64,000 bases of DNA from Verrucomicrobium sp. (GTDB taxonomy: Bacteria > Verrucomicrobiota > Verrucomicrobiia > Methylacidiphilales > UBA1321), in contig JAFIGT010000011.1 of assembly GCA_017849585.1 (NCBI GenBank), positions 1 through 64,000 on the forward strand. The letters are read 5' to 3'. Of the stretch, positions 1 through 64,000 are shown in pieces (the stretch's first letter is position 1; each line of letters starts with the position of its first letter). The notes beneath the pieces are model-generated. The model saw only the letters and a program-made list of their open reading frames with translations, made no database searches and had not been told where the DNA came from. The position numbers and the translations under genes were made by a program.

Positions 1-2
1 CC

Positions 3-761
3 GCGTCCACGCCGTGGCACGATTCGATCCTCGTGCTGGGTTTGATTTTCAGTTCCATCTTTCTCTACGAACGCGGCGAAGTGATCCGGCATTGTCCCAT
101 CACCAATTTATTTGAAGTCGTCGCCTTCTTTACCTGGTCGCTGGTCCTCACCTACCTCGTGATCGGCCCTGTCTACCGCATGTCTATTTTGGGCACCTTC
201 ACCGCCCCGCTGGTGTTCTGCCTCAACTTTCTCGCACTTGTCGCGCCAATCGATATTCCCAGCAATCGCCCGCCTCTGGGCTGGGTGCTGGAACTTCATG
301 CCTGCCTGAGCATCCTCGGTTTTGGCATGCTTGGCGTTGCCGCTCTCGCGGGGATGATGTACCTGATCCAAGAACGGCAGCTCAAGCGCCGCTCGCTGGA
401 TCACTGGTTCTATAATCTTCCCGCCATGGGACAACTCGAGCGCGTCCATCGGCTCGTTTTGAAATGGGCATTTCTCATTTTCAGTGGTGGCATGGCGCTC
501 GGCTTTTTCATTCCGCACGAAAGCACGCTCGACTGGGTGAAGGTCTTTTGGTCGGCGGCGGTGTGGCTGCTATACGGGGGACTCCTCCTCGCTCCCAAAT
601 TTCTGCCGTTGAGTCACAAGAAAGTTGCCTGGGCTTCCGTGGCTGGGTACGTCTTCGTCCTCCTTACCTTCTGGGGCATCAACTCCCTCTCGCAGGACCA
701 TCGTTTCTCGCTTCCCACCGATTTCGCGACGCATCCCGTCACGAGGGAGGTGGCGTTGTGA
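3..761 (+). CDS. HemX/CcsA-type cytochrome c assembly membrane protein, 5' end outside window
   Basis: The reading frame is open to the left edge, so the true start lies upstream; a GTG at 33 is only an internal candidate. The visible 242+ residues hold about six to seven hydrophobic segments (for example around ITNLFEVVAFFTWSLV and LSILGFGMLGVAALAGMMYL), as in the CcsA/HemX cytochrome c assembly family of the inner membrane. It overlaps the hemA start by 4 bp, and HemX-like proteins are known to sit next to hemA in Bacillus and other bacteria, where they affect GluTR levels. I infer the same neighbourhood role here. A dedicated CcsA (haem delivery for cytochrome c) is the alternative; the family call is firm, the exact job is not. 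Confidence 0.75.
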   Translation, partial: ASTPWHDSILVLGLIFSSIFLYERGEVIRHCPITNLFEVVAFFTWSLVLTYLVIGPVYRMSILGTFTAPLVFCLNFLALVAPIDIPSNRPPLGWVLELHACLSILGFGMLGVAALAGMMYLIQERQLKRRSLDHWFYNLPAMGQLERVHRLVLKWAFLIFSGGMALGFFIPHESTLDWVKVFWSAAVWLLYGGLLLAPKFLPLSHKKVAWASVAGYVFVLLTFWGINSLSQDHRFSLPTDFATHPVTREVAL

Positions 762-1804
762 GCGCGCATCTCGTCTGCGGCGGCCTGACCTTTGCCGAAG
801 CGCCCGTGGAAGTGCGCGAACGCGTCGCGTTCCTGCCGCACGACATTCCCGAAGCGCTGACGGAGATGAAGCAGGAGCTCGGTCTCACCGAAGCGGTACT
901 GGTCTCCACCTGCAACCGGGTCGAATATTTTGGCGCGACGAATACCCCGCAGCGCGCCGCCGAATCGTGGCCGCTTTTTTTGAAGAACTATCACGTTCTG
1001 GATACCGACGTCGTACTTCCGTCGTTTCAATATCAGGATGAGCAATGCATCGCGCATTTGTTCGAGGTTGCCTCGGGACTCAAATCAATGGTCGTGGGCG
1101 AAACCGAAATCTTCGGCCAACTCAAGAGTGCGTATGAAATTGCGCAGAAAAACGGCGCCACCGGAAAGTGGCTCAACCGTCTGTTCCAATCCTCTTTCGC
1201 GGCCGCCAAGGAAGTGCGCACGCATACCGGCATCACCCGCGGCAGCGTCTCGGTGGGTTCGGTCGCGGTGGAACTGGCGGAAAAAATATTTGGCGCGCTT
1301 GAGGGCCGCACGGTGATGATCATGGGCGCGGGCGATACCAGCGAAAAGACCGCCCGCTCATTGCAGAGCCGTGGCGTCCGCTCCATCATGGTCGCGAACC
1401 GCACCTACGACCGTGCGGAAAAACTCGCGGGAGAACTCGGCGGCAAGGCGATTCACTGGGATACTTGGGAAAGCGAAGCGATCGATGTCGACATCATCAT
1501 CAGCTCCACCAGCGCACCGCACTACGTTCTCACTCGCGAGAAATTGCTGCACATGCTCAGGCAGCGCGAACCTCGTCCGCTCTTTCTGATCGATCTGGCC
1601 GTGCCGCGCGATTTCGAACCCTCGGTCAATTTGCTCGACGATGTCTATCTCTACGATATCGACGATTTGCAATCGATCGCGCAACGCCATTTGGACGAAC
1701 GTCTCACCGAGATCGAACGCAGCCGGGAGATTTTGAAACCGCACATCACTCGCTACACCACGTGGGCCACGCAGCAACTCGAACCCCACAACCGCCACTC
1801 ATGA
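758..1804 (+). CDS. hemA: Glutamyl-tRNA reductase, short form lacking the dimerisation domain
   Basis: Reduces glutamyl-tRNA(Glu) to glutamate-1-semialdehyde, the first committed step of C5 tetrapyrrole synthesis. The GTG start at 758 overlaps the upstream stop (GTGA) and has a GGGAGG ribosome site about 8 bp before it; the frame is open further upstream but that part overlaps the HemX-like gene. Seen: APVEVRER near the N-terminus, the catalytic STCNR with Cys52, the GETEIFGQ segment, an NADPH fold with GAGDTSEKTA near residue 190, and the conserved DLAVPRDFEP. The protein is 348 aa against about 420 in the family: it stops within the spinal helix and the C-terminal dimerisation domain is absent. 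hemC follows with a 4-bp ATGA overlap, so no lost exon or frameshift is hidden. Confidence 0.95.
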   Translation: MSAHLVCGGLTFAEAPVEVRERVAFLPHDIPEALTEMKQELGLTEAVLVSTCNRVEYFGATNTPQRAAESWPLFLKNYHVLDTDVVLPSFQYQDEQCIAHLFEVASGLKSMVVGETEIFGQLKSAYEIAQKNGATGKWLNRLFQSSFAAAKEVRTHTGITRGSVSVGSVAVELAEKIFGALEGRTVMIMGAGDTSEKTARSLQSRGVRSIMVANRTYDRAEKLAGELGGKAIHWDTWESEAIDVDIIISSTSAPHYVLTREKLLHMLRQREPRPLFLIDLAVPRDFEPSVNLLDDVYLYDIDDLQSIAQRHLDERLTEIERSREILKPHITRYTTWATQQLEPHNRHS

Positions 1805-2706
1805 AAGCGAAACCCGTCATCGTCGGCACACGCGGCAGCGGCCTCGCTCTCGCGCAAACGACAAGCCTTTTATGCCAGCTGTCCGCCGCTTGTCCGGGCT
1901 ATACCTTTCAAATCAAGGTGATCAAAACGACCGGAGATCGACTATCGGAATTGAATTCTCCAGAACTACCGTCTGGCAAGGGCATCTTCACCGCAGAAAT
2001 TGAACAGGCCTTGCTGCGCGGGGAAATTGATCTCGCCGTGCACAGTCTCAAGGATCTTCCCGTCGACATCGGCAGCGACCTCGTGATTGGTGCGATTCCG
2101 AAACGGGCTGATGCCCGCGATGTCCTGATCACACGCGAACCCGTCGCCTCCCTCGCTGAACTGCCTCATGGTGCCATTGTTGCCACGGGCAGTCCGCGTC
2201 GCGCCGCGCAATTGCTTCGCCAGCGGCCCGACCTTCACACGGCGGGAATTCGCGGCAATATCGACACCCGTTTGCGCAAACTCCGCGAAAATCCCGAGTG
2301 GAACGGACTTCTCCTTGCTGCCGCAGGTCTCGCGCGATTGGAACCGGATGTGAACGGCCTCACTGTCACCCCGCTGCCGCTGGAGCAAGTCCTGCCCGCG
2401 CCGGGTCAGGGCGCACTCGCGCTACAGATTCGCGCGAACGACGAATTTCACCGTGAACTGCTCGCGAAAGTACATGATACCGATACCGCGGCCTGCGTGG
2501 ACGCGGAGCGCGGTTTTCTCGCCGGGCTGGGCGGCGGTTGTCAGGCACCCGTGGCAGCGTCTGCTTCCATCGAGAATGGAGTCTTGCATCTTCACGGCAT
2601 TGCGTGGCTGAACAACGCACCAGAGCCGCGCCTAGGCGACACGCAGGGTGATCCGCAGCAGGCGCGGGAACTCGGTCGTGCGCTGGCGCAGCAGTTACTT
2701 GCATAA
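1801..2706 (+). CDS. hemC: Hydroxymethylbilane synthase (porphobilinogen deaminase)
   Basis: Joins four porphobilinogen units into hydroxymethylbilane in the cytosol. The 301-aa product has the usual length and landmarks: GTRGSGLALAQT at the N-terminus, KTTGDR, the HSLKDLP substrate-binding segment, ATGSPRRAAQL, RGNIDTRLRKL, and GLGGGCQAP carrying the cysteine that holds the dipyrromethane cofactor. The ATG at 1801 overlaps the hemA stop by 4 bp, which suggests translational coupling. It lies between hemA and the cobA-hemD fusion, so consecutive pathway steps share one transcript. Confidence 0.96.
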   Translation: MKAKPVIVGTRGSGLALAQTTSLLCQLSAACPGYTFQIKVIKTTGDRLSELNSPELPSGKGIFTAEIEQALLRGEIDLAVHSLKDLPVDIGSDLVIGAIPKRADARDVLITREPVASLAELPHGAIVATGSPRRAAQLLRQRPDLHTAGIRGNIDTRLRKLRENPEWNGLLLAAAGLARLEPDVNGLTVTPLPLEQVLPAPGQGALALQIRANDEFHRELLAKVHDTDTAACVDAERGFLAGLGGGCQAPVAASASIENGVLHLHGIAWLNNAPEPRLGDTQGDPQQARELGRALAQQLLA

Positions 2707-2710
2707 ACCC

Positions 2711-4231
2711 ATGGCCACTCTCACCAAAACATTTCTCGTTGGCGCGGGACCGGGCGATCTCGGACTTGTCACCTTGCGCGCCCGCACACTCATCGAGCGC
2801 GCTGATGTGATTCTCTATGATTATCTCTGCAATCCCGACATGCTGCGCTGGGCGAAGCCCGATGTAGAAAAAATCTATGTCGGCAAAAGCGCGGGCAATC
2901 ACGCGTTACCGCAGGAAGAGATCAATGCCCTGCTCGTGAAACTGACCGGTACGGGCAAAGTGGTCGTCCGCCTTAAGGGCGGCGATCCCTACGTCTTTGG
3001 TCGCGGTGGCGAGGAAGCGCAGGTTCTCGCTGCGGCGGGATATTCATTCGAAGTGGTACCTGGCATTACCTCCTCCATTGCCGCTCCCGCCTATGCGGGC
3101 ATTCCGGTCACGCATCGCGATTGCACCTCGAGTTTCACCGTCATCACCGGCCACGAAGATCCAACCAAGGAAAACTCCGCGCTCGACTGGCGCGCTCTGG
3201 CGTTGGATCGCGGAACGAAGATTTTTCTGATGGGCGTGGAACGGCTTCCGCAAATCACGCAACGATTGATCGCGGAAGGAGCCAATCCCGCCACGCCTGT
3301 GGCTCTGGTACGCTGGGGCACAACGGGACGGCAGGAATCCATCGACGGCACGCTCGCGACCATCGCGGGAATCGTATTTGCTCGCGGATTCAAGGCTCCT
3401 GCCGTGACCATTATCGGCGAGGTGGTTTCTCTGCGCGAGACGTTGAACTGGTTCGAGCGGCGTCCGCTCTTTGGTCAACGCATCGTCGTCACGCGCACGC
3501 GATCCCAGGCGAGCGCGCTTTCGGAACAATTACGTGAACTGGGCGCGGAAGTTTTGGAAATTCCCACCATCCGCATTCTGCCGCGCGTCCTTCCTGCTGA
3601 AGCCACGGCGCAACTCGAAAATCTCTCTGCCCATCAGGACTGGATCGTCTTCACGAGCCCGAACGCGGTGGATCATTTCTTTACGGCATTCTTCGCTGTG
3701 CAAGCCGATTTGCGTGCGCTCGGTGCGGTGAAGATCGCGGCAGTTGGTCCGGCCACGGCGGCGAAACTCACTGCGCTCCATCTGCAAATCGCGAAGCAGC
3801 CGAAGGAATTCACCACCGAAGCTCTGGCCGCCGCCTTCACGGAAGCCGAGACGCGCGGTCAACGTTTTCTTCTTCCGCGTAGTAATCTCGCGAATCCGAT
3901 TCTCACTCAGCAACTCCTCGTGCACGGCGGCCAGGTGACCGAGTGGACCGTCTATGACACGGTACCGGAGACGTTGGATGAGAACGGAGCACGCGCGCGA
4001 TTTCTCGAGGAGGGCGCTGACTGGATCACCTTCACGAGTTCAAGCACCGTCGAGAATTGGCATGCACTGCAACTTCATCCTGTTGCCGGAGCACGTTCAC
4101 CGCGCCATGCCAGCATTGGCCCGGTGACCAGCGCGACCTTGCGCCAACTCGGATACACAGTTGATCTCGAAGCAAAGTCCTATACGATAGCTGGGTTGAT
4201 CGATAGCTTGTTAAGTCATCCTAGAAAGTAA
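2711..4231 (+). CDS. cobA-hemD: Fused uroporphyrinogen-III C-methyltransferase / uroporphyrinogen-III synthase
   Basis: One 506-aa polypeptide with two enzymes. Residues about 1-250 form a SAM-dependent tetrapyrrole methylase (SUMT): GAGPGDLGLVTLRA, RLKGGDPYVFGRGGEE and PGITSSIAAPAYAGIPVTHR are textbook motifs. Residues about 255-506 match HemD, which cyclises hydroxymethylbilane to uroporphyrinogen III (GQRIVVTRTRSQASAL, VFTSPNAVDHFF, ITFTSSSTVENW). The ATG at 2711 was chosen because it begins the methylase domain 4 bp after the hemC stop; an in-frame extension to 2648 would overlap hemC. The fusion directs uroporphyrinogen III towards precorrin-2, hence sirohaem or cobalamin, while the HemD part also serves haem. 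Confidence 0.95.
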   Translation: MATLTKTFLVGAGPGDLGLVTLRARTLIERADVILYDYLCNPDMLRWAKPDVEKIYVGKSAGNHALPQEEINALLVKLTGTGKVVVRLKGGDPYVFGRGGEEAQVLAAAGYSFEVVPGITSSIAAPAYAGIPVTHRDCTSSFTVITGHEDPTKENSALDWRALALDRGTKIFLMGVERLPQITQRLIAEGANPATPVALVRWGTTGRQESIDGTLATIAGIVFARGFKAPAVTIIGEVVSLRETLNWFERRPLFGQRIVVTRTRSQASALSEQLRELGAEVLEIPTIRILPRVLPAEATAQLENLSAHQDWIVFTSPNAVDHFFTAFFAVQADLRALGAVKIAAVGPATAAKLTALHLQIAKQPKEFTTEALAAAFTEAETRGQRFLLPRSNLANPILTQQLLVHGGQVTEWTVYDTVPETLDENGARARFLEEGADWITFTSSSTVENWHALQLHPVAGARSPRHASIGPVTSATLRQLGYTVDLEAKSYTIAGLIDSLLSHPRK

Positions 4232-4236
4232 ATCCT

Positions 4237-4578
4237 ATGCCTACATACGAAGACTATAAAGACGATGGCGACGGTGCTCTGGCGATTGGTGAACTGGAAG
4301 AGGCGGTCGCTTGCTATACAAAAGCTGTTGAGGCCAAGCCGGATTATTTCGACGGCTGGCATGCCCTTGGTATGGCGTTGATGAAGATGGGCAAATATCC
4401 CGAAGCCATTCAGGCTGGGCTCAAGGCGACGGAAATCGATCCGAATAATCAGTTTGGCTGGACCAGTCTCTCGCTCGCCTACGTACGCAATAACCAGATT
4501 GCCGAGGCCGAAGCAGCCGGGGGTAAAGCGAAGATTATCTCGTGGGGCGGCAAGGTGAAGATTGATCCGAAACCCTGA
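4237..4578 (+). CDS. Small TPR-repeat protein
   Basis: A 113-aa protein with no signal peptide, made almost wholly of tetratricopeptide repeats (GELEEAVACYTKAVEAKPDY, then WHALGMALMKMGKYPEAIQ, then WTSLSLAYVRNNQIAEAEAAG). TPRs are helical protein-binding modules; no enzyme motif is present. It begins 5 bp after the cobA-hemD stop and could be the last gene of the hem operon. A role in holding haem-pathway enzymes together is only a guess from position. Confidence 0.8.
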   Translation: MPTYEDYKDDGDGALAIGELEEAVACYTKAVEAKPDYFDGWHALGMALMKMGKYPEAIQAGLKATEIDPNNQFGWTSLSLAYVRNNQIAEAEAAGGKAKIISWGGKVKIDPKP

Positions 4579-4798
4579 TGATTCTCCGGTAAGTCTTCAT
4601 ACCAAACCCTATAAATAGTAAATTTGGTAACGTAGATTTCACATATTAGAACACCGTGAGACCCTGTGAAACCTTCATTTTCTACATGGCATTTTGCCCG
4701 ATCTCATATCCCGCTTTTTGATTCAATATACTGAAGCTTCGATGGGCGCTCGTATTGAATCGCTTGCCTTCTCTATGCGTTCTGTATAGGTTTCTATA
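4579..4798. promoter_or_regulatory. AT-rich leader of the small DNA-binding-like gene, with two inverted repeats
   Basis: 220 bp without a gene, clearly more AT-rich than the flanks. It contains TACCAAA/TTTGGTA arms near 4600-4630 and GATTCAATA (4720-4728) paired with TATTGAATC (4753-4761). These could be an operator or an mRNA structure ahead of the gene at 4799. No clear -35/-10 pair or Shine-Dalgarno was identified. Confidence 0.35.
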
Positions 4799-5167
4799 AT
4801 GAAATTAAGCAATCTCTCGAGTGCGCAGCTGAATCAGATCGCGCGCTTGATCGCCAAAAAAGAAACCCTTCTCACCCGTCTCGTCAAGATTGACGCGGAA
4901 TTGGCCAAGTTCGAAGGTGGTCCCCTCGCTGCGGTGACTTCTGCCAAAGTTACTGGAGTTCGCAAAGCCCGTAAGGGCGGCGTGAAGCTCAAGGATTCCA
5001 TCCTGAAAGCTCTGGCTGCTGCCGGTGCGAAGGGCGTTAAAGTCGGAGATCTTGCCAAGAAGCTTGGTGTGAAACCCGGCAACGTCTTCAGCTGGTTCTA
5101 TACGACCGGCAAGAAGAACAGCGCGATCAAGAAAGTGGGCGAAGCCCGCTACGCGCTCACTAAATAA
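4799..5167 (+). CDS. Small basic protein with coiled N-terminus and winged-helix-like C-terminus
   Basis: 122 aa, rich in lysine. Residues about 5-40 are a helical, coiled-coil-like segment (LNQIARLIAKKETLLTRLVK); a basic linker RKARKGGVK follows; residues about 65-122 look like a small winged helix (KDSILKALAAAGAKGVKVGDLAKKLGVK, shown here only by its key parts: ILKAL, VGDLAKKLGV, YTTGKK). The layout suggests a DNA-binding or nucleoid-associated protein, but I do not recognise a named family. It stands alone between an AT-rich leader and a strong terminator, so it is probably monocistronic. Confidence 0.7.
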   Translation: MKLSNLSSAQLNQIARLIAKKETLLTRLVKIDAELAKFEGGPLAAVTSAKVTGVRKARKGGVKLKDSILKALAAAGAKGVKVGDLAKKLGVKPGNVFSWFYTTGKKNSAIKKVGEARYALTK

Positions 5168-5182
5168 GTCTCGCGACTTATC

Positions 5183-5216
5183 AAAAAGGCGGAACCTTCC
5201 ACGGTTCCGCCTTTTT
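5183..5216. terminator. Bidirectional intrinsic terminator
   Basis: Perfect 14-bp stem AAAAAGGCGGAACC / GGTTCCGCCTTTTT with a 6-nt loop and a T run on each strand. It lies between the converging genes ending at 5167 (+) and 5243 (-), so it can end both transcripts. Confidence 0.9.
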
Positions 5217-5242
5217 CTTTGCAGGAAGAAGTCCTCCAAATG

Positions 5243-8200
5243 TTAGGCGGGTTCGGCTGGGATTTCCTGTGGATCGGCGAGGAGGAATTCCAGATCGGCC
5301 TTGGTCAGGCTGCCGGCGAAGCCTTGTTCGCCGAGGACATCCTGCACCAGTTGCGCCTTGCTCTGCTGCAGGTGCCAGATCTTTTCTTCGACCGTATCGC
5401 GGGTGACGAGGCGGTAGGCGATAACCGTGCGGTCTTGCCCGATACGATGCGTACGATCGATGGCTTGCGCTTCCACGGCGGGATTCCACCACGGATCATA
5501 GAGAATTACGTAGCTCGCCGAGGTGAGATTTAACCCTGTTCCCGCCGCCTTGAGCGAAAGCAGGAAAACGGACGGCTGCGGATCGTTCTGGAAATTCGCC
5601 ACCACCTCGCTGCGGTTCGTGGTCTGGCCGGTGAGCATGTAGTGCGGACGACCGCGCTCAATGAGCTCGGCCTGGAGCAATTTCAACATCTCCACAAACT
5701 GACTGAACACAAGTACCTTGTGACCTTCCGCGTGGAGCTGGTCGAGGAGTTCGAACAGTGCGGCCGTCTTGCCCGAGCCGAGCAACTTCTTGCCGCCTGC
5801 CAGAGCGGGATGACAGCAGATCTGGCGCAAGCGTGTGAGCGCGGCCAGTACGTGAATGCGGCCCTGATCGGGATCGACCTCGCGCAAGGCCTGACGGCTG
5901 CGTTGCAATTCGGCGAGATAGAATTTCCGCTGACCCTCGGTCAGTTCGCAATCGATGCGTTCCTCGATCCTGTCCGGCAGATCTTGTGCGACCTGCTTTT
6001 TCAAGCGGCGCAACACAATCGGCCGCAGTCGACCCGAGAGATGCGACCGCGCCGCGGGCGATGCCCCACGATCATATTGGTCGGTGAACTGGTTGCGATT
6101 CGGCAGATAACCCGGATGCACAAAATCGACGATGCTCCACAAATCGAGCAGCCGGTTTTCCAGCGGCGTGCCGGTGAGGGCGAGCCGGTGCTGCGCATTC
6201 AACATCTTCGCGGCCTTCGCTACGAGGGAATCCGGGTTTTTGATATTCTGCGCTTCGTCGAGAATGACAGAGCGGAATTGATACTTCTTGAGCGACATCA
6301 AATCGCGTCGCAGCAGCGCGTAATTAGTGATGATGAGATCGTACTGCGGAATTTCCTCCCGCATGCCATGGCGGTTCGCCCCGGCGGTGAGCGCGAGCAC
6401 CTTCATGCCCGGCGTGAACTGCTCCGCTTCGCGTTGCCAGTTAAACACGACACTGGCCGGGCAAACCACGAGACTCGGAGATGGACCTTCCTTTTCGCGC
6501 AGATGCTCGATCCAGGCGAGCGACTGGATCGTTTTGCCGAGACCCATGTCGTCGGCCAGAATCGCGCCGAGTTTGAGCCGTGCCGAATAGACGAGGAAGT
6601 TGAACCCCTCGTGCTGGTAGGGACGCAATGTGGCCTTGAGGCCGCCGGGGAGATTCTCGGTGGGAATGCCTTTGAAATCGGCCAGCGTGTCACGCAGCTT
6701 GTTGAGTTCCGCCTGAAATTCCTTGTCGGAAAAATTTTGCAGTGCCTCCCAGGTCGAGGACTGCGTTCCGGCCAGTTGCAGCGCGCTGATTGTTTGCTCC
6801 GTCGCGCTGTTGCCATCGGTGAAGCCGAGTTCGGCCAGCGCATTGATCATTGTGCCGAGCTGCTCCGCTTCCTCGCGTTGGAGCCACGTGCCATTGCCGA
6901 GCTTGATGTAAGGATCATCGCTCTGCTGCAGCTTTTGCCAGTCGGACGGAGTGAGCCGCATGCTCTCCTCTTCCCATTCTGTGCGCACGGTGAACCAGTC
7001 GACGCCGCTCGATTGAATGCGGATCTTGGGGAAGCTGTGTTTCTTGCCGTTGATGAATTGCTGAAAGCGCTTGTTGCCGTAGTACGACCACTGCGTCGAC
7101 CGCTCCTGCCAGAGCTTCACCAGCTCGGGAATGCGTTTGCCGTGCAAGGTCTGCCACCACCCGGGTTCGTCGGGTCGGCCGCACAATTCTCCCGCCTCGC
7201 CATTCCACCCCGCCAGCCATTCCTGAGCCAGCGCGCAATCGGTTTCCGCCGGGATCTCATCCCAAATCTCGTTGCTGGTTTCGCTCGTTACGGTGTGGTT
7301 ATGCGTTTCCTCGATGATCTCCTCATTTTCCGGCGCGGGTATTTCCTCGACGGTGTGACCATTGTGCAGGGCTGCTTTCGGCGGCAGCTTGGCCCAACCG
7401 AAGGAGGTCCATTCCCACGACGCATTACTATAGCGCGCCTGGGCGATGAGGCGAATCTGGAGCACATCTTCCTCATCGAGATTGAAGTAGAAGTGGGCTT
7501 TGGCCGGAATCTGGCGCAGATGCACTTTCACCTGCGATTGCAGATTCGGATAGCGCCGCAGCAAGTGCGGCAGGAAGTCGCGCGAAGCGGCGGCCTCCAG
7601 CCGGGTCGGACCATTCTTCAACGCGAGAGCCAGGATCGAGCGCGGCGGCCGTTCGATCAGGCGGTAAAAGCAGCCTTTGACCAGCACCAGCTCCAGTTCG
7701 ATCCGTCCATTGTCGCCTTTTGGTGCAAGAAAAAGTTTCGCATCCGCGAGCGGTTCGCGCAGACCGGCGGCAGTCGTGACTTCAAATTCGAGTCGCATTG
7801 CCGCATTGCGTCCATTCTGCCCATTGGAATCGGCTTCGAGTTTCGGCACGATCCGCGCGGGCACAGCGTTGTACTCGACCGCCCCGTTGCCCTCTTCGTA
7901 GCGGCAACGACCGCTCTGGCCCCATTGCTGCAACCAGACAAGGAGCGAACGGTTATCGGTGAGAAAGGGGCTGCCGTGCTTATGCTTTTCCGTGGCAAGC
8001 AGGGCGAAATAATCCGACAGCCAGCGCAGCAACGTTGCGTCTTCGATGCTGAAAAGTTCCGGCCGATGAGCTAGTTCGTTGCACAGACCGCGGACCTGGA
8101 AAAAGTTGCGGGCTCCCTCGCGCAGCTTAGGTGAATGAGCGCGCAGTTCGATCGAGACATGGTTCTGCAGCGGCTCCATGCCGCCCGTCACCTTCCACAC

Positions 8201-8617
8201 GATGGCCAGACCGCGCTTTGGCGGCACGGACGTGTCGGGTTCCTCCTCCCGCAACCATTGACTCAGCTCGGTGCGGAAACGCGATTCATCCTGCGAACGC
8301 TCCTGCTCGGCGAGATCCGGCCGGTCGAGGTAAGGCTGCAAACAGGCCGGCACCTTGCCATCAGCACGACGGCGGATTTCTTGTCCGAGGCGCCACGCCA
8401 GTTTTTCCGGATCGGGTTCACGGCAGATCGTGCTCCAGACGGCGGGGGAATCAAAAAAGTCGGGCAGATCAATCTGCGCTTCCTTGAGCAGATTGCTGAG
8501 CTGGTAGAGTCGATCCCACTCGTTACGGGCTTGGAATAGTCGCGTGAGCGTGGGTGAAACGTCCTCGGAACGGGGTGCAGAAATGGGTTTAGCCGAGGTT
8601 TTCTTTGGCATGGTCAA
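5243..8617 (-). CDS. SNF2-family DEAD/DEAH-like helicase with long unassigned N-terminus
   Basis: 1124 aa. The C-terminal half is a SNF2/RapA-type ATP-driven DNA translocase: RPYQHEGFNFL (Q-like region), Walker A DDMGLGKT near residue 688, VVCPASVVFNW, the Walker B-like DEAQNIKN near 783, ALTGTPLENRL, and a helicase C lobe with VFSQFVEMLKLL, SLKAAGTGLNLT and the arginine-finger motif DRTHRIGQ. Residues 1 to about 640 match no domain I know and contain no obvious SWIM zinc motif (CxCxnCxH). Two start codons lie 6 bp apart (MTM); the upper is given. It is monocistronic, divergent from the secreted protein at 8726. A role in chromatin or transcription remodelling is inferred from the family. Confidence 0.93.
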   Translation of the reverse strand: MTMPKKTSAKPISAPRSEDVSPTLTRLFQARNEWDRLYQLSNLLKEAQIDLPDFFDSPAVWSTICREPDPEKLAWRLGQEIRRRADGKVPACLQPYLDRPDLAEQERSQDESRFRTELSQWLREEEPDTSVPPKRGLAIVWKVTGGMEPLQNHVSIELRAHSPKLREGARNFFQVRGLCNELAHRPELFSIEDATLLRWLSDYFALLATEKHKHGSPFLTDNRSLLVWLQQWGQSGRCRYEEGNGAVEYNAVPARIVPKLEADSNGQNGRNAAMRLEFEVTTAAGLREPLADAKLFLAPKGDNGRIELELVLVKGCFYRLIERPPRSILALALKNGPTRLEAAASRDFLPHLLRRYPNLQSQVKVHLRQIPAKAHFYFNLDEEDVLQIRLIAQARYSNASWEWTSFGWAKLPPKAALHNGHTVEEIPAPENEEIIEETHNHTVTSETSNEIWDEIPAETDCALAQEWLAGWNGEAGELCGRPDEPGWWQTLHGKRIPELVKLWQERSTQWSYYGNKRFQQFINGKKHSFPKIRIQSSGVDWFTVRTEWEEESMRLTPSDWQKLQQSDDPYIKLGNGTWLQREEAEQLGTMINALAELGFTDGNSATEQTISALQLAGTQSSTWEALQNFSDKEFQAELNKLRDTLADFKGIPTENLPGGLKATLRPYQHEGFNFLVYSARLKLGAILADDMGLGKTIQSLAWIEHLREKEGPSPSLVVCPASVVFNWQREAEQFTPGMKVLALTAGANRHGMREEIPQYDLIITNYALLRRDLMSLKKYQFRSVILDEAQNIKNPDSLVAKAAKMLNAQHRLALTGTPLENRLLDLWSIVDFVHPGYLPNRNQFTDQYDRGASPAARSHLSGRLRPIVLRRLKKQVAQDLPDRIEERIDCELTEGQRKFYLAELQRSRQALREVDPDQGRIHVLAALTRLRQICCHPALAGGKKLLGSGKTAALFELLDQLHAEGHKVLVFSQFVEMLKLLQAELIERGRPHYMLTGQTTNRSEVVANFQNDPQPSVFLLSLKAAGTGLNLTSASYVILYDPWWNPAVEAQAIDRTHRIGQDRTVIAYRLVTRDTVEEKIWHLQQSKAQLVQDVLGEQGFAGSLTKADLEFLLADPQEIPAEPA

Positions 8618-8725
8618 TCGGCGAGTATGCCATACTCCTTGAGAAGCGCAAGCACCCAGCGTGTTCCGCGTGATACTGGCAGGTTGCTAGCTTGAATCTG
8701 GCTGCGGGCGGTTCATACTTGCTCG

Positions 8726-9265
8726 GTGCTTACCTTGCGTTCCGCGTTCTCCGGTCGAAATGGCGTCGCCACTCTTACAACCATTCTGCTGATGGCCGTT
8801 GCCGTCCACTCGGCGGAAAAGGCCAAGGAAGAAGCCGTGATTTATCATGGCGCCAACTGGCTCCAATTCGGCCCCGGTGTGATCACGAATTGCACCGTGG
8901 CCCGCTTGCGTCTGGGCCAGACGCTTGATTCCGTCATGATTACCGATCCGGAAAAGATCGCCGAGGTGCGGCGCTGGACCGTGCGCAACGTGGCGGGCCG
9001 CTTCGATCTCTCGCCTGCGGAACCGATTGAAACCGATGGCAAGCTGGTCCCCTCGCTCTCGCTCTACACTTGGCGCACGCGACTCTCGCAACCGCGCTGG
9101 GATTTTTCCTGCACGCCGCCTGTCTTTCTCGCTCCGCGCGTTTATGTGGACGAAGCGCTGCTGCTCTATATTCCGCTGCTGCCTGGCGTGCTCGGCCTCA
9201 GCGAAAAAGAATGCGCCGCCGAAATCGAGGAGCTTGCGAAGCTCGTCGCGATTGAGAGCCGCTAG
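8726..9265 (+). CDS. Small secreted protein of unknown function
   Basis: 179 aa with a GTG start at 8726; an ATG inside the hydrophobic stretch is too late to keep the signal. Residues about 13-30 (VATLTTILLMAVAVHSAE) look like a Sec signal peptide with cleavage after HSA. The mature part has a mix of beta-prone segments and a terminal acidic helix (LSEKECAAEIEELAKL) but no motif I recognise. It converges on the hydrolase gene with a 5-bp gap. Confidence 0.65.
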   Translation: MLTLRSAFSGRNGVATLTTILLMAVAVHSAEKAKEEAVIYHGANWLQFGPGVITNCTVARLRLGQTLDSVMITDPEKIAEVRRWTVRNVAGRFDLSPAEPIETDGKLVPSLSLYTWRTRLSQPRWDFSCTPPVFLAPRVYVDEALLLYIPLLPGVLGLSEKECAAEIEELAKLVAIESR

Positions 9266-9270
9266 TCGAT

Positions 9271-10095
9271 TCAGCCTTGCTTGATGAACTCGAGGATGTC
9301 CGCGTTGACGCGGTCCTTCTCGGTTGTGCAGATGCCGTGACTGCCGCCTTTATAGATTTTCAGAGTGGCATTCGGAATCAGCTTGGATGAGAGTAACGCC
9401 GACGCGCCGATGGGAACAATCTGATCGTCGTCGCCATGCAGGATCAAGGTCGGCACATCGAACTTCTTCAAGTCCTCCGTGAAGTCAGTTTCGGAAAACG
9501 CCTTGATACACTCGTACTCATTTTTGAAGCCACCCATCAGGCCCTGAAGCCAGAAGGCATCGCGAATTCCTTGCGACACGCTCGCGCCCTCGCGGTTCGC
9601 TCCGTAGAACGGCGTAGTGATGTCCTTGAAAAATTGCGAGCGATCGTTAACGAATCCCGCGCGGATGCCGTCGAATACCGAGAGCGGCAGGCCACCGGGA
9701 TTACTTGGCGTTTGCAACATAAGCGGAGGCACCGCCCCAATGAGGACCGCCTTGGCCACCCGACTGGTGCCGTGACGTCCGATGTAGCGGGCCACTTCGC
9801 CGCCGCCCGTGGAATGGCCGACGTGAATCGCGTCCTTCAAATCGAGAGCGGAAGTCAGCGCGGCCAGATCGTCCGCGTAAGTGTTCATCTCATTGCCTTC
9901 CGAAGGTTGGCTGGAGCGACCGTGACCGCGCCGGTCATGAGCGATCACGCGGTACCCTTGCTCGACGAAAAAGAGCATCTGGTTATTCCAATCATCACCC
10001 GTGAGTGGCCAGCCGTGGCTGAAGACGATGGGTTGGCCGGTGCCCCAGTCCTTGTAATAAATTTCCGTGCCGTCGTTGGTGATGATCGCGCTCAT
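9271..10095 (-). CDS. Alpha/beta hydrolase, non-haem chloroperoxidase/esterase type
   Basis: 274 aa, cytosolic, full length for the family. The nucleophile elbow GHSTGG places Ser95; the acid is in HGDDDQIVP (about 222-224) and the histidine in GGSHGI (His253), a complete triad. [11 protein letters not shown] near residue 26 is the oxyanion-hole region and [12 protein letters not shown] near 53 is typical of cofactor-free haloperoxidase-like esterases. The natural substrate cannot be told from sequence; perhydrolase or aryl-esterase activity is usual for the group. The gene appears to be a single transcription unit. Confidence 0.93.
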
Positions 10096-10287
10096 GATCC
10101 GATTTCCTTTTCTGGTGAAGGTTAGGGTGGAGAAGGCTACCGGGAGAGGTCCCGGATTTTGAACGACAGCCAGTAATGAAACCCAGAATCGCGTCGCCGC
10201 AAGTGATTTTTATTTGAGGGACTCCCTACGGAAAAGACATCATCCCTTGCTCGATCCAGACAAGCGTGTGCGCGACTACGCTCGCCA

Positions 10288-10315
10288 GCTACTGGGTGCA
10301 GGGCTTAGCCCTGCC
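10288..10315 (+). repeat. Dispersed palindrome, copy 1 (overlaps stop codon of the MBL gene)
   Basis: GCAGGGCT (10298-10305) and AGCCCTGC (10307-10314) form a perfect 8-bp stem around one base. The 28-bp block, including the leading GCTACTGGGT, matches 18703-18730 on the other strand at 26 of 28 positions. The TAA stop of the metallo-hydrolase (10305-10307 on the minus strand) is the centre of the palindrome. Confidence 0.8.
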
Positions 10316-11090
10316 ATTCGAGCGTGGCGCAGGCCGTATGCGGCGCCGTCTCGTGCAGGCGCACTGGCGGCAGCGAGTCGCGCTCCAGACGATCCCGCAC
10401 CGTCTTCACCGCCAACTCAGGCCGGTTACAATCCGAGCTCAAATGGCCGAGGTAAATATCCTCCATGCCGCTGTGGATCAATTGTGCCGCTGCCTCGGCG
10501 GCTGCGTCGTTCGAGAGATGGCCATGCCGCGAGAGAATGCGCTGTTTCACCGCCCAGGGCCGTTTCGTATCCTCCTGCAGCAGGTGCAAATCATGGTTTG
10601 CTTCCAACACGAGAGCGCGCGAGCAACGGACTCGCTCTAGCACCAGCTTCGTCGCGTAGCCGAGATCGGTGAGGAAACCGACACTGCCGAGCTTGTGATG
10701 AAACACAAAGCCCACCGGATCATACGCATCGTGCGGCACAGCAAAAGTGTCGATCGTCAGGTCGCCGAACGGGACTGACTGGCCGGTGTCAAAAAAGCGC
10801 CAGCCTTGATAAGCGGCGAGGTCGGGTCGCAATGCATCGGCCGTCTTGCGATTGCAATAAACCGGAATGCCATGGCGTTTTGTCAGTACTGGCAAGCCCA
10901 TGACATGATCGCTGTGTTCGTGCGTGATGAAAACTGCCTGCACATCATGCAGTGAACGGCCGATTTTCTGCAGCCGCTCGTTGATCTGCTTGCCGCTGAA
11001 ACCCGCATCGATCAGGACACGCGCGCCCTCGGTCTCGAGAAAGGCGCAGTTCCCACTGCTGCCACTGCCGAGGATGGTGAAACGAAGCAT
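10305..11090 (-). CDS. MBL-fold metallo-hydrolase, WalJ/YycJ-like
   Basis: 261 aa. The zinc-binding motif THEHSDH near residue 57, a downstream His in VPHDA, Asp in FLTDLGY, and GHLS near the end give the metallo-beta-lactamase ligands. LGSGSSGNC at the N-terminus is typical of the YycJ/WalJ branch, thought to be a 5'-3' exonuclease linked to cell-wall control or DNA processing. It is a soluble protein. The stop codon lies within a dispersed palindrome. Confidence 0.9.
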   Translation of the reverse strand: MLRFTILGSGSSGNCAFLETEGARVLIDAGFSGKQINERLQKIGRSLHDVQAVFITHEHSDHVMGLPVLTKRHGIPVYCNRKTADALRPDLAAYQGWRFFDTGQSVPFGDLTIDTFAVPHDAYDPVGFVFHHKLGSVGFLTDLGYATKLVLERVRCSRALVLEANHDLHLLQEDTKRPWAVKQRILSRHGHLSNDAAAEAAAQLIHSGMEDIYLGHLSSDCNRPELAVKTVRDRLERDSLPPVRLHETAPHTACATLEWQG

Positions 11091-11280
11091 GGGCCGTTAT
11101 ACTCCACTGCCGGAATTCCCGCAAGCGAGGGTGCGCTCACTGGCAAATGGGCCAGAGATGGCATTAGATTTCCAGCCGTTAACGTCGTCCGATAATGAAG
11201 ATCTCTTTATACTTGCATATAAAATGGCATGATTATTGCTTGATTTCCGGGAATCCTGCCTTAAGGTAAGTCCATCCACT

Positions 11281-12774
11281 ATGGCTGGACTAGGCTTACA
11301 TCAAAATCTTTCGCTGGGGCAGACGCTCTCTCCGCAGATGCAGCAGTCGCTGCAATTTCTGCAAGCCGCCGCGCTGGAATTGCAATCCCTCGTCCAGCAG
11401 GAAATCGAAATCAACCCGGTGCTCGAAGAGGCCACGGATGATGTTCGGTCGGTGAATGATAACGACGGGGAAAGCGACGGCGAACGTGAGCCCAATGAAA
11501 AAGCGGAACGTGAGACGGAGTCCTCTTCCGAGGGCGAAGCCGAAAGCGGCAGCAAGGACGACGCGGAGTGGGATCGCGAGCTGGACGAGCTGCGTCGCAA
11601 CGATGAAGACTGGCGCGATTATTATGCCCAGTCGAACGCCACCTCGTCTTACAGCGCGGAAGCGGCCGAACGCCGACAATTCCTTTTTGATTCACAGGTC
11701 GAAGCACCGCAACTTTCCGACCATCTGAGCCGGCAACTCGCGCTCGCCACCAACAACGCTCAACTCATCCACGCCGGGGATGAAATTATCGGCAATCTCG
11801 ACGATGCCGGGTACCTGAGCGTAACTCTGGAGGAAGTGGCGCAATCGGCCCAAGTGCCCTATGCGACTGCCCAGGAAGCGCTCGAATTGATCCAGACTTT
11901 CGACCCCGTCGGCGTCGGCGCGCGGGACTTGCGGGAATGCCTGCTGATCCAGCTCGCGCGACTCGACAAGAAGGATGAAGTGGAGACCGCCATCGTCTCG
12001 CATCATCTGGCTGAACTCGGTCGCAAGAAATACCAGGAAATCGCCCGTGCGCTGAAACTCCCGCTCGAACGGGTGCAGCAGGCGGCGCAATTCATCGGCA
12101 CACTGCAACCGCGCCCCGGCTCCAGCTTTAGCAGCGACGACAAGCAAAACGTGGTTCAGGCCGAACTCGCCGTGCAAAAGAACGGCGACGACTGGATCGT
12201 GGTGATGAATGACGAGCCCGTCCCGCGCCTGCGTATCAGCGACACGTACAAGGACCTGCTTTCCAACAACGGTCACGACCCGAAGCTGCGGGAATATCTC
12301 AAGGAAAAAATCCGCGCGGGTAAGTTCCTGATCAAGTGCCTGCATCAGCGACAGCAAACCATTTTCAATATCGCGACGGAAATCGTGAAACGCCAGCGGG
12401 AGTTCTTCGAACTTGGTGTGGCGCACCTGAAACCGCTCACGATGAACCAGGTCGCGGAAGTCGTCGGCGTGCACGAAACCACCGTCAGCCGCGCGATTGC
12501 GAATAAATACATCCAGACTCCGCACGGCCTGTTCGACCTGAAGTTCTTTTTCACCCCCGGTTACCAAACCGCCTCGGGCGAGGTAATGTCGAACACCAGT
12601 GTGAAGGAATCGATCCAGGATCTCGTCACCCGCGAAGACCCACGCAAGCCGCTCTCCGATCAGGAAATCGTCAAGATTCTCAGCGAACGCGGCATCCCGC
12701 TTGCCCGTCGTACCGTGGCGAAGTACCGCTCGGAACTTAACATTCTCCCCTCCAATCTGCGCCGCCAGATTTAG
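11281..12774 (+). CDS. rpoN: RNA polymerase sigma-54 factor
   Basis: 497 aa. Region I is glutamine-rich (MAGLGLHQNLSLGQTLSPQM...), as needed for contact with enhancer-binding proteins; region II (about 60-125) is very acidic, consisting mostly of E, S and D; the core-binding part follows; the helix-turn-helix NQVAEVVGVHETTVSRAI lies near residue 395; the RpoN box ARRTVAKYR is at 475-483 and recognises the -24 element. The ATG at 11281 was chosen because it begins region I; an in-frame TTG at 11236 would add an atypical leader. No activator or sigma-54 promoter was seen in the window, so its targets lie elsewhere. Confidence 0.96.
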   Translation: MAGLGLHQNLSLGQTLSPQMQQSLQFLQAAALELQSLVQQEIEINPVLEEATDDVRSVNDNDGESDGEREPNEKAERETESSSEGEAESGSKDDAEWDRELDELRRNDEDWRDYYAQSNATSSYSAEAAERRQFLFDSQVEAPQLSDHLSRQLALATNNAQLIHAGDEIIGNLDDAGYLSVTLEEVAQSAQVPYATAQEALELIQTFDPVGVGARDLRECLLIQLARLDKKDEVETAIVSHHLAELGRKKYQEIARALKLPLERVQQAAQFIGTLQPRPGSSFSSDDKQNVVQAELAVQKNGDDWIVVMNDEPVPRLRISDTYKDLLSNNGHDPKLREYLKEKIRAGKFLIKCLHQRQQTIFNIATEIVKRQREFFELGVAHLKPLTMNQVAEVVGVHETTVSRAIANKYIQTPHGLFDLKFFFTPGYQTASGEVMSNTSVKESIQDLVTREDPRKPLSDQEIVKILSERGIPLARRTVAKYRSELNILPSNLRRQI

Positions 12775-12839
12775 ATGGCCGTCAGAGCCTGAGTCCTGAA
12801 GATTGTGGCGATTTTGGTCGGAAGAGTCGTTGCTCGTCG

Positions 12840-12866
12840 GTCGCGTATTGGTTTTCAATACGCGAC
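12840..12866. terminator. Perfect hairpin between converging rpoN and recA
   Basis: GTCGCGTATTG and CAATACGCGAC form an 11-bp perfect stem with a GTTTT loop. No long T run follows on either strand, so termination would be partial or Rho-assisted; it may instead protect mRNA 3' ends. Confidence 0.6.
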
Positions 12867-12904
12867 TCCTCACGCCTCGCCAGTCGCGATCTTGTCAGCG
12901 TCTG

Positions 12905-13960
12905 CTAGACCTGCGCTTCTTGGACCGGATTGAGCTTGGCCAGAAGGCCCGCTTCAATCTTGCCATAGAGTTCCGCATTCTTCTTGAGCTCTTCCTTGGC
13001 GGCATCGCGTCCCTGGGCGATTTGCGTACCTTCGAAGTAGAGCCAGGCGCCCTTCTTTTCGACCACGTTTTGCTCGACAGCCATGTCGAGCAGCGTGCCT
13101 TCTCGGGAAATGCCTTCATTGTACATGATGTCGAATTCGGCTTCGCGGAAAGGGGGAGCCACCTTGTTCTTCACGATCTTGATCTTGGTGCGATTGCCGA
13201 GCACCTGACCGTCTGGAGTCTTGATCGCGGCGATGCGGCGGATGTCCACGCGCACTGAGGCGTAGAACTTGAGCGCCTTGCCGCCGGGGGTGGTCTCCGG
13301 ATTGCCGAACATGACACCGATTTTTTCGCGGATCTGGTTGGTGAAGATGGCGATGGTTTTGGCCTTGCTGATGAAGGAGGTGAGCTTGCGCATGGCCTGG
13401 CTCATGAGGCGGGCCTGAGCGCCGACCGTGGCGTCGCCCATCTGGCCTTCCAGTTCGGCCTTGGTGATCAAGGCGGCAACAGAGTCGAGAACCACGACGT
13501 CGACCGCGTTCGACTTGATGAGCGTTTCCGCGATAGTGAGCGCTTCCTCGCCCGAGTCGGGCTGGGAGACAAGCAGCTCATTCATGTTCACGCCGAGCTT
13601 CTTCGCATACTGCGGGTCCAGCGCGTGTTCGACATCGATGAAGGCGGCGACGCCTCCGCGTTTTTGCGCCTGCGCGATGGCGGTCAGGGTGAGGGTGGTT
13701 TTACCGGACGATTCCGGGCCAAAGATTTCGATGATACGACCGCGGGGGAAACCGCCGACGCCGAGCGCGGTGTCGATGGCGAGATTGCCTGTCGGGATGG
13801 CTTCGACATTGAGCTTTGCGCCGTCGTCTCCGAGACGCATGATGGAACCGTCGCCGTATTCCTTGGCAATGGCCGCGATGGCGAGCTCGAGATTGCGGTC
13901 GCGCGCGGTGTTGGGTTTACTGTCGCTCTTGGGTTCGGCAACTTTGGGTTCCTTGGCCAT
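12905..13960 (-). CDS. recA: Recombinase A
   Basis: 351 aa, usual length. Polymerises on single-stranded DNA for homologous recombination and triggers LexA-type self-cleavage. Walker [10 protein letters not shown] is at 81-89, followed by [11 protein letters not shown], the Walker B region [11 protein letters not shown], loop L1 around [20 protein letters not shown] (key residues only) and loop L2 with [20 protein letters not shown]. The start has AGGAT about 7 bp upstream. It lies 41 bp after the cinA stop, giving a cinA-recA order known from streptococci and bacilli. No convincing LexA box was found in the short gap. Confidence 0.98.
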
Positions 13961-14001
13961 ATCTGATATCCTGTGGTGTTTGGTTAAACTGTGACGAGTC
14001 G

Positions 14002-15234
14002 TTATTTATGCATCTGTATAACGACTTTCCTCACCGCGTCAAGCGCTGATTGCGAGGCCATGTACTTAAAGGTCTCGCGGTCGGTCGAAAAGATTTTTCG
14101 AAACGCTTCTACTTTGCCCTGAGTCGCGACAGCAATCCAGACGGTGCCGACCGGCTTTTCCGGCGTGCCGCCATCGGGCCCCGCTATGCCAGTCAACGCT
14201 ACGGCCACATCGGCCTTCGCGGTTGCAAGCGCCCCTTCTGCCATGGCCTTCGCCACCTCACGGCTCACCGCACCTTTTTCTTCAATGAGCGCCGCGTCCA
14301 CGCCGAGCTCAGCGCTTTTCGCTTCGTTTGAATAGGTGACCCAGCCGCGCTCGATGACCGCCGATGCGCCGGGGACATTCGTCAGTCGATGCGCGACGAA
14401 TCCGCCGGTGCATGATTCAGCCGTGGCGATTTTCAGACCCTTCGCGGTCGCGAGCATGATCACGGTCGATTCCATCGATTGCGTGCCCTCGGCGTAGATT
14501 GCGTCACCGATTTTTTCGCGGATAATGACGGCGGCTTTGTCGAGCGCGGCGGCATCGTGGGTGATCAAACGGAAATCCACTTCGCCTGCGCGAGCGCAGT
14601 AACCGAATTCAAACTCGCCGAGGTCCTTAAGCACCGGTTCCAGCATATCCTGCACGCGCGATTCGCCAACCGCGACGATGCGCCAGATGCGTTCGTGAAC
14701 AGGTGGACGCTTCAGTGCCGCGAGCTTGTCGCGCAGCCATGGCTCAACCTTGTTCTTCCACATCGGCTTCAACTCACGGGGCGGACCCGGCAGCAGCACG
14801 ACCACCTTGCCGCCGTCCTCAATGATCAGGCCGGGCGCAGTGCCGAAATCATTCTCCAACACGAGCGCTCCTTCTGGCACCATCGCCTGATTTTTATTCA
14901 GGTCGGAAATGATGACATGGCGCGTGGACAGGTAGGCACAAATCTTTTGATAAATCGTGTCGTGATAAATCAACGTCCGTTGGAAAAGTTCCGCCGCCAC
15001 ATCGCGCGTGATGTCGTCCGAGGTGGGGCCGAGTCCGCCCGTCACGATCACCAGATCCGCGCGCTGCACCGCTTCCGCCAGCGCGGTGCGAATCGCCGCC
15101 CCGTCGGGTACCGTTACCTGCCGCTCCACGCGCAACCCGAAGCTGAAAAGCTCCTGTGCGAGGTAGGTCAGATGGGTGTTCGTGACGTGGCCGAGCAGCA
15201 GCTCGCTGCCGGTGTTGAGAACTTCAATTTTCAC
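14002..15234 (-). CDS. cinA: CinA-type nicotinamide-nucleotide amidase / ADP-ribose pyrophosphatase
   Basis: 410 aa, full length. The N-terminal MoCF-like domain has [15 protein letters not shown] and [15 protein letters not shown]; the C-terminal PncC domain (about 250-410) has [14 protein letters not shown] with the catalytic serine and [18 protein letters not shown]. It deamidates nicotinamide mononucleotide in the pyridine nucleotide salvage route; competence-linked induction is known in Gram-positives. It is co-oriented with recA downstream and the small membrane protein upstream. Confidence 0.95.
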
Positions 15235-15244
15235 AGGAGGGGAG

Positions 15245-15615
15245 TTTCTCGCAGAGCCAGTCGGGACGCAAAGTTTTTATTGCTTGTCGCGTTCGCGCCA
15301 GCCCTTGCGCAGGGAAAGATAGGTGCGCAGGAAGACCAGGTTGCGACCGAGGAAACCGGCCACGAGACAGGCCGCGACGGCGAGGAGCAGAAACACGGCG
15401 GCGTAGAAAGAGAGCGCCACCGCGAGTTTCGCGAGGAGAAGTCCTGCCCCAAAACCAAGCCCGAGCCAGATCCCGATTTTCAACCAGCGCATGAGGAAGC
15501 TTCTCGCAGAGTGGACCGGGAATCAACGGAATTGTTTCTCGCAGAGGTTGCCAGAACGCTAAGGTTTCAGAAATTCTTTTTCTTCCTTTGCGCTCTTGGC
15601 GAGCTTTGCGAGAAA
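15245..15615. repeat. TTCTCGCAGAG / CGCAAAG-type repeats around the small membrane protein gene
   Basis: TTCTCGCAGAG occurs at about 15246, 15500 and 15532, and an inverted form with CTTTGCGCTCTTGGC and TTTGCGAGAAA is at about 15577-15614. The stretch 15530-15615 is an imperfect inverted repeat. This resembles the dispersed CGCAAAG-type intergenic repeats known from several phyla. The small gene lies between the outer copies. Confidence 0.55.
15277..15492 (-). CDS. Small two-helix membrane protein
   Basis: 71 aa. Two hydrophobic segments (about 5-20 and 26-48) are followed by a basic tail RTYLSLRKGWRERD, which should be cytoplasmic. I recognise no family. The gene starts with ATG at 15492 in the run secA - this gene - cinA - recA on the same strand, 42 bp before cinA, so joint transcription with cinA is likely. 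Confidence 0.65.
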   Translation of the reverse strand: MRWLKIGIWLGLGFGAGLLLAKLAVALSFYAAVFLLLAVAACLVAGFLGRNLVFLRTYLSLRKGWRERDKQ

Positions 15616-15623
15616 TAATTCGG

Positions 15624-18600
15624 CTAGAGAACGTTCTTGATGCAGGTGTGTTCGCCGAGGGCGCCACAGCAGTTCTTGAACTTCTTCTTTGGATCGAGCG
15701 GGCACGGGTCGTTGCGGCCCAGCTTGGGACCGGTGCGACGCACGGGCAGTGGCGCCGAGGGCGCGGGCGCTTCGGGTGCGGCCTCCTCGTTCGGGCTGTG
15801 ACCGGCTTGCGGTTGGGCGATGCCGGGCATGCCCTGCAGGCCGGGGACGCCCGCCATGCCGCTCGCGCTGCTCGCGTTGGCATCGGAGATGAAACGCTGC
15901 GGCAAGGCCGAGAGGAACCGTTCGAACGCGACGATGCTCGATGTGGAGCGGAAGACGCCTGTTACGATATCGGATTTGATGTGGCCCATCATTTCCTCAA
16001 ACATGTTGAAGGCTTCCTGTTTGTACTCGATCAGCGGGTCCTTCTGGCCGATGGCGCGCAGGTGGATGCTGCCGCGCAGGCCGTCCATCGCGTAGAGATG
16101 TTCCTGCCACGTGCGATCGATCGCGCCGAGGATGATGTAGCGTTCGAGCACCTGCACGGCGGCCGGTTCCTCGAAGCGCACTTTCAGATCGTACGCCGCC
16201 TTGACCTTCTCCATCGTCTGCTTCGCGATGGTCTTCGGGTCGGCATTGAAATCGAGATCGTTCTTACGCAGGCCAAGGGGGAAGGTTGCGTTCAACCAGG
16301 TCACGTAGCTGTCATGATCCGCGTCGCCGCCGGTCAGGCGCGCTTCCGCTTCGATGCCGATGACTTCCTCGACCACGTCAAAGATTTCCTGTCGCGGGTT
16401 CTCGGTGAAGAGGATGTCATTGCGCCAGGAGTAGATCACCTCGCGCTGCTGGTTCATCACGTCGTCGTACTGGAGCGTATGTTTGCGGATCTGGTAATTG
16501 CGCTCTTCCACGCGCTTTTGCGCCGTCTCGACCGACTTGTTGAGCCACGGATGCTGCAACTCCTCGTCGTCCTTCATCCCGAGCTTGGTCATCATGCTGC
16601 TGATGCGGCGCGAATCGCCGAAATTGCGCATGAGATCGTCTTCAAAAGAGATATAGAACTTCGACACGCCCGGATCGCCTTGGCGCGCGCAACGGCCGCG
16701 CAACTGGCGGTCGATGCGGCGGGCTTCGTGGCGTTCCGTGCCGACGACGTACAAGCCGCCGAGTTCCTTCACGCCGGGGCCGAGTTTAATATCGGTACCG
16801 CGACCCGCCATGTTTGTGGCGATTGTGATCGCGCCCTTTTGTCCGGCGCGCGCCACGATTTCCGCTTCCTGCTGGTGAAACTTCGCATTCAGCACGTTAT
16901 GGACGATGCCTTCCCGCTTGAGCATGCGCGAGAGCAGCTCCGAGCTTTCCACCGAGACCGTGCCCACGAGGCACGGCTGGCCCTTTGCGTAGGCTTCCTT
17001 GATGTCGCGCACGATGGCGTTGTACTTCTCGCGGCGCGTCTTGTAGATGCTGTCGCAGATGTCCATGCGGGCAACGTTGCGATTGGTCGGAATCACCACC
17101 ACGCCGAGTTTGTAAATGTCGTGGAATTCGTTCGCCTCGGTCTCGGCCGTACCGGTCATGCCGCCCAACTTCTCGTACAGGCGGAAGTAATTCTGGATCG
17201 TGATCGTCGCCAGCGTTTGCGTCTCGCGATCGATCTGCACGCCTTCCTTCGCCTCCACGGCCTGGTGCAAGCCATCGCTCCAGCGGCGGCCCGGCATCAG
17301 GCGTCCCGTGTATTCGTCGACGATGATCACCTTGTTTTCTTGCACGACGTACTGCACGTCCTTTTCAAACACGCAATAGGCGCGGAGCAATTGGGAAATA
17401 TTGTGAATGCGCTCGCTCGCCTCGTCGTACTTCTGCTGCGCGACCTGCTTGCGCTTTTCCTTTTCCTCGCGGGAGAGGGAATCGTCCTGTTCGACGTCGT
17501 GGAAAATCGTGATCAGATCCGGCAACACGAACGCGTTCGGATCATTCGGATTCAGGAACGTGCGACCCCGCTCACTGAGGTCGGATTCGCTGCTCTTCTC
17601 ATCCATCGTGAAGAGCGCCTCGTCCTTCATCTTGTAGAGATCCAGGCGGCGCATGTCCTGATACAGCACCAGCTCTGCGTCATCCATCGCGCGGCGATTG
17701 TCCGGATCTTCCAGCAACTTTAGCAGCTGCTTGTTGCGCGGCATCGAAAGCTTGATCTTGAACATCAAGCGGCCCGCTTCCTCGATCTTGCCTGCTTCCA
17801 GCAATTCCTTCGCCTCGCCTGCCCACCGGTTGCACTCCAAATTTTGCGCCTGCACGAGACGCTCGATCAGCGGCTTGAACTTGTCGTACTGGTGCGAGGA
17901 AACCGTGGCCGGACCGGAAATAATGAGCGGCGTGCGCGCTTCGTCGATGAGAATGCTATCGACTTCATCGACCAGGGCGAAGGTGTGGCCGCGCTGGACG
18001 AGCTCTTCCTTCGTCGTCGCCATGCCGTTGTCGCGCAGATAATCGAAACCGAATTCGCTGTTCGTGCCGTACGTGATGTCGCAGTTGTACTGCTCGCGGC
18101 GCACCTGCGGCGATTGATCGTGCTGGATGCAGCCGACCGTCAGGCCGAGGAACTTGTGCACCTCGCCCACCCACTCGCTATCGCGCGCGGCGAGGTAATC
18201 ATTCACCGTGATGACGTGGACGCCCTTGCCCGACAGCGCGTTCAAATAGCACGGCAACGTCGCGACGAGCGTTTTACCTTCGCCCGTGGCCATTTCGGAA
18301 ATCTTGCCCTGATGCAAAACGATACCGCCGATCAGCTGCACATCGAACGGGATCATTTCCCACGTCAAACTCTGACCGCGCACCTGAATTACCCGCTTGG
18401 CCTCGGTGAAGCGACGGCAGGCGTTTTTCACGACTGCAAACGCCTCGGGCAGGAGATCATCCAGCGTCTCGCCCTTTTGCAAGCGGTCGCGGAATTCCTG
18501 CGTCTTGGCGATGAGCCGCTCGTCGGAATAGGTGCGATAGAGTTCTTCGAGTTCGTTGATCTTGGCCACAACAGGACGCAGGCGCGCGACCTCGCGCTGG

Positions 18601-18641
18601 TTCTTCGTGCCGATAACCTTCTTGATGAGCCAATTAATCAT
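15624..18641 (-). CDS. secA: Preprotein translocase ATPase SecA
   Basis: 1005 aa. Drives unfolded preproteins through SecYEG. Seen: TEAKRVIQVRGQ, MIPFDVQLIGG, Walker A MATGEGKT, the DEVDSILIDEARTPLIISGP block, helicase motifs with TNMAGRGTDIKLG and GTERHEARRIDRQLRGR, and a helical scaffold. The start is the ATG at 18641 (MINWLIKKVIG), with a pyrimidine-rich leader and no Shine-Dalgarno; the frame stays open upstream into a palindrome. The C-terminal SEC-C metal motif is altered: GRNDPCPL in place of the usual GRNDPCPC, with KNCCG at the expected spacing, so one of four zinc ligands is missing. A Pro/Ala-rich linker precedes it. Confidence 0.97.
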   Translation of the reverse strand: MINWLIKKVIGTKNQREVARLRPVVAKINELEELYRTYSDERLIAKTQEFRDRLQKGETLDDLLPEAFAVVKNACRRFTEAKRVIQVRGQSLTWEMIPFDVQLIGGIVLHQGKISEMATGEGKTLVATLPCYLNALSGKGVHVITVNDYLAARDSEWVGEVHKFLGLTVGCIQHDQSPQVRREQYNCDITYGTNSEFGFDYLRDNGMATTKEELVQRGHTFALVDEVDSILIDEARTPLIISGPATVSSHQYDKFKPLIERLVQAQNLECNRWAGEAKELLEAGKIEEAGRLMFKIKLSMPRNKQLLKLLEDPDNRRAMDDAELVLYQDMRRLDLYKMKDEALFTMDEKSSESDLSERGRTFLNPNDPNAFVLPDLITIFHDVEQDDSLSREEKEKRKQVAQQKYDEASERIHNISQLLRAYCVFEKDVQYVVQENKVIIVDEYTGRLMPGRRWSDGLHQAVEAKEGVQIDRETQTLATITIQNYFRLYEKLGGMTGTAETEANEFHDIYKLGVVVIPTNRNVARMDICDSIYKTRREKYNAIVRDIKEAYAKGQPCLVGTVSVESSELLSRMLKREGIVHNVLNAKFHQQEAEIVARAGQKGAITIATNMAGRGTDIKLGPGVKELGGLYVVGTERHEARRIDRQLRGRCARQGDPGVSKFYISFEDDLMRNFGDSRRISSMMTKLGMKDDEELQHPWLNKSVETAQKRVEERNYQIRKHTLQYDDVMNQQREVIYSWRNDILFTENPRQEIFDVVEEVIGIEAEARLTGGDADHDSYVTWLNATFPLGLRKNDLDFNADPKTIAKQTMEKVKAAYDLKVRFEEPAAVQVLERYIILGAIDRTWQEHLYAMDGLRGSIHLRAIGQKDPLIEYKQEAFNMFEEMMGHIKSDIVTGVFRSTSSIVAFERFLSALPQRFISDANASSASGMAGVPGLQGMPGIAQPQAGHSPNEEAAPEAPAPSAPLPVRRTGPKLGRNDPCPLDPKKKFKNCCGALGEHTCIKNVL

Positions 18642-18702
18642 AGGGGTAAAAGGAAAGTGTTGAGTATCGCCGTCTGCGCAGCCAATGCAACCCCAAAGCA
18701 GC

Positions 18703-18748
18703 GGCAGGGCTGAGCCCTGCACCCGGTAGCTGATTTGCTATGCAAATC
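18703..18748 (-). repeat. Dispersed palindrome, copy 2, plus a second 3-nt-loop hairpin
   Basis: GCAGGGCT (18704-18711) and AGCCCTGC (18713-18720) are the second copy of the block at 10288-10315, on the opposite strand. Next to it, GATTTGC (18732-18738) and GCAAATC (18742-18748) form a hairpin with a TAT loop. Both lie upstream of secA. Confidence 0.75.
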
Positions 18749-18886
18749 GCTTTCAGACCTTCACTTTTCCCACTCCGTCATCCCGAGCGCAGTCGAGGGA
18801 TCGGGCAAAGGGGTGGTGCCTTTACTCCTTTCCCCAAATGCACCATTGCCTCCCCTCCCCAAACCGCGCTAGGGTGCTCGCCCCCT

Positions 18887-19219
18887 ATGAGCAAACCCGT
18901 CTGTCCGTCCTGTGAAATGTCCGATGTCCTCGACCACCCCGACCATTGGGAATGCATGACCTGCGGACACGAATGGCCCCGCGAGCAAAGCGAACCCGAG
19001 CCCGCCGCCCGCGTCGTCAAGGACGCCCACGGCACCGTCCTCGCCGACGGCGACATCGTCGCCCTCATCAAGGACCTGAAATTAAAGGGCTCCTCCCAAG
19101 TCATCAAAGGCGGCACCAAGACCAAGGGCATCAAACTCGTCGACGGCGACCACGAAATCTCCTGCAAGATCGACGGCACCGCCATCGGCCTCAAAGCCTG
19201 CTTCGTGAAGAAGGTTTAG
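18887..19219 (+). CDS. phnA: PhnA/YjdM-family zinc-ribbon protein
   Basis: 110 aa. A zinc ribbon with Cys6, Cys9, Cys23 and Cys26 (CPSC and CMTCGHEW) is followed by the PhnA domain, with DANGT-like DAHGTVLADGD, DLKLKGSSQVIKGGTKTKGI and a DHEISCKIDG end. The family is named from E. coli phnA/yjdM but is not required for phosphonate use; its function is unclear. The ATG at 18887 starts the ribbon; upstream in-frame sequence is low quality. Codon choice is strongly C-ending, shared with the next three plus-strand genes. Confidence 0.92.
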   Translation: MSKPVCPSCEMSDVLDHPDHWECMTCGHEWPREQSEPEPAARVVKDAHGTVLADGDIVALIKDLKLKGSSQVIKGGTKTKGIKLVDGDHEISCKIDGTAIGLKACFVKKV

Positions 19220-19220
19220 G

Positions 19221-19604
19221 TCACGTTTGATCCGGTCGAAGCCTTCGAAAGAGGGTGAGCAAGAGCAGATACAAGAGGCTTCCCCAAAATACAGCCATCA
19301 AGACAAACGATTGAGGGCCGTCTAAAAGACTATGCGGTGGAATCCATGAGAACGGATAGCCCATGACGTTGGAAATAAAGCCGCAAAATCGCGTTAAACC
19401 AGAGAGGGATTCCTTGGTTCGCGGGAGATCGTCCGGCCTCATCATGATGGGGCTCAAGGCAATGCCAGTCGTCATCGCCCAGACTAAAAAGGCAACGACG
19501 GAGCTTCCGACAATTCCAAGGAGATGGAAGGCATATCGGCGGAGTGAAGATCGCGTTCCCGGTTTGATAGGATAAAGGTGTAACCCGCTACGGCGGAATT
19601 TCAA
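19221..19604 (-). CDS. Hypothetical three-helix membrane protein
   Basis: 127 aa with hydrophobic segments at about 26-48 (LLGIVGSSVVAFLVWAMTTG), 70-86 and 99-118 (SFVLMAVFWGSLLYLLLL). Both ends are basic. No family recognised. Its stop lies 1 bp from the converging phnA stop. Its composition is less extreme than its neighbours, which supports a separate gene. Confidence 0.6.
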   Translation of the reverse strand: MKFRRSGLHLYPIKPGTRSSLRRYAFHLLGIVGSSVVAFLVWAMTTGIALSPIMMRPDDLPRTKESLSGLTRFCGFISNVMGYPFSWIPPHSLLDGPQSFVLMAVFWGSLLYLLLLTLFRRLRPDQT

Positions 19605-19843
19605 GCCGTCCGAACGTTGCGAATTCCACCCGCGATTATCGCAAAGCTCCGAACTCTGCCGAATGTCGTTTCAAACCCGGAGGGTTTGCAGCCAGTAATC
19701 GGACGTCCCCCCCATACGCCCGACCCTTGCATTCCTCATTTCTGCAGCCTGCCAAGGGTACCGCGTCACGCTGCGCAAAATTCTTGCCTGCCTTCCCAAT
19801 CGGCGGCAGCTTGAATCCTTCACCCTTACACCCCTTTTTCATC

Positions 19844-20788
19844 ATGAGCCTTTACACTTTCAAGCCCGTCTATCAGGAACGCATCTGGGGCGGCCGCAAC
19901 CTCGAAACCCTTTACAAGCGCGCCATCCCCGCTGGCAAAATCGGCGAAAGCTGGGAACTCGTCGACCGGCCCGAAGCCAATAGCGAACTCCTCGAAGCCG
20001 ACGGCAAAAACACGACCCTGCATGACCTCTGGATGAACAAACGCCAGCAGATCTTCGGCACCGACGCGCCCGACACCCCCCGCTTCCCGATCCTCCTCAA
20101 GCTCCTCGACGCGCAAGACAAACTCAGCGTCCAGGTCCACCCGCCCGCCGCCAAAGCCGCCGAACTCAAGGGCGAACCCAAGACCGAACTCTGGTACTTC
20201 CTCCACACCGAGAAAGACGCGAACATTTACGTCGGCCTGAAAAAAGGCGTCACCCGCGCCGACTTCGAAAAAGCCATCGGCACCCCCAAGCTCGCGGACC
20301 TGCTCCACACCCTGCCCACCTCGCCCAGCCAAGTCATGTTCCTCCCCTCCGGCCGACTCCACGCCATCGGCGCGGGCAACGTCATTTTCGAGATCCAGCA
20401 AAACTCCGACACCACCTATCGCGTGGACGACTGGAGCCGCGTCGACGACAAGGGCAAGGCCCGCGACCTCCACATTCAGGAATCCCTCGCCTCGATCAAC
20501 TTCAACGATCCCGAGCCCACCTTCGGCCAGCCCCACGGCGAACGCGTCATCGAGTGCCCCTACTTCTCCATCTACCGCACCTTCCTCTTCCCCGGCGAAT
20601 ACCGCACGTGGAACCCGAACGGCAAGAGCTTCCAGTACCACTTCCTCGCGCAGGGCGAAGTGACCCTCGACAAACGCACCTTCACCGCCGGTCAAGGCTG
20701 GCTCGTCTCCGCCGACACGCCGCAGTACGACATCACCCCCGGCAAAGAAGGCGCCGAACTCGTCACCGTCCAGCTCGGCATCGCATAG
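19844..20788 (+). CDS. manA: Mannose-6-phosphate isomerase, class I (short form)
   Basis: 314 aa, about the length of the Bacillus-type enzyme. Interconverts mannose-6-P and fructose-6-P, feeding GDP-mannose for glycans. Seen: KPVYQERIWGGRNL, GESWELVDRP, PILLKLLDAQDKLSVQVHP (zinc ligands in QVHP), ELWYFL and PSGRLHAIGAGNVIFEIQQ with the conserved HAIG. The ATG at 19844 begins the domain; a pyrimidine-rich leader (CCCTTACACCCCTTTTTC) precedes it and no Shine-Dalgarno is present. Third codon positions are mostly C. Confidence 0.95.
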   Translation: MSLYTFKPVYQERIWGGRNLETLYKRAIPAGKIGESWELVDRPEANSELLEADGKNTTLHDLWMNKRQQIFGTDAPDTPRFPILLKLLDAQDKLSVQVHPPAAKAAELKGEPKTELWYFLHTEKDANIYVGLKKGVTRADFEKAIGTPKLADLLHTLPTSPSQVMFLPSGRLHAIGAGNVIFEIQQNSDTTYRVDDWSRVDDKGKARDLHIQESLASINFNDPEPTFGQPHGERVIECPYFSIYRTFLFPGEYRTWNPNGKSFQYHFLAQGEVTLDKRTFTAGQGWLVSADTPQYDITPGKEGAELVTVQLGIA

Positions 20789-20815
20789 GCACACCTCCAC
20801 GCTTCTGCATTGTAG

Positions 20816-20921
20816 GGCGGTTCTGTGAACCGCCAATTTGGCAGCTTCGCTTTCATTCGACATCAGCATGACTGACGTCGAATGCGTTCTATTGGGTCCA
20901 GCGTCACGATGGGCACGCTGG
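20816..20921. repeat. Intergenic hairpin cluster downstream of manA
   Basis: GGCGGTTC (20816-20823) and GAACCGCC (20827-20834) form a perfect 3-nt-loop hairpin that could terminate manA. ATTCGAC/GTCGAAT arms follow around 20858-20884. CCAGCGT (20898-20904) and ACGCTGG (20915-20921) repeat the arms of the palindrome at 29481-29495. Confidence 0.65.
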
Positions 20922-20974
20922 AATTTGGAAATTGGCAATGGCCTCTTGCTGGGGCATGCTTGTCCTTTCACCCC

Positions 20975-21919
20975 ATGGCCGCCATCTGGACAGTTCTGAG
21001 TGCCGTCTTGCCGATCTTCGCGATCATCGGCGCGGGCATCTTCATGCGCCGCACCGGTAAACTCACCGCCGAAGCCGACCAGAGCCTCATGCGGCTCACC
21101 GTCAATCTCCTCTACCCCTGCCTCATCCTCAGTTCGCTGCTGAATAACCGCGTCGTCAACGAACCCAGTAATCTCTTCTGGGCCCCGCTCCTCGGTGTTG
21201 CCACGGCGGCGGCGGGATTCGGCCTCGCCCTTGTCGTCGGCCAGTTCATGAAATTGCCGCCCACCTCCCGGCAAACCTTCAGCTTCGTCGTCGGCATCTA
21301 CAACTACGGCTACATCCCCGTCCCGCTCGTCATCCTCCTCTTTGACCGCGCCACGCTCGGCGTCCTCTGGCTCTTCACCCTCGGCGTCGAAACCACCTTC
21401 TGGACCCTCGGCTTCATGGTCCTGCGCGGCAGCTCCTGGCGCGACGGCCTCAAGCAACTCCTCAGCCCCCCCATCCTCGCCATCGTCGTCGGCGTCCTCT
21501 TCAATCTCGCCCACGCCGACGATTACCTCCCCAAATTCCTCACCAACACCGTCGGCCTCATCGGCAACTGCGCCATCCCCATCGCCCTCGTCACCATCGG
21601 CGCCACCATCCACGACTACTGGGACGACTTCCACCCGCGCGAAGACTGGCAGACCACCGTCAGCGGCATCTCCCTGCGCCTGCTCGCCCTCCCCCTGCTC
21701 TTCATTCTCGCCGCCTGCTGGCTGCCCTGCTCCGTCGAACTCAAGCGCATCCTCGTCGTCCAGGCCGCCATGCCCTGCGGCCTCTTCCCCATCCTCATCA
21801 CCAAACAGGAACAGGGCGACGTCGGCCTCGCCCTGCGCGTTGTGCTATGGACCACCGCCCTCGGCATCGTCACGATTCCGCTCTGGCTGAAATTCGGCAT
21901 GATCGCGGTCGGCGTGTGA
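20975..21919 (+). CDS. AEC-family (auxin efflux carrier-like) transporter
   Basis: 314 aa, about ten membrane segments in two halves. ILPIFAIIGAG-like start (VLPIFAIIGAGIFMRR), LTVNLLYPCLILSSLL, FVVGIYNYGYIPVPLV and IPIALVTIGATI are typical of bacterial AEC permeases, which move small carboxylates or related solutes across the inner membrane. The substrate is unknown. The ATG at 20975 follows a CCTTTCACCCC leader. Strongly C-biased codons as in manA and birA. Confidence 0.9.
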   Translation: MAAIWTVLSAVLPIFAIIGAGIFMRRTGKLTAEADQSLMRLTVNLLYPCLILSSLLNNRVVNEPSNLFWAPLLGVATAAAGFGLALVVGQFMKLPPTSRQTFSFVVGIYNYGYIPVPLVILLFDRATLGVLWLFTLGVETTFWTLGFMVLRGSSWRDGLKQLLSPPILAIVVGVLFNLAHADDYLPKFLTNTVGLIGNCAIPIALVTIGATIHDYWDDFHPREDWQTTVSGISLRLLALPLLFILAACWLPCSVELKRILVVQAAMPCGLFPILITKQEQGDVGLALRVVLWTTALGIVTIPLWLKFGMIAVGV

Positions 21920-22058
21920 TCGAAGTCAAAACTCAAAAGTGTTCCGAATGAAAATCGGGTATGGGCACAGAACTTCTGCGAGCCGCAAAATCCACATCCT
22001 TTTGCGTTTTAGGTTGTCATTTTGACTTTTGACCTTTGAGATTTGACTTCACCACCCC

Positions 22059-23036
22059 ATGACCACCGCCATCGACATCCTCATCCTGCGCGCGCTCTTC
22101 TCCAACCCGAGCCGCTACGTCTCCGGTGAAGATCTCGCCACGCAAGCCGGTGTCTCCCGCGCCGCCATCTGGAAACACCTCGACCAGCTCCAGAAAATCG
22201 GTTACCCCATCGAAGCCCAGCCCCACCAAGGCTACCGCCTCCTCGCCCCGCCCGACGTCTGGTGCGCCGACGAAATCGCCGCCCGCCTCCCCGATCCCGC
22301 CCCCGGCGAACCCAACTGGCGCGTCCTCCTCTTTCAGGAAACCGCCTCCACCAACGACCTCGTCTGGCGCGAAGCGCAGAACGGCGCGCAGGAGGGACTC
22401 GTCATCATCGCCGAACAACAAAGCTCCGGCCGCGGCCGACAGGGCCGCCAATGGCAATCGTGCGCCAAGTCCGGCCTCTACGCCTCCGCGCTGCTGCGTC
22501 CCCATTGGCCCCTCTCGCAAATCACGCGCCTCACCATCGTCTCCAGTCTCGCCGTGGCCGAAGCAGTCGAAAAATTATGCGGCAAGGAAGTCCGCATCAA
22601 ATGGCCCAACGACGTTTTCATGCGCGGCAAAAAACTCGGCGGTATTCTCACCGAAGTGCAAGCCGACCCCGAAGCCATCCGCTTCGCCGTCGTCGGCATC
22701 GGCCTCAATGTCTCGCAAACCAAAAGCGATTTCCCCGACGCGCTCCACGCCATCGCCACCTCGTTGAAAATCGAAACCGGCCACGACTACCGCCGCGCCG
22801 ATTTGCTCATTGCCATCCTCGGCACCATGCAACGTCATTACCGCGAGCCCTTCGAAGTCGTCCGTCAGGCGTGGTCCGAACGCTGCTTCAGCCTCGGCCA
22901 AACCATCTCCGTTCGCACCCCCGCCGGACAGCTAGTCGGCCAGGCCGTCGGCCTCGACGAAAACGGCGCCTTGTTGCTGCGCGCCGAAAGCGGCCGCATC
23001 ACTCCCATCACCGCCGGGGATATCCTGCCAGCGTGA
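22059..23036 (+). CDS. birA: Bifunctional biotin-[acetyl-CoA-carboxylase] ligase / biotin operon repressor
   Basis: 325 aa. An N-terminal winged helix (residues about 1-65, GEDLATQAGVSRAAIWKHLDQL) binds DNA; the central ligase domain has TASTNDLVWREA, the biotinyl-AMP loop SSGRGRQGRQWQS, IKWPNDVFMRGKKLGGIL and VVGIGLNVSQ; a small SH3-like C-terminal domain closes it. It makes biotinyl-5'-AMP, biotinylates acetyl-CoA carboxylase and may repress biotin genes. No biotin gene or operator lies next to it. A CACCACCCC leader precedes the ATG. Confidence 0.96.
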   Translation: MTTAIDILILRALFSNPSRYVSGEDLATQAGVSRAAIWKHLDQLQKIGYPIEAQPHQGYRLLAPPDVWCADEIAARLPDPAPGEPNWRVLLFQETASTNDLVWREAQNGAQEGLVIIAEQQSSGRGRQGRQWQSCAKSGLYASALLRPHWPLSQITRLTIVSSLAVAEAVEKLCGKEVRIKWPNDVFMRGKKLGGILTEVQADPEAIRFAVVGIGLNVSQTKSDFPDALHAIATSLKIETGHDYRRADLLIAILGTMQRHYREPFEVVRQAWSERCFSLGQTISVRTPAGQLVGQAVGLDENGALLLRAESGRITPITAGDILPA

Positions 23037-23437
23037 CACTTTCGAGCTTGGGGCTCTGGCGGATCAGGCAAGAAACCGCTCCGCATTCCTGCTGTCCGCA
23101 AAAAATGTCGCACACGCAGCTCACGTAGCCAACCTAACGCAAACGCTCCGGCCGGAACTGTGCTTGAATGGGGGCATGACTCGCCCGCTCTTCTTCTCCC
23201 TCGTGACTGCCTGCCGCGGAGTGGGGGAAAGGGCCTACTGGAGACGTTGGGAGCGGTTTGGAGTCGCGACTAAATTTTTCAATAGAGATGCTTTCCCCTC
23301 ATTTCCCGAGGGAAAAATGCCGATTTTATTTACACTATCGAAACGAGGCCCCTTTTTCTCTTCAGTTTTAAACACAGAAGGGACATTCTAGGGGGCGTCG
23401 CCTTACTTCCTTCACTTTGACCCTTACCCCTTTTTTT
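23037..23437. other. 401-bp gap without a supported gene
   Basis: Between birA and glcD. A 75-codon plus-strand frame at 23164-23391 has a weak start and no recognisable features, so it is not called. The last 40 bp is the pyrimidine-rich leader of glcD. A weak CCCCTCATTTCCCGAGGG-type fold is near 23300. The glcDF promoter is expected here but no clear -35/-10 was seen. Confidence 0.5.
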
Positions 23438-24814
23438 ATGGATCTCCAAACCCTCCGCGAAATCGTCGGCAACGAGAACGTGCTGACACAAAAAGAAGAC
23501 CTCATCGTTTACAGCTACGACGGCACTGCCGCGCAAGATCACCAGCTCCCGCTGGCCGTGGTGTTTGCGCGCACGACCGGCGAAGTCAGCGCCATCGTGA
23601 AACTTTGCGCCGCCGAAGGACTCCCGCTCGTCACGCGTGGCTCGGGCACCGGTCTCTCGGGCGGCAGCATGCCCCCGGCGGGCGCGTTGGTTTTGTGTCT
23701 GACGAAGATGGATCAAATTCTGGAAGTCGATTCGCGCAACCTGACGCTCCTCTGCGAAGCGGGGGCGATCACGCAAACGGTTGCCGCGCGCGCCGAACAG
23801 GCGGGTCTCTTTTATCCGCCCGATCCGGGCTCGGGCAAGATTTCCACCATCGGCGGCAACGTCGCGGAAAACTCCGGCGGCTTGCGCGGCTTGAAGTATG
23901 GCGTGACGCGCAATTACGTCATGGGCATGGAAGTCGTCCTCGCGGACGGCTCCGTGATCTGGCTCGGCAACAAGTGTGTGAAGGACGTGGCCGGTTACTC
24001 GATGAAGGATGTCTTCATCGGTTCGGAGGGCACGCTCGGCATCATCACCAAGGTGCTGCTCAAGCTCATCCCCAAACCCGCCGCGCGCAAGACCTTGCTC
24101 GCCGTGTATGACCGCATGGAGTCCGCCGCGGAAACTGTCTCGGCGATCATCGCCGCGCAGATCATTCCGTGTACGCTCGAGTTCCTCGATCGCGTGACCA
24201 TCGGTTGCGTGGAAGGCTACGCCAAGATCGGTCTGCCACTCGATGCAGAAGCGATTCTTCTGATGGAAACTGACGGCCACGCCGCCGCGGTCAATGAAGA
24301 AGCGGCTGCGATGGAAGCGCTCGCCCGCCAGAACGGTGCGCGTTCCGTGCAGGTCGCGCAGAGTGTTGAGGAATCGAACAAGCTCGCCGCCGCCCGCCGC
24401 ACCGCCTTCTCCGCGCTCGCGCGCGTGTCGCCGACAACCATTCTCGAAGACGCCACTGTACCGCGCAGCGAACTCGCCAAGATGGTGCGTCGCATTCAGG
24501 AAATCGCGAAGCAGTACGACTTGAAGATCGGCACCTTCGGCCACATGGGCGATGGCAACCTGCATCCCACGTTCCTTACCAATGAGAAAAACCACGTCGA
24601 GATGGAGCGCGTGGAAAAAGCGATGGTCGAGATCTTCGACTACGCCGTGGAACTCGGCGGCACGATCACCGGCGAACACGGTGTCGGCATCGCCAAGAAA
24701 CCGTTCCTCGCCAAGGCGCTCGGCGACGGCAGCATCGCGCTGTTCCGCTCGCTCAAGCAGTCGCTCGACCCGAAGGGCATTCTCAACCCCGGCAAGATCT
24801 TCGACGCTGCGTAA
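23438..24814 (+). CDS. glcD: Glycolate oxidase FAD-binding subunit GlcD
   Basis: 458 aa. FAD-linked oxidase (FAD_binding_4 at about 35-175, FAD-oxidase C at about 210-455): RGSGTGLSGGSMP, PDPGSGKISTIGGNVAENSGG, GNKCVKDVAGYSMKDVFIGSEG, GTFGHMGDGNLHP and GEHGVGIAKKPFL. Oxidises glycolate (or D-lactate) to the keto acid and passes electrons to the iron-sulphur subunit. The ATG at 23438 follows CCCTTACCCCTTTTTTT; seven in-frame upstream codons from 23417 are part of that leader. glcF follows after 26 bp. A glcE gene is not adjacent, so the complex may be the two-subunit type. Confidence 0.94.
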   Translation: MDLQTLREIVGNENVLTQKEDLIVYSYDGTAAQDHQLPLAVVFARTTGEVSAIVKLCAAEGLPLVTRGSGTGLSGGSMPPAGALVLCLTKMDQILEVDSRNLTLLCEAGAITQTVAARAEQAGLFYPPDPGSGKISTIGGNVAENSGGLRGLKYGVTRNYVMGMEVVLADGSVIWLGNKCVKDVAGYSMKDVFIGSEGTLGIITKVLLKLIPKPAARKTLLAVYDRMESAAETVSAIIAAQIIPCTLEFLDRVTIGCVEGYAKIGLPLDAEAILLMETDGHAAAVNEEAAAMEALARQNGARSVQVAQSVEESNKLAAARRTAFSALARVSPTTILEDATVPRSELAKMVRRIQEIAKQYDLKIGTFGHMGDGNLHPTFLTNEKNHVEMERVEKAMVEIFDYAVELGGTITGEHGVGIAKKPFLAKALGDGSIALFRSLKQSLDPKGILNPGKIFDAA

Positions 24815-24840
24815 ATTGTCCCCCTCACCCGTCACACGCC

Positions 24841-26136
24841 ATGTCTTCTCACCTCAAAGATCTCGACTACTCGGTGTTGCAACAATGCATGCACTGCGGC
24901 ATGTGTCTGCCCACCTGCCCCACCTACGATGCCACCAAGCTGGAGCGTCACAGCCCGCGCGGTCGCATCGCGCTCATGCGCAGCATCGCCGATGGACAGC
25001 TCGAGGCGACGGAAGCGTTCGGTGACGAAATGTATTATTGCCTCGGCTGTCTTGCCTGCACGACGGCGTGCCCGGCGGGCGTCGACTACGCGCATCTTTT
25101 CGAAATGGCGCGCGCCGAATGCGAGCGTTCCGGAAAATTGAAAAGCGTTAAACGTGATGTTATTCGCGCGACATTAATTAAAGGATTCTTCATGCATCCG
25201 CACTGGATGCGACTCCTCGGCCGCGTGATCTGGCTTTACGAAGTCACCGGCGTGCAGTGGCTCATTCGCACGCTGAAATTAACGAAGCTCGTGCCGCAAC
25301 GTTATCAGGATCTCGAAGCGCAAACGCCCGAGGTGAAAGCGAAGTTCTCGAATCAATTAATCGCCCCGATTGAAACACCGAAGACAACGAAATATCGCGT
25401 CGGTTTGCTCACGGGCTGTGTACAGGATTTGTTCTATTCTGATATTAATCGCGACACGGTTGATGTGCTCCTCGCGCACGACTGCGAAGTTTTTACGCCG
25501 CCTGTGCAGTATTGTTGCGGCTCGCTCCATGGCCACAATGGAGAACTCGAAGCCGCGGCTGATCTCGCCCGCAAGCAGCTCGATATGTTCGACGTTTTCA
25601 AGCTGGATGCGATCATCACCAATGCCGGCGGCTGCGGTTCGCATCTGAAACACTATGATCGTTTGCTCGAGCACGATCCGGTCTATGCCGAACGGGCGAA
25701 AATCTGGTCGCACAAAATGAAGGACATCCACGAATGGCTCGTGGAAATCGGTTTGCGCGCGCCGAAGGGCAATCAACCCGCCCAGGTTGTGACCTACCAT
25801 GAATCGTGTCACCTCGCCCATGGCCAGCAGATCACCCAGCAGCCGCGCGCCATGCTGCGCTCCATCCCCGGCCTGAAGCTGGTGGAACTGCCCGAGTCGA
25901 ACTGGTGCTGTGGCAGCGCCGGCGTGTATAATATCACGCAACCTGACATGTCCGCCCAGTTGCTTGCGCGCAAAATGCAACATATTGCGGGCACGCAAGC
26001 TCCCATCGTTGCCACCGCCAACCCCGGCTGTTTTCTGCAATTGGTCAATGGTGCCCGTAAGCATGGCATCACCATTCACGTGGTCGCGCCGATAAGTTTA
26101 CTGGCCCGCGCATTTCGGCACGAGTCCTGCAACTAA
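24841..26136 (+). CDS. glcF: Glycolate oxidase iron-sulphur subunit GlcF
   Basis: 431 aa. Two 4Fe-4S clusters near the N-terminus (CMHCGMCLPTCPTY and CLGCLACTTACPAG), then two CCG domains (YCCGSLHGH and WCCGSAGVYN) as in GlcF and heterodisulphide-reductase-like proteins. Takes electrons from GlcD to the quinone pool at the inner membrane. Lactate dehydrogenase-type complexes are an alternative given the family's breadth. Its TAA stop is in the loop of a perfect hairpin. Confidence 0.94.
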   Translation: MSSHLKDLDYSVLQQCMHCGMCLPTCPTYDATKLERHSPRGRIALMRSIADGQLEATEAFGDEMYYCLGCLACTTACPAGVDYAHLFEMARAECERSGKLKSVKRDVIRATLIKGFFMHPHWMRLLGRVIWLYEVTGVQWLIRTLKLTKLVPQRYQDLEAQTPEVKAKFSNQLIAPIETPKTTKYRVGLLTGCVQDLFYSDINRDTVDVLLAHDCEVFTPPVQYCCGSLHGHNGELEAAADLARKQLDMFDVFKLDAIITNAGGCGSHLKHYDRLLEHDPVYAERAKIWSHKMKDIHEWLVEIGLRAPKGNQPAQVVTYHESCHLAHGQQITQQPRAMLRSIPGLKLVELPESNWCCGSAGVYNITQPDMSAQLLARKMQHIAGTQAPIVATANPGCFLQLVNGARKHGITIHVVAPISLLARAFRHESCN

Positions 26137-26148
26137 GTGTTGCAGGAC
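26124..26148 (+). terminator. Hairpin enclosing the glcF stop codon
   Basis: GTCCTGCAAC (26124-26133) and GTTGCAGGAC (26139-26148) form a perfect 10-bp stem; the loop TAAGT carries the stop codon at 26134-26136. No T run follows, so it may protect mRNA or terminate weakly. Confidence 0.6.
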
Positions 26149-26324
26149 ATCACATGACGTACTCTTCGCTGTACAAGTGGCCGCACTTCGGTTATGCTTT
26201 AGCCTGTAAAATATCAGGCCTGCAAAATAAATCGGACGCTAATATAGGCAATTATTGCTCATGTTTTGTGAATAACTCTCCGACTTATTAATTAGAAACA
26301 TTTAAAAACTAGCGAGTCAGGGCC

Positions 26325-26807
26325 ATGAAATCTAATCTTCCCCCTCAAACCTCCAAAATCGTTCTGCCCAAATCGAAGGCAGGACACCCTCGCTATTTCT
26401 TTCGCGGTGCCTTTTCGGGTGACCAGCCCAAAGCGATCCAACGTCTGGCCTTGGTCGTGGATGACGATAAAGCCGTTCGCCATGCCATCAAAAGCGTGTT
26501 GGAACGCCGCCTCCATCTCAAAGTCTATGTGGCGTCCAACGGGGCCGAGGGCATCCGTCAGGTCCGGTCGCATCATTTCGATCTGATTATCTCCGACGTG
26601 AATATGCCGATCATGGATGGCATCGCGTTCTATGACTGGCTCGACAAAAACCAGCATCAGGACGTGGAGAAATTCATGTTCGTCACCGGTGGCAACGATC
26701 TGGACACCGACATCCGTGCGTTTCGAGGCGGCGCCATCAAGGTGCTCGACAAGCCCTTCGCGCTGATGGATTTCGTGAACAACTGCACCACGCTGCTGCG
26801 GAGCTGA
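26325..26807 (+). CDS. Stand-alone response-regulator receiver protein
   Basis: 160 aa. A 40-residue basic lead is followed by one receiver domain (about 41-160): acidic pair Asp46/Asp47 in VVDDDKAV, phospho-acceptor Asp91 in ISDVNMPIMDG, Thr121 and Lys143 (LDKPF). No output domain, so it works like CheY or Spo0F, or relays to another protein. No kinase is nearby, so it is an orphan here. A 188-bp AT-rich leader precedes it. It converges on cobQ with a 7-bp gap. Confidence 0.92.
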   Translation: MKSNLPPQTSKIVLPKSKAGHPRYFFRGAFSGDQPKAIQRLALVVDDDKAVRHAIKSVLERRLHLKVYVASNGAEGIRQVRSHHFDLIISDVNMPIMDGIAFYDWLDKNQHQDVEKFMFVTGGNDLDTDIRAFRGGAIKVLDKPFALMDFVNNCTTLLRS

Positions 26808-26814
26808 TCGGCTC

Positions 26815-28302
26815 CTACTTCGCGTCGAGGTACTTCCACACCGCCTCCAGCTCCAGCCGTTCTTCCAGCAGATCGGCCATCCCGGCATACACAGTCTGTA
26901 AGTGTTCGCGCCAGGACACTTTCGCGGCTTCGTGTCCGCTCATTCCCGCCTGCCGGGTGAATTCGGTCCGCATGGCGCCGGATTCAAAAAGACCGTGCAG
27001 GTAGGTGCCCCAGACTGCGCCGCCCTGGGTCGACTTTACCCGGAGGCAACCTTCGCCCACCCGGCTACCGTCGGAAGCATTCCGGCGCACTTGCCAGAGC
27101 TGGGGCAGCGCGGTGGAAATCCGGGTTTGGCCCATGTGAATTTCGTACGAGAGCCACGATTCGTCGGCAAAAAAGGTTTCCACTTGTGTCACTTTTTTCC
27201 GATTTTCGTACGTGGTTTCGAGCGGTAACAAGCCCAATCCTTTTTTTTCTCCGGCCTGCCCGGCCACACCGCAGACATCGCTCAAGGTCTCGCCAAGGAT
27301 TTGATAGCCACCGCAAATTCCCGCGACCAAAACGCCACGCCGATGCGCTGCGAGAATTGCGTCGGCCAATCCGCTCGTGCGCAGCCAATCGAGATCGGCG
27401 ATCGTGTTCTTGCTGCCGGGCAGCACGATGGCTTTCGCGGCTGCGAGTTGCTCGGGTCGTGTCACCCAGCGAATCGACACGCCGCGATCGAGCGACCACG
27501 GCTCCGCGTCGGATGTGTTGGCATGGTGCGGAAAACGAATCCACGCGATGACATTGTCTCCGCCCGCCACGCCGCGCTCCTGCTCGGGATTCACGCCATC
27601 CTCGGTCTCGGGTTGCAGATCGCCACGATAAGGCAGCACGCCGAGATACGGCAGCGCGATGTGTTGGGCGAGACAATCCTGCGCCTCGCTGAAGAGAGAA
27701 AGATCGCCGCGAAATTTATTCACCACCACGCCGAGCCCGCGTCGCCGATCCTCTTCCGGCATCAAATGATAGGTGCCGATGATTTGCGGAAAAACGCCGC
27801 CGCGTTCAATGTCGGCCACGAGAATCCAGCGTCCATTGAGATGACGCACTGGTCGCAAATTGACGAGATCGCGATCCATCAAATTCAATTCCACCGGACT
27901 GCCCGCTCCTTCCAGAACGAGGACCTCATACTGACTCTGCAATGTCTCAAGCGCGCCGCACACGATGGGCCAGAGTTGAGCAATGCGCTGATAGTAATCG
28001 CTGCCGCTGACATGACTGTGCGCTTCGCCCATCACGACCAACTGCGAGCCGTTCTCGCCGGTGGGCTTGAGTAAAATCGGATTCATCTCGACCGTGGGCA
28101 TGACGCCACACGCTTCGGCCTGCACCGCTTGCGCACGACCGATCTCGCCACCGGTGAGCGTGACGTACGCGTTGTTGGACATGTTCTGCGCCTTGAACGG
28201 CGCGACGCGATATCCCCGCCGCCGCAACAATGCACCCAAGGCGGTCGCCAGCCAGCTCTTCCCCGCGTTCGAGGAAGTGCCTAGTATGGAGATGGCCTTC
28301 AT
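26815..28302 (-). CDS. cobQ: Cobyric acid synthase CobQ
   Basis: 495 aa, usual length. Amidates adenosylcobyrinic diamide at four positions with glutamine and ATP. The N-terminal dethiobiotin-synthetase-like ATPase has the variant P-loop GTSSNAGKSW and APFKAQNMSNNAYVT; the C-terminal type-1 glutamine amidotransferase has GICGGYQILG with the catalytic Cys. The ATG at 28302 (MKAISILG) is chosen over an in-frame ATG at 28335, which overlaps thrC. It is 29 bp after the thrC stop and may be in the thr operon. No other cobalamin gene or riboswitch is visible; use in cobinamide salvage is possible. Confidence 0.95.
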   Translation of the reverse strand: MKAISILGTSSNAGKSWLATALGALLRRRGYRVAPFKAQNMSNNAYVTLTGGEIGRAQAVQAEACGVMPTVEMNPILLKPTGENGSQLVVMGEAHSHVSGSDYYQRIAQLWPIVCGALETLQSQYEVLVLEGAGSPVELNLMDRDLVNLRPVRHLNGRWILVADIERGGVFPQIIGTYHLMPEEDRRRGLGVVVNKFRGDLSLFSEAQDCLAQHIALPYLGVLPYRGDLQPETEDGVNPEQERGVAGGDNVIAWIRFPHHANTSDAEPWSLDRGVSIRWVTRPEQLAAAKAIVLPGSKNTIADLDWLRTSGLADAILAAHRRGVLVAGICGGYQILGETLSDVCGVAGQAGEKKGLGLLPLETTYENRKKVTQVETFFADESWLSYEIHMGQTRISTALPQLWQVRRNASDGSRVGEGCLRVKSTQGGAVWGTYLHGLFESGAMRTEFTRQAGMSGHEAAKVSWREHLQTVYAGMADLLEERLELEAVWKYLDAK

Positions 28303-28331
28303 AGAGGATAGGGGGCAAACGCCCCCCGGCA

Positions 28332-29387
28332 TCAAAAGCCGACGGCCTTGAGGACGGCTTCTTTGGTGGGGGGGACAACCTTGAAAGTACTGCCGACCTT
28401 CATCGCGGTATCGGGATCTTTGAGGCCGTGACCGGTGAGGGTCGCGGTGATCACGCTTCCAGCCGGGATCTTGCCCTGCTTTGAGGCTTTGATCAGGCCC
28501 GCGAGCGGCGCGGCGCTGGCGGGTTCGCAGAAAACGCCGTCGAGTTTCGCGACGAGACGATAGGCTTCGAGAATTTCCTCATCGGTCACTTTGTCGATCT
28601 GGCCGTTCGATTCTTTCAGCGCGTTGACTGCTCCCTGCCAGCTGGCCGGGTTTCCGATGCGGATGGCGGTGGCGATGGTCTCGGGTTTTTCGATAATGCG
28701 ATTCTCCACCAGTGGTGCGGAACCGGCCGCCTGCCAACCGAACATACGGGGCGTCGCTTTCGCCACTCCTGCCGCATGATACTCCTTGAAGCCCTTCCAG
28801 TAGGCGGTGATGTTACCGGCGTTGCCGACGGGCAGAAAATGGAAGTCGGGGGCGCGGCCAATCGTGTCGCAGATTTCGAACGCGGCCGTTTTCTGGCCTT
28901 CAATGCGAACGGGATTGATCGAGTTGACGACTTCCACGCCGGGCGTTTCGCCGAGTTCGCGCACGATGCGCAGGGCGTCGTCAAAATTGCCTTCGATTGC
29001 GACAATCTCCGCGCCGTACATGATGGCCTGTGCCAATTTGCCGAGCGCGATTTTTCCGCTGGGGAGAATGACGACGCACTTGATTTCCGCGCGGGCGGCA
29101 TAGGCGGCTGCGGAAGCGGAGGTGTTGCCGGTGCTGGCGCAGATGACGGCGCACGCATTGTTTTCCTTGGCCTTGGAGACGGCCATGGTCATGCCGCGAT
29201 CCTTGAAGGAGCAGGTGGGATTTAATCCTTCGAATTTCAGATATAGCGAAATGTCGCCGCCCACGTGCCGGGCAAAGCGGGGCGCGGGAATCAATGGGGT
29301 GTTCCCTTCCAAAAGCGTGATCACCGGCGTCTTGTCCGTCACCGGCAATCGCGAACGATATGTCTCAATCAGTCCCTTCCAACTCAT
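28332..29387 (-). CDS. thrC: Threonine synthase
   Basis: 351 aa, the short bacterial type. PLP-dependent conversion of phosphohomoserine to threonine. Seen: [15 protein letters not shown], the PLP lysine Lys62 in [25 protein letters not shown] and [13 protein letters not shown] (phosphate cup). It lies downstream of hom with a hairpin cluster in the 146-bp gap, so the two may share a transcript with a partial stop between them. Confidence 0.96.
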
Positions 29388-29404
29388 ACCAATACCTTTC
29401 TTGA

Positions 29405-29527
29405 TGGAGGACTCCGTCCTCCAAACCTCCTGCTAAAGGGGCAACGTGACGTTGCATCCAGTAAAATGAGATCAATGGGTCCAGCGTCACGCTGGTCCTT
29501 GATCGGGGGTGTGGGGGCAGAGCCCCC
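29405..29527 (-). repeat. Composite palindromic repeat, variant copy between hom and thrC
   Basis: Read on the minus strand: GGGGGC-TCT-GCCCCC (29513-29527), ACACCCCCG, an outer GATCAA/TTGATC pair around CCAGCGT/ACGCTGG (29481-29495), then GCAACGT/ACGTTGC (29441-29455), GCAGGAGGTT, and TGGAGGAC-GGA-GTCCTCCA (29405-29423). The outer modules and their order match 47740-47899; the middle differs. Confidence 0.75.
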
Positions 29528-29533
29528 GATAGT

Positions 29534-30829
29534 TCACGCGAAATCCTCCACGCGCAGGCGAACCGGCGCGTCCTTGATCGTCTCCAACCGCGCGATTTCG
29601 GCGAGCGCGGCGGCAAAGTGTTTTTCCGGGGCATCATGCACCATGATGATCAGGGGCACTTGATCGCCCGCGTGGCCTTCCGGTTGGATGACCGACGAGA
29701 TGCCGATATTGTGTGCCGCGAAGATGCTGGCCACCTTGGCCAGAACGCCGGGTTGATCGACCACATTGAGCCGCACGTAATAGCGCGACACGATTTCATC
29801 GATGGTCTTGAGCTTCGGATAAAGAGCTTCGGTGCCGACCGAGCGACATTTGCGTGAGGTGGGCAGGTGGAGTGCCACCTCGGCAATATCGCCGAGCACA
29901 GCGCTGGCGGTGGCGTCGGCGCCGGCACCACGTCCGTAGAAAAGCGTATCGCCGACGACATCACCCTGCACGAAGATCGCGTTGAACACGCCGTTGACGG
30001 ATGCGAGCACGTGCTTTTGTGGGACGAGCGTGGGATGGACGCGCACTTCGACCGCGCCGCTCTTGTCGGATTTGATGATGCCGAGCAGTTTGATCTCGTA
30101 GCCGAGTTTGCGGGCGTACTGGATGTCGAGACGGGTGACATTGCGGATGCCCTCGGTGAAGAGATGCTCCTCGGGAATCCAGAAACCGTACGCGATGGCG
30201 GCGAGAATGGCGGCCTTGTGCGCGGCGTCGTGACCGTCCACATCGAGGCTTTCATCCGCTTCGGCGTAGCCCTTGGCCTTCGCATCGGCGAGTGCCTCGG
30301 CATAATCAATGCCACGCTCGGCCATATTGGTGAGGATATAATTGCAGGTGCCGTTGATGATGCCGTAAAGGGCATTGATCCGGTTGGCGATGAGTCCTTC
30401 GCGCAGGGACTTGATGATCGGGATGCCACCGGCGACGCTGGCTTCGAACAACAATTGACGTTCCTGTTTCGCTGCAAGAGCAAAGAGTTCTTCGCCATGC
30501 TTGGAAAGCAACGCCTTGTTGGCGGTGACGACGTGCTTGCCCTTTTGCAAAGCGGTCTTGATCAGCTCGTAGGCATGCGTGGTGCCACCGATGAGCTCCA
30601 CGACGAGATCGATTTCGGGATCATCCACGAGCGCGCGCCAGTCGTCGCTGACAAAGGCGGCGGGAATGCCGAGACGTTGGACACTGGCGGGGTCGCGGGT
30701 GGCCACGCGGGTGATGGAAATCTCCGCGCCGGTGCGGCTGCAGAGCACGTCAAAATTGGATTGGAGATGACGCCAAACGCCACCACCAACGGTACCGGTT
30801 CCAGCAAGTCCTACGCGTAGATGATTCAT
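29534..30829 (-). CDS. hom: Homoserine dehydrogenase with ACT domain
   Basis: 431 aa. Reduces aspartate semialdehyde to homoserine for threonine and methionine. NAD(P)-binding GLAGTGTVGGGV at the N-terminus, TANKALLSKHGEEL, ASVAGGIPIIKSL, NGTCNYILTNM and YAEADESLDVDGHDAAHK in the catalytic domain, and a C-terminal ACT domain (about 350-425) that usually binds threonine for feedback inhibition. Divergent from the small membrane gene at 30938. Confidence 0.97.
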   Translation of the reverse strand: MNHLRVGLAGTGTVGGGVWRHLQSNFDVLCSRTGAEISITRVATRDPASVQRLGIPAAFVSDDWRALVDDPEIDLVVELIGGTTHAYELIKTALQKGKHVVTANKALLSKHGEELFALAAKQERQLLFEASVAGGIPIIKSLREGLIANRINALYGIINGTCNYILTNMAERGIDYAEALADAKAKGYAEADESLDVDGHDAAHKAAILAAIAYGFWIPEEHLFTEGIRNVTRLDIQYARKLGYEIKLLGIIKSDKSGAVEVRVHPTLVPQKHVLASVNGVFNAIFVQGDVVGDTLFYGRGAGADATASAVLGDIAEVALHLPTSRKCRSVGTEALYPKLKTIDEIVSRYYVRLNVVDQPGVLAKVASIFAAHNIGISSVIQPEGHAGDQVPLIIMVHDAPEKHFAAALAEIARLETIKDAPVRLRVEDFA

Positions 30830-30937
30830 GGGAAAGGGGACATATTAGAAGCTCTGACCCGCCAGCGCAAGCCCTTGCCCACGTCGTGCTGGCGAAAAGA
30901 GCTTGTCAAAAATCGACCCCGTGCGGACTGTAGCGGG

Positions 30938-31276
30938 ATGATACCGGACTTTTTTGCTGAAACGACATTCCTCGGAATCGTCATTCACCCGTGGAAAATC
31001 GTGGGCCTGTCAGGCAGCTTTATTTTTGGCATTCGCTTTTTGCTGCAATGGCTGGCCTCGGAAAAAGCCAAGAAGAGCGTTATCCCGCACGGTTTCTGGG
31101 AATGCAGCGTGATCGGTTGCCTGTTGACGCTGAGCTACTTCGCTTTCTATCAAAAGGATTCCGTCGGCGTGATCATGACGGCGATGCCGCTGCCCCTGTA
31201 TCTGCGCAACCTCTACTTCATGTGGTCGCACCGCACGCCGAAAGATCCGGCAAACGAGCCGCGGGTGGAAGAGTAG
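30938..31276 (+). CDS. Lipid A biosynthesis N-terminal domain (LAB_N) membrane protein
   Basis: 112 aa with three membrane segments. KIVGLSGSFIFGIRFLLQWLASEKA and FWECSVIGCLLTLSYFAFYQKD match the LAB_N domain often found with or fused to lipid A glycosyltransferases and ArnT-like enzymes, related to the PQ-loop/small-multidrug folds. The ATG at 30938 begins the domain; the earlier in-frame start would overlap the hom promoter. Its role in lipid A trafficking is only implied by the family. Confidence 0.8.
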   Translation: MIPDFFAETTFLGIVIHPWKIVGLSGSFIFGIRFLLQWLASEKAKKSVIPHGFWECSVIGCLLTLSYFAFYQKDSVGVIMTAMPLPLYLRNLYFMWSHRTPKDPANEPRVEE

Positions 31277-31282
31277 CCAGCT

Positions 31283-31320
31283 CCAGCGGCACGCTGTGCC
31301 GCCGTTGGATGCAACGTGGC
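31283..31320. repeat. Hairpin cluster between converging genes
   Basis: GCGGCAC (31286-31292), GCT loop, GTGCCGC (31296-31302), followed by TTGGATGCAACGTGGC, which shares GGATGCAACGT with the hairpin arm at 29441-29458. It can serve as a terminator for the genes ending at 31276 (+) and 31325 (-). Confidence 0.65.
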
Positions 31321-31324
31321 GTGC

Positions 31325-31780
31325 CTAGCGTTCGATGGGAATCTGCCAGGCGGGGAGAATGTCCCGGTAGTCGGTCGAGAGGCGGATATTCGTGATGATC
31401 CAGGAGGATTTTCCCTGGTAGGAGGTGAATTCCACGAAGGCAACGCCTTTGGAATAACAGATCGTGTACCAGTTCACCCGCACGGAGGGCGAAGGGCTGA
31501 CGCCGCCGATTTGTTCAAAGCGGAGCATCTTGCCATTGGTGGTTTCAAATTGGGTGAATTGCTTTTGCAAGGCATCGCGCGTTTCTTGCGCCTTGCCCAA
31601 GGCCGAACTGGTTAACCACACATCGAGCGCTGCGCTGGAGGTTCCCGTGCGGTAGGTATCGAGACCATTCAGCACGATGGCAGGTGCCGGCGCATCCGAG
31701 AAGGTCACATCTCCCGCTTGGAGCCGGGGAGAAGCGAGGAATAATCCAATGAGGGCGGTCAGTATGAGGGTGGCTTTCAT
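31325..31780 (-). CDS. Small secreted protein, last gene of the Exb/DUF4159 operon
   Basis: 151 aa. Signal peptide MKATLILTALIGLFLASPRLQAG with likely cleavage after LQA; the ATG at 31780 was chosen for this, over an in-frame ATG at 31837. The mature part is a mixed alpha/beta domain (TRDALQKQFTQFETTNGKML, VRVNWYTICYSKGVAFVEF) without a known motif. It lies 73 bp downstream of the next secreted protein, same strand. Confidence 0.7.
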   Translation of the reverse strand: MKATLILTALIGLFLASPRLQAGDVTFSDAPAPAIVLNGLDTYRTGTSSAALDVWLTSSALGKAQETRDALQKQFTQFETTNGKMLRFEQIGGVSPSPSVRVNWYTICYSKGVAFVEFTSYQGKSSWIITNIRLSTDYRDILPAWQIPIER

Positions 31781-31853
31781 AATAGGAATAATGAGGTTGA
31801 TTTTGCTAAGGTTCTTGCAGACGTCAATCGAATGCATGTTCTCGAAATAGGAG

Positions 31854-32507
31854 TTATTCGCGCTGGCGCCGGTGCTCTTCGATGCCCGTGACGATTCCGC
31901 TGTTAAATTCGACCGTTAATTCTCCAATGGGTTTTTTGACGTAGATGGTTTGGATTGTCACGCGTCCCCACGCATCGGTGACGTAGCTGTTTTGCGGGAC
32001 GAGTTCGTAGGTGATATACATCCAGGTATCGAACTTGGTTTGCGCATCCTGACGGGAGGACGTGCGATCCGGTTTGCCGAGCGATTTTTTCACGTCCTCA
32101 AAGGTCATGCCCTGCACAACTCGCTTCTCTTTGATGGCCCGCTGCACATTCTCGCGCCAGAGCTGGCTCTTCTTCGCGGCCTCGATCAGTTTGGGGTCCA
32201 GGGGTGGAAAGTCTCCGGCAAAGGCCCAGCCTTCGATGCGTGTGCCGCGGTATTTGGTGGAGACAAAATAGTTGCCGTCGTTGACCAGTCCAAGAATTTG
32301 CACCTTGGTGCCGGGAGGAAGAGAAGCGGCCAGGGTTTGCAGGTCTTTATCGAGGTAAACGTTGGCGTTTTTTTCGAGCGCGACGATGATTTTCTCCGGC
32401 AGGTTCTGATCGAAATAGAGAACGTCGGGATCGCGCGATTCCTCCATCGCGGCCACCAGCGGAAAAATAAAAACCGCCCAAGCGAGTAGTGCTATGAGCG
32501 GTTTCAT
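31854..32507 (-). CDS. Secreted SH3-like protein
   Basis: 217 aa. Signal peptide MKPLIALLAWAVFIFPLVAA, then a domain with YLDKDLQTLAASLPPGTKVQILGLV and GTRIEGWAFAGDF, which looks like a bacterial SH3 (envelope ligand-binding) fold, then a helical and beta C-terminal part with MTFEDVKKSLGKPDRTSS, reminiscent of SmpA/BamE-like repeats. 17 bp after the FG-GAP gene. Function unknown; a periplasmic partner role is inferred. Confidence 0.75.
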   Translation of the reverse strand: MKPLIALLAWAVFIFPLVAAMEESRDPDVLYFDQNLPEKIIVALEKNANVYLDKDLQTLAASLPPGTKVQILGLVNDGNYFVSTKYRGTRIEGWAFAGDFPPLDPKLIEAAKKSQLWRENVQRAIKEKRVVQGMTFEDVKKSLGKPDRTSSRQDAQTKFDTWMYITYELVPQNSYVTDAWGRVTIQTIYVKKPIGELTVEFNSGIVTGIEEHRRQRE

Positions 32508-32524
32508 AAGAAAAGATAGGGCGG

Positions 32525-34276
32525 CTACTTCTTCTCCACCACCGTGACATCGTCAATATAGAAATCCTTGCCCTTGCCTTCCAGCTTGATCGCGATGCCA
32601 AAACCGTTCGGGGTCGTCTTGTCTGCGGCGGGCGTGTCCTTATCCTTGCTGTAGCGGAAGGTCTTGGAAACCTTGCTCCAGCCGCCGCTCATCGTAAAGT
32701 CCTCGGTCTTGCTGTAGCTGACCCACTTGTATTTCTTTTCTCCAGTCTTGGGATCGGTGATCGTTAGGCGGTCGCCGCCACCGATCACGAGCATGGACTT
32801 GGCCCAGCCACTCCCACGTACCCAGACGGTGATTTCGTAATTCGTCTCGGGCTTGAATTGCATGCCGCCGTCGTACTTGATGTTAAACGCGGCGTCGTTG
32901 GGTAGGGTCACCTGGGTGGTGAAGTATTTTCCTTTATCGGGAAGGAATTCGAGCTTGCCCGCGTACTTGCCGGTGGAGCCGGAGGGAGGATTGAGACCCG
33001 CCTCAAAGGCGAGCGTTGCGCGGTCTTTTTCCGGTCCTGTCAGCGAGGCCGGATCCTGCCCGGTCACCAGGCGAAACACTTGGAAAGTCGCTTGCGGCGG
33101 AGCATCCAAGGTCCAGCCGGTGGGAGCCAAATATTTGGGGTAAACCTGGGCGCCCTTGATTTCTTGGGGAGCATCGAAAACCGGAGCGCCCGGCTTGCCC
33201 TTGTTGAGGGCCACGGCGACACGGCCGTTGGTTCGGCCTACGACGATGTCGAACAGGCCGTCGCCATTGAAATCCACGGGGACGGGATTCGAAAGGGAAC
33301 CGAGCTTGGTGGAGGAACCGAATTTGACTGGCAGGGGTTCTGCGAAGGCGAATTTTTTCGGATCGTTCGATTTGCAGATGAAAACTGTGACGCTGCCGTC
33401 GCGCTCGCCGGTGATGATGTCGAGCATGCCGTCGTTATTCCAATCCACCGCTTGGGGCGTGAGGTGCTCGCGGCCCAAGCCTTGAATCAAAACTTGCCGG
33501 GTTTTTTCGCTGAAGCGGGGGCTCTGGGTCGTACCCGCATTGGGGAAGTAGTAGATATTATTTGCTGCATAAGTGCCGTCCCCGAGAATCAAATCGCGGC
33601 GACCAGCCTTGGTGAAATCCACGTAGAGCGGTGCAAAGAAAGTGCCCCAGAGTTTGCCATCGGTGCGGGTGTTGATGACATATTCCTTCGGATTATCGGG
33701 CAGGCTAAACTTGGGTGTTGATGCGCTGCCCGTATTCGGGATGAAATAAATTTCCCCCATGAACGTGCCGCAAATGAGATCGACCTTGCCGTCTTCATTG
33801 AAGTCGGTGGCGATAATCTTGTTACAGGCAATGGCGCGTTGTTCGCCGCCTTCATTGCTGAGAAAGCCGCGCAGCCAGATGGGAATGGTTTCTCCGAAAG
33901 TGAATTTCGGTTCGGTCGCGGTGCCGCTGTTCGGATAGTACCAGATGATGCCGCTCGGATCGGCCACGATGAGGTCATTCAGCTTGTCCCCGTTGAGATC
34001 CGCGACAGCCACCGAGGTGGGAACGGACATTTGATCGACCTGCCCGTTGGACATGACGATGGGGGCCGTCTCTTGGAATCCGCGCAGATAATCGCCACTA
34101 TCAACGCCACCCCAGGGAGGCGTGGCTGTGTAGGATTTCTCGAAGGAGCCGAGACCGCGCAGCAAATCGGAGTTCGTCGCAGATGGTTGTTGCGCGTGCA
34201 GCGCTGCAGCGGAGAGAAGGGCCAACCCGGTGGCAGCCGTCACGAGCGCCTGGGACATCGAAGGAAAAAAAGTCAT
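32525..34276 (-). CDS. Secreted FG-GAP/VCBS-repeat protein with carbohydrate-binding-like C-terminus
   Basis: 583 aa. After a signal peptide (TAATGLALLSAAALHAQ), at least five FG-GAP-type blades carry calcium-binding D-x-[ND]-x-[DG]-x-x-D loops: VADLNGDKLNDLIVAD, TDFNEDGKVDLICGT, WNNDGMLDIITGE and DFNGDGLFDIVVG among them. This predicts a beta-propeller. The last 170 residues (about 410-583) form a beta-sandwich typical of carbohydrate-binding modules (GGMQFKPETNYEITVWVRG, FYIDDVTVVEK). It could bind glycans outside the cell. 15 bp after the DUF4159 gene. Confidence 0.85.
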   Translation of the reverse strand: MTFFPSMSQALVTAATGLALLSAAALHAQQPSATNSDLLRGLGSFEKSYTATPPWGGVDSGDYLRGFQETAPIVMSNGQVDQMSVPTSVAVADLNGDKLNDLIVADPSGIIWYYPNSGTATEPKFTFGETIPIWLRGFLSNEGGEQRAIACNKIIATDFNEDGKVDLICGTFMGEIYFIPNTGSASTPKFSLPDNPKEYVINTRTDGKLWGTFFAPLYVDFTKAGRRDLILGDGTYAANNIYYFPNAGTTQSPRFSEKTRQVLIQGLGREHLTPQAVDWNNDGMLDIITGERDGSVTVFICKSNDPKKFAFAEPLPVKFGSSTKLGSLSNPVPVDFNGDGLFDIVVGRTNGRVAVALNKGKPGAPVFDAPQEIKGAQVYPKYLAPTGWTLDAPPQATFQVFRLVTGQDPASLTGPEKDRATLAFEAGLNPPSGSTGKYAGKLEFLPDKGKYFTTQVTLPNDAAFNIKYDGGMQFKPETNYEITVWVRGSGWAKSMLVIGGGDRLTITDPKTGEKKYKWVSYSKTEDFTMSGGWSKVSKTFRYSKDKDTPAADKTTPNGFGIAIKLEGKGKDFYIDDVTVVEKK

Positions 34277-34291
34277 GCGTCAACAATCAGG

Positions 34292-35515
34292 TTAAGGTGC
34301 CAGCAACAGTTTTTCGTCCCAGCGAGTGAGGAGGTGGACGACGATGTTCATGCCGAGCTCATAGGACGCCTTGCACGCTTCGGGGGTGAAGTTGCGGTAG
34401 TACACGGTGCGGTATTTCCACATTTCCCAGTTGGTGATGCGCATCTTGTCGGGGGCGTCCGTCGTGTCGGGCTCATTGGTGCCGGGCTTGAAAGCCATGC
34501 GGAACATATCGCTGTAGTTATTGAGGGTATAGATGATGGCCAGCGTGCCGTCCATGTTGATGCCTTCAATCGGTTCCTGATAGAAATTCATTCCGGCAGG
34601 TGGACCCTGCATGGGGAAAAAGCTGCGGGTGTAGATGGGGTGATCGTCCGGCAGCGCGACGAATTGCTGATCTTCGCTGGGCAGCACGCGCTTCATTTCG
34701 CGGCGGAAGGCCACATCAAACCGCGAGCCTTTGCCCGCGAGGCCGTTGTCGCCCCAGATGGCTCCACCCTGGATGAGATATTTGCGGAGATTTTCCACTT
34801 CCTGCTCGGTGAGAACGAAGTCCTTGTGGCCGGTGAAGTAGATGAAGGGCGGCTTGATGTCGAAGATCTCCGAGCTGGAAAGTTTCAGCGGCACCGGGAC
34901 CACGTTCGCGCGGATTTTATTGCGGCTCCACTCGGAGATCATGAAGAGCAAATTGACGATACTGCCTCGCCACACTTTGCCGTCCTTGAGTTCGATGGTG
35001 GTCGACCAGTCACCCTGCGCGTATTGCGCAATGTAGCACTTGAACTCGGCGGCGGTCTGCTTGCCGCTGCCGGAACCGATCTTGCGCTTCTGACCGCCTT
35101 CGATCATGCTGCGAATGTCCTTGGCGCGATTCTGGAAATCACTTTTCGCCAGATCTTTCGGTTGCTGGATCGTCTTGTTGGCGACCGGCAATTGCGGCGT
35201 GAAGCTGGGAATGGGAATATTCGGGGCGTCGGGCGCGGGGGTCTCGATGTTGAAGACCTCGGTCTTAGACTTGTTCGGGTCCTGCGTCTGCACCGGCATG
35301 GTTTCCGTGGGAGGTGGTGGAGGGGGAGGCGGTTCGCCACCACCGCCACCGCCGGCGATGAACCCGGATTCGAATTCTTCCTGCGGCGAGACGCCCTTGA
35401 AGAGGACGACGGTGCTGAGCATGAAGAACACAATCAGGTGCAGCAGGACGGCAAAGAGAAAATAGCGCATCCGCAAGAGCTTGTCGGCGAATGTATCTTT
35501 GCGGGGGGCGTGCAT
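34292..35515 (-). CDS. TonB-like membrane-anchored DUF4159 protein
   Basis: 407 aa. One membrane segment at about 16-40 (YFLFAVLLHLIVFFMLSTVV), then a GGGGGGE and poly-Pro stretch, then a Pro/Asn/Thr-rich stretch to about 110, as in TonB. The C-terminal domain (about 155-405) matches DUF4159: DGKVWRGSIVNLL, PPFIYFTGHKDFVLTEQEVE, NLRKYLIQGGAIWGDN. The TonB C-terminal YP motif is absent. It follows two ExbD genes and an ExbB gene, so the natural reading is an energised motor coupled to a DUF4159 effector; DUF4159 resembles Rossmann-like or GATase-like folds in known family descriptions. Function not known. Confidence 0.88.
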   Translation of the reverse strand: MHAPRKDTFADKLLRMRYFLFAVLLHLIVFFMLSTVVLFKGVSPQEEFESGFIAGGGGGGEPPPPPPPPTETMPVQTQDPNKSKTEVFNIETPAPDAPNIPIPSFTPQLPVANKTIQQPKDLAKSDFQNRAKDIRSMIEGGQKRKIGSGSGKQTAAEFKCYIAQYAQGDWSTTIELKDGKVWRGSIVNLLFMISEWSRNKIRANVVPVPLKLSSSEIFDIKPPFIYFTGHKDFVLTEQEVENLRKYLIQGGAIWGDNGLAGKGSRFDVAFRREMKRVLPSEDQQFVALPDDHPIYTRSFFPMQGPPAGMNFYQEPIEGINMDGTLAIIYTLNNYSDMFRMAFKPGTNEPDTTDAPDKMRITNWEMWKYRTVYYRNFTPEACKASYELGMNIVVHLLTRWDEKLLLAP

Positions 35516-35538
35516 GGTGGGAAAGGCTGGTTAAAAGA

Positions 35539-35967
35539 TCAGTTCTGCGGTGCGCCAAAGGCAACGCTCTTTAATTTCGCGGCCCCGCAGGAGTTGAGCA
35601 CATCGATGACGCGTTCCTGCCGGGTCTGTTTGGACGGAGTAATGATGACCGGTTGTTTATCGCCGAATTTCTCCACGATATTCTTCAGCTTGGAGGTCAG
35701 ATCCGGCATGTCTTTGCTGCTGCGGCTATCGACCGGGGAGTCGTTATATTTCACGACGCCGTCGGGCGTGATGTCGATGCGGATGGGAGTCTCCACCGTC
35801 ACCCCGGCGCTGCCGCCGTTACTGGGCAGGCGGATGCCGAGTTCGCCTTCGCGTTTCTGCGAGCCGGCCGAAATCATGAAAAACAGGAGCAGCACGAAGA
35901 GCACGTCCAACAAGGGCGCGATCTGCAGTCCAAACTCGCCTTCCTCTCCACCTCCACCGCCGGACAT
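35539..35967 (-). CDS. ExbD/TolR-like protein, second copy
   Basis: 142 aa. A glycine-rich start, one membrane helix (IAPLLDVLFVLLLFFMIS) with the conserved proton-path Asp21, then a periplasmic ExbD fold (VVKYNDSPVDSRSSKDMP, KQPVIITPSKQTRQERVIDV). The ATG at 35967 lies 1 bp after the stop of the first exbD; an ATG at 36021 would overlap it. Works with the ExbB above as a proton-driven motor. Confidence 0.92.
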   Translation of the reverse strand: MSGGGGGEEGEFGLQIAPLLDVLFVLLLFFMISAGSQKREGELGIRLPSNGGSAGVTVETPIRIDITPDGVVKYNDSPVDSRSSKDMPDLTSKLKNIVEKFGDKQPVIITPSKQTRQERVIDVLNSCGAAKLKSVAFGAPQN

Positions 35968-35968
35968 A

Positions 35969-36448
35969 TTAGCTCTTCTCCCTCTCGGTTTTCGGCGTTT
36001 CACCACCGGTGATGACGGCAAAAGTCACGTTGCCAATATTGGCCTGTGCGCAAGCGCGCATGATGTCGGCCACATAGCTGTATTCCACGTCCTTGTCGGC
36101 ACGAATCAGCACGCGCAAAAGCGGGTTCTGCGCGAGTCGTTCCTGCAGGAGCGGAATGAGGGCATTGACGTCGTCGAAGCGCATCGAGTCGACCTTGACC
36201 GAGCTGGTGCGCGTCATGGGAAACCACGACAGATTGATGACCACCTGACCTGCGTTCTTGGCCTTGTCGGCTTGCAACGCCTTGTCGGCGTCGGGCAGGA
36301 CGAGACCGGCATCCTTGCGCAACACTTCGGTCGACGTGATGCTGATGAAAAAGATCAGGAGCACGAAGAGCACGTCGGCCATCGGGGCGACCTGAAACTC
36401 CGGATCGGCCTCGGCTTCCTGATTCTTGAAGCGCTGCTTTCTTTTCAT
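35969..36448 (-). CDS. ExbD/TolR-like protein, first copy
   Basis: 159 aa. Basic N-terminus, membrane helix MADVLFVLLIFFISITST with Asp25, then a periplasmic domain longer than usual ExbD (LIPLLQERLAQNPLLRVLIR, DVEYSYVADIMRACAQANIG). One of two adjacent but diverged exbD genes, so the motor may be built from unlike ExbD subunits. Separated from exbB by 89 bp that contain a hairpin. Confidence 0.93.
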   Translation of the reverse strand: MKRKQRFKNQEAEADPEFQVAPMADVLFVLLIFFISITSTEVLRKDAGLVLPDADKALQADKAKNAGQVVINLSWFPMTRTSSVKVDSMRFDDVNALIPLLQERLAQNPLLRVLIRADKDVEYSYVADIMRACAQANIGNVTFAVITGGETPKTEREKS

Positions 36449-36490
36449 ACGGCGCGGTGTGGTTCGACTTTAAATATACTTTCGCCCGTT

Positions 36491-36512
36491 TCCCCGCCTT
36501 CGCAAGCGGGGA
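36491..36512 (-). other. Intercistronic hairpin between exbB and exbD
   Basis: TCCCCGC (36491-36497) and GCGGGGA (36506-36512), 8-nt loop, no T run. It lies within the operon and could set the ratio of ExbB to the downstream proteins by processing or attenuation. Confidence 0.5.
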
Positions 36513-36537
36513 GATGGGGAGTGGGTCCGTTATTCGA

Positions 36538-37476
36538 TTAATTATCCCATTCCAGCACGACACCGCAGTTCGGGCACGGATTGGTGCCGGGGGTGATGGC
36601 GGCGTTACACTGGGGGCAATTGGTCGTCATCGAGCGGGACACTCGTTGCGAGGTGGCGGCCGCGGCCGCGGCGGCTTCAGGGGCCGGGGCGCCCGCATTA
36701 GACGAGAAGCTTTCGCCAATGCGCAGGCCGGAAATCTGGTCGAAGGGGATATCGTCGAGCAGGTGGTACACTTCCGATTCCGCGACGAGGATGGCGCTGG
36801 TGGCCATGCTCTTGAGAATGTAGAAAAACACGAACGCCGGAATGGCGACGACCAGACCGGCCGCCGTACACACAAGCACTTCACCGATGGCCGAGGCCAA
36901 TCCCTGCGGATTGCCGATACCGCTCGCGCCAAGGGTGCTGAACGCCTTGATCATACCGATGACGGTTCCGGTCAACCCGATCATGGGCGACACAACGCCG
37001 ATAACGGAGAGATAGGTGACGTTCATCTTGAGGAGCGTGCCTTCGCGCAGCGAGGCTTCCTGCACGGCGAAATCGGTCTGGTCCTTGCCGCGGCCAATGC
37101 GTTCCAGGGCGGATCCGAGAACGGCGCTGACGAAGCAACGGTTCGATTGGCAGATGCTCCAGGCTTCCTGATAGTTGCCGGTGGTGACCGACTCGCGCAG
37201 GCGGGCGATGAGGGCAGGGGGGGCGAGCTTGCGCTTGTTGAGCTTGAGGAAGCCTTCAACCGTGAAGGTCATCACCAAAATCGAGGCAATGACGAGGAAG
37301 ATCATGACCGGACCGCCTTCCTTCATCACTTCGATGAAGGTCTTGTCATGCGTGCCGGCGGCAGCGGGTTCGCCCGCCGCGGCGGCTTCCTGCGCCCAGC
37401 CAAGGTCCGCGCTTCCCAAGAGAATAACGATCAATGCTAAGCCTGCGAACCAGGCGAGTCGGGAGTACATCTTCAT
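36538..37476 (-). CDS. MotA/TolQ/ExbB-family proton channel with C-terminal zinc ribbon
   Basis: 312 aa. A signal-like first hydrophobic segment (about 7-28, WFAGLALIVILLGSADL), an Ala/Glu-rich linker, then the ExbB core with three helices (VMIFLVIASILVMTFTVEGF near 57; MNVTYLSVIGVVSPMIGLTG and GLVVAIPAFVFFYILKS). After an Ala-rich tail comes a zinc-ribbon-like motif: Cys287, Cys290, Cys301 and Cys304 (CPQC and CPNC). ExbB C-termini face the cytoplasm. The added ribbon is not a usual ExbB part. It starts the motor genes, 12 bp after the TPR gene. Confidence 0.92.
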   Translation of the reverse strand: MKMYSRLAWFAGLALIVILLGSADLGWAQEAAAAGEPAAAGTHDKTFIEVMKEGGPVMIFLVIASILVMTFTVEGFLKLNKRKLAPPALIARLRESVTTGNYQEAWSICQSNRCFVSAVLGSALERIGRGKDQTDFAVQEASLREGTLLKMNVTYLSVIGVVSPMIGLTGTVIGMIKAFSTLGASGIGNPQGLASAIGEVLVCTAAGLVVAIPAFVFFYILKSMATSAILVAESEVYHLLDDIPFDQISGLRIGESFSSNAGAPAPEAAAAAAATSQRVSRSMTTNCPQCNAAITPGTNPCPNCGVVLEWDN

Positions 37477-37488
37477 GATATGAGTTTT

Positions 37489-38238
37489 CTATTCAACTAC
37501 GACTTGAGGGTTGTTTTTTCGGAGCGAGTCCGCCTGCTCCTGCGCGGTTTTCGCTGCGGCGGGATTTTGATAAAACACCGTCACAACTGTCAAATAACTT
37601 TCCAGAGCTTCCTTGAGTTTACCCTGCTTTTCGAAGACCTGACCCTGAATCAAGAAGGCTTCGGAGTAGGCTCGGCCGTCTTCCTGCGAAGGAGAGAAGG
37701 TTTTGTTCGCCTGGGCAATGAGCGGTGCGAGGCTGGTCAGGACTTCGTCCAGCTTGCCCTCCTTGAGGGCCGCCTTGGCCAATCCCGCCTGGGCGCGTAC
37801 TTGATGGCGGCTGCCGGGGTAGAGCTTGACCATATCCTGGAAGACGGCGATCGAGGCGCTCTCTTTGCCAGTCTGGGAATAACTCTCAGCGAGGCGTACC
37901 ATGGCGTCGGGCACCCAGTCTGCGGGAAGGCCTTTGAATTTTTTGACGAGAGGTTCCAGCAAGATAATCGCCTGATCGACCGAGGCTGCGCGCGCTTTTT
38001 CAATCTCTGCCGGCGCCGCCATTTCCACGCTGGCAATATTGGCCAGCGGATAGGGAATTGTGCCTGCTCCAACCGACACGCTGACGCTGCCGTTGGCCAC
38101 CTCGAGAATCTTCCCGGTGACTTCTTGTCCCGTCTTTAATGCGATTTTGTCTTGCCCATGCATCGCAGAAATGGCAAGCAAAAGCCCCACGCAAACGAGG
38201 AAACTGCGGTAAAGTGGCTTACAAGTAATATCCATCAC
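37489..38238 (-). CDS. Secreted TPR-like protein, first gene of the Exb/DUF4159 operon
   Basis: 249 aa. Signal peptide (SFLVCVGLLLAISAMHGQ), a small beta domain (KIALKTGQEVTGKILEVAN), then helical TPR-type repeats (VPDAMVRLAESYSQTGKESA, SIAVFQDMVKLYPGS, LIQGQVFEKQGKLKEALESY). Resembles the CpoB/YbgF type of periplasmic coordinator seen with Tol-Pal. Position before exbB supports a similar role; this is inference. Two start codons adjoin (MM). Confidence 0.82.
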   Translation of the reverse strand: MMDITCKPLYRSFLVCVGLLLAISAMHGQDKIALKTGQEVTGKILEVANGSVSVSVGAGTIPYPLANIASVEMAAPAEIEKARAASVDQAIILLEPLVKKFKGLPADWVPDAMVRLAESYSQTGKESASIAVFQDMVKLYPGSRHQVRAQAGLAKAALKEGKLDEVLTSLAPLIAQANKTFSPSQEDGRAYSEAFLIQGQVFEKQGKLKEALESYLTVVTVFYQNPAAAKTAQEQADSLRKNNPQVVVE

Positions 38239-38325
38239 GATAATTTAAATTCATTTAGCAGTCTATTTACAGAGGGTCAACCGCAGAAAATCTAATTCCA
38301 TCCACTTTTTTCACCAATTTTATTT

Positions 38326-39867
38326 ATGATCAACCTCATTCAACGGTCCCTGCGTCCCCTCCTCATCATCGTCTTCATCATCATCGCGATTTCCTTCACG
38401 TTCTTTACCGCGATGCCGGTGGCGGATCGCGGACCGCAGATTAATCTCGGGAAGATTGACGGGCACAACATCACCCCGGAGCAATTCCGCGAGGCGGAAA
38501 GCGCCGTCTACGCTCTGCTGACCCTGCGCTATGGGAACCAAATCCCGGAATCTCCCCAGATCCGTCATCAGATCCAGATGGAAACCTGGCAGCGGCTGTT
38601 GTTGCTGGCGAACGCGAAGAAGGTTGGGCTCGAAACCTCCAATGAACAGGTGATCCAGTTTATCCGCAACATGCCGGCGCTGCAAAAGGATGGCGTCTAT
38701 CAACCCGAACGCTACCAAGGTCTGGTCAAGTACTTCCAGCAATCGATGGGCATCAGTGAATTGCGTTTTACTGAGATCATCCGCGAGGAGTTGACCGTGG
38801 AGCGGATGCAGAAGCTGATTGTCGCCCCGGTCCAAATGCCGCTCGGGCAGGCCGCTGTCCAGTTTGACTTGATCTATAGCCCGGTCACCCTCAGCACGAT
38901 CAACTTCCCGCTGAAGAATTACCTCAGTCAAGTCACCGTTACCGCCGAGGAAATCGAGCGCGATTATAAAAATCAGGTCGACGTGAATCCCGCCTTGCGC
39001 ACCAAGGAACGCCGCCGCGTCAGCTTCGTCGTCTTCCCGGCTCCGGCTCCCGCCGCCAAGGCGGATCCGGCCAAGGATGACGCCCGTCGCAAGATCGGCG
39101 AGCAGGCGCTGGAATTTGCCCTTGCCTTGGAACCGGAACCCGATGCCGCCGCTGCCAGCAAGCGCCCCGATTTTGCCACGGTTGCGAAGAAACATAACCT
39201 GAATGTCACCACCACCGGCTTCTTCACCGCCGAGGAGTCTGCCGCGCCGCTGCCGCCGAGCCCGAACCTGAATCGTGCCGCGTTCGCTCTCGGAGCGGAT
39301 CGTCCGACGAGTTCCGTGGTCGAAACTGACAATGGTTTCTACGTTCTCAAACTGGAAGAAGTCATCCCGAGCCAGCCGCTGCCACTTACCGAAGTCCGCG
39401 GCCAGATCGAAGCCCAACTGAAGAATCGCAAGGCCCTGACGCTCATGCAGGAAGCCGGCAATGCCGCGGCGGAAAAGCTCAAGGCCGAAATTGCAAAGGG
39501 CGTTCCATTCCGCACGGCTGCCGCACAGCTCAAGCTCACGGTGGATACGCTGCCCGTATTCGTCCCCGGCGATCAAAAGTTAAATAATGATCCGAAGCTC
39601 GCGCTGGCCCGTCGTCTTGTGATGTCGCTGAAGACCGGCGAAGTCAGCCAGTTCGTCCCCACCGCCGGCGGCGGCGTGATCGGTTACCTCGATGTGCGCC
39701 AAGCCCCGGATCGCAAGACGTACGGTGCGTTCGAAACGCAGCTCCAGAACGAAATGTTGAATCAAGCCCGCTACGCCGCGCTCTCCGAATGGGTCCGCTG
39801 GCGCTCCACCTCGAAGGGCACGCAAATGCCGACGATGCTGACGCAAACAGCCAGCGCTGCGCAGTAA
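38326..39867 (+). CDS. PpiD/SurA-like membrane-anchored periplasmic chaperone
   Basis: 513 aa. N-terminal membrane helix (PLLIIVFIIIAISFTFFTA) then a SurA_N-type chaperone domain (KIDGHNITPEQFREAESAV, WQRLLLLANAKKVG, QVIQFIRNMPALQKDGVYQP) and a parvulin-like region (about 250-460) with PSPNLNRAAFALGADRP and NGFYVLKLEEVIP. The anchor is PpiD-like. Parvulin catalytic residues are not clearly preserved, so it may be a pure chaperone for outer membrane proteins. Divergent from the TPR gene; its leader is pyrimidine-rich with no Shine-Dalgarno. Confidence 0.88.
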   Translation: MINLIQRSLRPLLIIVFIIIAISFTFFTAMPVADRGPQINLGKIDGHNITPEQFREAESAVYALLTLRYGNQIPESPQIRHQIQMETWQRLLLLANAKKVGLETSNEQVIQFIRNMPALQKDGVYQPERYQGLVKYFQQSMGISELRFTEIIREELTVERMQKLIVAPVQMPLGQAAVQFDLIYSPVTLSTINFPLKNYLSQVTVTAEEIERDYKNQVDVNPALRTKERRRVSFVVFPAPAPAAKADPAKDDARRKIGEQALEFALALEPEPDAAAASKRPDFATVAKKHNLNVTTTGFFTAEESAAPLPPSPNLNRAAFALGADRPTSSVVETDNGFYVLKLEEVIPSQPLPLTEVRGQIEAQLKNRKALTLMQEAGNAAAEKLKAEIAKGVPFRTAAAQLKLTVDTLPVFVPGDQKLNNDPKLALARRLVMSLKTGEVSQFVPTAGGGVIGYLDVRQAPDRKTYGAFETQLQNEMLNQARYAALSEWVRWRSTSKGTQMPTMLTQTASAAQ

Positions 39868-39889
39868 AGAGTCGCCCCTTTTGATACGC

Positions 39890-39918
39890 AAAGGCGGTAC
39901 CATCCCGGTACCGCCTTT
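39890..39918 (+). terminator. Intrinsic terminator after the PpiD-like gene
   Basis: AAAGGCGGTACC / GGTACCGCCTTT 12-bp perfect stem with a 5-nt loop, followed by a weak T-rich stretch. The inner part resembles the terminator at 5183-5216. Confidence 0.75.
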
Positions 39919-40055
39919 GTCATTTCTGTGCTTCCGCAGAAGTTTCCCCAAATGCCTGCCATTCTTTCTTGCTCGCTAAATCTCTTTTCGGGCCGCACGA
40001 CGCAGAATCAGCCTTGACCGGGGGCATCCTTGGTCGAAACTAGGCATTCACCCTC

Positions 40056-42170
40056 ATGACTTATCTTGCCGAACAGGTTGGGAGTGTGCTGCTGGCGGTG
40101 GCGCTGTTTCCGGTGCTGCTCTATTTGCCGGGCAAGATCCTGCTTTTTCGTTTCCCTTTCCTGCGACCGCTATTCCCGGAATCCCTCGGCGCGGAACTTC
40201 TCCTCTCGATGGCGGTGGCCCCGATCACGCTTTATCTTCTGCAACGATTTGCCGGGCCGACCTTCGCTACGCTGATTCTGGTGGGACTCTACATCGCGTT
40301 TCTGCCGCACCGACTGCCCGTTGTTTCACCGGAAACGCCACCGGTCCCCCGGCGCGGATTTCGCCCCTACCTGATCGCCGCGCTGGCGTGGCTGGCGCTG
40401 GTGATTGTGATGAATGTGGATCTGCCGTGCGGTAATCGCCTTTACGCCGCGACGACGGCCTTCGATTGGTCCAAGCATGTCATGGTCACCGATGCCATCG
40501 CGCGCGACGGGATTCCGCCCGCGAATCCGGCCTTCCATCCGGGCGAGACGATGCCGCTGTGCTACTACTACCTGTGGCACAACGTCTGTGCGTTTTTCAC
40601 GGTGGGGAGTTGGATTTCGCCCCGTGCGGCCGTGCTGGCGAGTGTCTTCTGGGCCGGGGTGGCGCTCTTCGCGGTACTGCATCAATTCCTCTCGCTGCTC
40701 TATCCGCCGGACCCGACGCGGCATTCGTCGCGCCGGTTGTCCCTGCTTTTGCTCCTCAGCATCGGTGGTCTCGCCTCGCTGCTGCTGGCCATTCGCGTGG
40801 CGTTGTACCTCTACAGTGGCGAACCGCTGCGGCTCGATTTTCTCTCGGTGCTGCACACGGGTAGCGATCCGGTTTTCGGCTGGTTGAACACGTTGATCAC
40901 CACCCCGCATCATGCGGCCGCGCTGGTGATCACGTTGACCGGCTTTCTGCTGCTCCGCACCGCATCGGTCACCGCGCTCCGCTCGCGCCGGTTGCCCATT
41001 CTGCTTGCGGGATTGGCCTTCGCCTCCGCCGCCGGGATGTCGCTCTGGATCGGCATGGTCGCGGCCGCCATCGCGGTGGTCTGGCTGGTATTTCTCCTCA
41101 CGCGCGGCGATCTTCGCGAGATCGCCCTGTGGCTCGGCGCGGGAGCGGTCGCGGCGCTCGCGATCCTGCCGCTCTTTCTCGAGCTGAATCATGCGAGTCA
41201 ACTGACCGAGGCGCCGCTCGGCTTTCACATCCGCGGATTCACCTTCACCCATGCGCTCGGTGAACCGTGGAAATCGCTGATCGATTTCCTCTGCCTGCCG
41301 CTGAACTACAGCATCGAGATCGGTTTCCCGCTGCTTGGCGCGTTGCTGATCTGGCGCGTATGGGGCTTGAACGCTTCTCTGACGCCGCATGAACTTTTCC
41401 TGCGCGTGATGTTCTGGACGAGCCTGATTCTCGTGTCGTTCGTGGCCTCCACCGTGCGACATAATGATTTCGGCTGGCGCGGTGTTCTCTTCGCCCAAGC
41501 CGCCTGCGTGTTGTGGTGCTGGCCGCTCTTCCTCTCGCTGTTCCCGGCCTTGACCGGAGCGCAATCGACCCTGTGCGCGCGGGCGGCGATTCGCTTTCCG
41601 CGCCTATGGAAGATCACACTTTTCGCGCTCGGTTTCGGCTTCCTCTCCGCCGTGGTCGATCCGCTGATGGTGCGTTGCGCGAACGCGCTGCTGGATTGTC
41701 CGAAGCTGGTGACCGATGCGCCCTACTCGAGCCTCGCCTTGCCGGATGATCACCACACCGCCGAGCGACTCGCCGCCTATCGCGAGGGGTACAACTGGCT
41801 GCGGCAGCACACGCCGCGCCCGGCGCGCATCGCGCTGAATCCGGATCATCACGTGGAAGCGCCGTTCTTCCTCTACGCGAACCGTCAGGCGATTGTGGCG
41901 GACTTGTACAACAGCACGATGTTCGGCATTCGCCGCGAGAATTACGAAGGATTGCTCGCGCGTCTCAAACCGCTCTTCGCGACAAAACCGCCGCTCTGGG
42001 TCGATGTGCGCGCCACACTCGCGCCGCTCGGTGCGGATTATCTCGTCCTGCGCTCGGATGATCCCGCGTGGAATCACTCCTCCGATTGGCCCACGCCTCT
42101 CTACCACAACGCGCATCTCGCTGTGTACGACTTAGGGGCGCTGCCCCCACTCCCCCGCCAAAGGGAATGA
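40056..42170 (+). CDS. GT-C-like polytopic membrane protein (DUF2298/YYY-like)
   Basis: 704 aa with at least twelve hydrophobic segments and a 150-residue soluble C-terminal part. An extracytoplasmic loop near residue 135-175 has FDWSKHVMVTDAIA and MPLCYYYLWHN: the acidic residue and the YYY run recall GT-C glycosyltransferases and the archaeal/Chloroflexi YYY family (DUF2298). Activity on polyprenyl-linked sugars is inferred only. The last residues (ALPPLPRQRE) are encoded by a repeat unit, and the TGA stop at 42168-42170 is the loop of a hairpin. Confidence 0.82.
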   Translation: MTYLAEQVGSVLLAVALFPVLLYLPGKILLFRFPFLRPLFPESLGAELLLSMAVAPITLYLLQRFAGPTFATLILVGLYIAFLPHRLPVVSPETPPVPRRGFRPYLIAALAWLALVIVMNVDLPCGNRLYAATTAFDWSKHVMVTDAIARDGIPPANPAFHPGETMPLCYYYLWHNVCAFFTVGSWISPRAAVLASVFWAGVALFAVLHQFLSLLYPPDPTRHSSRRLSLLLLLSIGGLASLLLAIRVALYLYSGEPLRLDFLSVLHTGSDPVFGWLNTLITTPHHAAALVITLTGFLLLRTASVTALRSRRLPILLAGLAFASAAGMSLWIGMVAAAIAVVWLVFLLTRGDLREIALWLGAGAVAALAILPLFLELNHASQLTEAPLGFHIRGFTFTHALGEPWKSLIDFLCLPLNYSIEIGFPLLGALLIWRVWGLNASLTPHELFLRVMFWTSLILVSFVASTVRHNDFGWRGVLFAQAACVLWCWPLFLSLFPALTGAQSTLCARAAIRFPRLWKITLFALGFGFLSAVVDPLMVRCANALLDCPKLVTDAPYSSLALPDDHHTAERLAAYREGYNWLRQHTPRPARIALNPDHHVEAPFFLYANRQAIVADLYNSTMFGIRRENYEGLLARLKPLFATKPPLWVDVRATLAPLGADYLVLRSDDPAWNHSSDWPTPLYHNAHLAVYDLGALPPLPRQRE

Positions 42171-42241
42171 TTCCCTTTGGAAACCCCACATTGGGCCGAA
42201 TTTGCTTTTTACGCAGACGTAAAAGTTCGAATTCGGCCCAA
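42135..42241 (+). repeat. Composite palindromic repeat unit, copy 1
   Basis: Three hairpins in series: GGGGC/GCCCC (42135-42147); CCAAAGGGAA / TTCCCTTTGG with TGA loop (42158-42180); and a near-perfect long stem beginning TTGGGCCGAATT and ending AATTCGGCCCAA (42191-42241), apical loop in ACGCAGACGT. ACTCCCCCGC and AAACCCCACA link them. Confidence 0.85.
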
Positions 42242-42335
42242 GTGAATTTCAAACGCAAATCTTTACCATTTGAGGGGGCATGAGAACGCGGGTTTCTATC
42301 CTCGTATAAGGTATGAACTCTTTGAGAAAAACTCC

Positions 42336-42441
42336 CTTTAGGCGGCTGACATCTTTTGCGTCCGCGCAAAAAAGTCAGCCGCCTAAAGAAGAGGATTCTC
42401 AAGGGGCTCAGCCCCTTGAGCGGGGGGTGGGGCGGAGCCTC
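42336..42441 (-). repeat. Composite palindromic repeat unit, copy 2 (inverted)
   Basis: Read on the minus strand: GGCTCCGCC, ACCCCCCGC, CTCAAGGGGCT/AGCCCCTTGAG (42398-42420), AGAATCCTC, then a long stem CTTTAGGCGGCTGAC / GTCAGCCGCCTAAAG (42336-42388) with an inner CGCAAAA/TTTTGCG part. It faces copy 1, so the two units lie between the genes at 42170 and 42448 in converging orientation. Confidence 0.85.
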
Positions 42442-42447
42442 AAAGTC

Positions 42448-43560
42448 TCAGCGCGCTTCGAGGGTGATGACGCGACCGATCTGCTGGCGATAGATTCCGT
42501 TGGTGAGGAGCGCGACCACAGTGAAGCGCACTTTTTGACCCGGCTTTAGCGCCTGAATTTCACGCGGGAGCGAGTCCGTGCCCAGGATTGGGTGCGTCGT
42601 CCGGCCGTCGAACGAAATGCCGATCACCACCATCCCTTTGACCAAGCCTGCGCGATCCGCTGGCCCATCATCGATAACATCCCGAATCAGCAAGCCACCG
42701 TTGATGCGATATCCGAGAGTCTGCGCGGCCGAGGCCGACAGCTCATGCAACACGAAACCGAATCGTTGCCGCAGCACCTCTGCGAGCACTGGTTCCGGCG
42801 CGGCTTTCTGGCCTTTCGCTACTGCGATCGCATCGGACACCCACGGCACCACCACTCCGGCGGGGATGGCGAAGCCGATGCCCTCGACCGCGTTGGCGGA
42901 ATATTTCGCCGTGTTGATCCCCACCAGATTACCGTTGATGTCGATCAGCGGACCGCCGCTATTACCGGGATTAATCGCTGCATCGGTTTGCAATAGGCCC
43001 GTCATCTCGCCGTTATCCGTCGCGAGGCGGCGATTTGTCGCGCTCAGAATGCCCTGGCTGACCGAGTTTTCGTAACCGACCGGATTTCCCACCGCGATCA
43101 CCGTTTGCCCGAGCAGGTTGGGAGAAATCGTTTTCAGATCGAACGCGGGCAATTCCTTCGGGTCCTCGATTTTGATCAGCGCCAGATCCTTGTCCGGGTC
43201 GCTCGTGATCAGCTTCGCCTCATAGTTTGAGCCGTTGTAGAAACTCACGCGAATCTTCAACCCCTCCGCCATCTCGACCACGTGATGATTCGTGACGATG
43301 TAACCGTCCGGCGAGATGAGCAGTCCCGAGCCGAGACTGTAAACCGGCTGCTTCATCACCCAGTAACGGCGCATGAACAAATCCACGTCCGTGGCCACGG
43401 TGCGCTGCACGATGCGTTCGGTTTGAATATTGACCACGCTTGGCAGGGCGCGTTGCACGGCCTTGACGGTCGGCTCTTCAGCGGGTGAGATGGGGTGGAG
43501 CGTGCCAGCCATGAACAGCAGGAGTGAACATCCAAGGGGTAACGGCGAGAGTCGCAGCAT
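42448..43560 (-). CDS. HtrA/DegP-like periplasmic serine protease
   Basis: 370 aa. Signal peptide (SLLLFMAGTLHPISPA), trypsin-like domain with His93 (VTNHHVV), Asp125 (DPDKDLALI) and Ser201 (NPGNSGGPLID), then a single PDZ domain (about 265-360: FVLHELSASAAQTLG, DDGPADRAGLVKGMVV). Degrades or refolds damaged envelope proteins. Shorter than DegP, which has two PDZ domains, so DegS- or HhoA-like. Divergent from the DUF2851 gene with 4 bp between start codons, so promoters lie inside the partner gene or the latter starts further in. Confidence 0.94.
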   Translation of the reverse strand: MLRLSPLPLGCSLLLFMAGTLHPISPAEEPTVKAVQRALPSVVNIQTERIVQRTVATDVDLFMRRYWVMKQPVYSLGSGLLISPDGYIVTNHHVVEMAEGLKIRVSFYNGSNYEAKLITSDPDKDLALIKIEDPKELPAFDLKTISPNLLGQTVIAVGNPVGYENSVSQGILSATNRRLATDNGEMTGLLQTDAAINPGNSGGPLIDINGNLVGINTAKYSANAVEGIGFAIPAGVVVPWVSDAIAVAKGQKAAPEPVLAEVLRQRFGFVLHELSASAAQTLGYRINGGLLIRDVIDDGPADRAGLVKGMVVIGISFDGRTTHPILGTDSLPREIQALKPGQKVRFTVVALLTNGIYRQQIGRVITLEAR

Positions 43561-43564
43561 AGGA

Positions 43565-44962
43565 ATGGAGAACTTCCTTACCTATACATCATTTTCGCCT
43601 CAATACCAGTCAGCTTCCGCACTGGCCGAAATGCCGCCGAGACCGCCGAACGAGGAACAATTGCAGGCGGTCTGGTTTGAGCACTGGATGCGGCCTGTGA
43701 TCGAGACTGACGAAGGTGTGCGCATCGAGATCGTCCAGCCGGGAAACTGGAATCACGGCGCGGGACCGGACTTCCTGCAGGCGGCGATCCGTTTGCCCGA
43801 CGGCACCTTGCGCGTCGGCGCGGTCGAGCTTCATCTCCGCGCCGGTGATTGGGACGCGCACGGTCATCACACCGACCCCGCTTACAACGAAACGATTTTA
43901 CATGTCGTGTGGGAAACGCCGACGAAGACATTCTTTCCAGCGACCGAAAACTTTCGCCACGTGCCGCAGGTGATTTTGAAGGAGCAACTCCTCGCCCCGT
44001 GGGAGCAGGTGCGCGGGTATATTTCGCCGCTCATCGATTCGCGACCCCTGCCTGCCGCGCAACCGGGCCGCTGCCAGCGCTGGCTCGCCACGCAACCGAC
44101 CGGGACCGCACTGAATTTACTCCGCGCGGCGGGCGCGTTTCGCCTGAATCAAAAAGCGGAGCGGCTCGGCTGGCGCATCGATGCGGTTGGCGAGAAACAG
44201 ACGCTCTGGGAAGCGCTCGCGGAGGGACTTGGTTATTCCGCGAACAAGATTCCGTTTCGACTTCTCGCCCAGCGCTTGCCGTACGCGATGATGCTCAAGC
44301 TCACGCGCGAGCAACGGCTTGCCCGGATTTTCGGACTTTCGGGATTGCTGCCCGCGACGAGTCTTGAAGCGTTCGACCCCGAAGTGCGCGAGTGGATCAA
44401 GCCGCAGTGGGAGCATTGGTGGAAGATCCGTGCGCGGTACGACTACGCCATCCTGCCCCGCTCGCCGTGGAAGCTGTCGGGGCTGCGTCCCTGGAACCGG
44501 CCCGAGCGACGGCTCGCCGCAATGGCGGAACTGGTGCCGCGCCTTTCGCGTTTGCACGAGGCGGTGGCGGCTCGCGATGCGGACGCTTTTCGTCGCCTGC
44601 TCGACGGCATCCACGATCCGTTTTGGGACCGGCATACCACGTTCACCGCGCGATCGCTGTCGAAGCCGCATCACCTTATTGGCGCGGAGCGGATCAACGA
44701 TCTGCTGCTCAATGTCTTTTGGCCGCTCGTGCATCAGGCGAATGCGAGTACGGCCATTCGAGGCTGGCATGAGAGTGAGAGCGCGGCGAATTCCGTGACT
44801 GAACTCGCACGACAGCGGGTGCTCGGTGGCATCGAATTGAAGCCGCATCTTCACGAAACTCTCGTGCAGCAGGGGCTGTTGCAAATCTACCACGATTATT
44901 GCCGGACCGATGCAAGCGCGTGCGCGGATTGTCCGTTTCCGAAAACCATCGGGGCGGAATAG
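43565..44962 (+). CDS. DUF2851-family protein
   Basis: 465 aa, soluble. ELQAVWFEHW-like start (EEQLQAVWFEHWMRP), IEIVQPGNWNHGAGPDFLQAAI, VGAVELHLRAGDWDAHGH and ETILHVVWE are hallmarks of DUF2851, a conserved family whose N-terminal part looks like a restriction-endonuclease fold. Function unknown. The start at 43565 keeps all conserved blocks; Met at 43631 is a second choice. It ends with a CxxxxCADCPF cysteine cluster. Confidence 0.88.
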   Translation: MENFLTYTSFSPQYQSASALAEMPPRPPNEEQLQAVWFEHWMRPVIETDEGVRIEIVQPGNWNHGAGPDFLQAAIRLPDGTLRVGAVELHLRAGDWDAHGHHTDPAYNETILHVVWETPTKTFFPATENFRHVPQVILKEQLLAPWEQVRGYISPLIDSRPLPAAQPGRCQRWLATQPTGTALNLLRAAGAFRLNQKAERLGWRIDAVGEKQTLWEALAEGLGYSANKIPFRLLAQRLPYAMMLKLTREQRLARIFGLSGLLPATSLEAFDPEVREWIKPQWEHWWKIRARYDYAILPRSPWKLSGLRPWNRPERRLAAMAELVPRLSRLHEAVAARDADAFRRLLDGIHDPFWDRHTTFTARSLSKPHHLIGAERINDLLLNVFWPLVHQANASTAIRGWHESESAANSVTELARQRVLGGIELKPHLHETLVQQGLLQIYHDYCRTDASACADCPFPKTIGAE

Positions 44963-44976
44963 CGGAACAGGAAGGG

Positions 44977-45003
44977 AAAAGGAATGACCGAAATCCTTTT
45001 CTT
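44977..45003. terminator. Probable bidirectional terminator
   Basis: AAAAGGA (44977-44983) and TCCTTTT (44994-45000) pair around 10 nt between the converging DUF2851 and HNH genes. The short stem makes this moderate support. Confidence 0.5.
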
Positions 45004-45026
45004 GATTTCCTGCTAAAGCCGTTTGC

Positions 45027-45635
45027 CTACTCTGTGAGTTCGACGTTCCAGTAGGCGAGATCGAGGAAATGTTTCCACGATTCATCGGCCGGTCGGGAGA
45101 AATGGATTTGCAGCAACGGTCGCCACTTTGGCCGCTTCGGCTTCTTCAGCAGCTTCAGGCCTGCCTCCGACGGCGTGCGATTGCCCTTGTTGCTATTGCA
45201 CTTGATGCAGGAGCAGACAATATTTTCCCAACTCGTTTCGCCGCCGCGATCGCGCGGCACGACATGGTCGAGATTCAGATCCTTGCGGTCGAACTTGTGT
45301 CCGCAGTACTGGCAGGTGTTGTTGTCCCGCTCGAAGATATTGTGTCGGGTGAATTTGACTTCCTTCTTCGGCATCCGCTCGAAGAACATCAGCAGGATCA
45401 CCTTCGGTACGCGGATCTTGAAGGAGATGGTGTGGACGACGTCATCGCCCTGATAATTGCGCGAGACATCGTGCCATTGATCGAACGTCATTGTCTGGAA
45501 GCTGCCGCTGGAGGCGTCGACGACGTGGGCGTGCCCTTGGTATAGCAGCATAAACGCTCTTTTGACGGAGCAAATATTCACTGCCTGCCAGAGCCGGTTC
45601 AAGACCAGCACATTCTGACTGAGAGTTTCCTCCAT
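45027..45635 (-). CDS. HNH endonuclease family protein
   Basis: 202 aa. N-terminal strand-rich region (QNVLVLNRLWQAVNICSVKRA) then an HNH domain: CQYCG, DLNLDHVVPRDRGGETSWENIV and CIKCNSNKGNR give the metal-binding histidine and two CxxC pairs. The family is widespread and its substrate is unresolved. The ATG at 45635 has AGGTGG about 5 bp upstream; an earlier in-frame start at 45683 is less likely. Not linked to a methylase, so not an evident restriction system. Confidence 0.92.
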   Translation of the reverse strand: MEETLSQNVLVLNRLWQAVNICSVKRAFMLLYQGHAHVVDASSGSFQTMTFDQWHDVSRNYQGDDVVHTISFKIRVPKVILLMFFERMPKKEVKFTRHNIFERDNNTCQYCGHKFDRKDLNLDHVVPRDRGGETSWENIVCSCIKCNSNKGNRTPSEAGLKLLKKPKRPKWRPLLQIHFSRPADESWKHFLDLAYWNVELTE

Positions 45636-45779
45636 AAGTCCACCTACCCGAAGGTTGGTACGAACGTAGAGAGCAAATATCATAGTGGGAGAGGATTGTC
45701 AATGAGACCGCCGCTTTGGCGTGTGACAAAAGGGTGAAGATTTGGACGTCCGTTGGCGTCTAACGCTTTCGATATAAAT

Positions 45780-45798
45780 ACGACACAGTGATTGTCGT
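45780..45798. promoter_or_regulatory. Inverted repeat in the divergent HNH / TPR gene promoter region
   Basis: ACGACA (45780-45785) and TGTCGT (45793-45798) lie in a 204-bp gap, 42 bp before the TPR gene. An operator for either gene is possible; a TTGACT hexamer follows at about 45801. Weak support. Confidence 0.3.
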
Positions 45799-45839
45799 GT
45801 TTGACTTTTTACCACTAAAACCGTTAATTTCTCCCCCGC

Positions 45840-47735
45840 ATGTCTAAATCGCTGCTCATGCCGCTCCTCGCCCTTTTTTGGGTTGTGGGCGCTGCGTCCC
45901 TTTCGCCTGTTCACGCCGGACCACAGGAAGACTATCTCCAGATTTACCTTTTGATTCAGGAAGCGGAAAAACTGGAATCCGATGGCCAGGCCGCCTCCGC
46001 GGCGGCGCGCTATGACGAAGCGCAGAAGCGCTTGCAGCAGCTTCCCGAGGGCTGGGAAGAAGGCATCGTCAAATATCGCATCAAATATTGCCGCGATAAA
46101 ATTGCCAAGTTGAAGGACGCGAAGGACGCCAACCCCGGAGCGACACCACCTTCGGCTCCCGCACCGTCCACCCCCACCGCGCGCGAGACACCGCCGTCTT
46201 CGCCCTCGCAGATCTCCCCGCCCAGCAGCGAGGAAATCAACAAGCTCAAGGACGAGATCGGCCGATTGAAACAGGAACTGGCCTCGACGAAGCAACAGCT
46301 GACGAGCGCTCTCGACGAAGCGAAGGATCTTCGCGCGAAACTGGAATCGGCCCAGCAACAGCTCGCAGCCGCGAAGAGCCAGAACACCGAGCAAAAGATG
46401 GCTGACCTGCTTTCAGAAAACGCTTCGCTCAAGGAAAAGCTCACGAAGGCCGAGGCGCAGGTGAAGACGTTGCAAACGGGCGGTGCCGATGGCGAGACCA
46501 GCGTGCCGATGTTGCAGGCGCAGTTGAAGAAGGTGCAGGGCCTTCTCGCCGCGCAGCAGGAAGCGAATGCCGCCTTCGAAAAGACGACCTCCGATTTGAA
46601 GCAGCAACTGGAAGCAGCGCAGAAGAGTTTGGCCGAAGCGCGCCAGCAGATAGCCTCCGCGCAGAACCCCGATGCTTACCGTCGTGAGAACGAAATCCTG
46701 CGCGGCATCATCACCCGCCAGTTGCAGGAACAGGCCCGCCGCGATGTGGCCAAGAAGATCGCCCAGGAACAACTCGACAGCCTGAAGATCAATTCCGAGA
46801 TGCTGCGTCAGCAAATCGATATTCTTGGCTCGCCGGTCGTTGTCCTCAGCGAGGAAGAGCGCGCCCTGTTGCTCAAGCCCAATGCCGATCTCAATAATGG
46901 CAATACGGTTACCGCGCCGCTCACACCTCCAGCGACCAAGACGGTCACTGTCACGACGACGACAAGCTCCGCCCCGGCGGCTCCGAGCACCCCGGCTCCC
47001 GCTCCGGCGCCGACTCCCGCCGCTCCGGAACCCGCGCCGTCCGTGGCTTCCGCGCCTGCGCCGGAACCCCCCGGCACGACCCCTCCGGCGACGATCCCAA
47101 ACGCCTCGGAGCAGTTCACCTCGCCTCCCGCCACGACGGCCGCGCCGGAATCGGAGGATTATCGCAGCAAGCCGCGTATTCCGAATGATATTCGGGCTCT
47201 CGCGCAGCAGGCCAGCGATCTGTTTGCCCAGAAGCGTTACGATGACGCCGCTGCCGTCTATCAGAAGATGATCGATAAGTATCCGGAAAGCCTCTACGCG
47301 TGGTCAAATCTCGGCGTGGTGCGCTTCCAGCAGCAAAATTTCCCCGAGGCGCAAAAGGCGCTCCAGCAGGCCGTCCGCCTTTCGCCGACAGATGCCTTCT
47401 CGCATTCGATTCTCGGCATCGTGTACTACTCGCTCGGCAAATATGACGATGCGGTCAGCACGTTGACCCGCGCGAAGGCGCTGGAACCGAACGATGCGAA
47501 GACACACAATTACCTCGGTATCGCGTGTTCGCAAAAGGGCTGGCAGGAAGCGGCTGAACAGGAATTGCGCAAGGCAATCGAAATCGATCCGCAGTACGGC
47601 GATGCGCATTTCAATCTCGCGGTGATCTACGCCACGCAAAAACCCCCGGCCAAGGAACTCGCCCGCCGCCACTATAAGCTCGCGCAGGACCTCGGCATTC
47701 CCAAAGATCCCCAGCTGGAGAAATTACTGCAATAA
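45840..47735 (+). CDS. Secreted coiled-coil and TPR protein
   Basis: 631 aa. Signal peptide (LLMPLLALFWVVGAASLSPVHAG), a TPR-like unit, a long coiled coil (about 135-315) of heptads rich in Lys, Gln, Ala and Glu (EINKLKDEIGRLKQEL, LESAQQQLAAAKSQN), a Pro/Ala/Thr linker (about 350-435), and three to four TPRs at the end (LFAQKRYDDAAAVYQKMID, AWSNLGVVRFQQQNFPEAQ, LGIVYYSLGKYDDAVSTL, NYLGIACSQKGWQEAAEQ). Likely a periplasmic scaffold. Followed by five tandem hairpins before lspA. Confidence 0.85.
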   Translation: MSKSLLMPLLALFWVVGAASLSPVHAGPQEDYLQIYLLIQEAEKLESDGQAASAAARYDEAQKRLQQLPEGWEEGIVKYRIKYCRDKIAKLKDAKDANPGATPPSAPAPSTPTARETPPSSPSQISPPSSEEINKLKDEIGRLKQELASTKQQLTSALDEAKDLRAKLESAQQQLAAAKSQNTEQKMADLLSENASLKEKLTKAEAQVKTLQTGGADGETSVPMLQAQLKKVQGLLAAQQEANAAFEKTTSDLKQQLEAAQKSLAEARQQIASAQNPDAYRRENEILRGIITRQLQEQARRDVAKKIAQEQLDSLKINSEMLRQQIDILGSPVVVLSEEERALLLKPNADLNNGNTVTAPLTPPATKTVTVTTTTSSAPAAPSTPAPAPAPTPAAPEPAPSVASAPAPEPPGTTPPATIPNASEQFTSPPATTAAPESEDYRSKPRIPNDIRALAQQASDLFAQKRYDDAAAVYQKMIDKYPESLYAWSNLGVVRFQQQNFPEAQKALQQAVRLSPTDAFSHSILGIVYYSLGKYDDAVSTLTRAKALEPNDAKTHNYLGIACSQKGWQEAAEQELRKAIEIDPQYGDAHFNLAVIYATQKPPAKELARRHYKLAQDLGIPKDPQLEKLLQ

Positions 47736-47739
47736 TCTT

Positions 47740-47899
47740 GGGGGCTCTGCCCCCAGACCCCCGCTCAAGGAAATGATTTCCTTGAGAATCCTCGCTTTGC
47801 GTTTTGATTTTTTCCGCAGTGGAAAAAATCAAAACGCAAGATGGGGTTCCCAGGGTATCATACCCTGGGCAGGAGGTGTGGAGGACGGCGTCCTCCACA
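47740..47899 (+). repeat. Composite palindromic repeat unit, copy 3, followed by two more hairpins
   Basis: In order: GGGGGC/GCCCCC with TCT loop (47740-47754); CTCAAGGAAA/TTTCCTTGAG with TGA loop (47764-47786); a perfect 19-bp stem starting TTGCGTTTTGA and ending TCAAAACGCAA with a GCAGT loop (47797-47839); CCCAGGGTA/TACCCTGGG with TCA loop (47849-47869); TGTGGAGGAC/GTCCTCCACA with GGC loop (47877-47899). The lspA ribosome-binding region begins at its right end. Confidence 0.9.
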
Positions 47900-47915
47900 A
47901 GGAAGCTTTACCATC

Positions 47916-48392
47916 ATGCGACCGACACGACTTTTTTGGCTGTTGACGATTCTACTGCTGGCTCTCGATCAGGGCAGCAAGGAATGGGTGCAGCGCGCCC
48001 TGCCCCGGTATGATTCGGTTGTGGTGATTCCTCATGTTTTTCATCTCACCTATGTCCGCAATACCGGCGTTGCGTTTGGCATGATGGCCGGGAAGAACTA
48101 TTGGCTTGCGGGGTTCACCGTGCTTGTGCTCGCAGTCGGCTTCTGGTGGGCGAGACAGCTCGACTGGAAACGGCGTGAGACCAACGTTCTCGCCGCAATG
48201 CTACTCGCAGGCGCGATCGGCAATTTGATTGACCGGCTGCGGTACGGGTATGTCGTCGACTTCTTCGATTTCAGTCGTGTCTATTACCCGTGGGTTTTCA
48301 ATGTGGCCGATAGCTGCATTACAATGAGTCTGGTCTGGATTATTTTCCGGCAGATTTTCCCCGCCAAAGAAATCACTCCTCACCAAGGTTGA
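47916..48392 (+). CDS. lspA: Lipoprotein signal peptidase
   Basis: 158 aa, four membrane helices. Removes signal peptides from prolipoproteins after Lgt lipidation. The catalytic aspartates are Asp106 (GNLIDRLRYGYVVDF) and Asp132 (FNVADS); DQGSKEWVQ near residue 18 and NTGVAFGM near 49 are further conserved motifs. The ATG at 47916 follows AAGGAA about 12 bp upstream. The partner gene lgt is also in this window (51086-51904). The next gene starts 4 bp after its stop. Confidence 0.95.
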   Translation: MRPTRLFWLLTILLLALDQGSKEWVQRALPRYDSVVVIPHVFHLTYVRNTGVAFGMMAGKNYWLAGFTVLVLAVGFWWARQLDWKRRETNVLAAMLLAGAIGNLIDRLRYGYVVDFFDFSRVYYPWVFNVADSCITMSLVWIIFRQIFPAKEITPHQG

Positions 48393-48396
48393 TCTG

Positions 48397-49503
48397 ATGC
48401 GTCCGAGCCACTTTCTCCTCTCCTTGGTGATCGGGCTTGTGTCGTTGATTTCGGCTCCGGCCCAGACGGCGTCCGATGCGCCTGTGAAAATCGGCGCGTA
48501 CTATTTCGACGGCTGGACCGGTAAAACATTTCACATCACCGAGCGACTCAAGACCGAGTTCGCCAATCGCGAGCCTGTCTGGGGGTGGAAGGATGACACG
48601 GTCGAAATCATGGAGCAGCAGATCGATCTCGCGGCGAAGGGCGGACTCTCCTTCTGGTCCTTCTGCTGGTACTGGTCCGAAGCGGGTGGCCACGACACCG
48701 ATCCGCACAACGCCGCGCTCGGGCTTTATCTGCAGGCGAAGAATCGCTCGCAACTTCAATTCTGTCTGCTTGTGGCCAATCACAAAGGCTACCGCATCGG
48801 GCCGAAGGATTGGCCGGAGTTGACCAAGCGCTGGATCGCGTTCTTCAAGGAACCCACCCATCTCACCGTGGACGGCAAACCGCTGATCATTATTTTTTCG
48901 CCCAAGGAACTGCTTGCCGCATACGGCACACCTGAAGCCGTGAAAGCGGCGCTCGATCAACTCCGCGCCGACGCGAAAGCGGCTGGACTTCCCGGCGTTT
49001 CCATAGCCGCTTGCGCGTTGCCCGGCCCGCTCTATGGCTGGGACCCTATCGCGCCCTACATCGCGTGCGGTTACGATCTGTTCACCGGCTACAACTACAG
49101 TGGCGCGGGCAAGAAAGTTCCCAACAGCATTGAGCAGCCGTTCGCGAACATGATTCCCGGTCACGAGGAGATCTGGAAATCATTCGCGGAGCGCGTGGCA
49201 CTTCCTTACGTACCCTTGGTCACCACCGGCTGGGACAAGCGCCCGTGGGAAGCGCTCGATCTGCCCGCAGCCAAGCAATCCCGCGTTTATCCCGATCGTT
49301 CCCCCGCCTTGGTCGAGGAGATGATCCGCAAGGCAATCCAGTGGGTGCGCGCCAATCCAACCCATACTACGGCGGAGAAGCTCATTCTCCTCTACGCATG
49401 GAATGAGAACGGCGAGGGGGGCTATCTCACTCCGACGAAAGCCGAAGGATCGGCCTATCTCGACACGGTGCTCAAAGCGCAGCAACCGGTCACGACGCCG
49501 TAG
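48397..49503 (+). CDS. Secreted GH99-like / WbsX-type domain protein
   Basis: 368 aa. Signal peptide (LLSLVIGLVSLISAPAQ), then a TIM-barrel-like domain: IGAYYFDGWTG, GGLSFWSFCWYWSEAGGHD, LLVANHKGYRIG and LLYAWNENGEGGYLTPT match the GH99-like WbsX family, which is found in cell-surface polysaccharide clusters. Two acidic residues near NENGEGG could be catalytic. Glycan cleavage or transfer is inferred from the family. It follows lspA by 4 bp and is probably co-transcribed. Confidence 0.82.
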   Translation: MRPSHFLLSLVIGLVSLISAPAQTASDAPVKIGAYYFDGWTGKTFHITERLKTEFANREPVWGWKDDTVEIMEQQIDLAAKGGLSFWSFCWYWSEAGGHDTDPHNAALGLYLQAKNRSQLQFCLLVANHKGYRIGPKDWPELTKRWIAFFKEPTHLTVDGKPLIIIFSPKELLAAYGTPEAVKAALDQLRADAKAAGLPGVSIAACALPGPLYGWDPIAPYIACGYDLFTGYNYSGAGKKVPNSIEQPFANMIPGHEEIWKSFAERVALPYVPLVTTGWDKRPWEALDLPAAKQSRVYPDRSPALVEEMIRKAIQWVRANPTHTTAEKLILLYAWNENGEGGYLTPTKAEGSAYLDTVLKAQQPVTTP

Positions 49504-49593
49504 GAACCTGTTTCCGACTCATCCCGCGCAGCAAGGTTGCCGCAGCCTGCGATTCTGCTAGGCTGATTCTTTAATCCTTCTGCTGCCACGACC

Positions 49594-50412
49594 ATGACGT
49601 CACCCCTTTCCGCCTATCGCCTCGCCATCACCGATCTCGACGAAACCCTGCTCGGTCCCGACAAACAGGTCAGTCCCGAAAACCGTCGCGCGCTTGAGAG
49701 CCTCCGCGCCGCCGGACTCACCGTGGTTCCCGCTTCTGGCCGGCATCACGACAACATCATCATCTACGCCAAAGACATTCATCCGCTGGAATGGGTGATT
49801 TCCTCCCAGGGTGCCGTCGTGCGCCACGCGCAGACGAACGAGACACTCTATGCCCTCACGATGACGACCGAGCTGGCCAATGAAATCCAGCGGCGCGGAA
49901 TTGAACTCGGTCTCGACATGATCGCCTATCACGCGTCCGGCGTATACAAGGAGCTGGATGGCGAGTGGAGCAAGCTCAGCGGCGTGCATGCCGGAACGAC
50001 CAACCATCTTGTGCCGTTCGAAACGTTGTCGAGCACAGGAGTGATCAAACTGATCTGGTACAGCAAGCCGGACCATATCGAAGCCCTCCGCGCGCAGCTT
50101 CACGAAGAGTACCGCGGGCGTCTCTACATTGTGAAAACCGAGGACGATGCCCTGGAATTTCTTTCGCCTGAAGCGAACAAGGTCCATGGCGCGCAAGCGG
50201 TGGCGGCAAAACTCGGGATTCCTCCCAACCAAGTGATGGCTTTTGGCGACAGTAACAACGACATGGAATTGCTCGCTTGGGCGGGTATGTCGGTCGCGAT
50301 GCATCATGGCCGCGACGCCCTGAAAAAGGTGGCCCGCCAAGTCAGCCCTCCCGGTCCTCGCGAATCCGCTTTCGCCCGGGCTGTCGAACTCTTGATTGCC
50401 GACAGAACCTAA
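49594..50412 (+). CDS. HAD-superfamily phosphatase, Cof subfamily
   Basis: 272 aa. Motif I ITDLDETLLG gives nucleophile Asp14 and Asp16; motif II is a Ser/Thr near PASGRH; the lysine is in EANKVHG and the metal motif is GDSNNDMELL near residue 218. A C2B cap is inserted. Cof-type HADs hydrolyse small sugar or nucleotide phosphates; the substrate is unknown. Convergent with the Nudix gene. Confidence 0.93.
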   Translation: MTSPLSAYRLAITDLDETLLGPDKQVSPENRRALESLRAAGLTVVPASGRHHDNIIIYAKDIHPLEWVISSQGAVVRHAQTNETLYALTMTTELANEIQRRGIELGLDMIAYHASGVYKELDGEWSKLSGVHAGTTNHLVPFETLSSTGVIKLIWYSKPDHIEALRAQLHEEYRGRLYIVKTEDDALEFLSPEANKVHGAQAVAAKLGIPPNQVMAFGDSNNDMELLAWAGMSVAMHHGRDALKKVARQVSPPGPRESAFARAVELLIADRT

Positions 50413-50455
50413 CCGGCCTCCCGCTGAAGGAATGATTTTCGCGGAGCGTTCCCTT

Positions 50456-50487
50456 AGAGCCTTTTCCAATTAATTGGAAAAGACTCT
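50456..50487. terminator. Bidirectional hairpin between HAD and Nudix genes
   Basis: AGAG-CTTTTCCAATT and AATTGGAAAAG-CTCT form a long stem (11 bp inner, 4 bp outer, one mismatch). Its right arm overlaps the TAG stop of the minus-strand Nudix gene (50486-50488). Confidence 0.7.
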
Positions 50488-50980
50488 ATTCGCGCAGAGT
50501 GGTGGAGATGGGATTGAAGCTGCTTTGGGCGCGTTCCCAGAAGTAGCGGGCGGAGGGGGTGGAATTGGCGGGGAGCTGGCGCTTGAACTGGATCTTGGCG
50601 ATTTCGCCTGCGGCCGGTTTGGGACGACCTTTTTTTAAGAGCACGCGGAAGAGAATGGCGACAGAAGCCTTGTTGCTGCGGTCGTAGAGATCGACGGGAG
50701 CGGCGATTTCCACGGTGAGGCCGGTCTCTTCCTTGATCTCGCGGCGCAGCGCAGCGGTGAGCGATTCCATGCTGCCGACCTTGCCTCCGGGGAAGGACCA
50801 AGAGCGTTTGCCTCGAGTTTGCTTGACCATCAGTACCTGACCGAAGGCGTCTTCTATCCAAGCCATGACGGAAAGATCCTTGCCCGCGCGAGGAAGGACC
50901 GGGGCGGGAGCAAGAGGTTTGAGCGCGGATTTCGATTTCTTGCGCACGAGTTTGGCCATGATGTCTGCTATCGTTGCCAT
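50486..50980 (-). CDS. Nudix hydrolase
   Basis: 164 aa. The Nudix box G-x5-E-x7-REIKEETGL is intact (about residues 66-88), within a normal Nudix fold (VMAWIEDAFGQVLMVKQTRG, WSFPGGKV). Acts on nucleoside diphosphates linked to another group; substrate not predictable. N-terminal 35 residues are basic (LVRKKSKSALKPL) and unusual for a small Nudix protein; they could bind nucleic acid or be disordered. Confidence 0.9.
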   Translation of the reverse strand: MATIADIMAKLVRKKSKSALKPLAPAPVLPRAGKDLSVMAWIEDAFGQVLMVKQTRGKRSWSFPGGKVGSMESLTAALRREIKEETGLTVEIAAPVDLYDRSNKASVAILFRVLLKKGRPKPAAGEIAKIQFKRQLPANSTPSARYFWERAQSSFNPISTTLRE

Positions 50981-51085
50981 AATTTCGTCACAATTGGAAA
51001 TACTTATAGCGGTATTGCTAAAAGTATTTGATCGGAATGAACGGTGGAGATCTGAACGAAAAGAGCTCTAAAGTGATGCGCGGCG

Positions 51086-51904
51086 TCACGCGCCGCGTTT
51101 GGACGCGCGGAAGAATTGAAACCAGACCATCAGCGCCGTCACGACGAGCATGCCGATGGAGAGCAATTGACCCTGTGTAAGCCAGCCGAAGTAATAACCG
51201 ATATTGTCGTCCGGTTCGCGAAAGAATTCCCCCACGATGCGCAGCACAGGATAGGCTCCCATGAAGGTCAGCGAGACGATGCCTGCGCGTTTCGTTTTGA
51301 AGCGGAGGATCAGGAGCAGGGCAAAGAGCAGCAGCCCTTCCAGTCCCGCCTCGTAGAGTTGCGACGGATGGCGCGGCAGCGGCGCGCCGTCCGGTCCGCG
51401 TGGGGCGTCGGGGAAGATGACGGCCCATGGCACCGTGGCGGGGCGACCCCAGAGTTCGCCATTGATGAAATTCGCCACGCGACCCAGCGCGAGCGCGGGC
51501 GGCGTGCAGAGCGCGGTCGCATCGGCGAGGACGTAGAAGGGGATCTTTTGGCGACGGGCAAACCAGGCGATCGCCAGGATGGAGCCGACGATGCCGCCGT
51601 GGCTGGCCATGCCGCCTTGCCAGACGAAGAAGATCGAGAGGGGGTTGCGGACGGTGGCGTCCCAATTGTAGAGCAGGCAGGAGGTCAACCGACCGCCCAC
51701 GATCACCCCGATAATCATCGCGGTGAGGAAATCGACGATGGCGTCTTGCGAGAGCGGGAGCCAGCCACGCTTCGCCTGCCACGCCAGTCCGAAGTAGAGG
51801 CCGATAAAGCCGACCGCATACGCGAGCCCGTAATAGCGGATGCCCCAGTTCCCGCCAAAGTGGATCAGGTAGGGGCTGAGATCGTGGACGTAGTACGCAA
51901 ACAT
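51086..51904 (-). CDS. lgt: Phosphatidylglycerol--prolipoprotein diacylglyceryl transferase
   Basis: 272 aa, seven membrane helices. First step of lipoprotein maturation: adds diacylglyceryl to the lipobox Cys. Seen: IRYYGLAYAVGF, FFVWQGGMASHGGIVG (catalytic region), GRVANFINGELWGRP (signature) and PRHPSQLYEAGLEG. Pairs in function with lspA at 47916. Stands alone between the Nudix gene (105 bp away) and the porin promoter region. Confidence 0.96.
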   Translation of the reverse strand: MFAYYVHDLSPYLIHFGGNWGIRYYGLAYAVGFIGLYFGLAWQAKRGWLPLSQDAIVDFLTAMIIGVIVGGRLTSCLLYNWDATVRNPLSIFFVWQGGMASHGGIVGSILAIAWFARRQKIPFYVLADATALCTPPALALGRVANFINGELWGRPATVPWAVIFPDAPRGPDGAPLPRHPSQLYEAGLEGLLLFALLLILRFKTKRAGIVSLTFMGAYPVLRIVGEFFREPDDNIGYYFGWLTQGQLLSIGMLVVTALMVWFQFFRASKRGA

Positions 51905-52182
51905 CGGCTTCAGGTGCTACCGAACATGGGAAGTACTGTCGAGGGGAAAGCAAAATCAGCCTCCCCCTTCTGGCTTAAAAAAATCCGGTAATGTGACAAC
52001 TCGGCAAAATATTATTGACTATTCCTATTATATAGATAGAGATTCAAATAATAATGTCTATCAACTTTGTTGAGATAAGCGGAAAGCCGCTGATTAAGAA
52101 GCCATTCGGGCAAATCCGGGAGACTGTCTGAATCGAAAGCCGACGGTGAGAGCCGTCACATAAACCTAAGGAGAAACTCAAA
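51905..52182 (+). promoter_or_regulatory. AT-rich upstream region of the first porin gene
   Basis: 278 bp shared between lgt (-) and the first porin (+). The middle (about 51980-52070) is very AT-rich, with TATATAGATAGAGATTC and ATTGACTATTCC, a likely promoter zone. TAAGGAG sits 10 bp before the ATG at 52183, one of few clear Shine-Dalgarno sites here. One GTCACA half-site occurs at about 52155, but no tandem Pho-box-like pair as at 53683-53700. Confidence 0.45.
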
Positions 52183-53514
52183 ATGAAAAGCAATCTGAAG
52201 AAGCTGGTTGTGCTGGTGGGGATGGCTGTTTTGGCAGCGGCCTCGTTGCACGCACAGGACAGCAAGGCATTGGTGGAAGCGCTCGTGAAGAAGGGGGTGC
52301 TGACGGATCAGGAGGCCGAGGAAATTCGCGCCGATCTGGTCAAAGAATTCAATACCACCTCAGCGGGCAAGCTGGAAGTCAGTAAACATGTGAAGCAACT
52401 GAAGATCTACGGCGACGGCCGCTGGCGTTATGAGTATGTGGGTCAGGAAGGGCAGGCCAATGGCACCAACAATCTGCACAATTGGCAGGCTCGTTACCGG
52501 ATTCGGCTCGGTGCGGATTATGCCTTCACCGATAACTTCAAGGCGGGGTTTGAACTGGAGAGTTCCACGCAAAACGACGGCGCGAATCAGACCATCGGCT
52601 CCGGCTTCGGCAAGTTTGGCGTGAATGTGGGCCTGCTCTACCTGTCGTACAAACCGTGGGATTTCCTCACCGTGACGGGTGGTAAGATCCGCAATCCTTT
52701 CTACACCACGGACGTGTTGTGGGATACGGACGTCGCTCCCGAAGGCGCGGCGGAATTGTTCTCGTGGAATGTGGGCGACCAATGGACCGTGGGTCTGACG
52801 GCGGGACAATTCAATTACACCGAGAACACCGACAGCGCGGGGTTGACGGGTAGCAGCAGCACCAAGATGCAGGACTCGTGGATCTATGCGGCGCAGGTGC
52901 CGGTTACCTACCAGTTCGGCAAATTTGAAAGCGTTACCGTGGCTCCAGCCTTCTACAAGTTCACCGGCAACAACGCCTCCACCGTGATCACGGGTAGTCC
53001 GAGCTCACTGGGAACGCTCAGCGCGGAGAACCTGAACATCATCACCGCTCCAGGCGACGTCTCCTTTAAGGTGCTCAACAAGAAAGCCAAATTCTATTGG
53101 GACTTCGCCTACAATGTGTCGGGCGAATCGCGCATTCACCAGACCTACGGTATCGTCAATCAGAACAATGACCTCTCAGACAACGTGGCCTGGCTGGCTG
53201 GCTTTCAACTCGGTGACAACAAGAAAAAGGGAGACTGGCTCGTAGGTATCGACTTCCGCCAGATTGGCTTGGGTTCGGTGGATCCGAATCTGAACGATTC
53301 CGACTTTGGCAACGGCAATTTGAACCAACAGGGTCTCAAGCTCCGCGCCGGGTATAACTTCACGGACTTCCTGCAGGGTGGCGTGAGCTACTTCAATACA
53401 TGGAATCTCAAGGAGAATATCGCCACGACCGGGCAGACGCCCAATACGGTGGGTGGCCTCAATAACGTCAACGCGACAACACGGCTTCAGCTCGATGTTG
53501 TGTGGAAATTCTAA
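52183..53514 (+). CDS. Outer-membrane porin, first tandem copy
   Basis: 443 aa. Signal peptide (VVLVGMAVLAAASLHAQ), then a helical/acidic lead DQEAEEIRADLVKEF, then repeated amphipathic beta strands ending in the classical C-terminal phenylalanine (LQLDVVWKF). Fits the putative-porin family of Verrucomicrobiota and OprO/P-like barrels. The next porin shares most strands. Location upstream of pst genes suggests phosphate or anion uptake; unproven. It has its own terminator. Confidence 0.9.
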   Translation: MKSNLKKLVVLVGMAVLAAASLHAQDSKALVEALVKKGVLTDQEAEEIRADLVKEFNTTSAGKLEVSKHVKQLKIYGDGRWRYEYVGQEGQANGTNNLHNWQARYRIRLGADYAFTDNFKAGFELESSTQNDGANQTIGSGFGKFGVNVGLLYLSYKPWDFLTVTGGKIRNPFYTTDVLWDTDVAPEGAAELFSWNVGDQWTVGLTAGQFNYTENTDSAGLTGSSSTKMQDSWIYAAQVPVTYQFGKFESVTVAPAFYKFTGNNASTVITGSPSSLGTLSAENLNIITAPGDVSFKVLNKKAKFYWDFAYNVSGESRIHQTYGIVNQNNDLSDNVAWLAGFQLGDNKKKGDWLVGIDFRQIGLGSVDPNLNDSDFGNGNLNQQGLKLRAGYNFTDFLQGGVSYFNTWNLKENIATTGQTPNTVGGLNNVNATTRLQLDVVWKF

Positions 53515-53557
53515 AAAATCACAAAGCAGGCTTCTCCGCCCTATCTAGTACAACGCG

Positions 53558-53590
53558 AAGGCCAGTCCGGGAAACCGGGCTGGCCTTTTT
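53558..53590 (+). terminator. Intrinsic terminator after the first porin
   Basis: AAGGCCAGTCCGG and CCGGGCTGGCCTT pair with a GAAA loop, one G-T pair, and a TTTTT run follows. Strong rho-independent terminator, so porin 2 needs its own promoter. Confidence 0.9.
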
Positions 53591-53660
53591 CGTTTTCCAC
53601 GAACCGGCCTGTTGTCTGGCTACAGAGAAGGGGTTAGGTCTATTGCGCGGAAAAAGCATT

Positions 53661-53700
53661 GGTCACGGTAAGTTTTCCCAGCCGTCACACATTCGTCACA
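53661..53700 (+). promoter_or_regulatory. Pho-box-like direct repeats ahead of the second porin
   Basis: CGTCACA at 53683-53689 and again at 53694-53700, exactly 11 bp apart, with a related GGTCACG at 53661-53667 (22 bp upstream, two turns). The E. coli PhoB box is two 7-bp repeats at 11-bp spacing. The rest of 53515-53826 holds a terminator (53558-53590) and the porin leader. Confidence 0.6.
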
Positions 53701-53826
53701 AACCATCTCCATCGTGCACGGGAATTGAAGCGGTCCATTTGACTCGGGAGGTCGATGGATGCGGACGATTTAGCGGCGATTTGCAAAACGCAAGTCACCA
53801 CAAAACCTAAGGAGATAATACTAAAA

Positions 53827-55155
53827 ATGAAAAGCAGTCTGAAGAAGCTGATTGCGCTCGTGGGGATGACGGTGCTTGCCGTGTCCTCGCTGTCGGCGCA
53901 AGACAGCGGAGCGCTTGTGGAAGCGCTCGTGAAGAAGGGCGTTTTGACGGACCAAGAAGGCGAAGAAATTCGTGCCGATTTGACCAAGGAATATGCCACC
54001 ACCTCGGCTGGCAAGCTCAATGTCAGCAGCCACATCACCCAGCTCAAGCTCTACGGTGACGGTCGCCTGCGTTATGAATATGTCGGTCAGGAAGGGCAGG
54101 CCAATGGAGTGAGCAATAATCACAACTGGCGGGCGCGTTATCGCATTCGCGTGGGTGCCGATTACGTGTTCACAGATAACTTCAAGGCTGGTTTCGAGCT
54201 CGAATCCGCTACCGACAACGATAGCGCCAACCAGAGCTTCGGCAATGGCTTCGGCAAATCCAGCATCAATGTGGGCTTGATCTACTTGCAGTACAAGCCA
54301 TGGGATTTTGTCACCCTCACCGGTGGTAAAATGAAGAATCCCTTTTACACGACTGATCTCGTGTGGGATGCGGACATCAATCCGGAAGGTGCGGCGGAAG
54401 TGTTCTCGTGGGATATCAACGACCAATTCACCATTGGCGTCACAGCGGCCCAGTTCAACTACACGGAAAACACGGATAGCGCCAGCCTTACCGGCAACAG
54501 TGGCAAGATGCAGGACTCGTGGATCTATGCGGGTCAATTGCCGATGACCTACAAGTTCAGCAAGGACGTCAAAGCCACGTTGGCTCCGGGCTTCTATAGC
54601 ACCACGGGCAACAATGCTTCGACGGTGATCACCGGTTCGCCCAGCTCGACGGGAACGTTCAGCGCGATGAACCTTAACGTTATCACCGCCCCTGGCGATG
54701 TGTCGTTTAAGGTTTTCAACCAGAAAGCCAAGTTCTACTGGGATCTGGCTTACAACGCCTCGGGTGAATCCCGCGTGCACCAGACCTACGGCATCGTCAA
54801 CCAGAACAACGGCTTGGAAGACAGCATTGCGTGGTTGGTCGGTTTGCAGCTTGGTGATAACAAGAAGAAGGGCGACTGGCTGGTGGGTGTTGACTTCCGC
54901 CAGACTGGTTTGGGCGCGGTTGATCCCAACCTCGCTGACTCCGACTTCGGCAATGGCAATCTGAACCAACAGGGTGTCAAAATCCGCACGGGATACAACT
55001 TCACCGACTTCCTGCAGGGTAACATCACGTACTTCAATACGTGGAACTACAAGGAAAACATTGCCACGGCGGGTCAGGCCCCCAACAACGTGGGCGGTCT
55101 CAATGGTGTCAATGCCACCAGCCGTCTGCAGCTCGATGTCGTTTGGAAGTTCTAA
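53827..55155 (+). CDS. Outer-membrane porin, second tandem copy
   Basis: 442 aa. Start at 53827 (MKSSLKKLIALVG) with TAAGGAG about 12 bp before. Signal peptide, acidic lead (DQEGEEIRADLTKEY), beta strands and terminal LQLDVVWKF closely follow porin 1 throughout, so this is a recent tandem duplication, leaders included (ACCTAAGGAGA in both). It precedes pstS with only a hairpin between. Likely a phosphate-responsive barrel given the upstream direct repeats. Confidence 0.9.
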   Translation: MKSSLKKLIALVGMTVLAVSSLSAQDSGALVEALVKKGVLTDQEGEEIRADLTKEYATTSAGKLNVSSHITQLKLYGDGRLRYEYVGQEGQANGVSNNHNWRARYRIRVGADYVFTDNFKAGFELESATDNDSANQSFGNGFGKSSINVGLIYLQYKPWDFVTLTGGKMKNPFYTTDLVWDADINPEGAAEVFSWDINDQFTIGVTAAQFNYTENTDSASLTGNSGKMQDSWIYAGQLPMTYKFSKDVKATLAPGFYSTTGNNASTVITGSPSSTGTFSAMNLNVITAPGDVSFKVFNQKAKFYWDLAYNASGESRVHQTYGIVNQNNGLEDSIAWLVGLQLGDNKKKGDWLVGVDFRQTGLGAVDPNLADSDFGNGNLNQQGVKIRTGYNFTDFLQGNITYFNTWNYKENIATAGQAPNNVGGLNGVNATSRLQLDVVWKF

Positions 55156-55205
55156 ATTTGGTTTGAACTGGAAGAAAGTAACTCCTTCTCTTCTATGAGG
55201 GCGAT

Positions 55206-55231
55206 CCGGTCCGGGTGAAAACCCGGGCCGG
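55206..55231 (+). terminator. Hairpin between porin 2 and pstS (possible attenuator)
   Basis: CCGGTCCGGGT and ACCCGGGCCGG with GAAA loop; a single mismatch and no T run. It would reduce but not abolish read-through into pstS, so it may tune the porin to PstS ratio. Confidence 0.6.
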
Positions 55232-55270
55232 AAGGGCTCGACAAAAAACTCCTCAAAAATACAAAAAAAC

Positions 55271-56086
55271 ATGAAACTCAAATCTCTCCTCGCCATGGTT
55301 CTGGCCTGCGCGACTGCCTTGGGCAGCGCTCATGCCGAAAAGTTGGTTATCAAGGGTTCCGACACCCTCGGCGCCAAGCTGGTTCCCCAGTTGGCCGAGC
55401 AGTTCAAGGCCGCCAATCCTGGCACCACCTTTGAAATTGCGGCCGAAGGCTCCACCACTGGCATCGCTGCCATTATTGACGGAACGGCCGACATCGGCAT
55501 GTCCAGCCGTCGTGCCAAGTCCACGGAAGTTTCTTCCGCGGTCGCCGGAGGCAAGAATCTCAAGCCCACGATCGTGGCTTATGACGGTATTGCAATCATC
55601 GTGAACGCCAACAATCCGATCAAGGGGCTTACCAAGAAGCAGGTCGAACAAATCTTCACGGGTGACGTGACGGACTGGAGCGCGGTCGGTGGTAAGCCGG
55701 GCCCGATCTCCATCTATACCCGTAATACTTCCTCGGGTACCTACTCTGATTTCAAGGAATTGGCCATGAAGAAGCGTGATTACGCCGGTGCTGCCCAGAA
55801 GCTGGCTGGTAACGAGCAGATCGCCTCCGAAGTGGGCAAAAATGCCAACGGTATCGGTTATGTGGGTCTGGCCTATGACAAGGCTCCCGGCACCAAAGTG
55901 GTTCCCATTGAAGGTGCGACTCCGAGCGTGGCCTCGGTGCAGGGCAAGAGCTATCCCTACGCCCGCCCGACCTTCTACTACACCAACGGCGACGCCACGG
56001 GTATTGCGGCGAAGTTTGTGGCCTTCACCCTGAGCCCTGCCGGTCAGAAGACCGTCACCTCGGTTGGTTTCGTTCCGGTCAAGTAA
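55271..56086 (+). CDS. pstS: Phosphate ABC transporter substrate-binding protein PstS
   Basis: 271 aa. Signal peptide (LLAMVLACATALGSAHA), then a two-lobe binding protein: IKGSDTLGAKLVPQLA, AAEGSTTGIAAI, IGMSSRRAKSTE, IYTRNTSSGTY and GNEQIASEVGKNANGIGYVG place phosphate-binding Ser, Thr, Arg and Asp residues. Captures phosphate in the periplasm for PstCAB. First of the contiguous pst run; a strong terminator follows, so it may be the most abundant product. Confidence 0.95.
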   Translation: MKLKSLLAMVLACATALGSAHAEKLVIKGSDTLGAKLVPQLAEQFKAANPGTTFEIAAEGSTTGIAAIIDGTADIGMSSRRAKSTEVSSAVAGGKNLKPTIVAYDGIAIIVNANNPIKGLTKKQVEQIFTGDVTDWSAVGGKPGPISIYTRNTSSGTYSDFKELAMKKRDYAGAAQKLAGNEQIASEVGKNANGIGYVGLAYDKAPGTKVVPIEGATPSVASVQGKSYPYARPTFYYTNGDATGIAAKFVAFTLSPAGQKTVTSVGFVPVK

Positions 56087-56106
56087 TTCGCTCCTCGTAT
56101 TTGCAC

Positions 56107-56142
56107 AAAAGCCCGCTGGCTGTGCCTTGTCAGCGGGCTTTT
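56107..56142 (+). terminator. Intrinsic terminator between pstS and pstC
   Basis: AAAAGCCCGCTG and CAGCGGGCTTTT stem of 12 bp, 12-nt loop, then T residues. Partial read-through would give excess PstS over the membrane subunits, the usual ratio need in binding-protein transporters. Confidence 0.85.
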
Positions 56143-56175
56143 TCACGCCAGACTCAATCGACTCCACCACACACC

Positions 56176-57792
56176 ATGAGTACCAGCGCCAAAATCAAAC
56201 GGCTCGATCAGCGTCCCATGAAGGATGCGATTCTGAGTAAGAATAAATTCCGCTTTTTGGGTCTGACGCTGGACGATTTCATCAAGTATTTCTTTCAGGG
56301 CAATGCGATGATCGCCATCGTGGTTCTTGCCCTTATCACCATCTCTCTTTTTTCTTCCGGCATCTGGTTCATTCCGCAGAATTATCAGAACCTTGTCGTC
56401 TATCGCCAGGCTGGCCTGGAATATGTCGATTACCTCCGCCAGGAAATTGACGATCACACCGCGCTCACTCGTTACCTCTCCAATTTGCGTTTGCAGCAGA
56501 TGCAGTTGCTCCTGAAAGAGGGTAAATCGCCCGAGGAGGCGCAGACCGCGCTCGCCCCGCTCGATGCTTTTATCGCCGCCTATGGCGATGCCGCCACACC
56601 GCTCAACGACATGCTAAGTGAGCAGACCGATATTGCTTCCGCTATCAAGGACAAGCACAACAGCCAGCAGGAAGAGCTACATGGCAGGGAGCTGCTCCTC
56701 AAGGCCGGAAAAAAGGAGGAAGCAGCCGCACTTCAAGTGGAACCGATAGACTTTAAAGCTTCGGTGCAGCCCTTGCTCGACATGCGCGATGCCTATATCG
56801 AGGCGAATGGCATTTTTGCTGAAACTCTCAGCAATCTGATCTTCCATCCCCCGCGCATGGTGAGCCGTTCGCTGCAACCGAAGATGGATCGATTCCGCGA
56901 ACTGAGCCGGACCTATCTCATTGAACTCCCCAAGTATGAGGACCAGATTTTGAATTGGGAGCAATTCAAGCCCATTCCGAAATACAAAGCGGTCACCTCC
57001 TTCCTCTTTGGCCGTCAATGGCTGACGGCGAGCTTTTGGCAGGATTGGTACGGGATCATTCCGCTACTGGTCGGTTCGCTCACGGTTTCGTTTGTGGCGC
57101 TTGTCATCGCGATTCCCTTCGGCGTGGGCGCGGCGATCTATATCAACCAGATCGCAAGTCCGACGGAGCAAAATCTGATCAAGCCCTACATCGAGTTCAT
57201 CTCGGCGATTCCCTCTGTGGTGCTTGGTTTCTTCGGCATCGCGGTGCTGGGACAATCGATGCGCTGGCTCTCGCAACAGGAATGGCTGGCTTGGGTGCCA
57301 GGCTTCCCAATTCAGGAGCGCCTGAATATCTTCACGGCGGGCGCTCTGCTCGCACTTATGGCCGTTCCGACTATCTTCACGCTTACGGAAGATGCGATCA
57401 ATAACGTGCCCCGCGCATTCAAGGAGGCCTCCTATGCCTTGGGTGCGACCCGCTTGCAGACGATCCTCAAGATCATGATTCCCGCCTCGCTCTCCGGCAT
57501 CATCTCGGCGGTGCTGCTCGGTCTCGGTCGTGTGGTAGGTGAGACGATGGTCGTGCTCCTCTGCGCGGGTGGTCGCATTGAAATTCCCGACTTCACGCAG
57601 GGCTTGGGAGCCTTCTTCCAGCCGGTGCACACCATGACCGGTATCATCGCCCAGGAAATGGGCGAGGTCGTTCAGGGCAGCATCCATTTCCACGCACTTT
57701 TCATGGTCGGCATCATTTTGTTCCTGCTCTCGCTGGTGATCAATTACCTCGCGCAGCAGGTGGTGCACAAATACAAGATTTCGATTGGGTAA
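56176..57792 (+). CDS. pstC: Phosphate ABC transporter permease PstC with large insertion
   Basis: 538 aa against about 310-330 usual. One membrane helix (about 44-64, AMIAIVVLALITISLFSSG) is followed by about 220 residues rich in charged helix and coiled-coil character (LRQEIDDHTALTRYLSNLRL, DFKASVQPLLDMRDAYIEAN), then the permease core with FGVGAAIYINQIASP, EFISAIPSVVLGFFG and the EAA-like loop FKEASYALGATRLQTILKI. The insert should be periplasmic. The ATG at 56176 follows the terminator. Confidence 0.93.
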   Translation: MSTSAKIKRLDQRPMKDAILSKNKFRFLGLTLDDFIKYFFQGNAMIAIVVLALITISLFSSGIWFIPQNYQNLVVYRQAGLEYVDYLRQEIDDHTALTRYLSNLRLQQMQLLLKEGKSPEEAQTALAPLDAFIAAYGDAATPLNDMLSEQTDIASAIKDKHNSQQEELHGRELLLKAGKKEEAAALQVEPIDFKASVQPLLDMRDAYIEANGIFAETLSNLIFHPPRMVSRSLQPKMDRFRELSRTYLIELPKYEDQILNWEQFKPIPKYKAVTSFLFGRQWLTASFWQDWYGIIPLLVGSLTVSFVALVIAIPFGVGAAIYINQIASPTEQNLIKPYIEFISAIPSVVLGFFGIAVLGQSMRWLSQQEWLAWVPGFPIQERLNIFTAGALLALMAVPTIFTLTEDAINNVPRAFKEASYALGATRLQTILKIMIPASLSGIISAVLLGLGRVVGETMVVLLCAGGRIEIPDFTQGLGAFFQPVHTMTGIIAQEMGEVVQGSIHFHALFMVGIILFLLSLVINYLAQQVVHKYKISIG

Positions 57793-57814
57793 CCCGCACA
57801 CGAGAACATAACCC

Positions 57815-58855
57815 ATGCACGCCCCCAATAATCCTTTTCGCAAGCAAGTCACGGCCAACCTGCGTATTGAGGCCGGTATCAATTGGCTCCTGCGTCTTTG
57901 CGCCTATGCCATTGTGATCGCCGCTTCGATCATCTTCCTGACTATTTTCTGGAAGGGTTCGAAAGCCCTCGTGCAGCCCACCTTCCCATTCATCAATATC
58001 GGCTTCCTCACCGAGCGGCCCGAGACCTTGCATGTGCTTGAGAAGGAGGGCAGTCCCACTCTTTCCATGGGAGATCGTGAGTTTCGTGAATTCGAGAAAA
58101 CGCACGATATCAGCGCTTACAAGAAGGCGAGTTATGTCTATGCCGCGGGCGGCATTTTCCCCAATATTGTCGGAACGGTGCTACTTGTGATTGGGTCAAT
58201 GACCATTGCGTTGGTGCTTGGCATCTTCAGTGCCATCTACCTCAGCGAGTACAGTCGCCAAGGCCCGTTCATTCATATGGTGCGACTGGCGATTCTCAAC
58301 CTGGCTGGCGTCCCCTCGATTGTCTTTGGGCTCTTCGGTTTCGGCATGTTCGTACTCGCTTTCAACTGGGGTGTGTCGCTGCTCGCGGGCTGGTTCACGC
58401 TCGCCTTCATGGTCCTGCCCGTCATCATCACGGCCAGCGAAGAGTCGTTGCGTGCGGTGCCCAAAGGTTTCCGCGAAGGTTCCCTCGCACTCGGCGCGAC
58501 GCAATGGCAAACCATTCGTCAGAACGTCCTTCCCTATGCGCTGCCTGGTATTTTGACTTCCTCTATCCTTGGCATTGCCCGCGTGGCGGGTGAGACGGCG
58601 CCGATCATGTTCACGGCAGCATTCGTCATGCGCGACGAAATGCCATGGCAGGTGAAGCATTTCACGGATTTCTTTTTCCAGGGCGTCATGGCCCTCCCGT
58701 ACCACATTTATGTTGTGAGTTCCAAAATCCCGCAGAATGAGTATACTGAAAAGGTTCAGTACGGGACGGCTTTTGTTTTCCTGGTGGTTGTCATCGGCAT
58801 CGCGCTGGCCTCGGTCATGGCGCGCATCAAGATGCGTAACCGCTATAAATGGTAG
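57815..58855 (+). CDS. pstA: Phosphate ABC transporter permease PstA
   Basis: 346 aa. One N-terminal helix ([21 protein letters not shown]), a periplasmic loop of about 60 residues that is longer than usual, then the permease core with [32 protein letters not shown] and the EAA loop [19 protein letters not shown]. Pairs with PstC. 22 bp after pstC; no Shine-Dalgarno seen. Confidence 0.95.
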
Positions 58856-58873
58856 GAAGAAAAAGGAGGCCCC

Positions 58874-59755
58874 ATGAACGAGAATGCCCCCGCAGTCAAA
58901 CCACACCACACGGTGAACTATATGAGTGAATCCCAAGCATCGGAAAGCGCGCGTCCTTCGGAAACGCTGGCGATTGAGCCCGAGCATCACAAGCGCGCCC
59001 GCACGCTGATTGACATTGAGCATGTTGATTTTTTCTATGGCAAATCGCACGCGCTCCACGACATTAATCTCAAGATCAAGGAGAAGCTCGTCACCGCTTT
59101 CATCGGACCATCCGGTTGCGGCAAATCCACGCTGCTGCGCTGCCTGAACCGCATGAACGATCTCATCGACGGCACGCGAGTGGCCAACGGCGCGATCAAG
59201 ATTCATGGTGTGGACATTTACAATCCCGATGTCGATGTCATCGAATTGCGCAAACGCGTCGGCATGGTCTTCCAGAAGTCCAATCCCTTCCCGAAATCCA
59301 TTTACGAGAACATCGTCTACGGTCTGCGCTTGCAGGGCATCAACAACAAATCGCGCCTCGATGAAGTCGTGGAGCGTTCCCTGCGCGGAGCCGCGCTCTG
59401 GGAGGAAGTGCGCGATCGTCTGCATGATAGCGCGCTCGGCCTTTCCGGTGGTCAACAGCAGCGCTTGTGTATCGCCCGCGCCATCGCGGTCGAGCCCGAG
59501 ATCATCCTGATGGATGAACCGTGTTCCGCGCTTGATCCCATCGCGACGGCGAAGGTCGAGGAGCTGATTCACGAACTCAAGAAGGACTACACGATTGTCA
59601 TCGTCACGCACAACATGCAGCAGGCGGGTCGCTGTTCGGACATGACGGCATTCTTCTATCTCGGCAAGCTCATTGAGTTCGACGCCACGGAAAAGATCTT
59701 CACCAACCCATCTCAGAAGCAAACCGAAGACTACATCACCGGCCGTTTCGGTTGA
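58874..59755 (+). CDS. pstB: Phosphate ABC transporter ATPase PstB
   Basis: 293 aa. An N-terminal lead of about 40 residues is longer than in E. coli. Walker [10 protein letters not shown], the PstB-specific [10 protein letters not shown], signature [12 protein letters not shown], Walker [13 protein letters not shown] and the switch His in VTHNMQQA are intact. Drives phosphate import. GGAGG lies 5 bp before the ATG at 58874. Start at Met17 (58922) is a possible shorter form. Confidence 0.96.
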
Positions 59756-59787
59756 TGGAGCCACCGGTATCCGAAAATGGAAGCCTT

Positions 59788-59821
59788 CCACACTCCCCCG
59801 GCGCTACGCCGGGATGTGTGG
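59788..59821. repeat. Palindromic hairpin between pstB and phoU
   Basis: CCCGGCG (59797-59803), CTA loop, CGCCGGG (59807-59813), with an outer CCACAC/GTGTGG pair (59788-59821). A 3-nt-loop intergenic palindrome of the same style as others in the window; it can give partial termination before phoU. Confidence 0.65.
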
Positions 59822-59889
59822 TCTGTTCTTGGATGAACTAAAGAATTGCTATAATCTCCGATCATCGTTTTGACCTTTGCCTTCTCCAC

Positions 59890-60546
59890 ATGAATACTCC
59901 TTCCTCCGTCCACCTGGCCAAACTGCGCGAGACCCTGCTGATGATGTCGAGCCTGGCAGACCGCAATCTGAACCTTGCCCTCAAATCGCTGGTGGAACGC
60001 GATTCCAAACTGGCCGAAACGGTGGAAGCCGAGGACAGCCAGCTCGATCAGCTCGAGGTCAGCGTCGATGAACAGGTCATCGCCCATATGGCGCTGCACG
60101 CCCCGGTGGCGACCGATTGCCGCTTCATGCTCGTCGCTTCGAAGATCTCCAACAACCTCGAGCGCATCGGTGATCAGGCTGTCAGCATCGCCCGGCGCGC
60201 CAAGGAGCTCAACGGCGAACCGTTGCTCAAGCCGCTGATCGATATCCCCCGCATGGGCGATATTGCCCTCAATATGCTGCGTGACAGCATCACTTCCTTT
60301 GTCTACGGGAAGCCGGAGATCACGGCGGAAATCATCAAACGGGACAAGATCGTCGACGAGATCAACCGTCAGCTTGCCCGGGAACTGACCAGCTACATGA
60401 TGGAAGACCCCAGTACGATCACCCGCGCGCTGAATCTCCTGCTGGTGTCCCGCTGTCTCGAACGGGTGGCCGATCACACCAAGAATATCGCCGAGGAAGT
60501 CTACTATCTCTATCAGGCCAAGGATATACGTCACGCGACGGTGTAA
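59890..60546 (+). CDS. phoU: Phosphate transport system regulator PhoU
   Basis: 218 aa, two-repeat three-helix bundle. DSQLDQLEVSVDEQVIAHMA and DKIVDEINRQLARELTSYMM are the paired ExxxD metal-binding repeats; LERIGDQAVSIARRAKEL and LERVADHTKNIAEEVYYL are the second repeats. Links PstSCAB to PhoR to repress the Pho regulon in phosphate-rich cells. No phoB or phoR is in the window. Ends the phosphate locus. Confidence 0.96.
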   Translation: MNTPSSVHLAKLRETLLMMSSLADRNLNLALKSLVERDSKLAETVEAEDSQLDQLEVSVDEQVIAHMALHAPVATDCRFMLVASKISNNLERIGDQAVSIARRAKELNGEPLLKPLIDIPRMGDIALNMLRDSITSFVYGKPEITAEIIKRDKIVDEINRQLARELTSYMMEDPSTITRALNLLLVSRCLERVADHTKNIAEEVYYLYQAKDIRHATV

Positions 60547-60575
60547 CGGTGCAGGCAAAACATCCTGTTGCCTAA

Positions 60576-60796
60576 GAGCCTATTTACGATCTTATCGGGG
60601 GTGGCGTTGCCAAGGTTTTTGCTGCCTGCCTCGACAACGCCGCTCGGCGGCAAAAGACCGGCAATCCTTTGGACTGGGCTGTTAGGGTGGGCGCAGGCTT
60701 CGTGGCGGCGCTCCTCCGGTATTTTTCAAATACCATCGTCGCTAGCGCCTCGCCTCCCGGCCCCAGCGCCACCTCGATAAGATCGTAAACAGGCTC
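60576..60796. mobile_element. 221-bp MITE-like element with 30-bp inverted ends and TAA duplication
   Basis: Left end GAGCCTATTTACGATCTTAT and right end (reversed) GAGCCTGTTTACGATCTTAT match over about 31 bp with one substitution and a small indel near GGTGGCG. Both ends are flanked by TAA (60573-60575 and 60797-60799), a likely 3-bp target duplication as made by IS5-group elements. The interior has a GGTATTT/AAATACC hairpin and a short minus-strand frame with no known domain, no transposase. It lies between phoU and the glycosyltransferase gene. Confidence 0.75.
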
Positions 60797-60838
60797 TAAG
60801 AGTGGATTTTCGCGGGGCTTTGGTCTATACCGGGCCAA

Positions 60839-61852
60839 GTGACCTCACCCGTTGTTTCCGTCTGCATCCCGACGCATGACCGACCGCAGCTTCTGCGGGA
60901 GGCGATCGGGAGTGTTTTGGACAACGGCTTTCCGAATCTCGAAATCATCGTCTCTGACGACGCCCCAAATGGGAGTGGTCGCGCGGTGGTGGAGGCATTG
61001 GCCGATCCGCGCGTGCGTTATCTGCGCAATCCGAACCCTGGCACCAAGGCCAGTAATTGGGACTGCGCTTTGCGCGCGGCCACGGGCCGTTACGCCTTCA
61101 AACTCGATGACGACGACCGCATTTTGCCCGGCTTTCTGAGTCAATGCATTACGATTCTGGAACAGGAGCCCGATGTCGCCAGCGTTTACACTGGACACCG
61201 CATTTTGCGGGAGGGTCAGGACGGGGCGGAAACGGTGATCGATACGACCTTCTTCGGCGCGACATTTCGTGTGGATGGTGAAGCGTATTGGCGTGGCGTA
61301 CTGGCGAATGAGGACGGTTATCCGCGCAATCAAAAAACAGCGGGAGTCTTTCGTCGCGAGGCCGCGGAACGGCTGGATTTTTATCGCCACGCCAGCGAGG
61401 ACTTTGCCTTCAGTGCCGCGCTTGGGTTTTTCGGTCGCGTGGCCTATCTTCCCGAGGTGTTGTACGAATGGCGCGTTCATCGTGGCAGCGGTGTGCGGAA
61501 TTTGCTTCGCACCTGGCGGCTCAGTGATGAAGCGTGCGAAGGGCTCCTTCATTTGCCTGCAGGCATCGTCCCTTCCGCGGTGCAGAACCATTGGCGGCGT
61601 TGCGTGGCCGTCACGCGTCGCGCGCTGCCGCTCTTCTATTTGCGAGCGGCGTTCATGGAGGGCGGGGTGCGGGAAGGGTGGTCGTTCTGGAATACGTTGC
61701 GCCGATACGGTGCGGCGTGGTCGCCGATGATGATTCTCGGGCTGGTGGCCGCGACGGTGACGCCGTTATGGCTGCGTCGGTTCTTCTTTGATTGGTATCA
61801 ACGAAGTCCCGCCTTGCAACGGATTATCTTGGCGTGCTTTAAAGGCAAGTAA
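60839..61852 (+). CDS. Family 2 glycosyltransferase
   Basis: 337 aa. GT-A fold: SVCIPTHDRPQLLREAIGSV at the N-terminus, IVSDDAPNGS (nucleotide-sugar Asp), and DDDD at the metal-binding DXD site (FKLDDDDRILPGF). A membrane-like C-terminal stretch (MMILGLVAATVTPLWL) suggests membrane association. Transfers a sugar from a nucleotide donor; acceptor unknown. GTG start at 60839; no Shine-Dalgarno. First gene after the MITE, of a probable surface glycan cluster. Confidence 0.9.
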   Translation: MTSPVVSVCIPTHDRPQLLREAIGSVLDNGFPNLEIIVSDDAPNGSGRAVVEALADPRVRYLRNPNPGTKASNWDCALRAATGRYAFKLDDDDRILPGFLSQCITILEQEPDVASVYTGHRILREGQDGAETVIDTTFFGATFRVDGEAYWRGVLANEDGYPRNQKTAGVFRREAAERLDFYRHASEDFAFSAALGFFGRVAYLPEVLYEWRVHRGSGVRNLLRTWRLSDEACEGLLHLPAGIVPSAVQNHWRRCVAVTRRALPLFYLRAAFMEGGVREGWSFWNTLRRYGAAWSPMMILGLVAATVTPLWLRRFFFDWYQRSPALQRIILACFKGK

Positions 61853-61865
61853 GGGAATCACCATC

Positions 61866-62942
61866 ATGAAACGCACCGGCATTATCATCGTCACGATCAA
61901 TTCCCTGATTCATTTGCCGCGGCTTTTCGATGCACTCGGCAAGACGGCCCCCAAGGAAAAGGCGGTGATTTGCGTGGTCGATAACGCGTCTGATGACGGC
62001 TGCGCCGATTACGCCGAAGCGGAACTCGCCCGGCTGCCTTGCGAAGGTCTCGTGGTGCGCAATCATACCAATCTTGGTTTTTCCGATGCGAATAATCGCG
62101 GTGTGTTTGCCCTGCGCGCGCGGTATGAAGGACTCGACTCCTTTGTCTTCCTCAATCCAGATACCGATCCGCAGCCCGGATGGCTGGAGCCGTTGATCGA
62201 GGAATTGGAGAAGCCGGGAGTCGGCTCGGCTTCCTCTTTGTTGCTTCTTCCAGATGGACGCGCCAATTCGCTGGGCAACGCGATTCATTTTTTTGGCTTT
62301 GGCTTCACCACCGGCTATGGTGAATCGGTCGCGGGTGCGGTGGATCATGACGTGCTTTTCGGCACGGGCGCGGCGCTCGCGATTTCGGTCCGCGCCTTGG
62401 AAAGCATGCGGAAACTCACGGGCCGCGATGAAGTCTTCTGGAGCGAGCTGTTTTTATACGGGGAAGATCAGGACCTCGGCTGGCGATTGACTCTGGCGGG
62501 CTGGACGAACCGCGTTTGTGTTCGCAGCCGCGTGATGCATCACTCGTCCTTCATTGGCGACCGGCCCCGTTCGGAGAGCTTGCTTTATCTTGAGCGCAAT
62601 CGGTGGCTGTTGATCTTGGCGAATTTCAAGATTGGCACCGTGCTGTTGCTCACGCCTTGGCTTTGGGGGCTGGAATTGCTGCAATGCCTGGGCTGGCGGC
62701 GGCTCTATGCGGGATCACGCTGGCGGATTTATCAAACCGTCTGGGCGGAGGTGCTTCGTCCGGAATTCTGGAAACGGCGGCGGAAGATTCAACATCTGCG
62801 TGTGGTTGCAGATCGCGAGATTTTACATCGCATGGAAAGCTCCATTCGTCACGGCGCGATGGCGCGGCGCCCTTCGGACGACGGCATCGATCGCTTTCTG
62901 GCGGGAATCAAGCGAATGCTGATTTTTTTGATTCGCTGGTAA
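61866..62942 (+). CDS. Family 2 glycosyltransferase, rhamnosyltransferase-like
   Basis: 358 aa. IIIVTINSLIHLPRLFDAL, VVDNASDDG, NLGFSDANNRG and FLNPDTDPQPGWLEPL match GT2 proteins of the WbbL rhamnosyltransferase type, with acidic pair in the DTD site. FYSELFLYGEDQDLGWRL-like WSELFLYGEDQDLGWRL gives the ED motif of the acceptor loop. The ATG at 61866 is 13 bp after the previous stop. Co-transcribed with the upstream GT2. Confidence 0.92.
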   Translation: MKRTGIIIVTINSLIHLPRLFDALGKTAPKEKAVICVVDNASDDGCADYAEAELARLPCEGLVVRNHTNLGFSDANNRGVFALRARYEGLDSFVFLNPDTDPQPGWLEPLIEELEKPGVGSASSLLLLPDGRANSLGNAIHFFGFGFTTGYGESVAGAVDHDVLFGTGAALAISVRALESMRKLTGRDEVFWSELFLYGEDQDLGWRLTLAGWTNRVCVRSRVMHHSSFIGDRPRSESLLYLERNRWLLILANFKIGTVLLLTPWLWGLELLQCLGWRRLYAGSRWRIYQTVWAEVLRPEFWKRRRKIQHLRVVADREILHRMESSIRHGAMARRPSDDGIDRFLAGIKRMLIFLIRW

Positions 62943-62972
62943 CGGAGCCGCTGTCTAATACTGGATATCTCT

Positions 62973-64000
62973 ATGCTGAAACAACCGGAACGCGGATTGG
63001 TGTGGGTGGCCGCGGCGCTGACCTTCGCCGCGATGGCCATGCTGACGGGATTTTTCAGTTTCGGAACGCAAATCCCGATCACCTCGGACATGAATCCGGG
63101 GCTTTACTCCCAGTTGCCCTACCAGTTTCCCCCGCAGGCGGTCTTCAATACGAATTACTGGCTCGGGCAGATGCAGATGCCGCAGGATTTGCAGCCCATG
63201 TCGCTGCTGGCGCATTTGCCGCTCTGGATGTTTTTCAGCGGCTACTACCCGCTCTTCGCCGCGCTCTCGCTGCTGGTCTTTTACGCCTTTCTGCGCGAAC
63301 TCGGTTTTCGGCGCGGCGTGGCGGTTCTGGGAGGAGTGCTGTATGCGTGGCAGGGCGATCTTTTCAGTAATCTGCTTGCGGGCCATTTCTCCAGTGCGAC
63401 GGTTTGGTTGATGTTCGCGCTCGCGGCGCTCTTTGCGATGCGCAGCGCCCGGTTGCGGAGTTGGCTGGAAGCGGCGCTCAGTGGTGTTTGCACCGGGATG
63501 ATGGTCTCCTTGCTGCCCGATCGCGGAGCGTTGTGCAGTCTCATCATCGGTGGCCTCTTTCTTGTCTCCATCTGGCGGCAACGTCACGACCGCGCGGAAG
63601 CGTTGCGGCATGCGGGCCGGCTTTTGCTCGTGGTCCTCATTGCTGCCGCGGTGGCTTTGCCGGGTGTTTATGCCACGCTTTCCTGGACGACCTACAAGGC
63701 GGGTCCGGCCGGTGTGGAAACGCCGCAGCAAAAATATGCCTGGGCCACGCAGTGGAGCTACACCCCCGAAGAAATCTGGAGCTACATGATCCCCGGTTTC
63801 TTCGGATGGCGCAATGGCAGCTCGCAGGGTCCCTACTGGGGCCGCATTGGGCAGAGCGCCGAGAGCCGCAATTTTTGTCTCGCGATTTTCACCATCGGCA
63901 CGGCGGGATTCCTTCTCGCGTTTCTGGGTGGTGCCGTTTCCCTGGCGAAAAAAAGAACGGTCGATTCCGCCTCGTGGCTCACGCCCGAGCAGGCCAGCTA
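62973..64000 (+). CDS. Polytopic membrane protein, GT-C/YfhO-like, 3' end outside window
   Basis: At least 342 codons in an open frame that leaves the window. Starts at ATG 62973, 30 bp after the GT2 stop. Hydrophobic segments at about 10-30, 85-105, 130-155, 165-195 and 212-235 alternate with loops; PLDLQPMSLLAHL-like DLQPMSLLAHLPLWMFF and WSYTPEEIWSYMIPGFFG recall YfhO-type membrane proteins that flip or glycosylate lipid-linked sugars. Identity is tentative. It extends the glycan cluster. Confidence 0.75.
   Translation, partial: MLKQPERGLVWVAAALTFAAMAMLTGFFSFGTQIPITSDMNPGLYSQLPYQFPPQAVFNTNYWLGQMQMPQDLQPMSLLAHLPLWMFFSGYYPLFAALSLLVFYAFLRELGFRRGVAVLGGVLYAWQGDLFSNLLAGHFSSATVWLMFALAALFAMRSARLRSWLEAALSGVCTGMMVSLLPDRGALCSLIIGGLFLVSIWRQRHDRAEALRHAGRLLLVVLIAAAVALPGVYATLSWTTYKAGPAGVETPQQKYAWATQWSYTPEEIWSYMIPGFFGWRNGSSQGPYWGRIGQSAESRNFCLAIFTIGTAGFLLAFLGGAVSLAKKRTVDSASWLTPEQAS

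Follow-up and report, generated by a model that had tools for sequence, protein, structure and literature searches.

Why should the spacer between hom and thrC hold a repeat unit whose ends recur elsewhere in the window (the whole 64,000-nucleotide stretch of DNA that was analysed), wrapped around a middle of a different kind? We take the neighbouring genes to be hom, thrC, cobQ and lspA from their translations. The unit, at 29405-29527 on the minus strand, occupies the spacer, beginning 6 nt beyond the hom stop codon (29534-29536) and ending 17 nt before the thrC ATG (29387). The sequence-only reading had described it as the end modules of another unit, at 47740-47899, set around a pair of swapped hairpins, and had proposed that modules are exchangeable. 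On re-reading the sequence all the module letters were as given, and the end modules around a different middle were confirmed; that middle is better described as a single nested element, and the unit resolves into the following parts.

29513 to 29527, minus strand: end module A, GGGGGCTCTGCCCCC, a GGGGGC-TCT-GCCCCC hairpin at the 5' end of the unit in the hom-to-thrC direction; the same in the sister species between hom and thrC
29504 to 29512, minus strand: A linker, ACACCCCCG, which with A makes up the left terminal inverted repeat, its pairing partner being CAGGAGGTTT plus C
29496 to 29503, minus strand: left arm of side hairpin B, ATCAAGG-A (ATCAAGG at 29503-29497), as compared with intact B hairpins, CTCAAGGAAATGATTTCCTTGAG; split open by the nested element
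29441 to 29495, minus strand: nested REP-like doublet, CCAGCGTGACGCTGG - ACCCATTGATCTCATTTTACTGGAT - GCAACGTCACGTTGC, assigned from family counts, with its core found once each in this genome and that of the sister species (CCAGCGTGACGCTGG at 29495-29481, a 25-nt spacer, GCAACGTCACGTTGC at 29455-29441)
29433 to 29440, minus strand: right arm of the side hairpin, CCCTTTAG, derived from B' on comparison of units
29424 to 29432, minus strand: C linker, CAGGAGGTT, counterpart of the A linker and including CAGGAGGT (29432-29425)
29405 to 29423, minus strand: end module C, TGGAGGACGGAGTCCTCCA, a hairpin TGGAGGAC-GGA-GTCCTCCA; the same in the sister species between hom and thrC

The module matches exceed chance. 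Allowing up to three mismatches, GGAGGACGGMGTCCTCC matches the window five times against 0.53 expected, a number never reached in shuffles, and GGGGGCTCTGCCCCC has six exact copies in the genome, where its reversed-letter control has none. As DNA the unit folds far better than shuffled sequence (z -6.5), mainly into four local hairpins on the strand; as RNA it also folds well (z -5.5), with a single long hairpin spanning the whole unit as a further fold. A scan of 29200-29750 for a GC-rich stem followed by a T run found no terminator-like site, and a promoter reading of the same interval was likewise empty, so that both were rejected as interpretations of the unit. Membership in a known RNA family was also rejected, as the window has no Rfam match at gathering score and the unit of the sister species yields only two sub-threshold matches to a miRNA family, on both strands, which we take to be chance.

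The end modules belong to a dispersed repeat family, here called A/C, which we traced in the organism's own genome, in a sister species and in a more distant congener (G000, G002 and G001, respectively, where handles are needed). With up to three mismatches, the A pattern is found at 26 sites in the own genome, 30 in the congener and 52 in the sister species, against 0-3 for the reversed control, and the C pattern at 14, 47 and 18 sites, respectively. Of the 62 genomes of the order, the 59 others all lack the C pattern, among them nine of the same taxonomic family, and within this set the A/C family is therefore restricted to its genus. Upstream of thrC, one genome of that taxonomic family, G003, agrees in sequence with the named record Verrucomicrobia bacterium LW23, and the window is placed in the Verrucomicrobiota accordingly. 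A strict A-linker-B pattern matched only one of 387 genomes of the phylum, a weak negative because that pattern recovers just three of the 26 sites in the own genome; the C pattern tests the distribution better.

All 27 candidate stretches in the own genome, all 37 in the sister species and 21 of 47 in the congener were scanned for complete units, and a script delimited 49 of them, 67-378 nt in size. The ends are inverted in every case, 38 units running from A to C, 11 from A to A and none from C to C, so the shared module order expected of genome-wide copies is present. In a typical unit two inverted ends, A and C, each able to form a hairpin, enclose the side hairpins B and B' and, between these, a long central hairpin D. 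Aligned by eye, A plus its linker is an imperfect inverted repeat of C plus its linker. The common class, of about 156-162 nt, reads A - linker - B - D - GGGGTT - B' (CAAGGGTATCATACCCTTGG) - CAGGAGGT - C, where B is often CTCAAGGAAATGATTTCCTTGAG; a class of about 300 nt has two D hairpins, and mini units of 67-74 nt are without D. The type of side hairpin tracks the size class, and three units (L241, L209 and L229:1201) have a C end on a body or side hairpin belonging to the 300-nt class. Further units in the window include the following.

47740 to 47899, plus strand: ordinary full unit A-B-D-B'-C, with a DNA fold of z -11.1; kept at the same place in the sister species (el 18)
42134 to 42441, plus strand: unit of the A...A' class, about 308 nt, with A matches at 42135 (plus) and 42422 (minus), two long D hairpins and an AT-richer middle; outside the 49 script-delimited units

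Units of the family accompany dozens of unrelated genes, and some lie between convergent stops. Gene contexts were drawn from a crude ORF caller with which most units overlapped a called ORF, and we therefore restrict the count to seven clear convergent contexts; in all seven both stop codons lie within 17 nt of the unit, which there sits flush between gene ends. Contigs start or end inside units at G000:C36:22, C27:50 and C6:33, and in the congener at G001:C194, C226, C323 and C324. With many contigs broken in this way, the repeats interrupt assemblies and our copy numbers are undercounts.

The central hairpin is free in sequence and constrained in pairing. Across the 28 A-C units with recognised D borders there are 22 distinct D arms, and over the first 16 positions from the apex the two arms of one copy pair at 0.906, against 0.517 between arms of different copies. 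Two same-site pairs between the own genome and the sister species (el 18 and el 20) carry changes on both sides of the stem, TTTTGG..CCAAAA being matched by TTTTGA..TCAAAA, and GGCGGC..GCCGCC by GGCAGC..GCTGCC. REPIN spacers are described as behaving likewise, with variable sequence, conserved pairing and compensatory changes (PMC3116915).

The middle of the hom-thrC unit is not of this kind. Its two palindromes, CCAGCGTGACGCTGG and GCAACGTCACGTTGC, were rightly recognised in the sequence-only reading as variants of one motif: they are the two ends of the CARCGTNACGYTG family, which is distinct from A/C and is found at 83 sites in the own genome (control 2) and 177 in the sister species (control 0). 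In the loci examined, doublets of CARCGTNACGYTG are spaced 40-93 nt apart and 33 of 41 clusters are single. Among 12 inspected cases in A-family units the doublet adjoins a B-type arm, on its AAGG or CCTT side, in 11 (the exception being L237), and about five of the 12 keep arms on both sides, as in CTCAAGG-doublet-CCTTGAG; these counts come mostly from loci chosen for A-family ends and thus show where in a unit the doublet sits, rather than a preference for units. Because the doublet adjoins B-type arms in A-family units, the unit at 29405-29527 is a mini unit whose side hairpin holds a REP-like doublet, and the supposed pair of exchanged hairpins is one insertion. GTAA or GTAG follows closely downstream of the nested CARCGTNACGYTG palindrome in only eight of 64 palindrome readings. 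Elsewhere in the window, at 18704-18748, GCAGGGCTGAGCCCTGC-ACCCG-GTAGCTGATTTGCTATGCAAATC is a GTAG-tagged REP-like palindrome adjoining another palindrome, and its GTAGC motif also follows some copies of CAGCGTGACGCTG (for example at L018, L211 and L292). A lone REP doublet at L204:1451, with 52-nt spacing, has GTCATCCTGAGCTTGTCGA on both flanks and is perhaps a piece of another dispersed repeat.

Comparison with the sister species shows how such a unit may arise. Flanks at unit sites are 86-100% identical between the two genomes, mostly 93-98%, and thrC is 98% identical. For 17 of 24 units of the sister species a flank was found in the G000 DNA examined, with both flanks at 13 and one at four. 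At three of the 13 the same unit is present in the own genome (el 13, 18 and 20); at three the interior is changed or lost and one or both ends are kept (el 2, which is hom-thrC, el 14, and el 22, a full unit in the sister species and a 70-nt mini unit at the same place in the own genome); at three the resident unit differs in orientation (el 15, inverted) or in class (el 16 and 19); and the remaining four hold nothing more than a lone hairpin, part of a REP or other DNA (el 3, 8, 10 and 17). From these same-site comparisons, and from the congener, which has no unit between hom and thrC, turnover of units is fast. The empty sites sought in relatives are thus represented by hom-thrC in the congener, and none of the 13 sister-species sites with both flanks found is cleanly empty in the own genome. 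At one further site (L224 and L250; G002:C4 and the start of G000:C41) the two genomes hold units in opposite orientation with different D cores.

In the sister species two inverted units flank thrC, an ordinary full unit with a D core between hom and thrC and a composite between thrC and cobQ. The hom-thrC units of both genomes share their ends, namely the loop CTCTG, the linker allele ACA, GACGGAG and the flank, and the two units start and stop at exactly the same bases. The ends of the sister's thrC-cobQ unit instead read CGCTG, ATA (the linker allele there) and GACAGAG, yet it shares 68 nt of core, without a difference, with the own genome's hom-thrC unit. With up to three mismatches, the 43-nt core of that unit occurs once in the own genome, once in the sister species, hence nowhere else in either assembly, and not at all in the congener. 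At thrC-cobQ the own genome has a remnant only.

28310 to 28330, plus strand: solo A-like hairpin between thrC and cobQ; the sister species has the composite with the same core there (el 3)

Since the sister species has the same ends and a different middle at the same spot, the interior of the element is replaceable with its ends kept, and at hom-thrC the interior appears to have changed as the ends stayed. Short of two independent insertions at one and the same base, the locus cannot be explained unless a core was replaced at least once between retained ends. To that extent the exchangeability proposed from the sequence holds: the unit is composite, and interiors are replaced between conserved ends. 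Free exchange does not, given the fixed order of ends and side hairpins bound to size class.

We consider it likely that the hom-thrC unit is a REPIN- or MITE-like element that took up a nested REP doublet and had its core exchanged across thrC by short gene conversion. The unit would be a small, non-autonomous relative of palindromic mobile elements, with inverted hairpin ends A and C and an interior that need only fold, mobilised by an enzyme acting in trans. A full unit may have lost its D core through deletion between the side hairpins, leaving a mini unit, and a REP-like doublet of the other high-copy family would then have inserted at the tip of the side hairpin that was left. Short-tract conversion between the inverted units flanking thrC could have exchanged the composite core and the ordinary core, such that the ends at hom-thrC stayed and the core changed; the second unit would subsequently have been lost from the own genome. 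Mobilisation in trans, this order, and conversion in preference to another copying route are inferred.

Independent arrival of different units at a hot target in the hom-thrC spacer seems unlikely to us, and has the strongest claim among the rivals. Other sites do hold an inverted unit (el 15) or one of other class (el 16 and 19) in the two genomes, and the boundaries of A-C units are biased: among 34 of them, 24 have T at -1 and 32 have A at +1. Together the bias and these other occupants point to some target preference. Separate insertions would nonetheless have had to strike the same base on both sides and to bring the same alleles at three variable positions of the ends, and the core in the own genome is otherwise known only from across thrC. 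A functional RNA, with the unit kept by selection as a leader, attenuator or terminator that regulates thrC, is quite improbable. In its favour, hom and thrC point the same way on either side of the spacer, shuffled sequences fold much less well as RNA, and stems covary among copies. Against it, the family recurs at dozens of genes with nothing in common and between convergent stops, the interior at this site differs in the sister species and the congener has no unit there, and both the terminator scan and the Rfam search were empty.

Free shuffling of hairpin modules, as put forward in the sequence-only reading, is largely refuted and now very improbable. The many distinct D cores and the three units joining 300-nt-class parts to a C end would be expected of it, whereas an order of ends without a single C-C pair in 49 units, side hairpins that follow size class, and a new middle that is one nested doublet would not. 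Least credible of all is a misassembly in which the core of one repeat was placed between the ends of a different one. Contigs often end in units (as at G000:C36:22, G001:C194 and C226), but this unit lies inside a contig of 139,678 bases with co-linear flanks, and because its core occurs once in the G000 assembly there is no second copy to misjoin.

Among the genomes examined no transposase was found that carries A/C ends. The sole Y1 gene found in the own genome is frameshifted and has neither an A/C end nor a REP palindrome nearby, and we therefore rejected a REPIN with a resident RAYT. This Y1/RAYT-like gene (L241, G000:C19:14354-24354, at 7626-7913) has no REP hairpins around it, and the DNA about it reads by eye like part of an RHS-type gene. 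Of ten Y1 loci in G000, G002, G003 and G004, from incomplete assemblies, none has A/C ends or the nested palindrome, and the congener, the genome richest in C ends (79% complete), has no Y1 match. Y1 genes of relatives are accompanied by distinct hairpins of their own (L278, L281, L283, L282, L284 and L286), for example CCTCCGGCTCTGCCGGAGG in G004 and CCTCGGAGCAGAGCTCCGAGG in G003, and perhaps represent different REP-RAYT pairs. An IS110-type mobiliser was rejected on the basis of zero matches in the own genome, the congener and the sister species. Nor was an autonomous parent found in the stretches examined, in which end pairs 0.42-3.5 kb apart were confined to neighbouring units or units with assembly gaps.

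Flanks were tested in 45 of the 49 units, those with N or short flanks being left out. Target duplications of at least 3 nt occur in seven of the 45, against a shuffled mean of 2.7 and maximum of 8, and so do not stand out from chance. A stop-triplet count was set aside, since the control for it falls in coding DNA. Flanking inverted repeats scoring at least 16 are present at three of the 45, all in the congener (three of 11, at L260:10616, L271:1065 and L263:1201; none of ten in the own genome, none of 24 in the sister species). These congener units sit as if in the loop of a terminator-like hairpin of the flanking DNA, and one more with an assembly gap, L260:12636, which is outside the count, looks similar by eye. 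General targeting of host hairpin loops was rejected, as loop-like flanks are seen only in the congener. With neither an end-carrying transposase nor target duplication found, the case for mobility is built on copy number, turnover between species and restriction to the genus.

In these properties the A/C units work like REPINs or MITEs, and differ from each. REPINs are REP doublets that form hairpins (Bertels and Rainey 2011, PMC3116915), and the likeness extends to two inverted palindromic ends, a spacer of conserved length and variable but pairing sequence, solo ends, long palindromes derived by deletion, and alternative folds, either into a single long hairpin or into a clover of several small ones, all as described in that paper. 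Inverted ends around a hairpin spacer are what we find here, both in end order and in D-arm pairing. The REPIN tag GTAG (or CGTC) is absent from A/C ends, A being followed by ACCCCC and C preceded by GGAGGTTT, and none of the ten Y1 loci has a RAYT gene flanked by A/C or nested palindromes; these two points separate the units from REP-RAYT systems. They are also longer than REPINs, with five hairpins and a second repeat family nested in a side hairpin. MITEs resemble them in a size of 70-300 nt, inverted ends, non-coding and intergenic character and many copies in one lineage (PMC3733652). Terminal inverted repeats, that size range and want of coding capacity are all found here; unlike in MITEs, neither a target duplication nor a parent insertion sequence was found, and each A/C inverted repeat is itself a hairpin.

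Enterobacterial BIMEs are intergenic composite arrays in which one palindromic unit alternates in orientation, whereas here a nested element serves as the core and is of another family than the ends. The BOX composite of Streptococcus pneumoniae likewise has fixed end modules and variable inner ones, and among the pneumococcal BOX, RUP and SPRITE repeats one element can likewise lie inside another; in BOX, as presented in that account, inner variation is mostly in boxB copy number, whereas the inner part of A/C units is replaced by unrelated palindromes or another repeat family (PMC3049150). REPs are also preferred targets of insertion sequences (PMC1525189). Hairpin and double-hairpin elements of mitochondria are similarly lineage-specific, fill intergenic regions, vary between close relatives and have no known enzyme, but they are mitochondrial and no such architecture of ends and core is described in the account on which we draw (PMC2800124). 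Our literature search, with most subscription papers outside its coverage, returned no prior description of the A/C family.

More broadly, it is possible, if rather doubtful, that the palindromic repeats of this genus are cassettes, in which a process acting on extruded hairpins swaps the apex or core and spares the arms. If so, a single mechanism would explain the doublets in B hairpins, the paired yet variable D cores, the mini units and the exchange of cores across thrC, and would work with no classical transposase in the genome. At hom-thrC itself the two genomes differ only in the core, and the other copy of that core lies just across thrC, making this a traceable core replacement in an element whose ends and interior have different histories. 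The case may thus help to tell gene conversion from transposition, and bears on how bacterial palindromic repeats spread, and on why their interiors vary with pairing kept.
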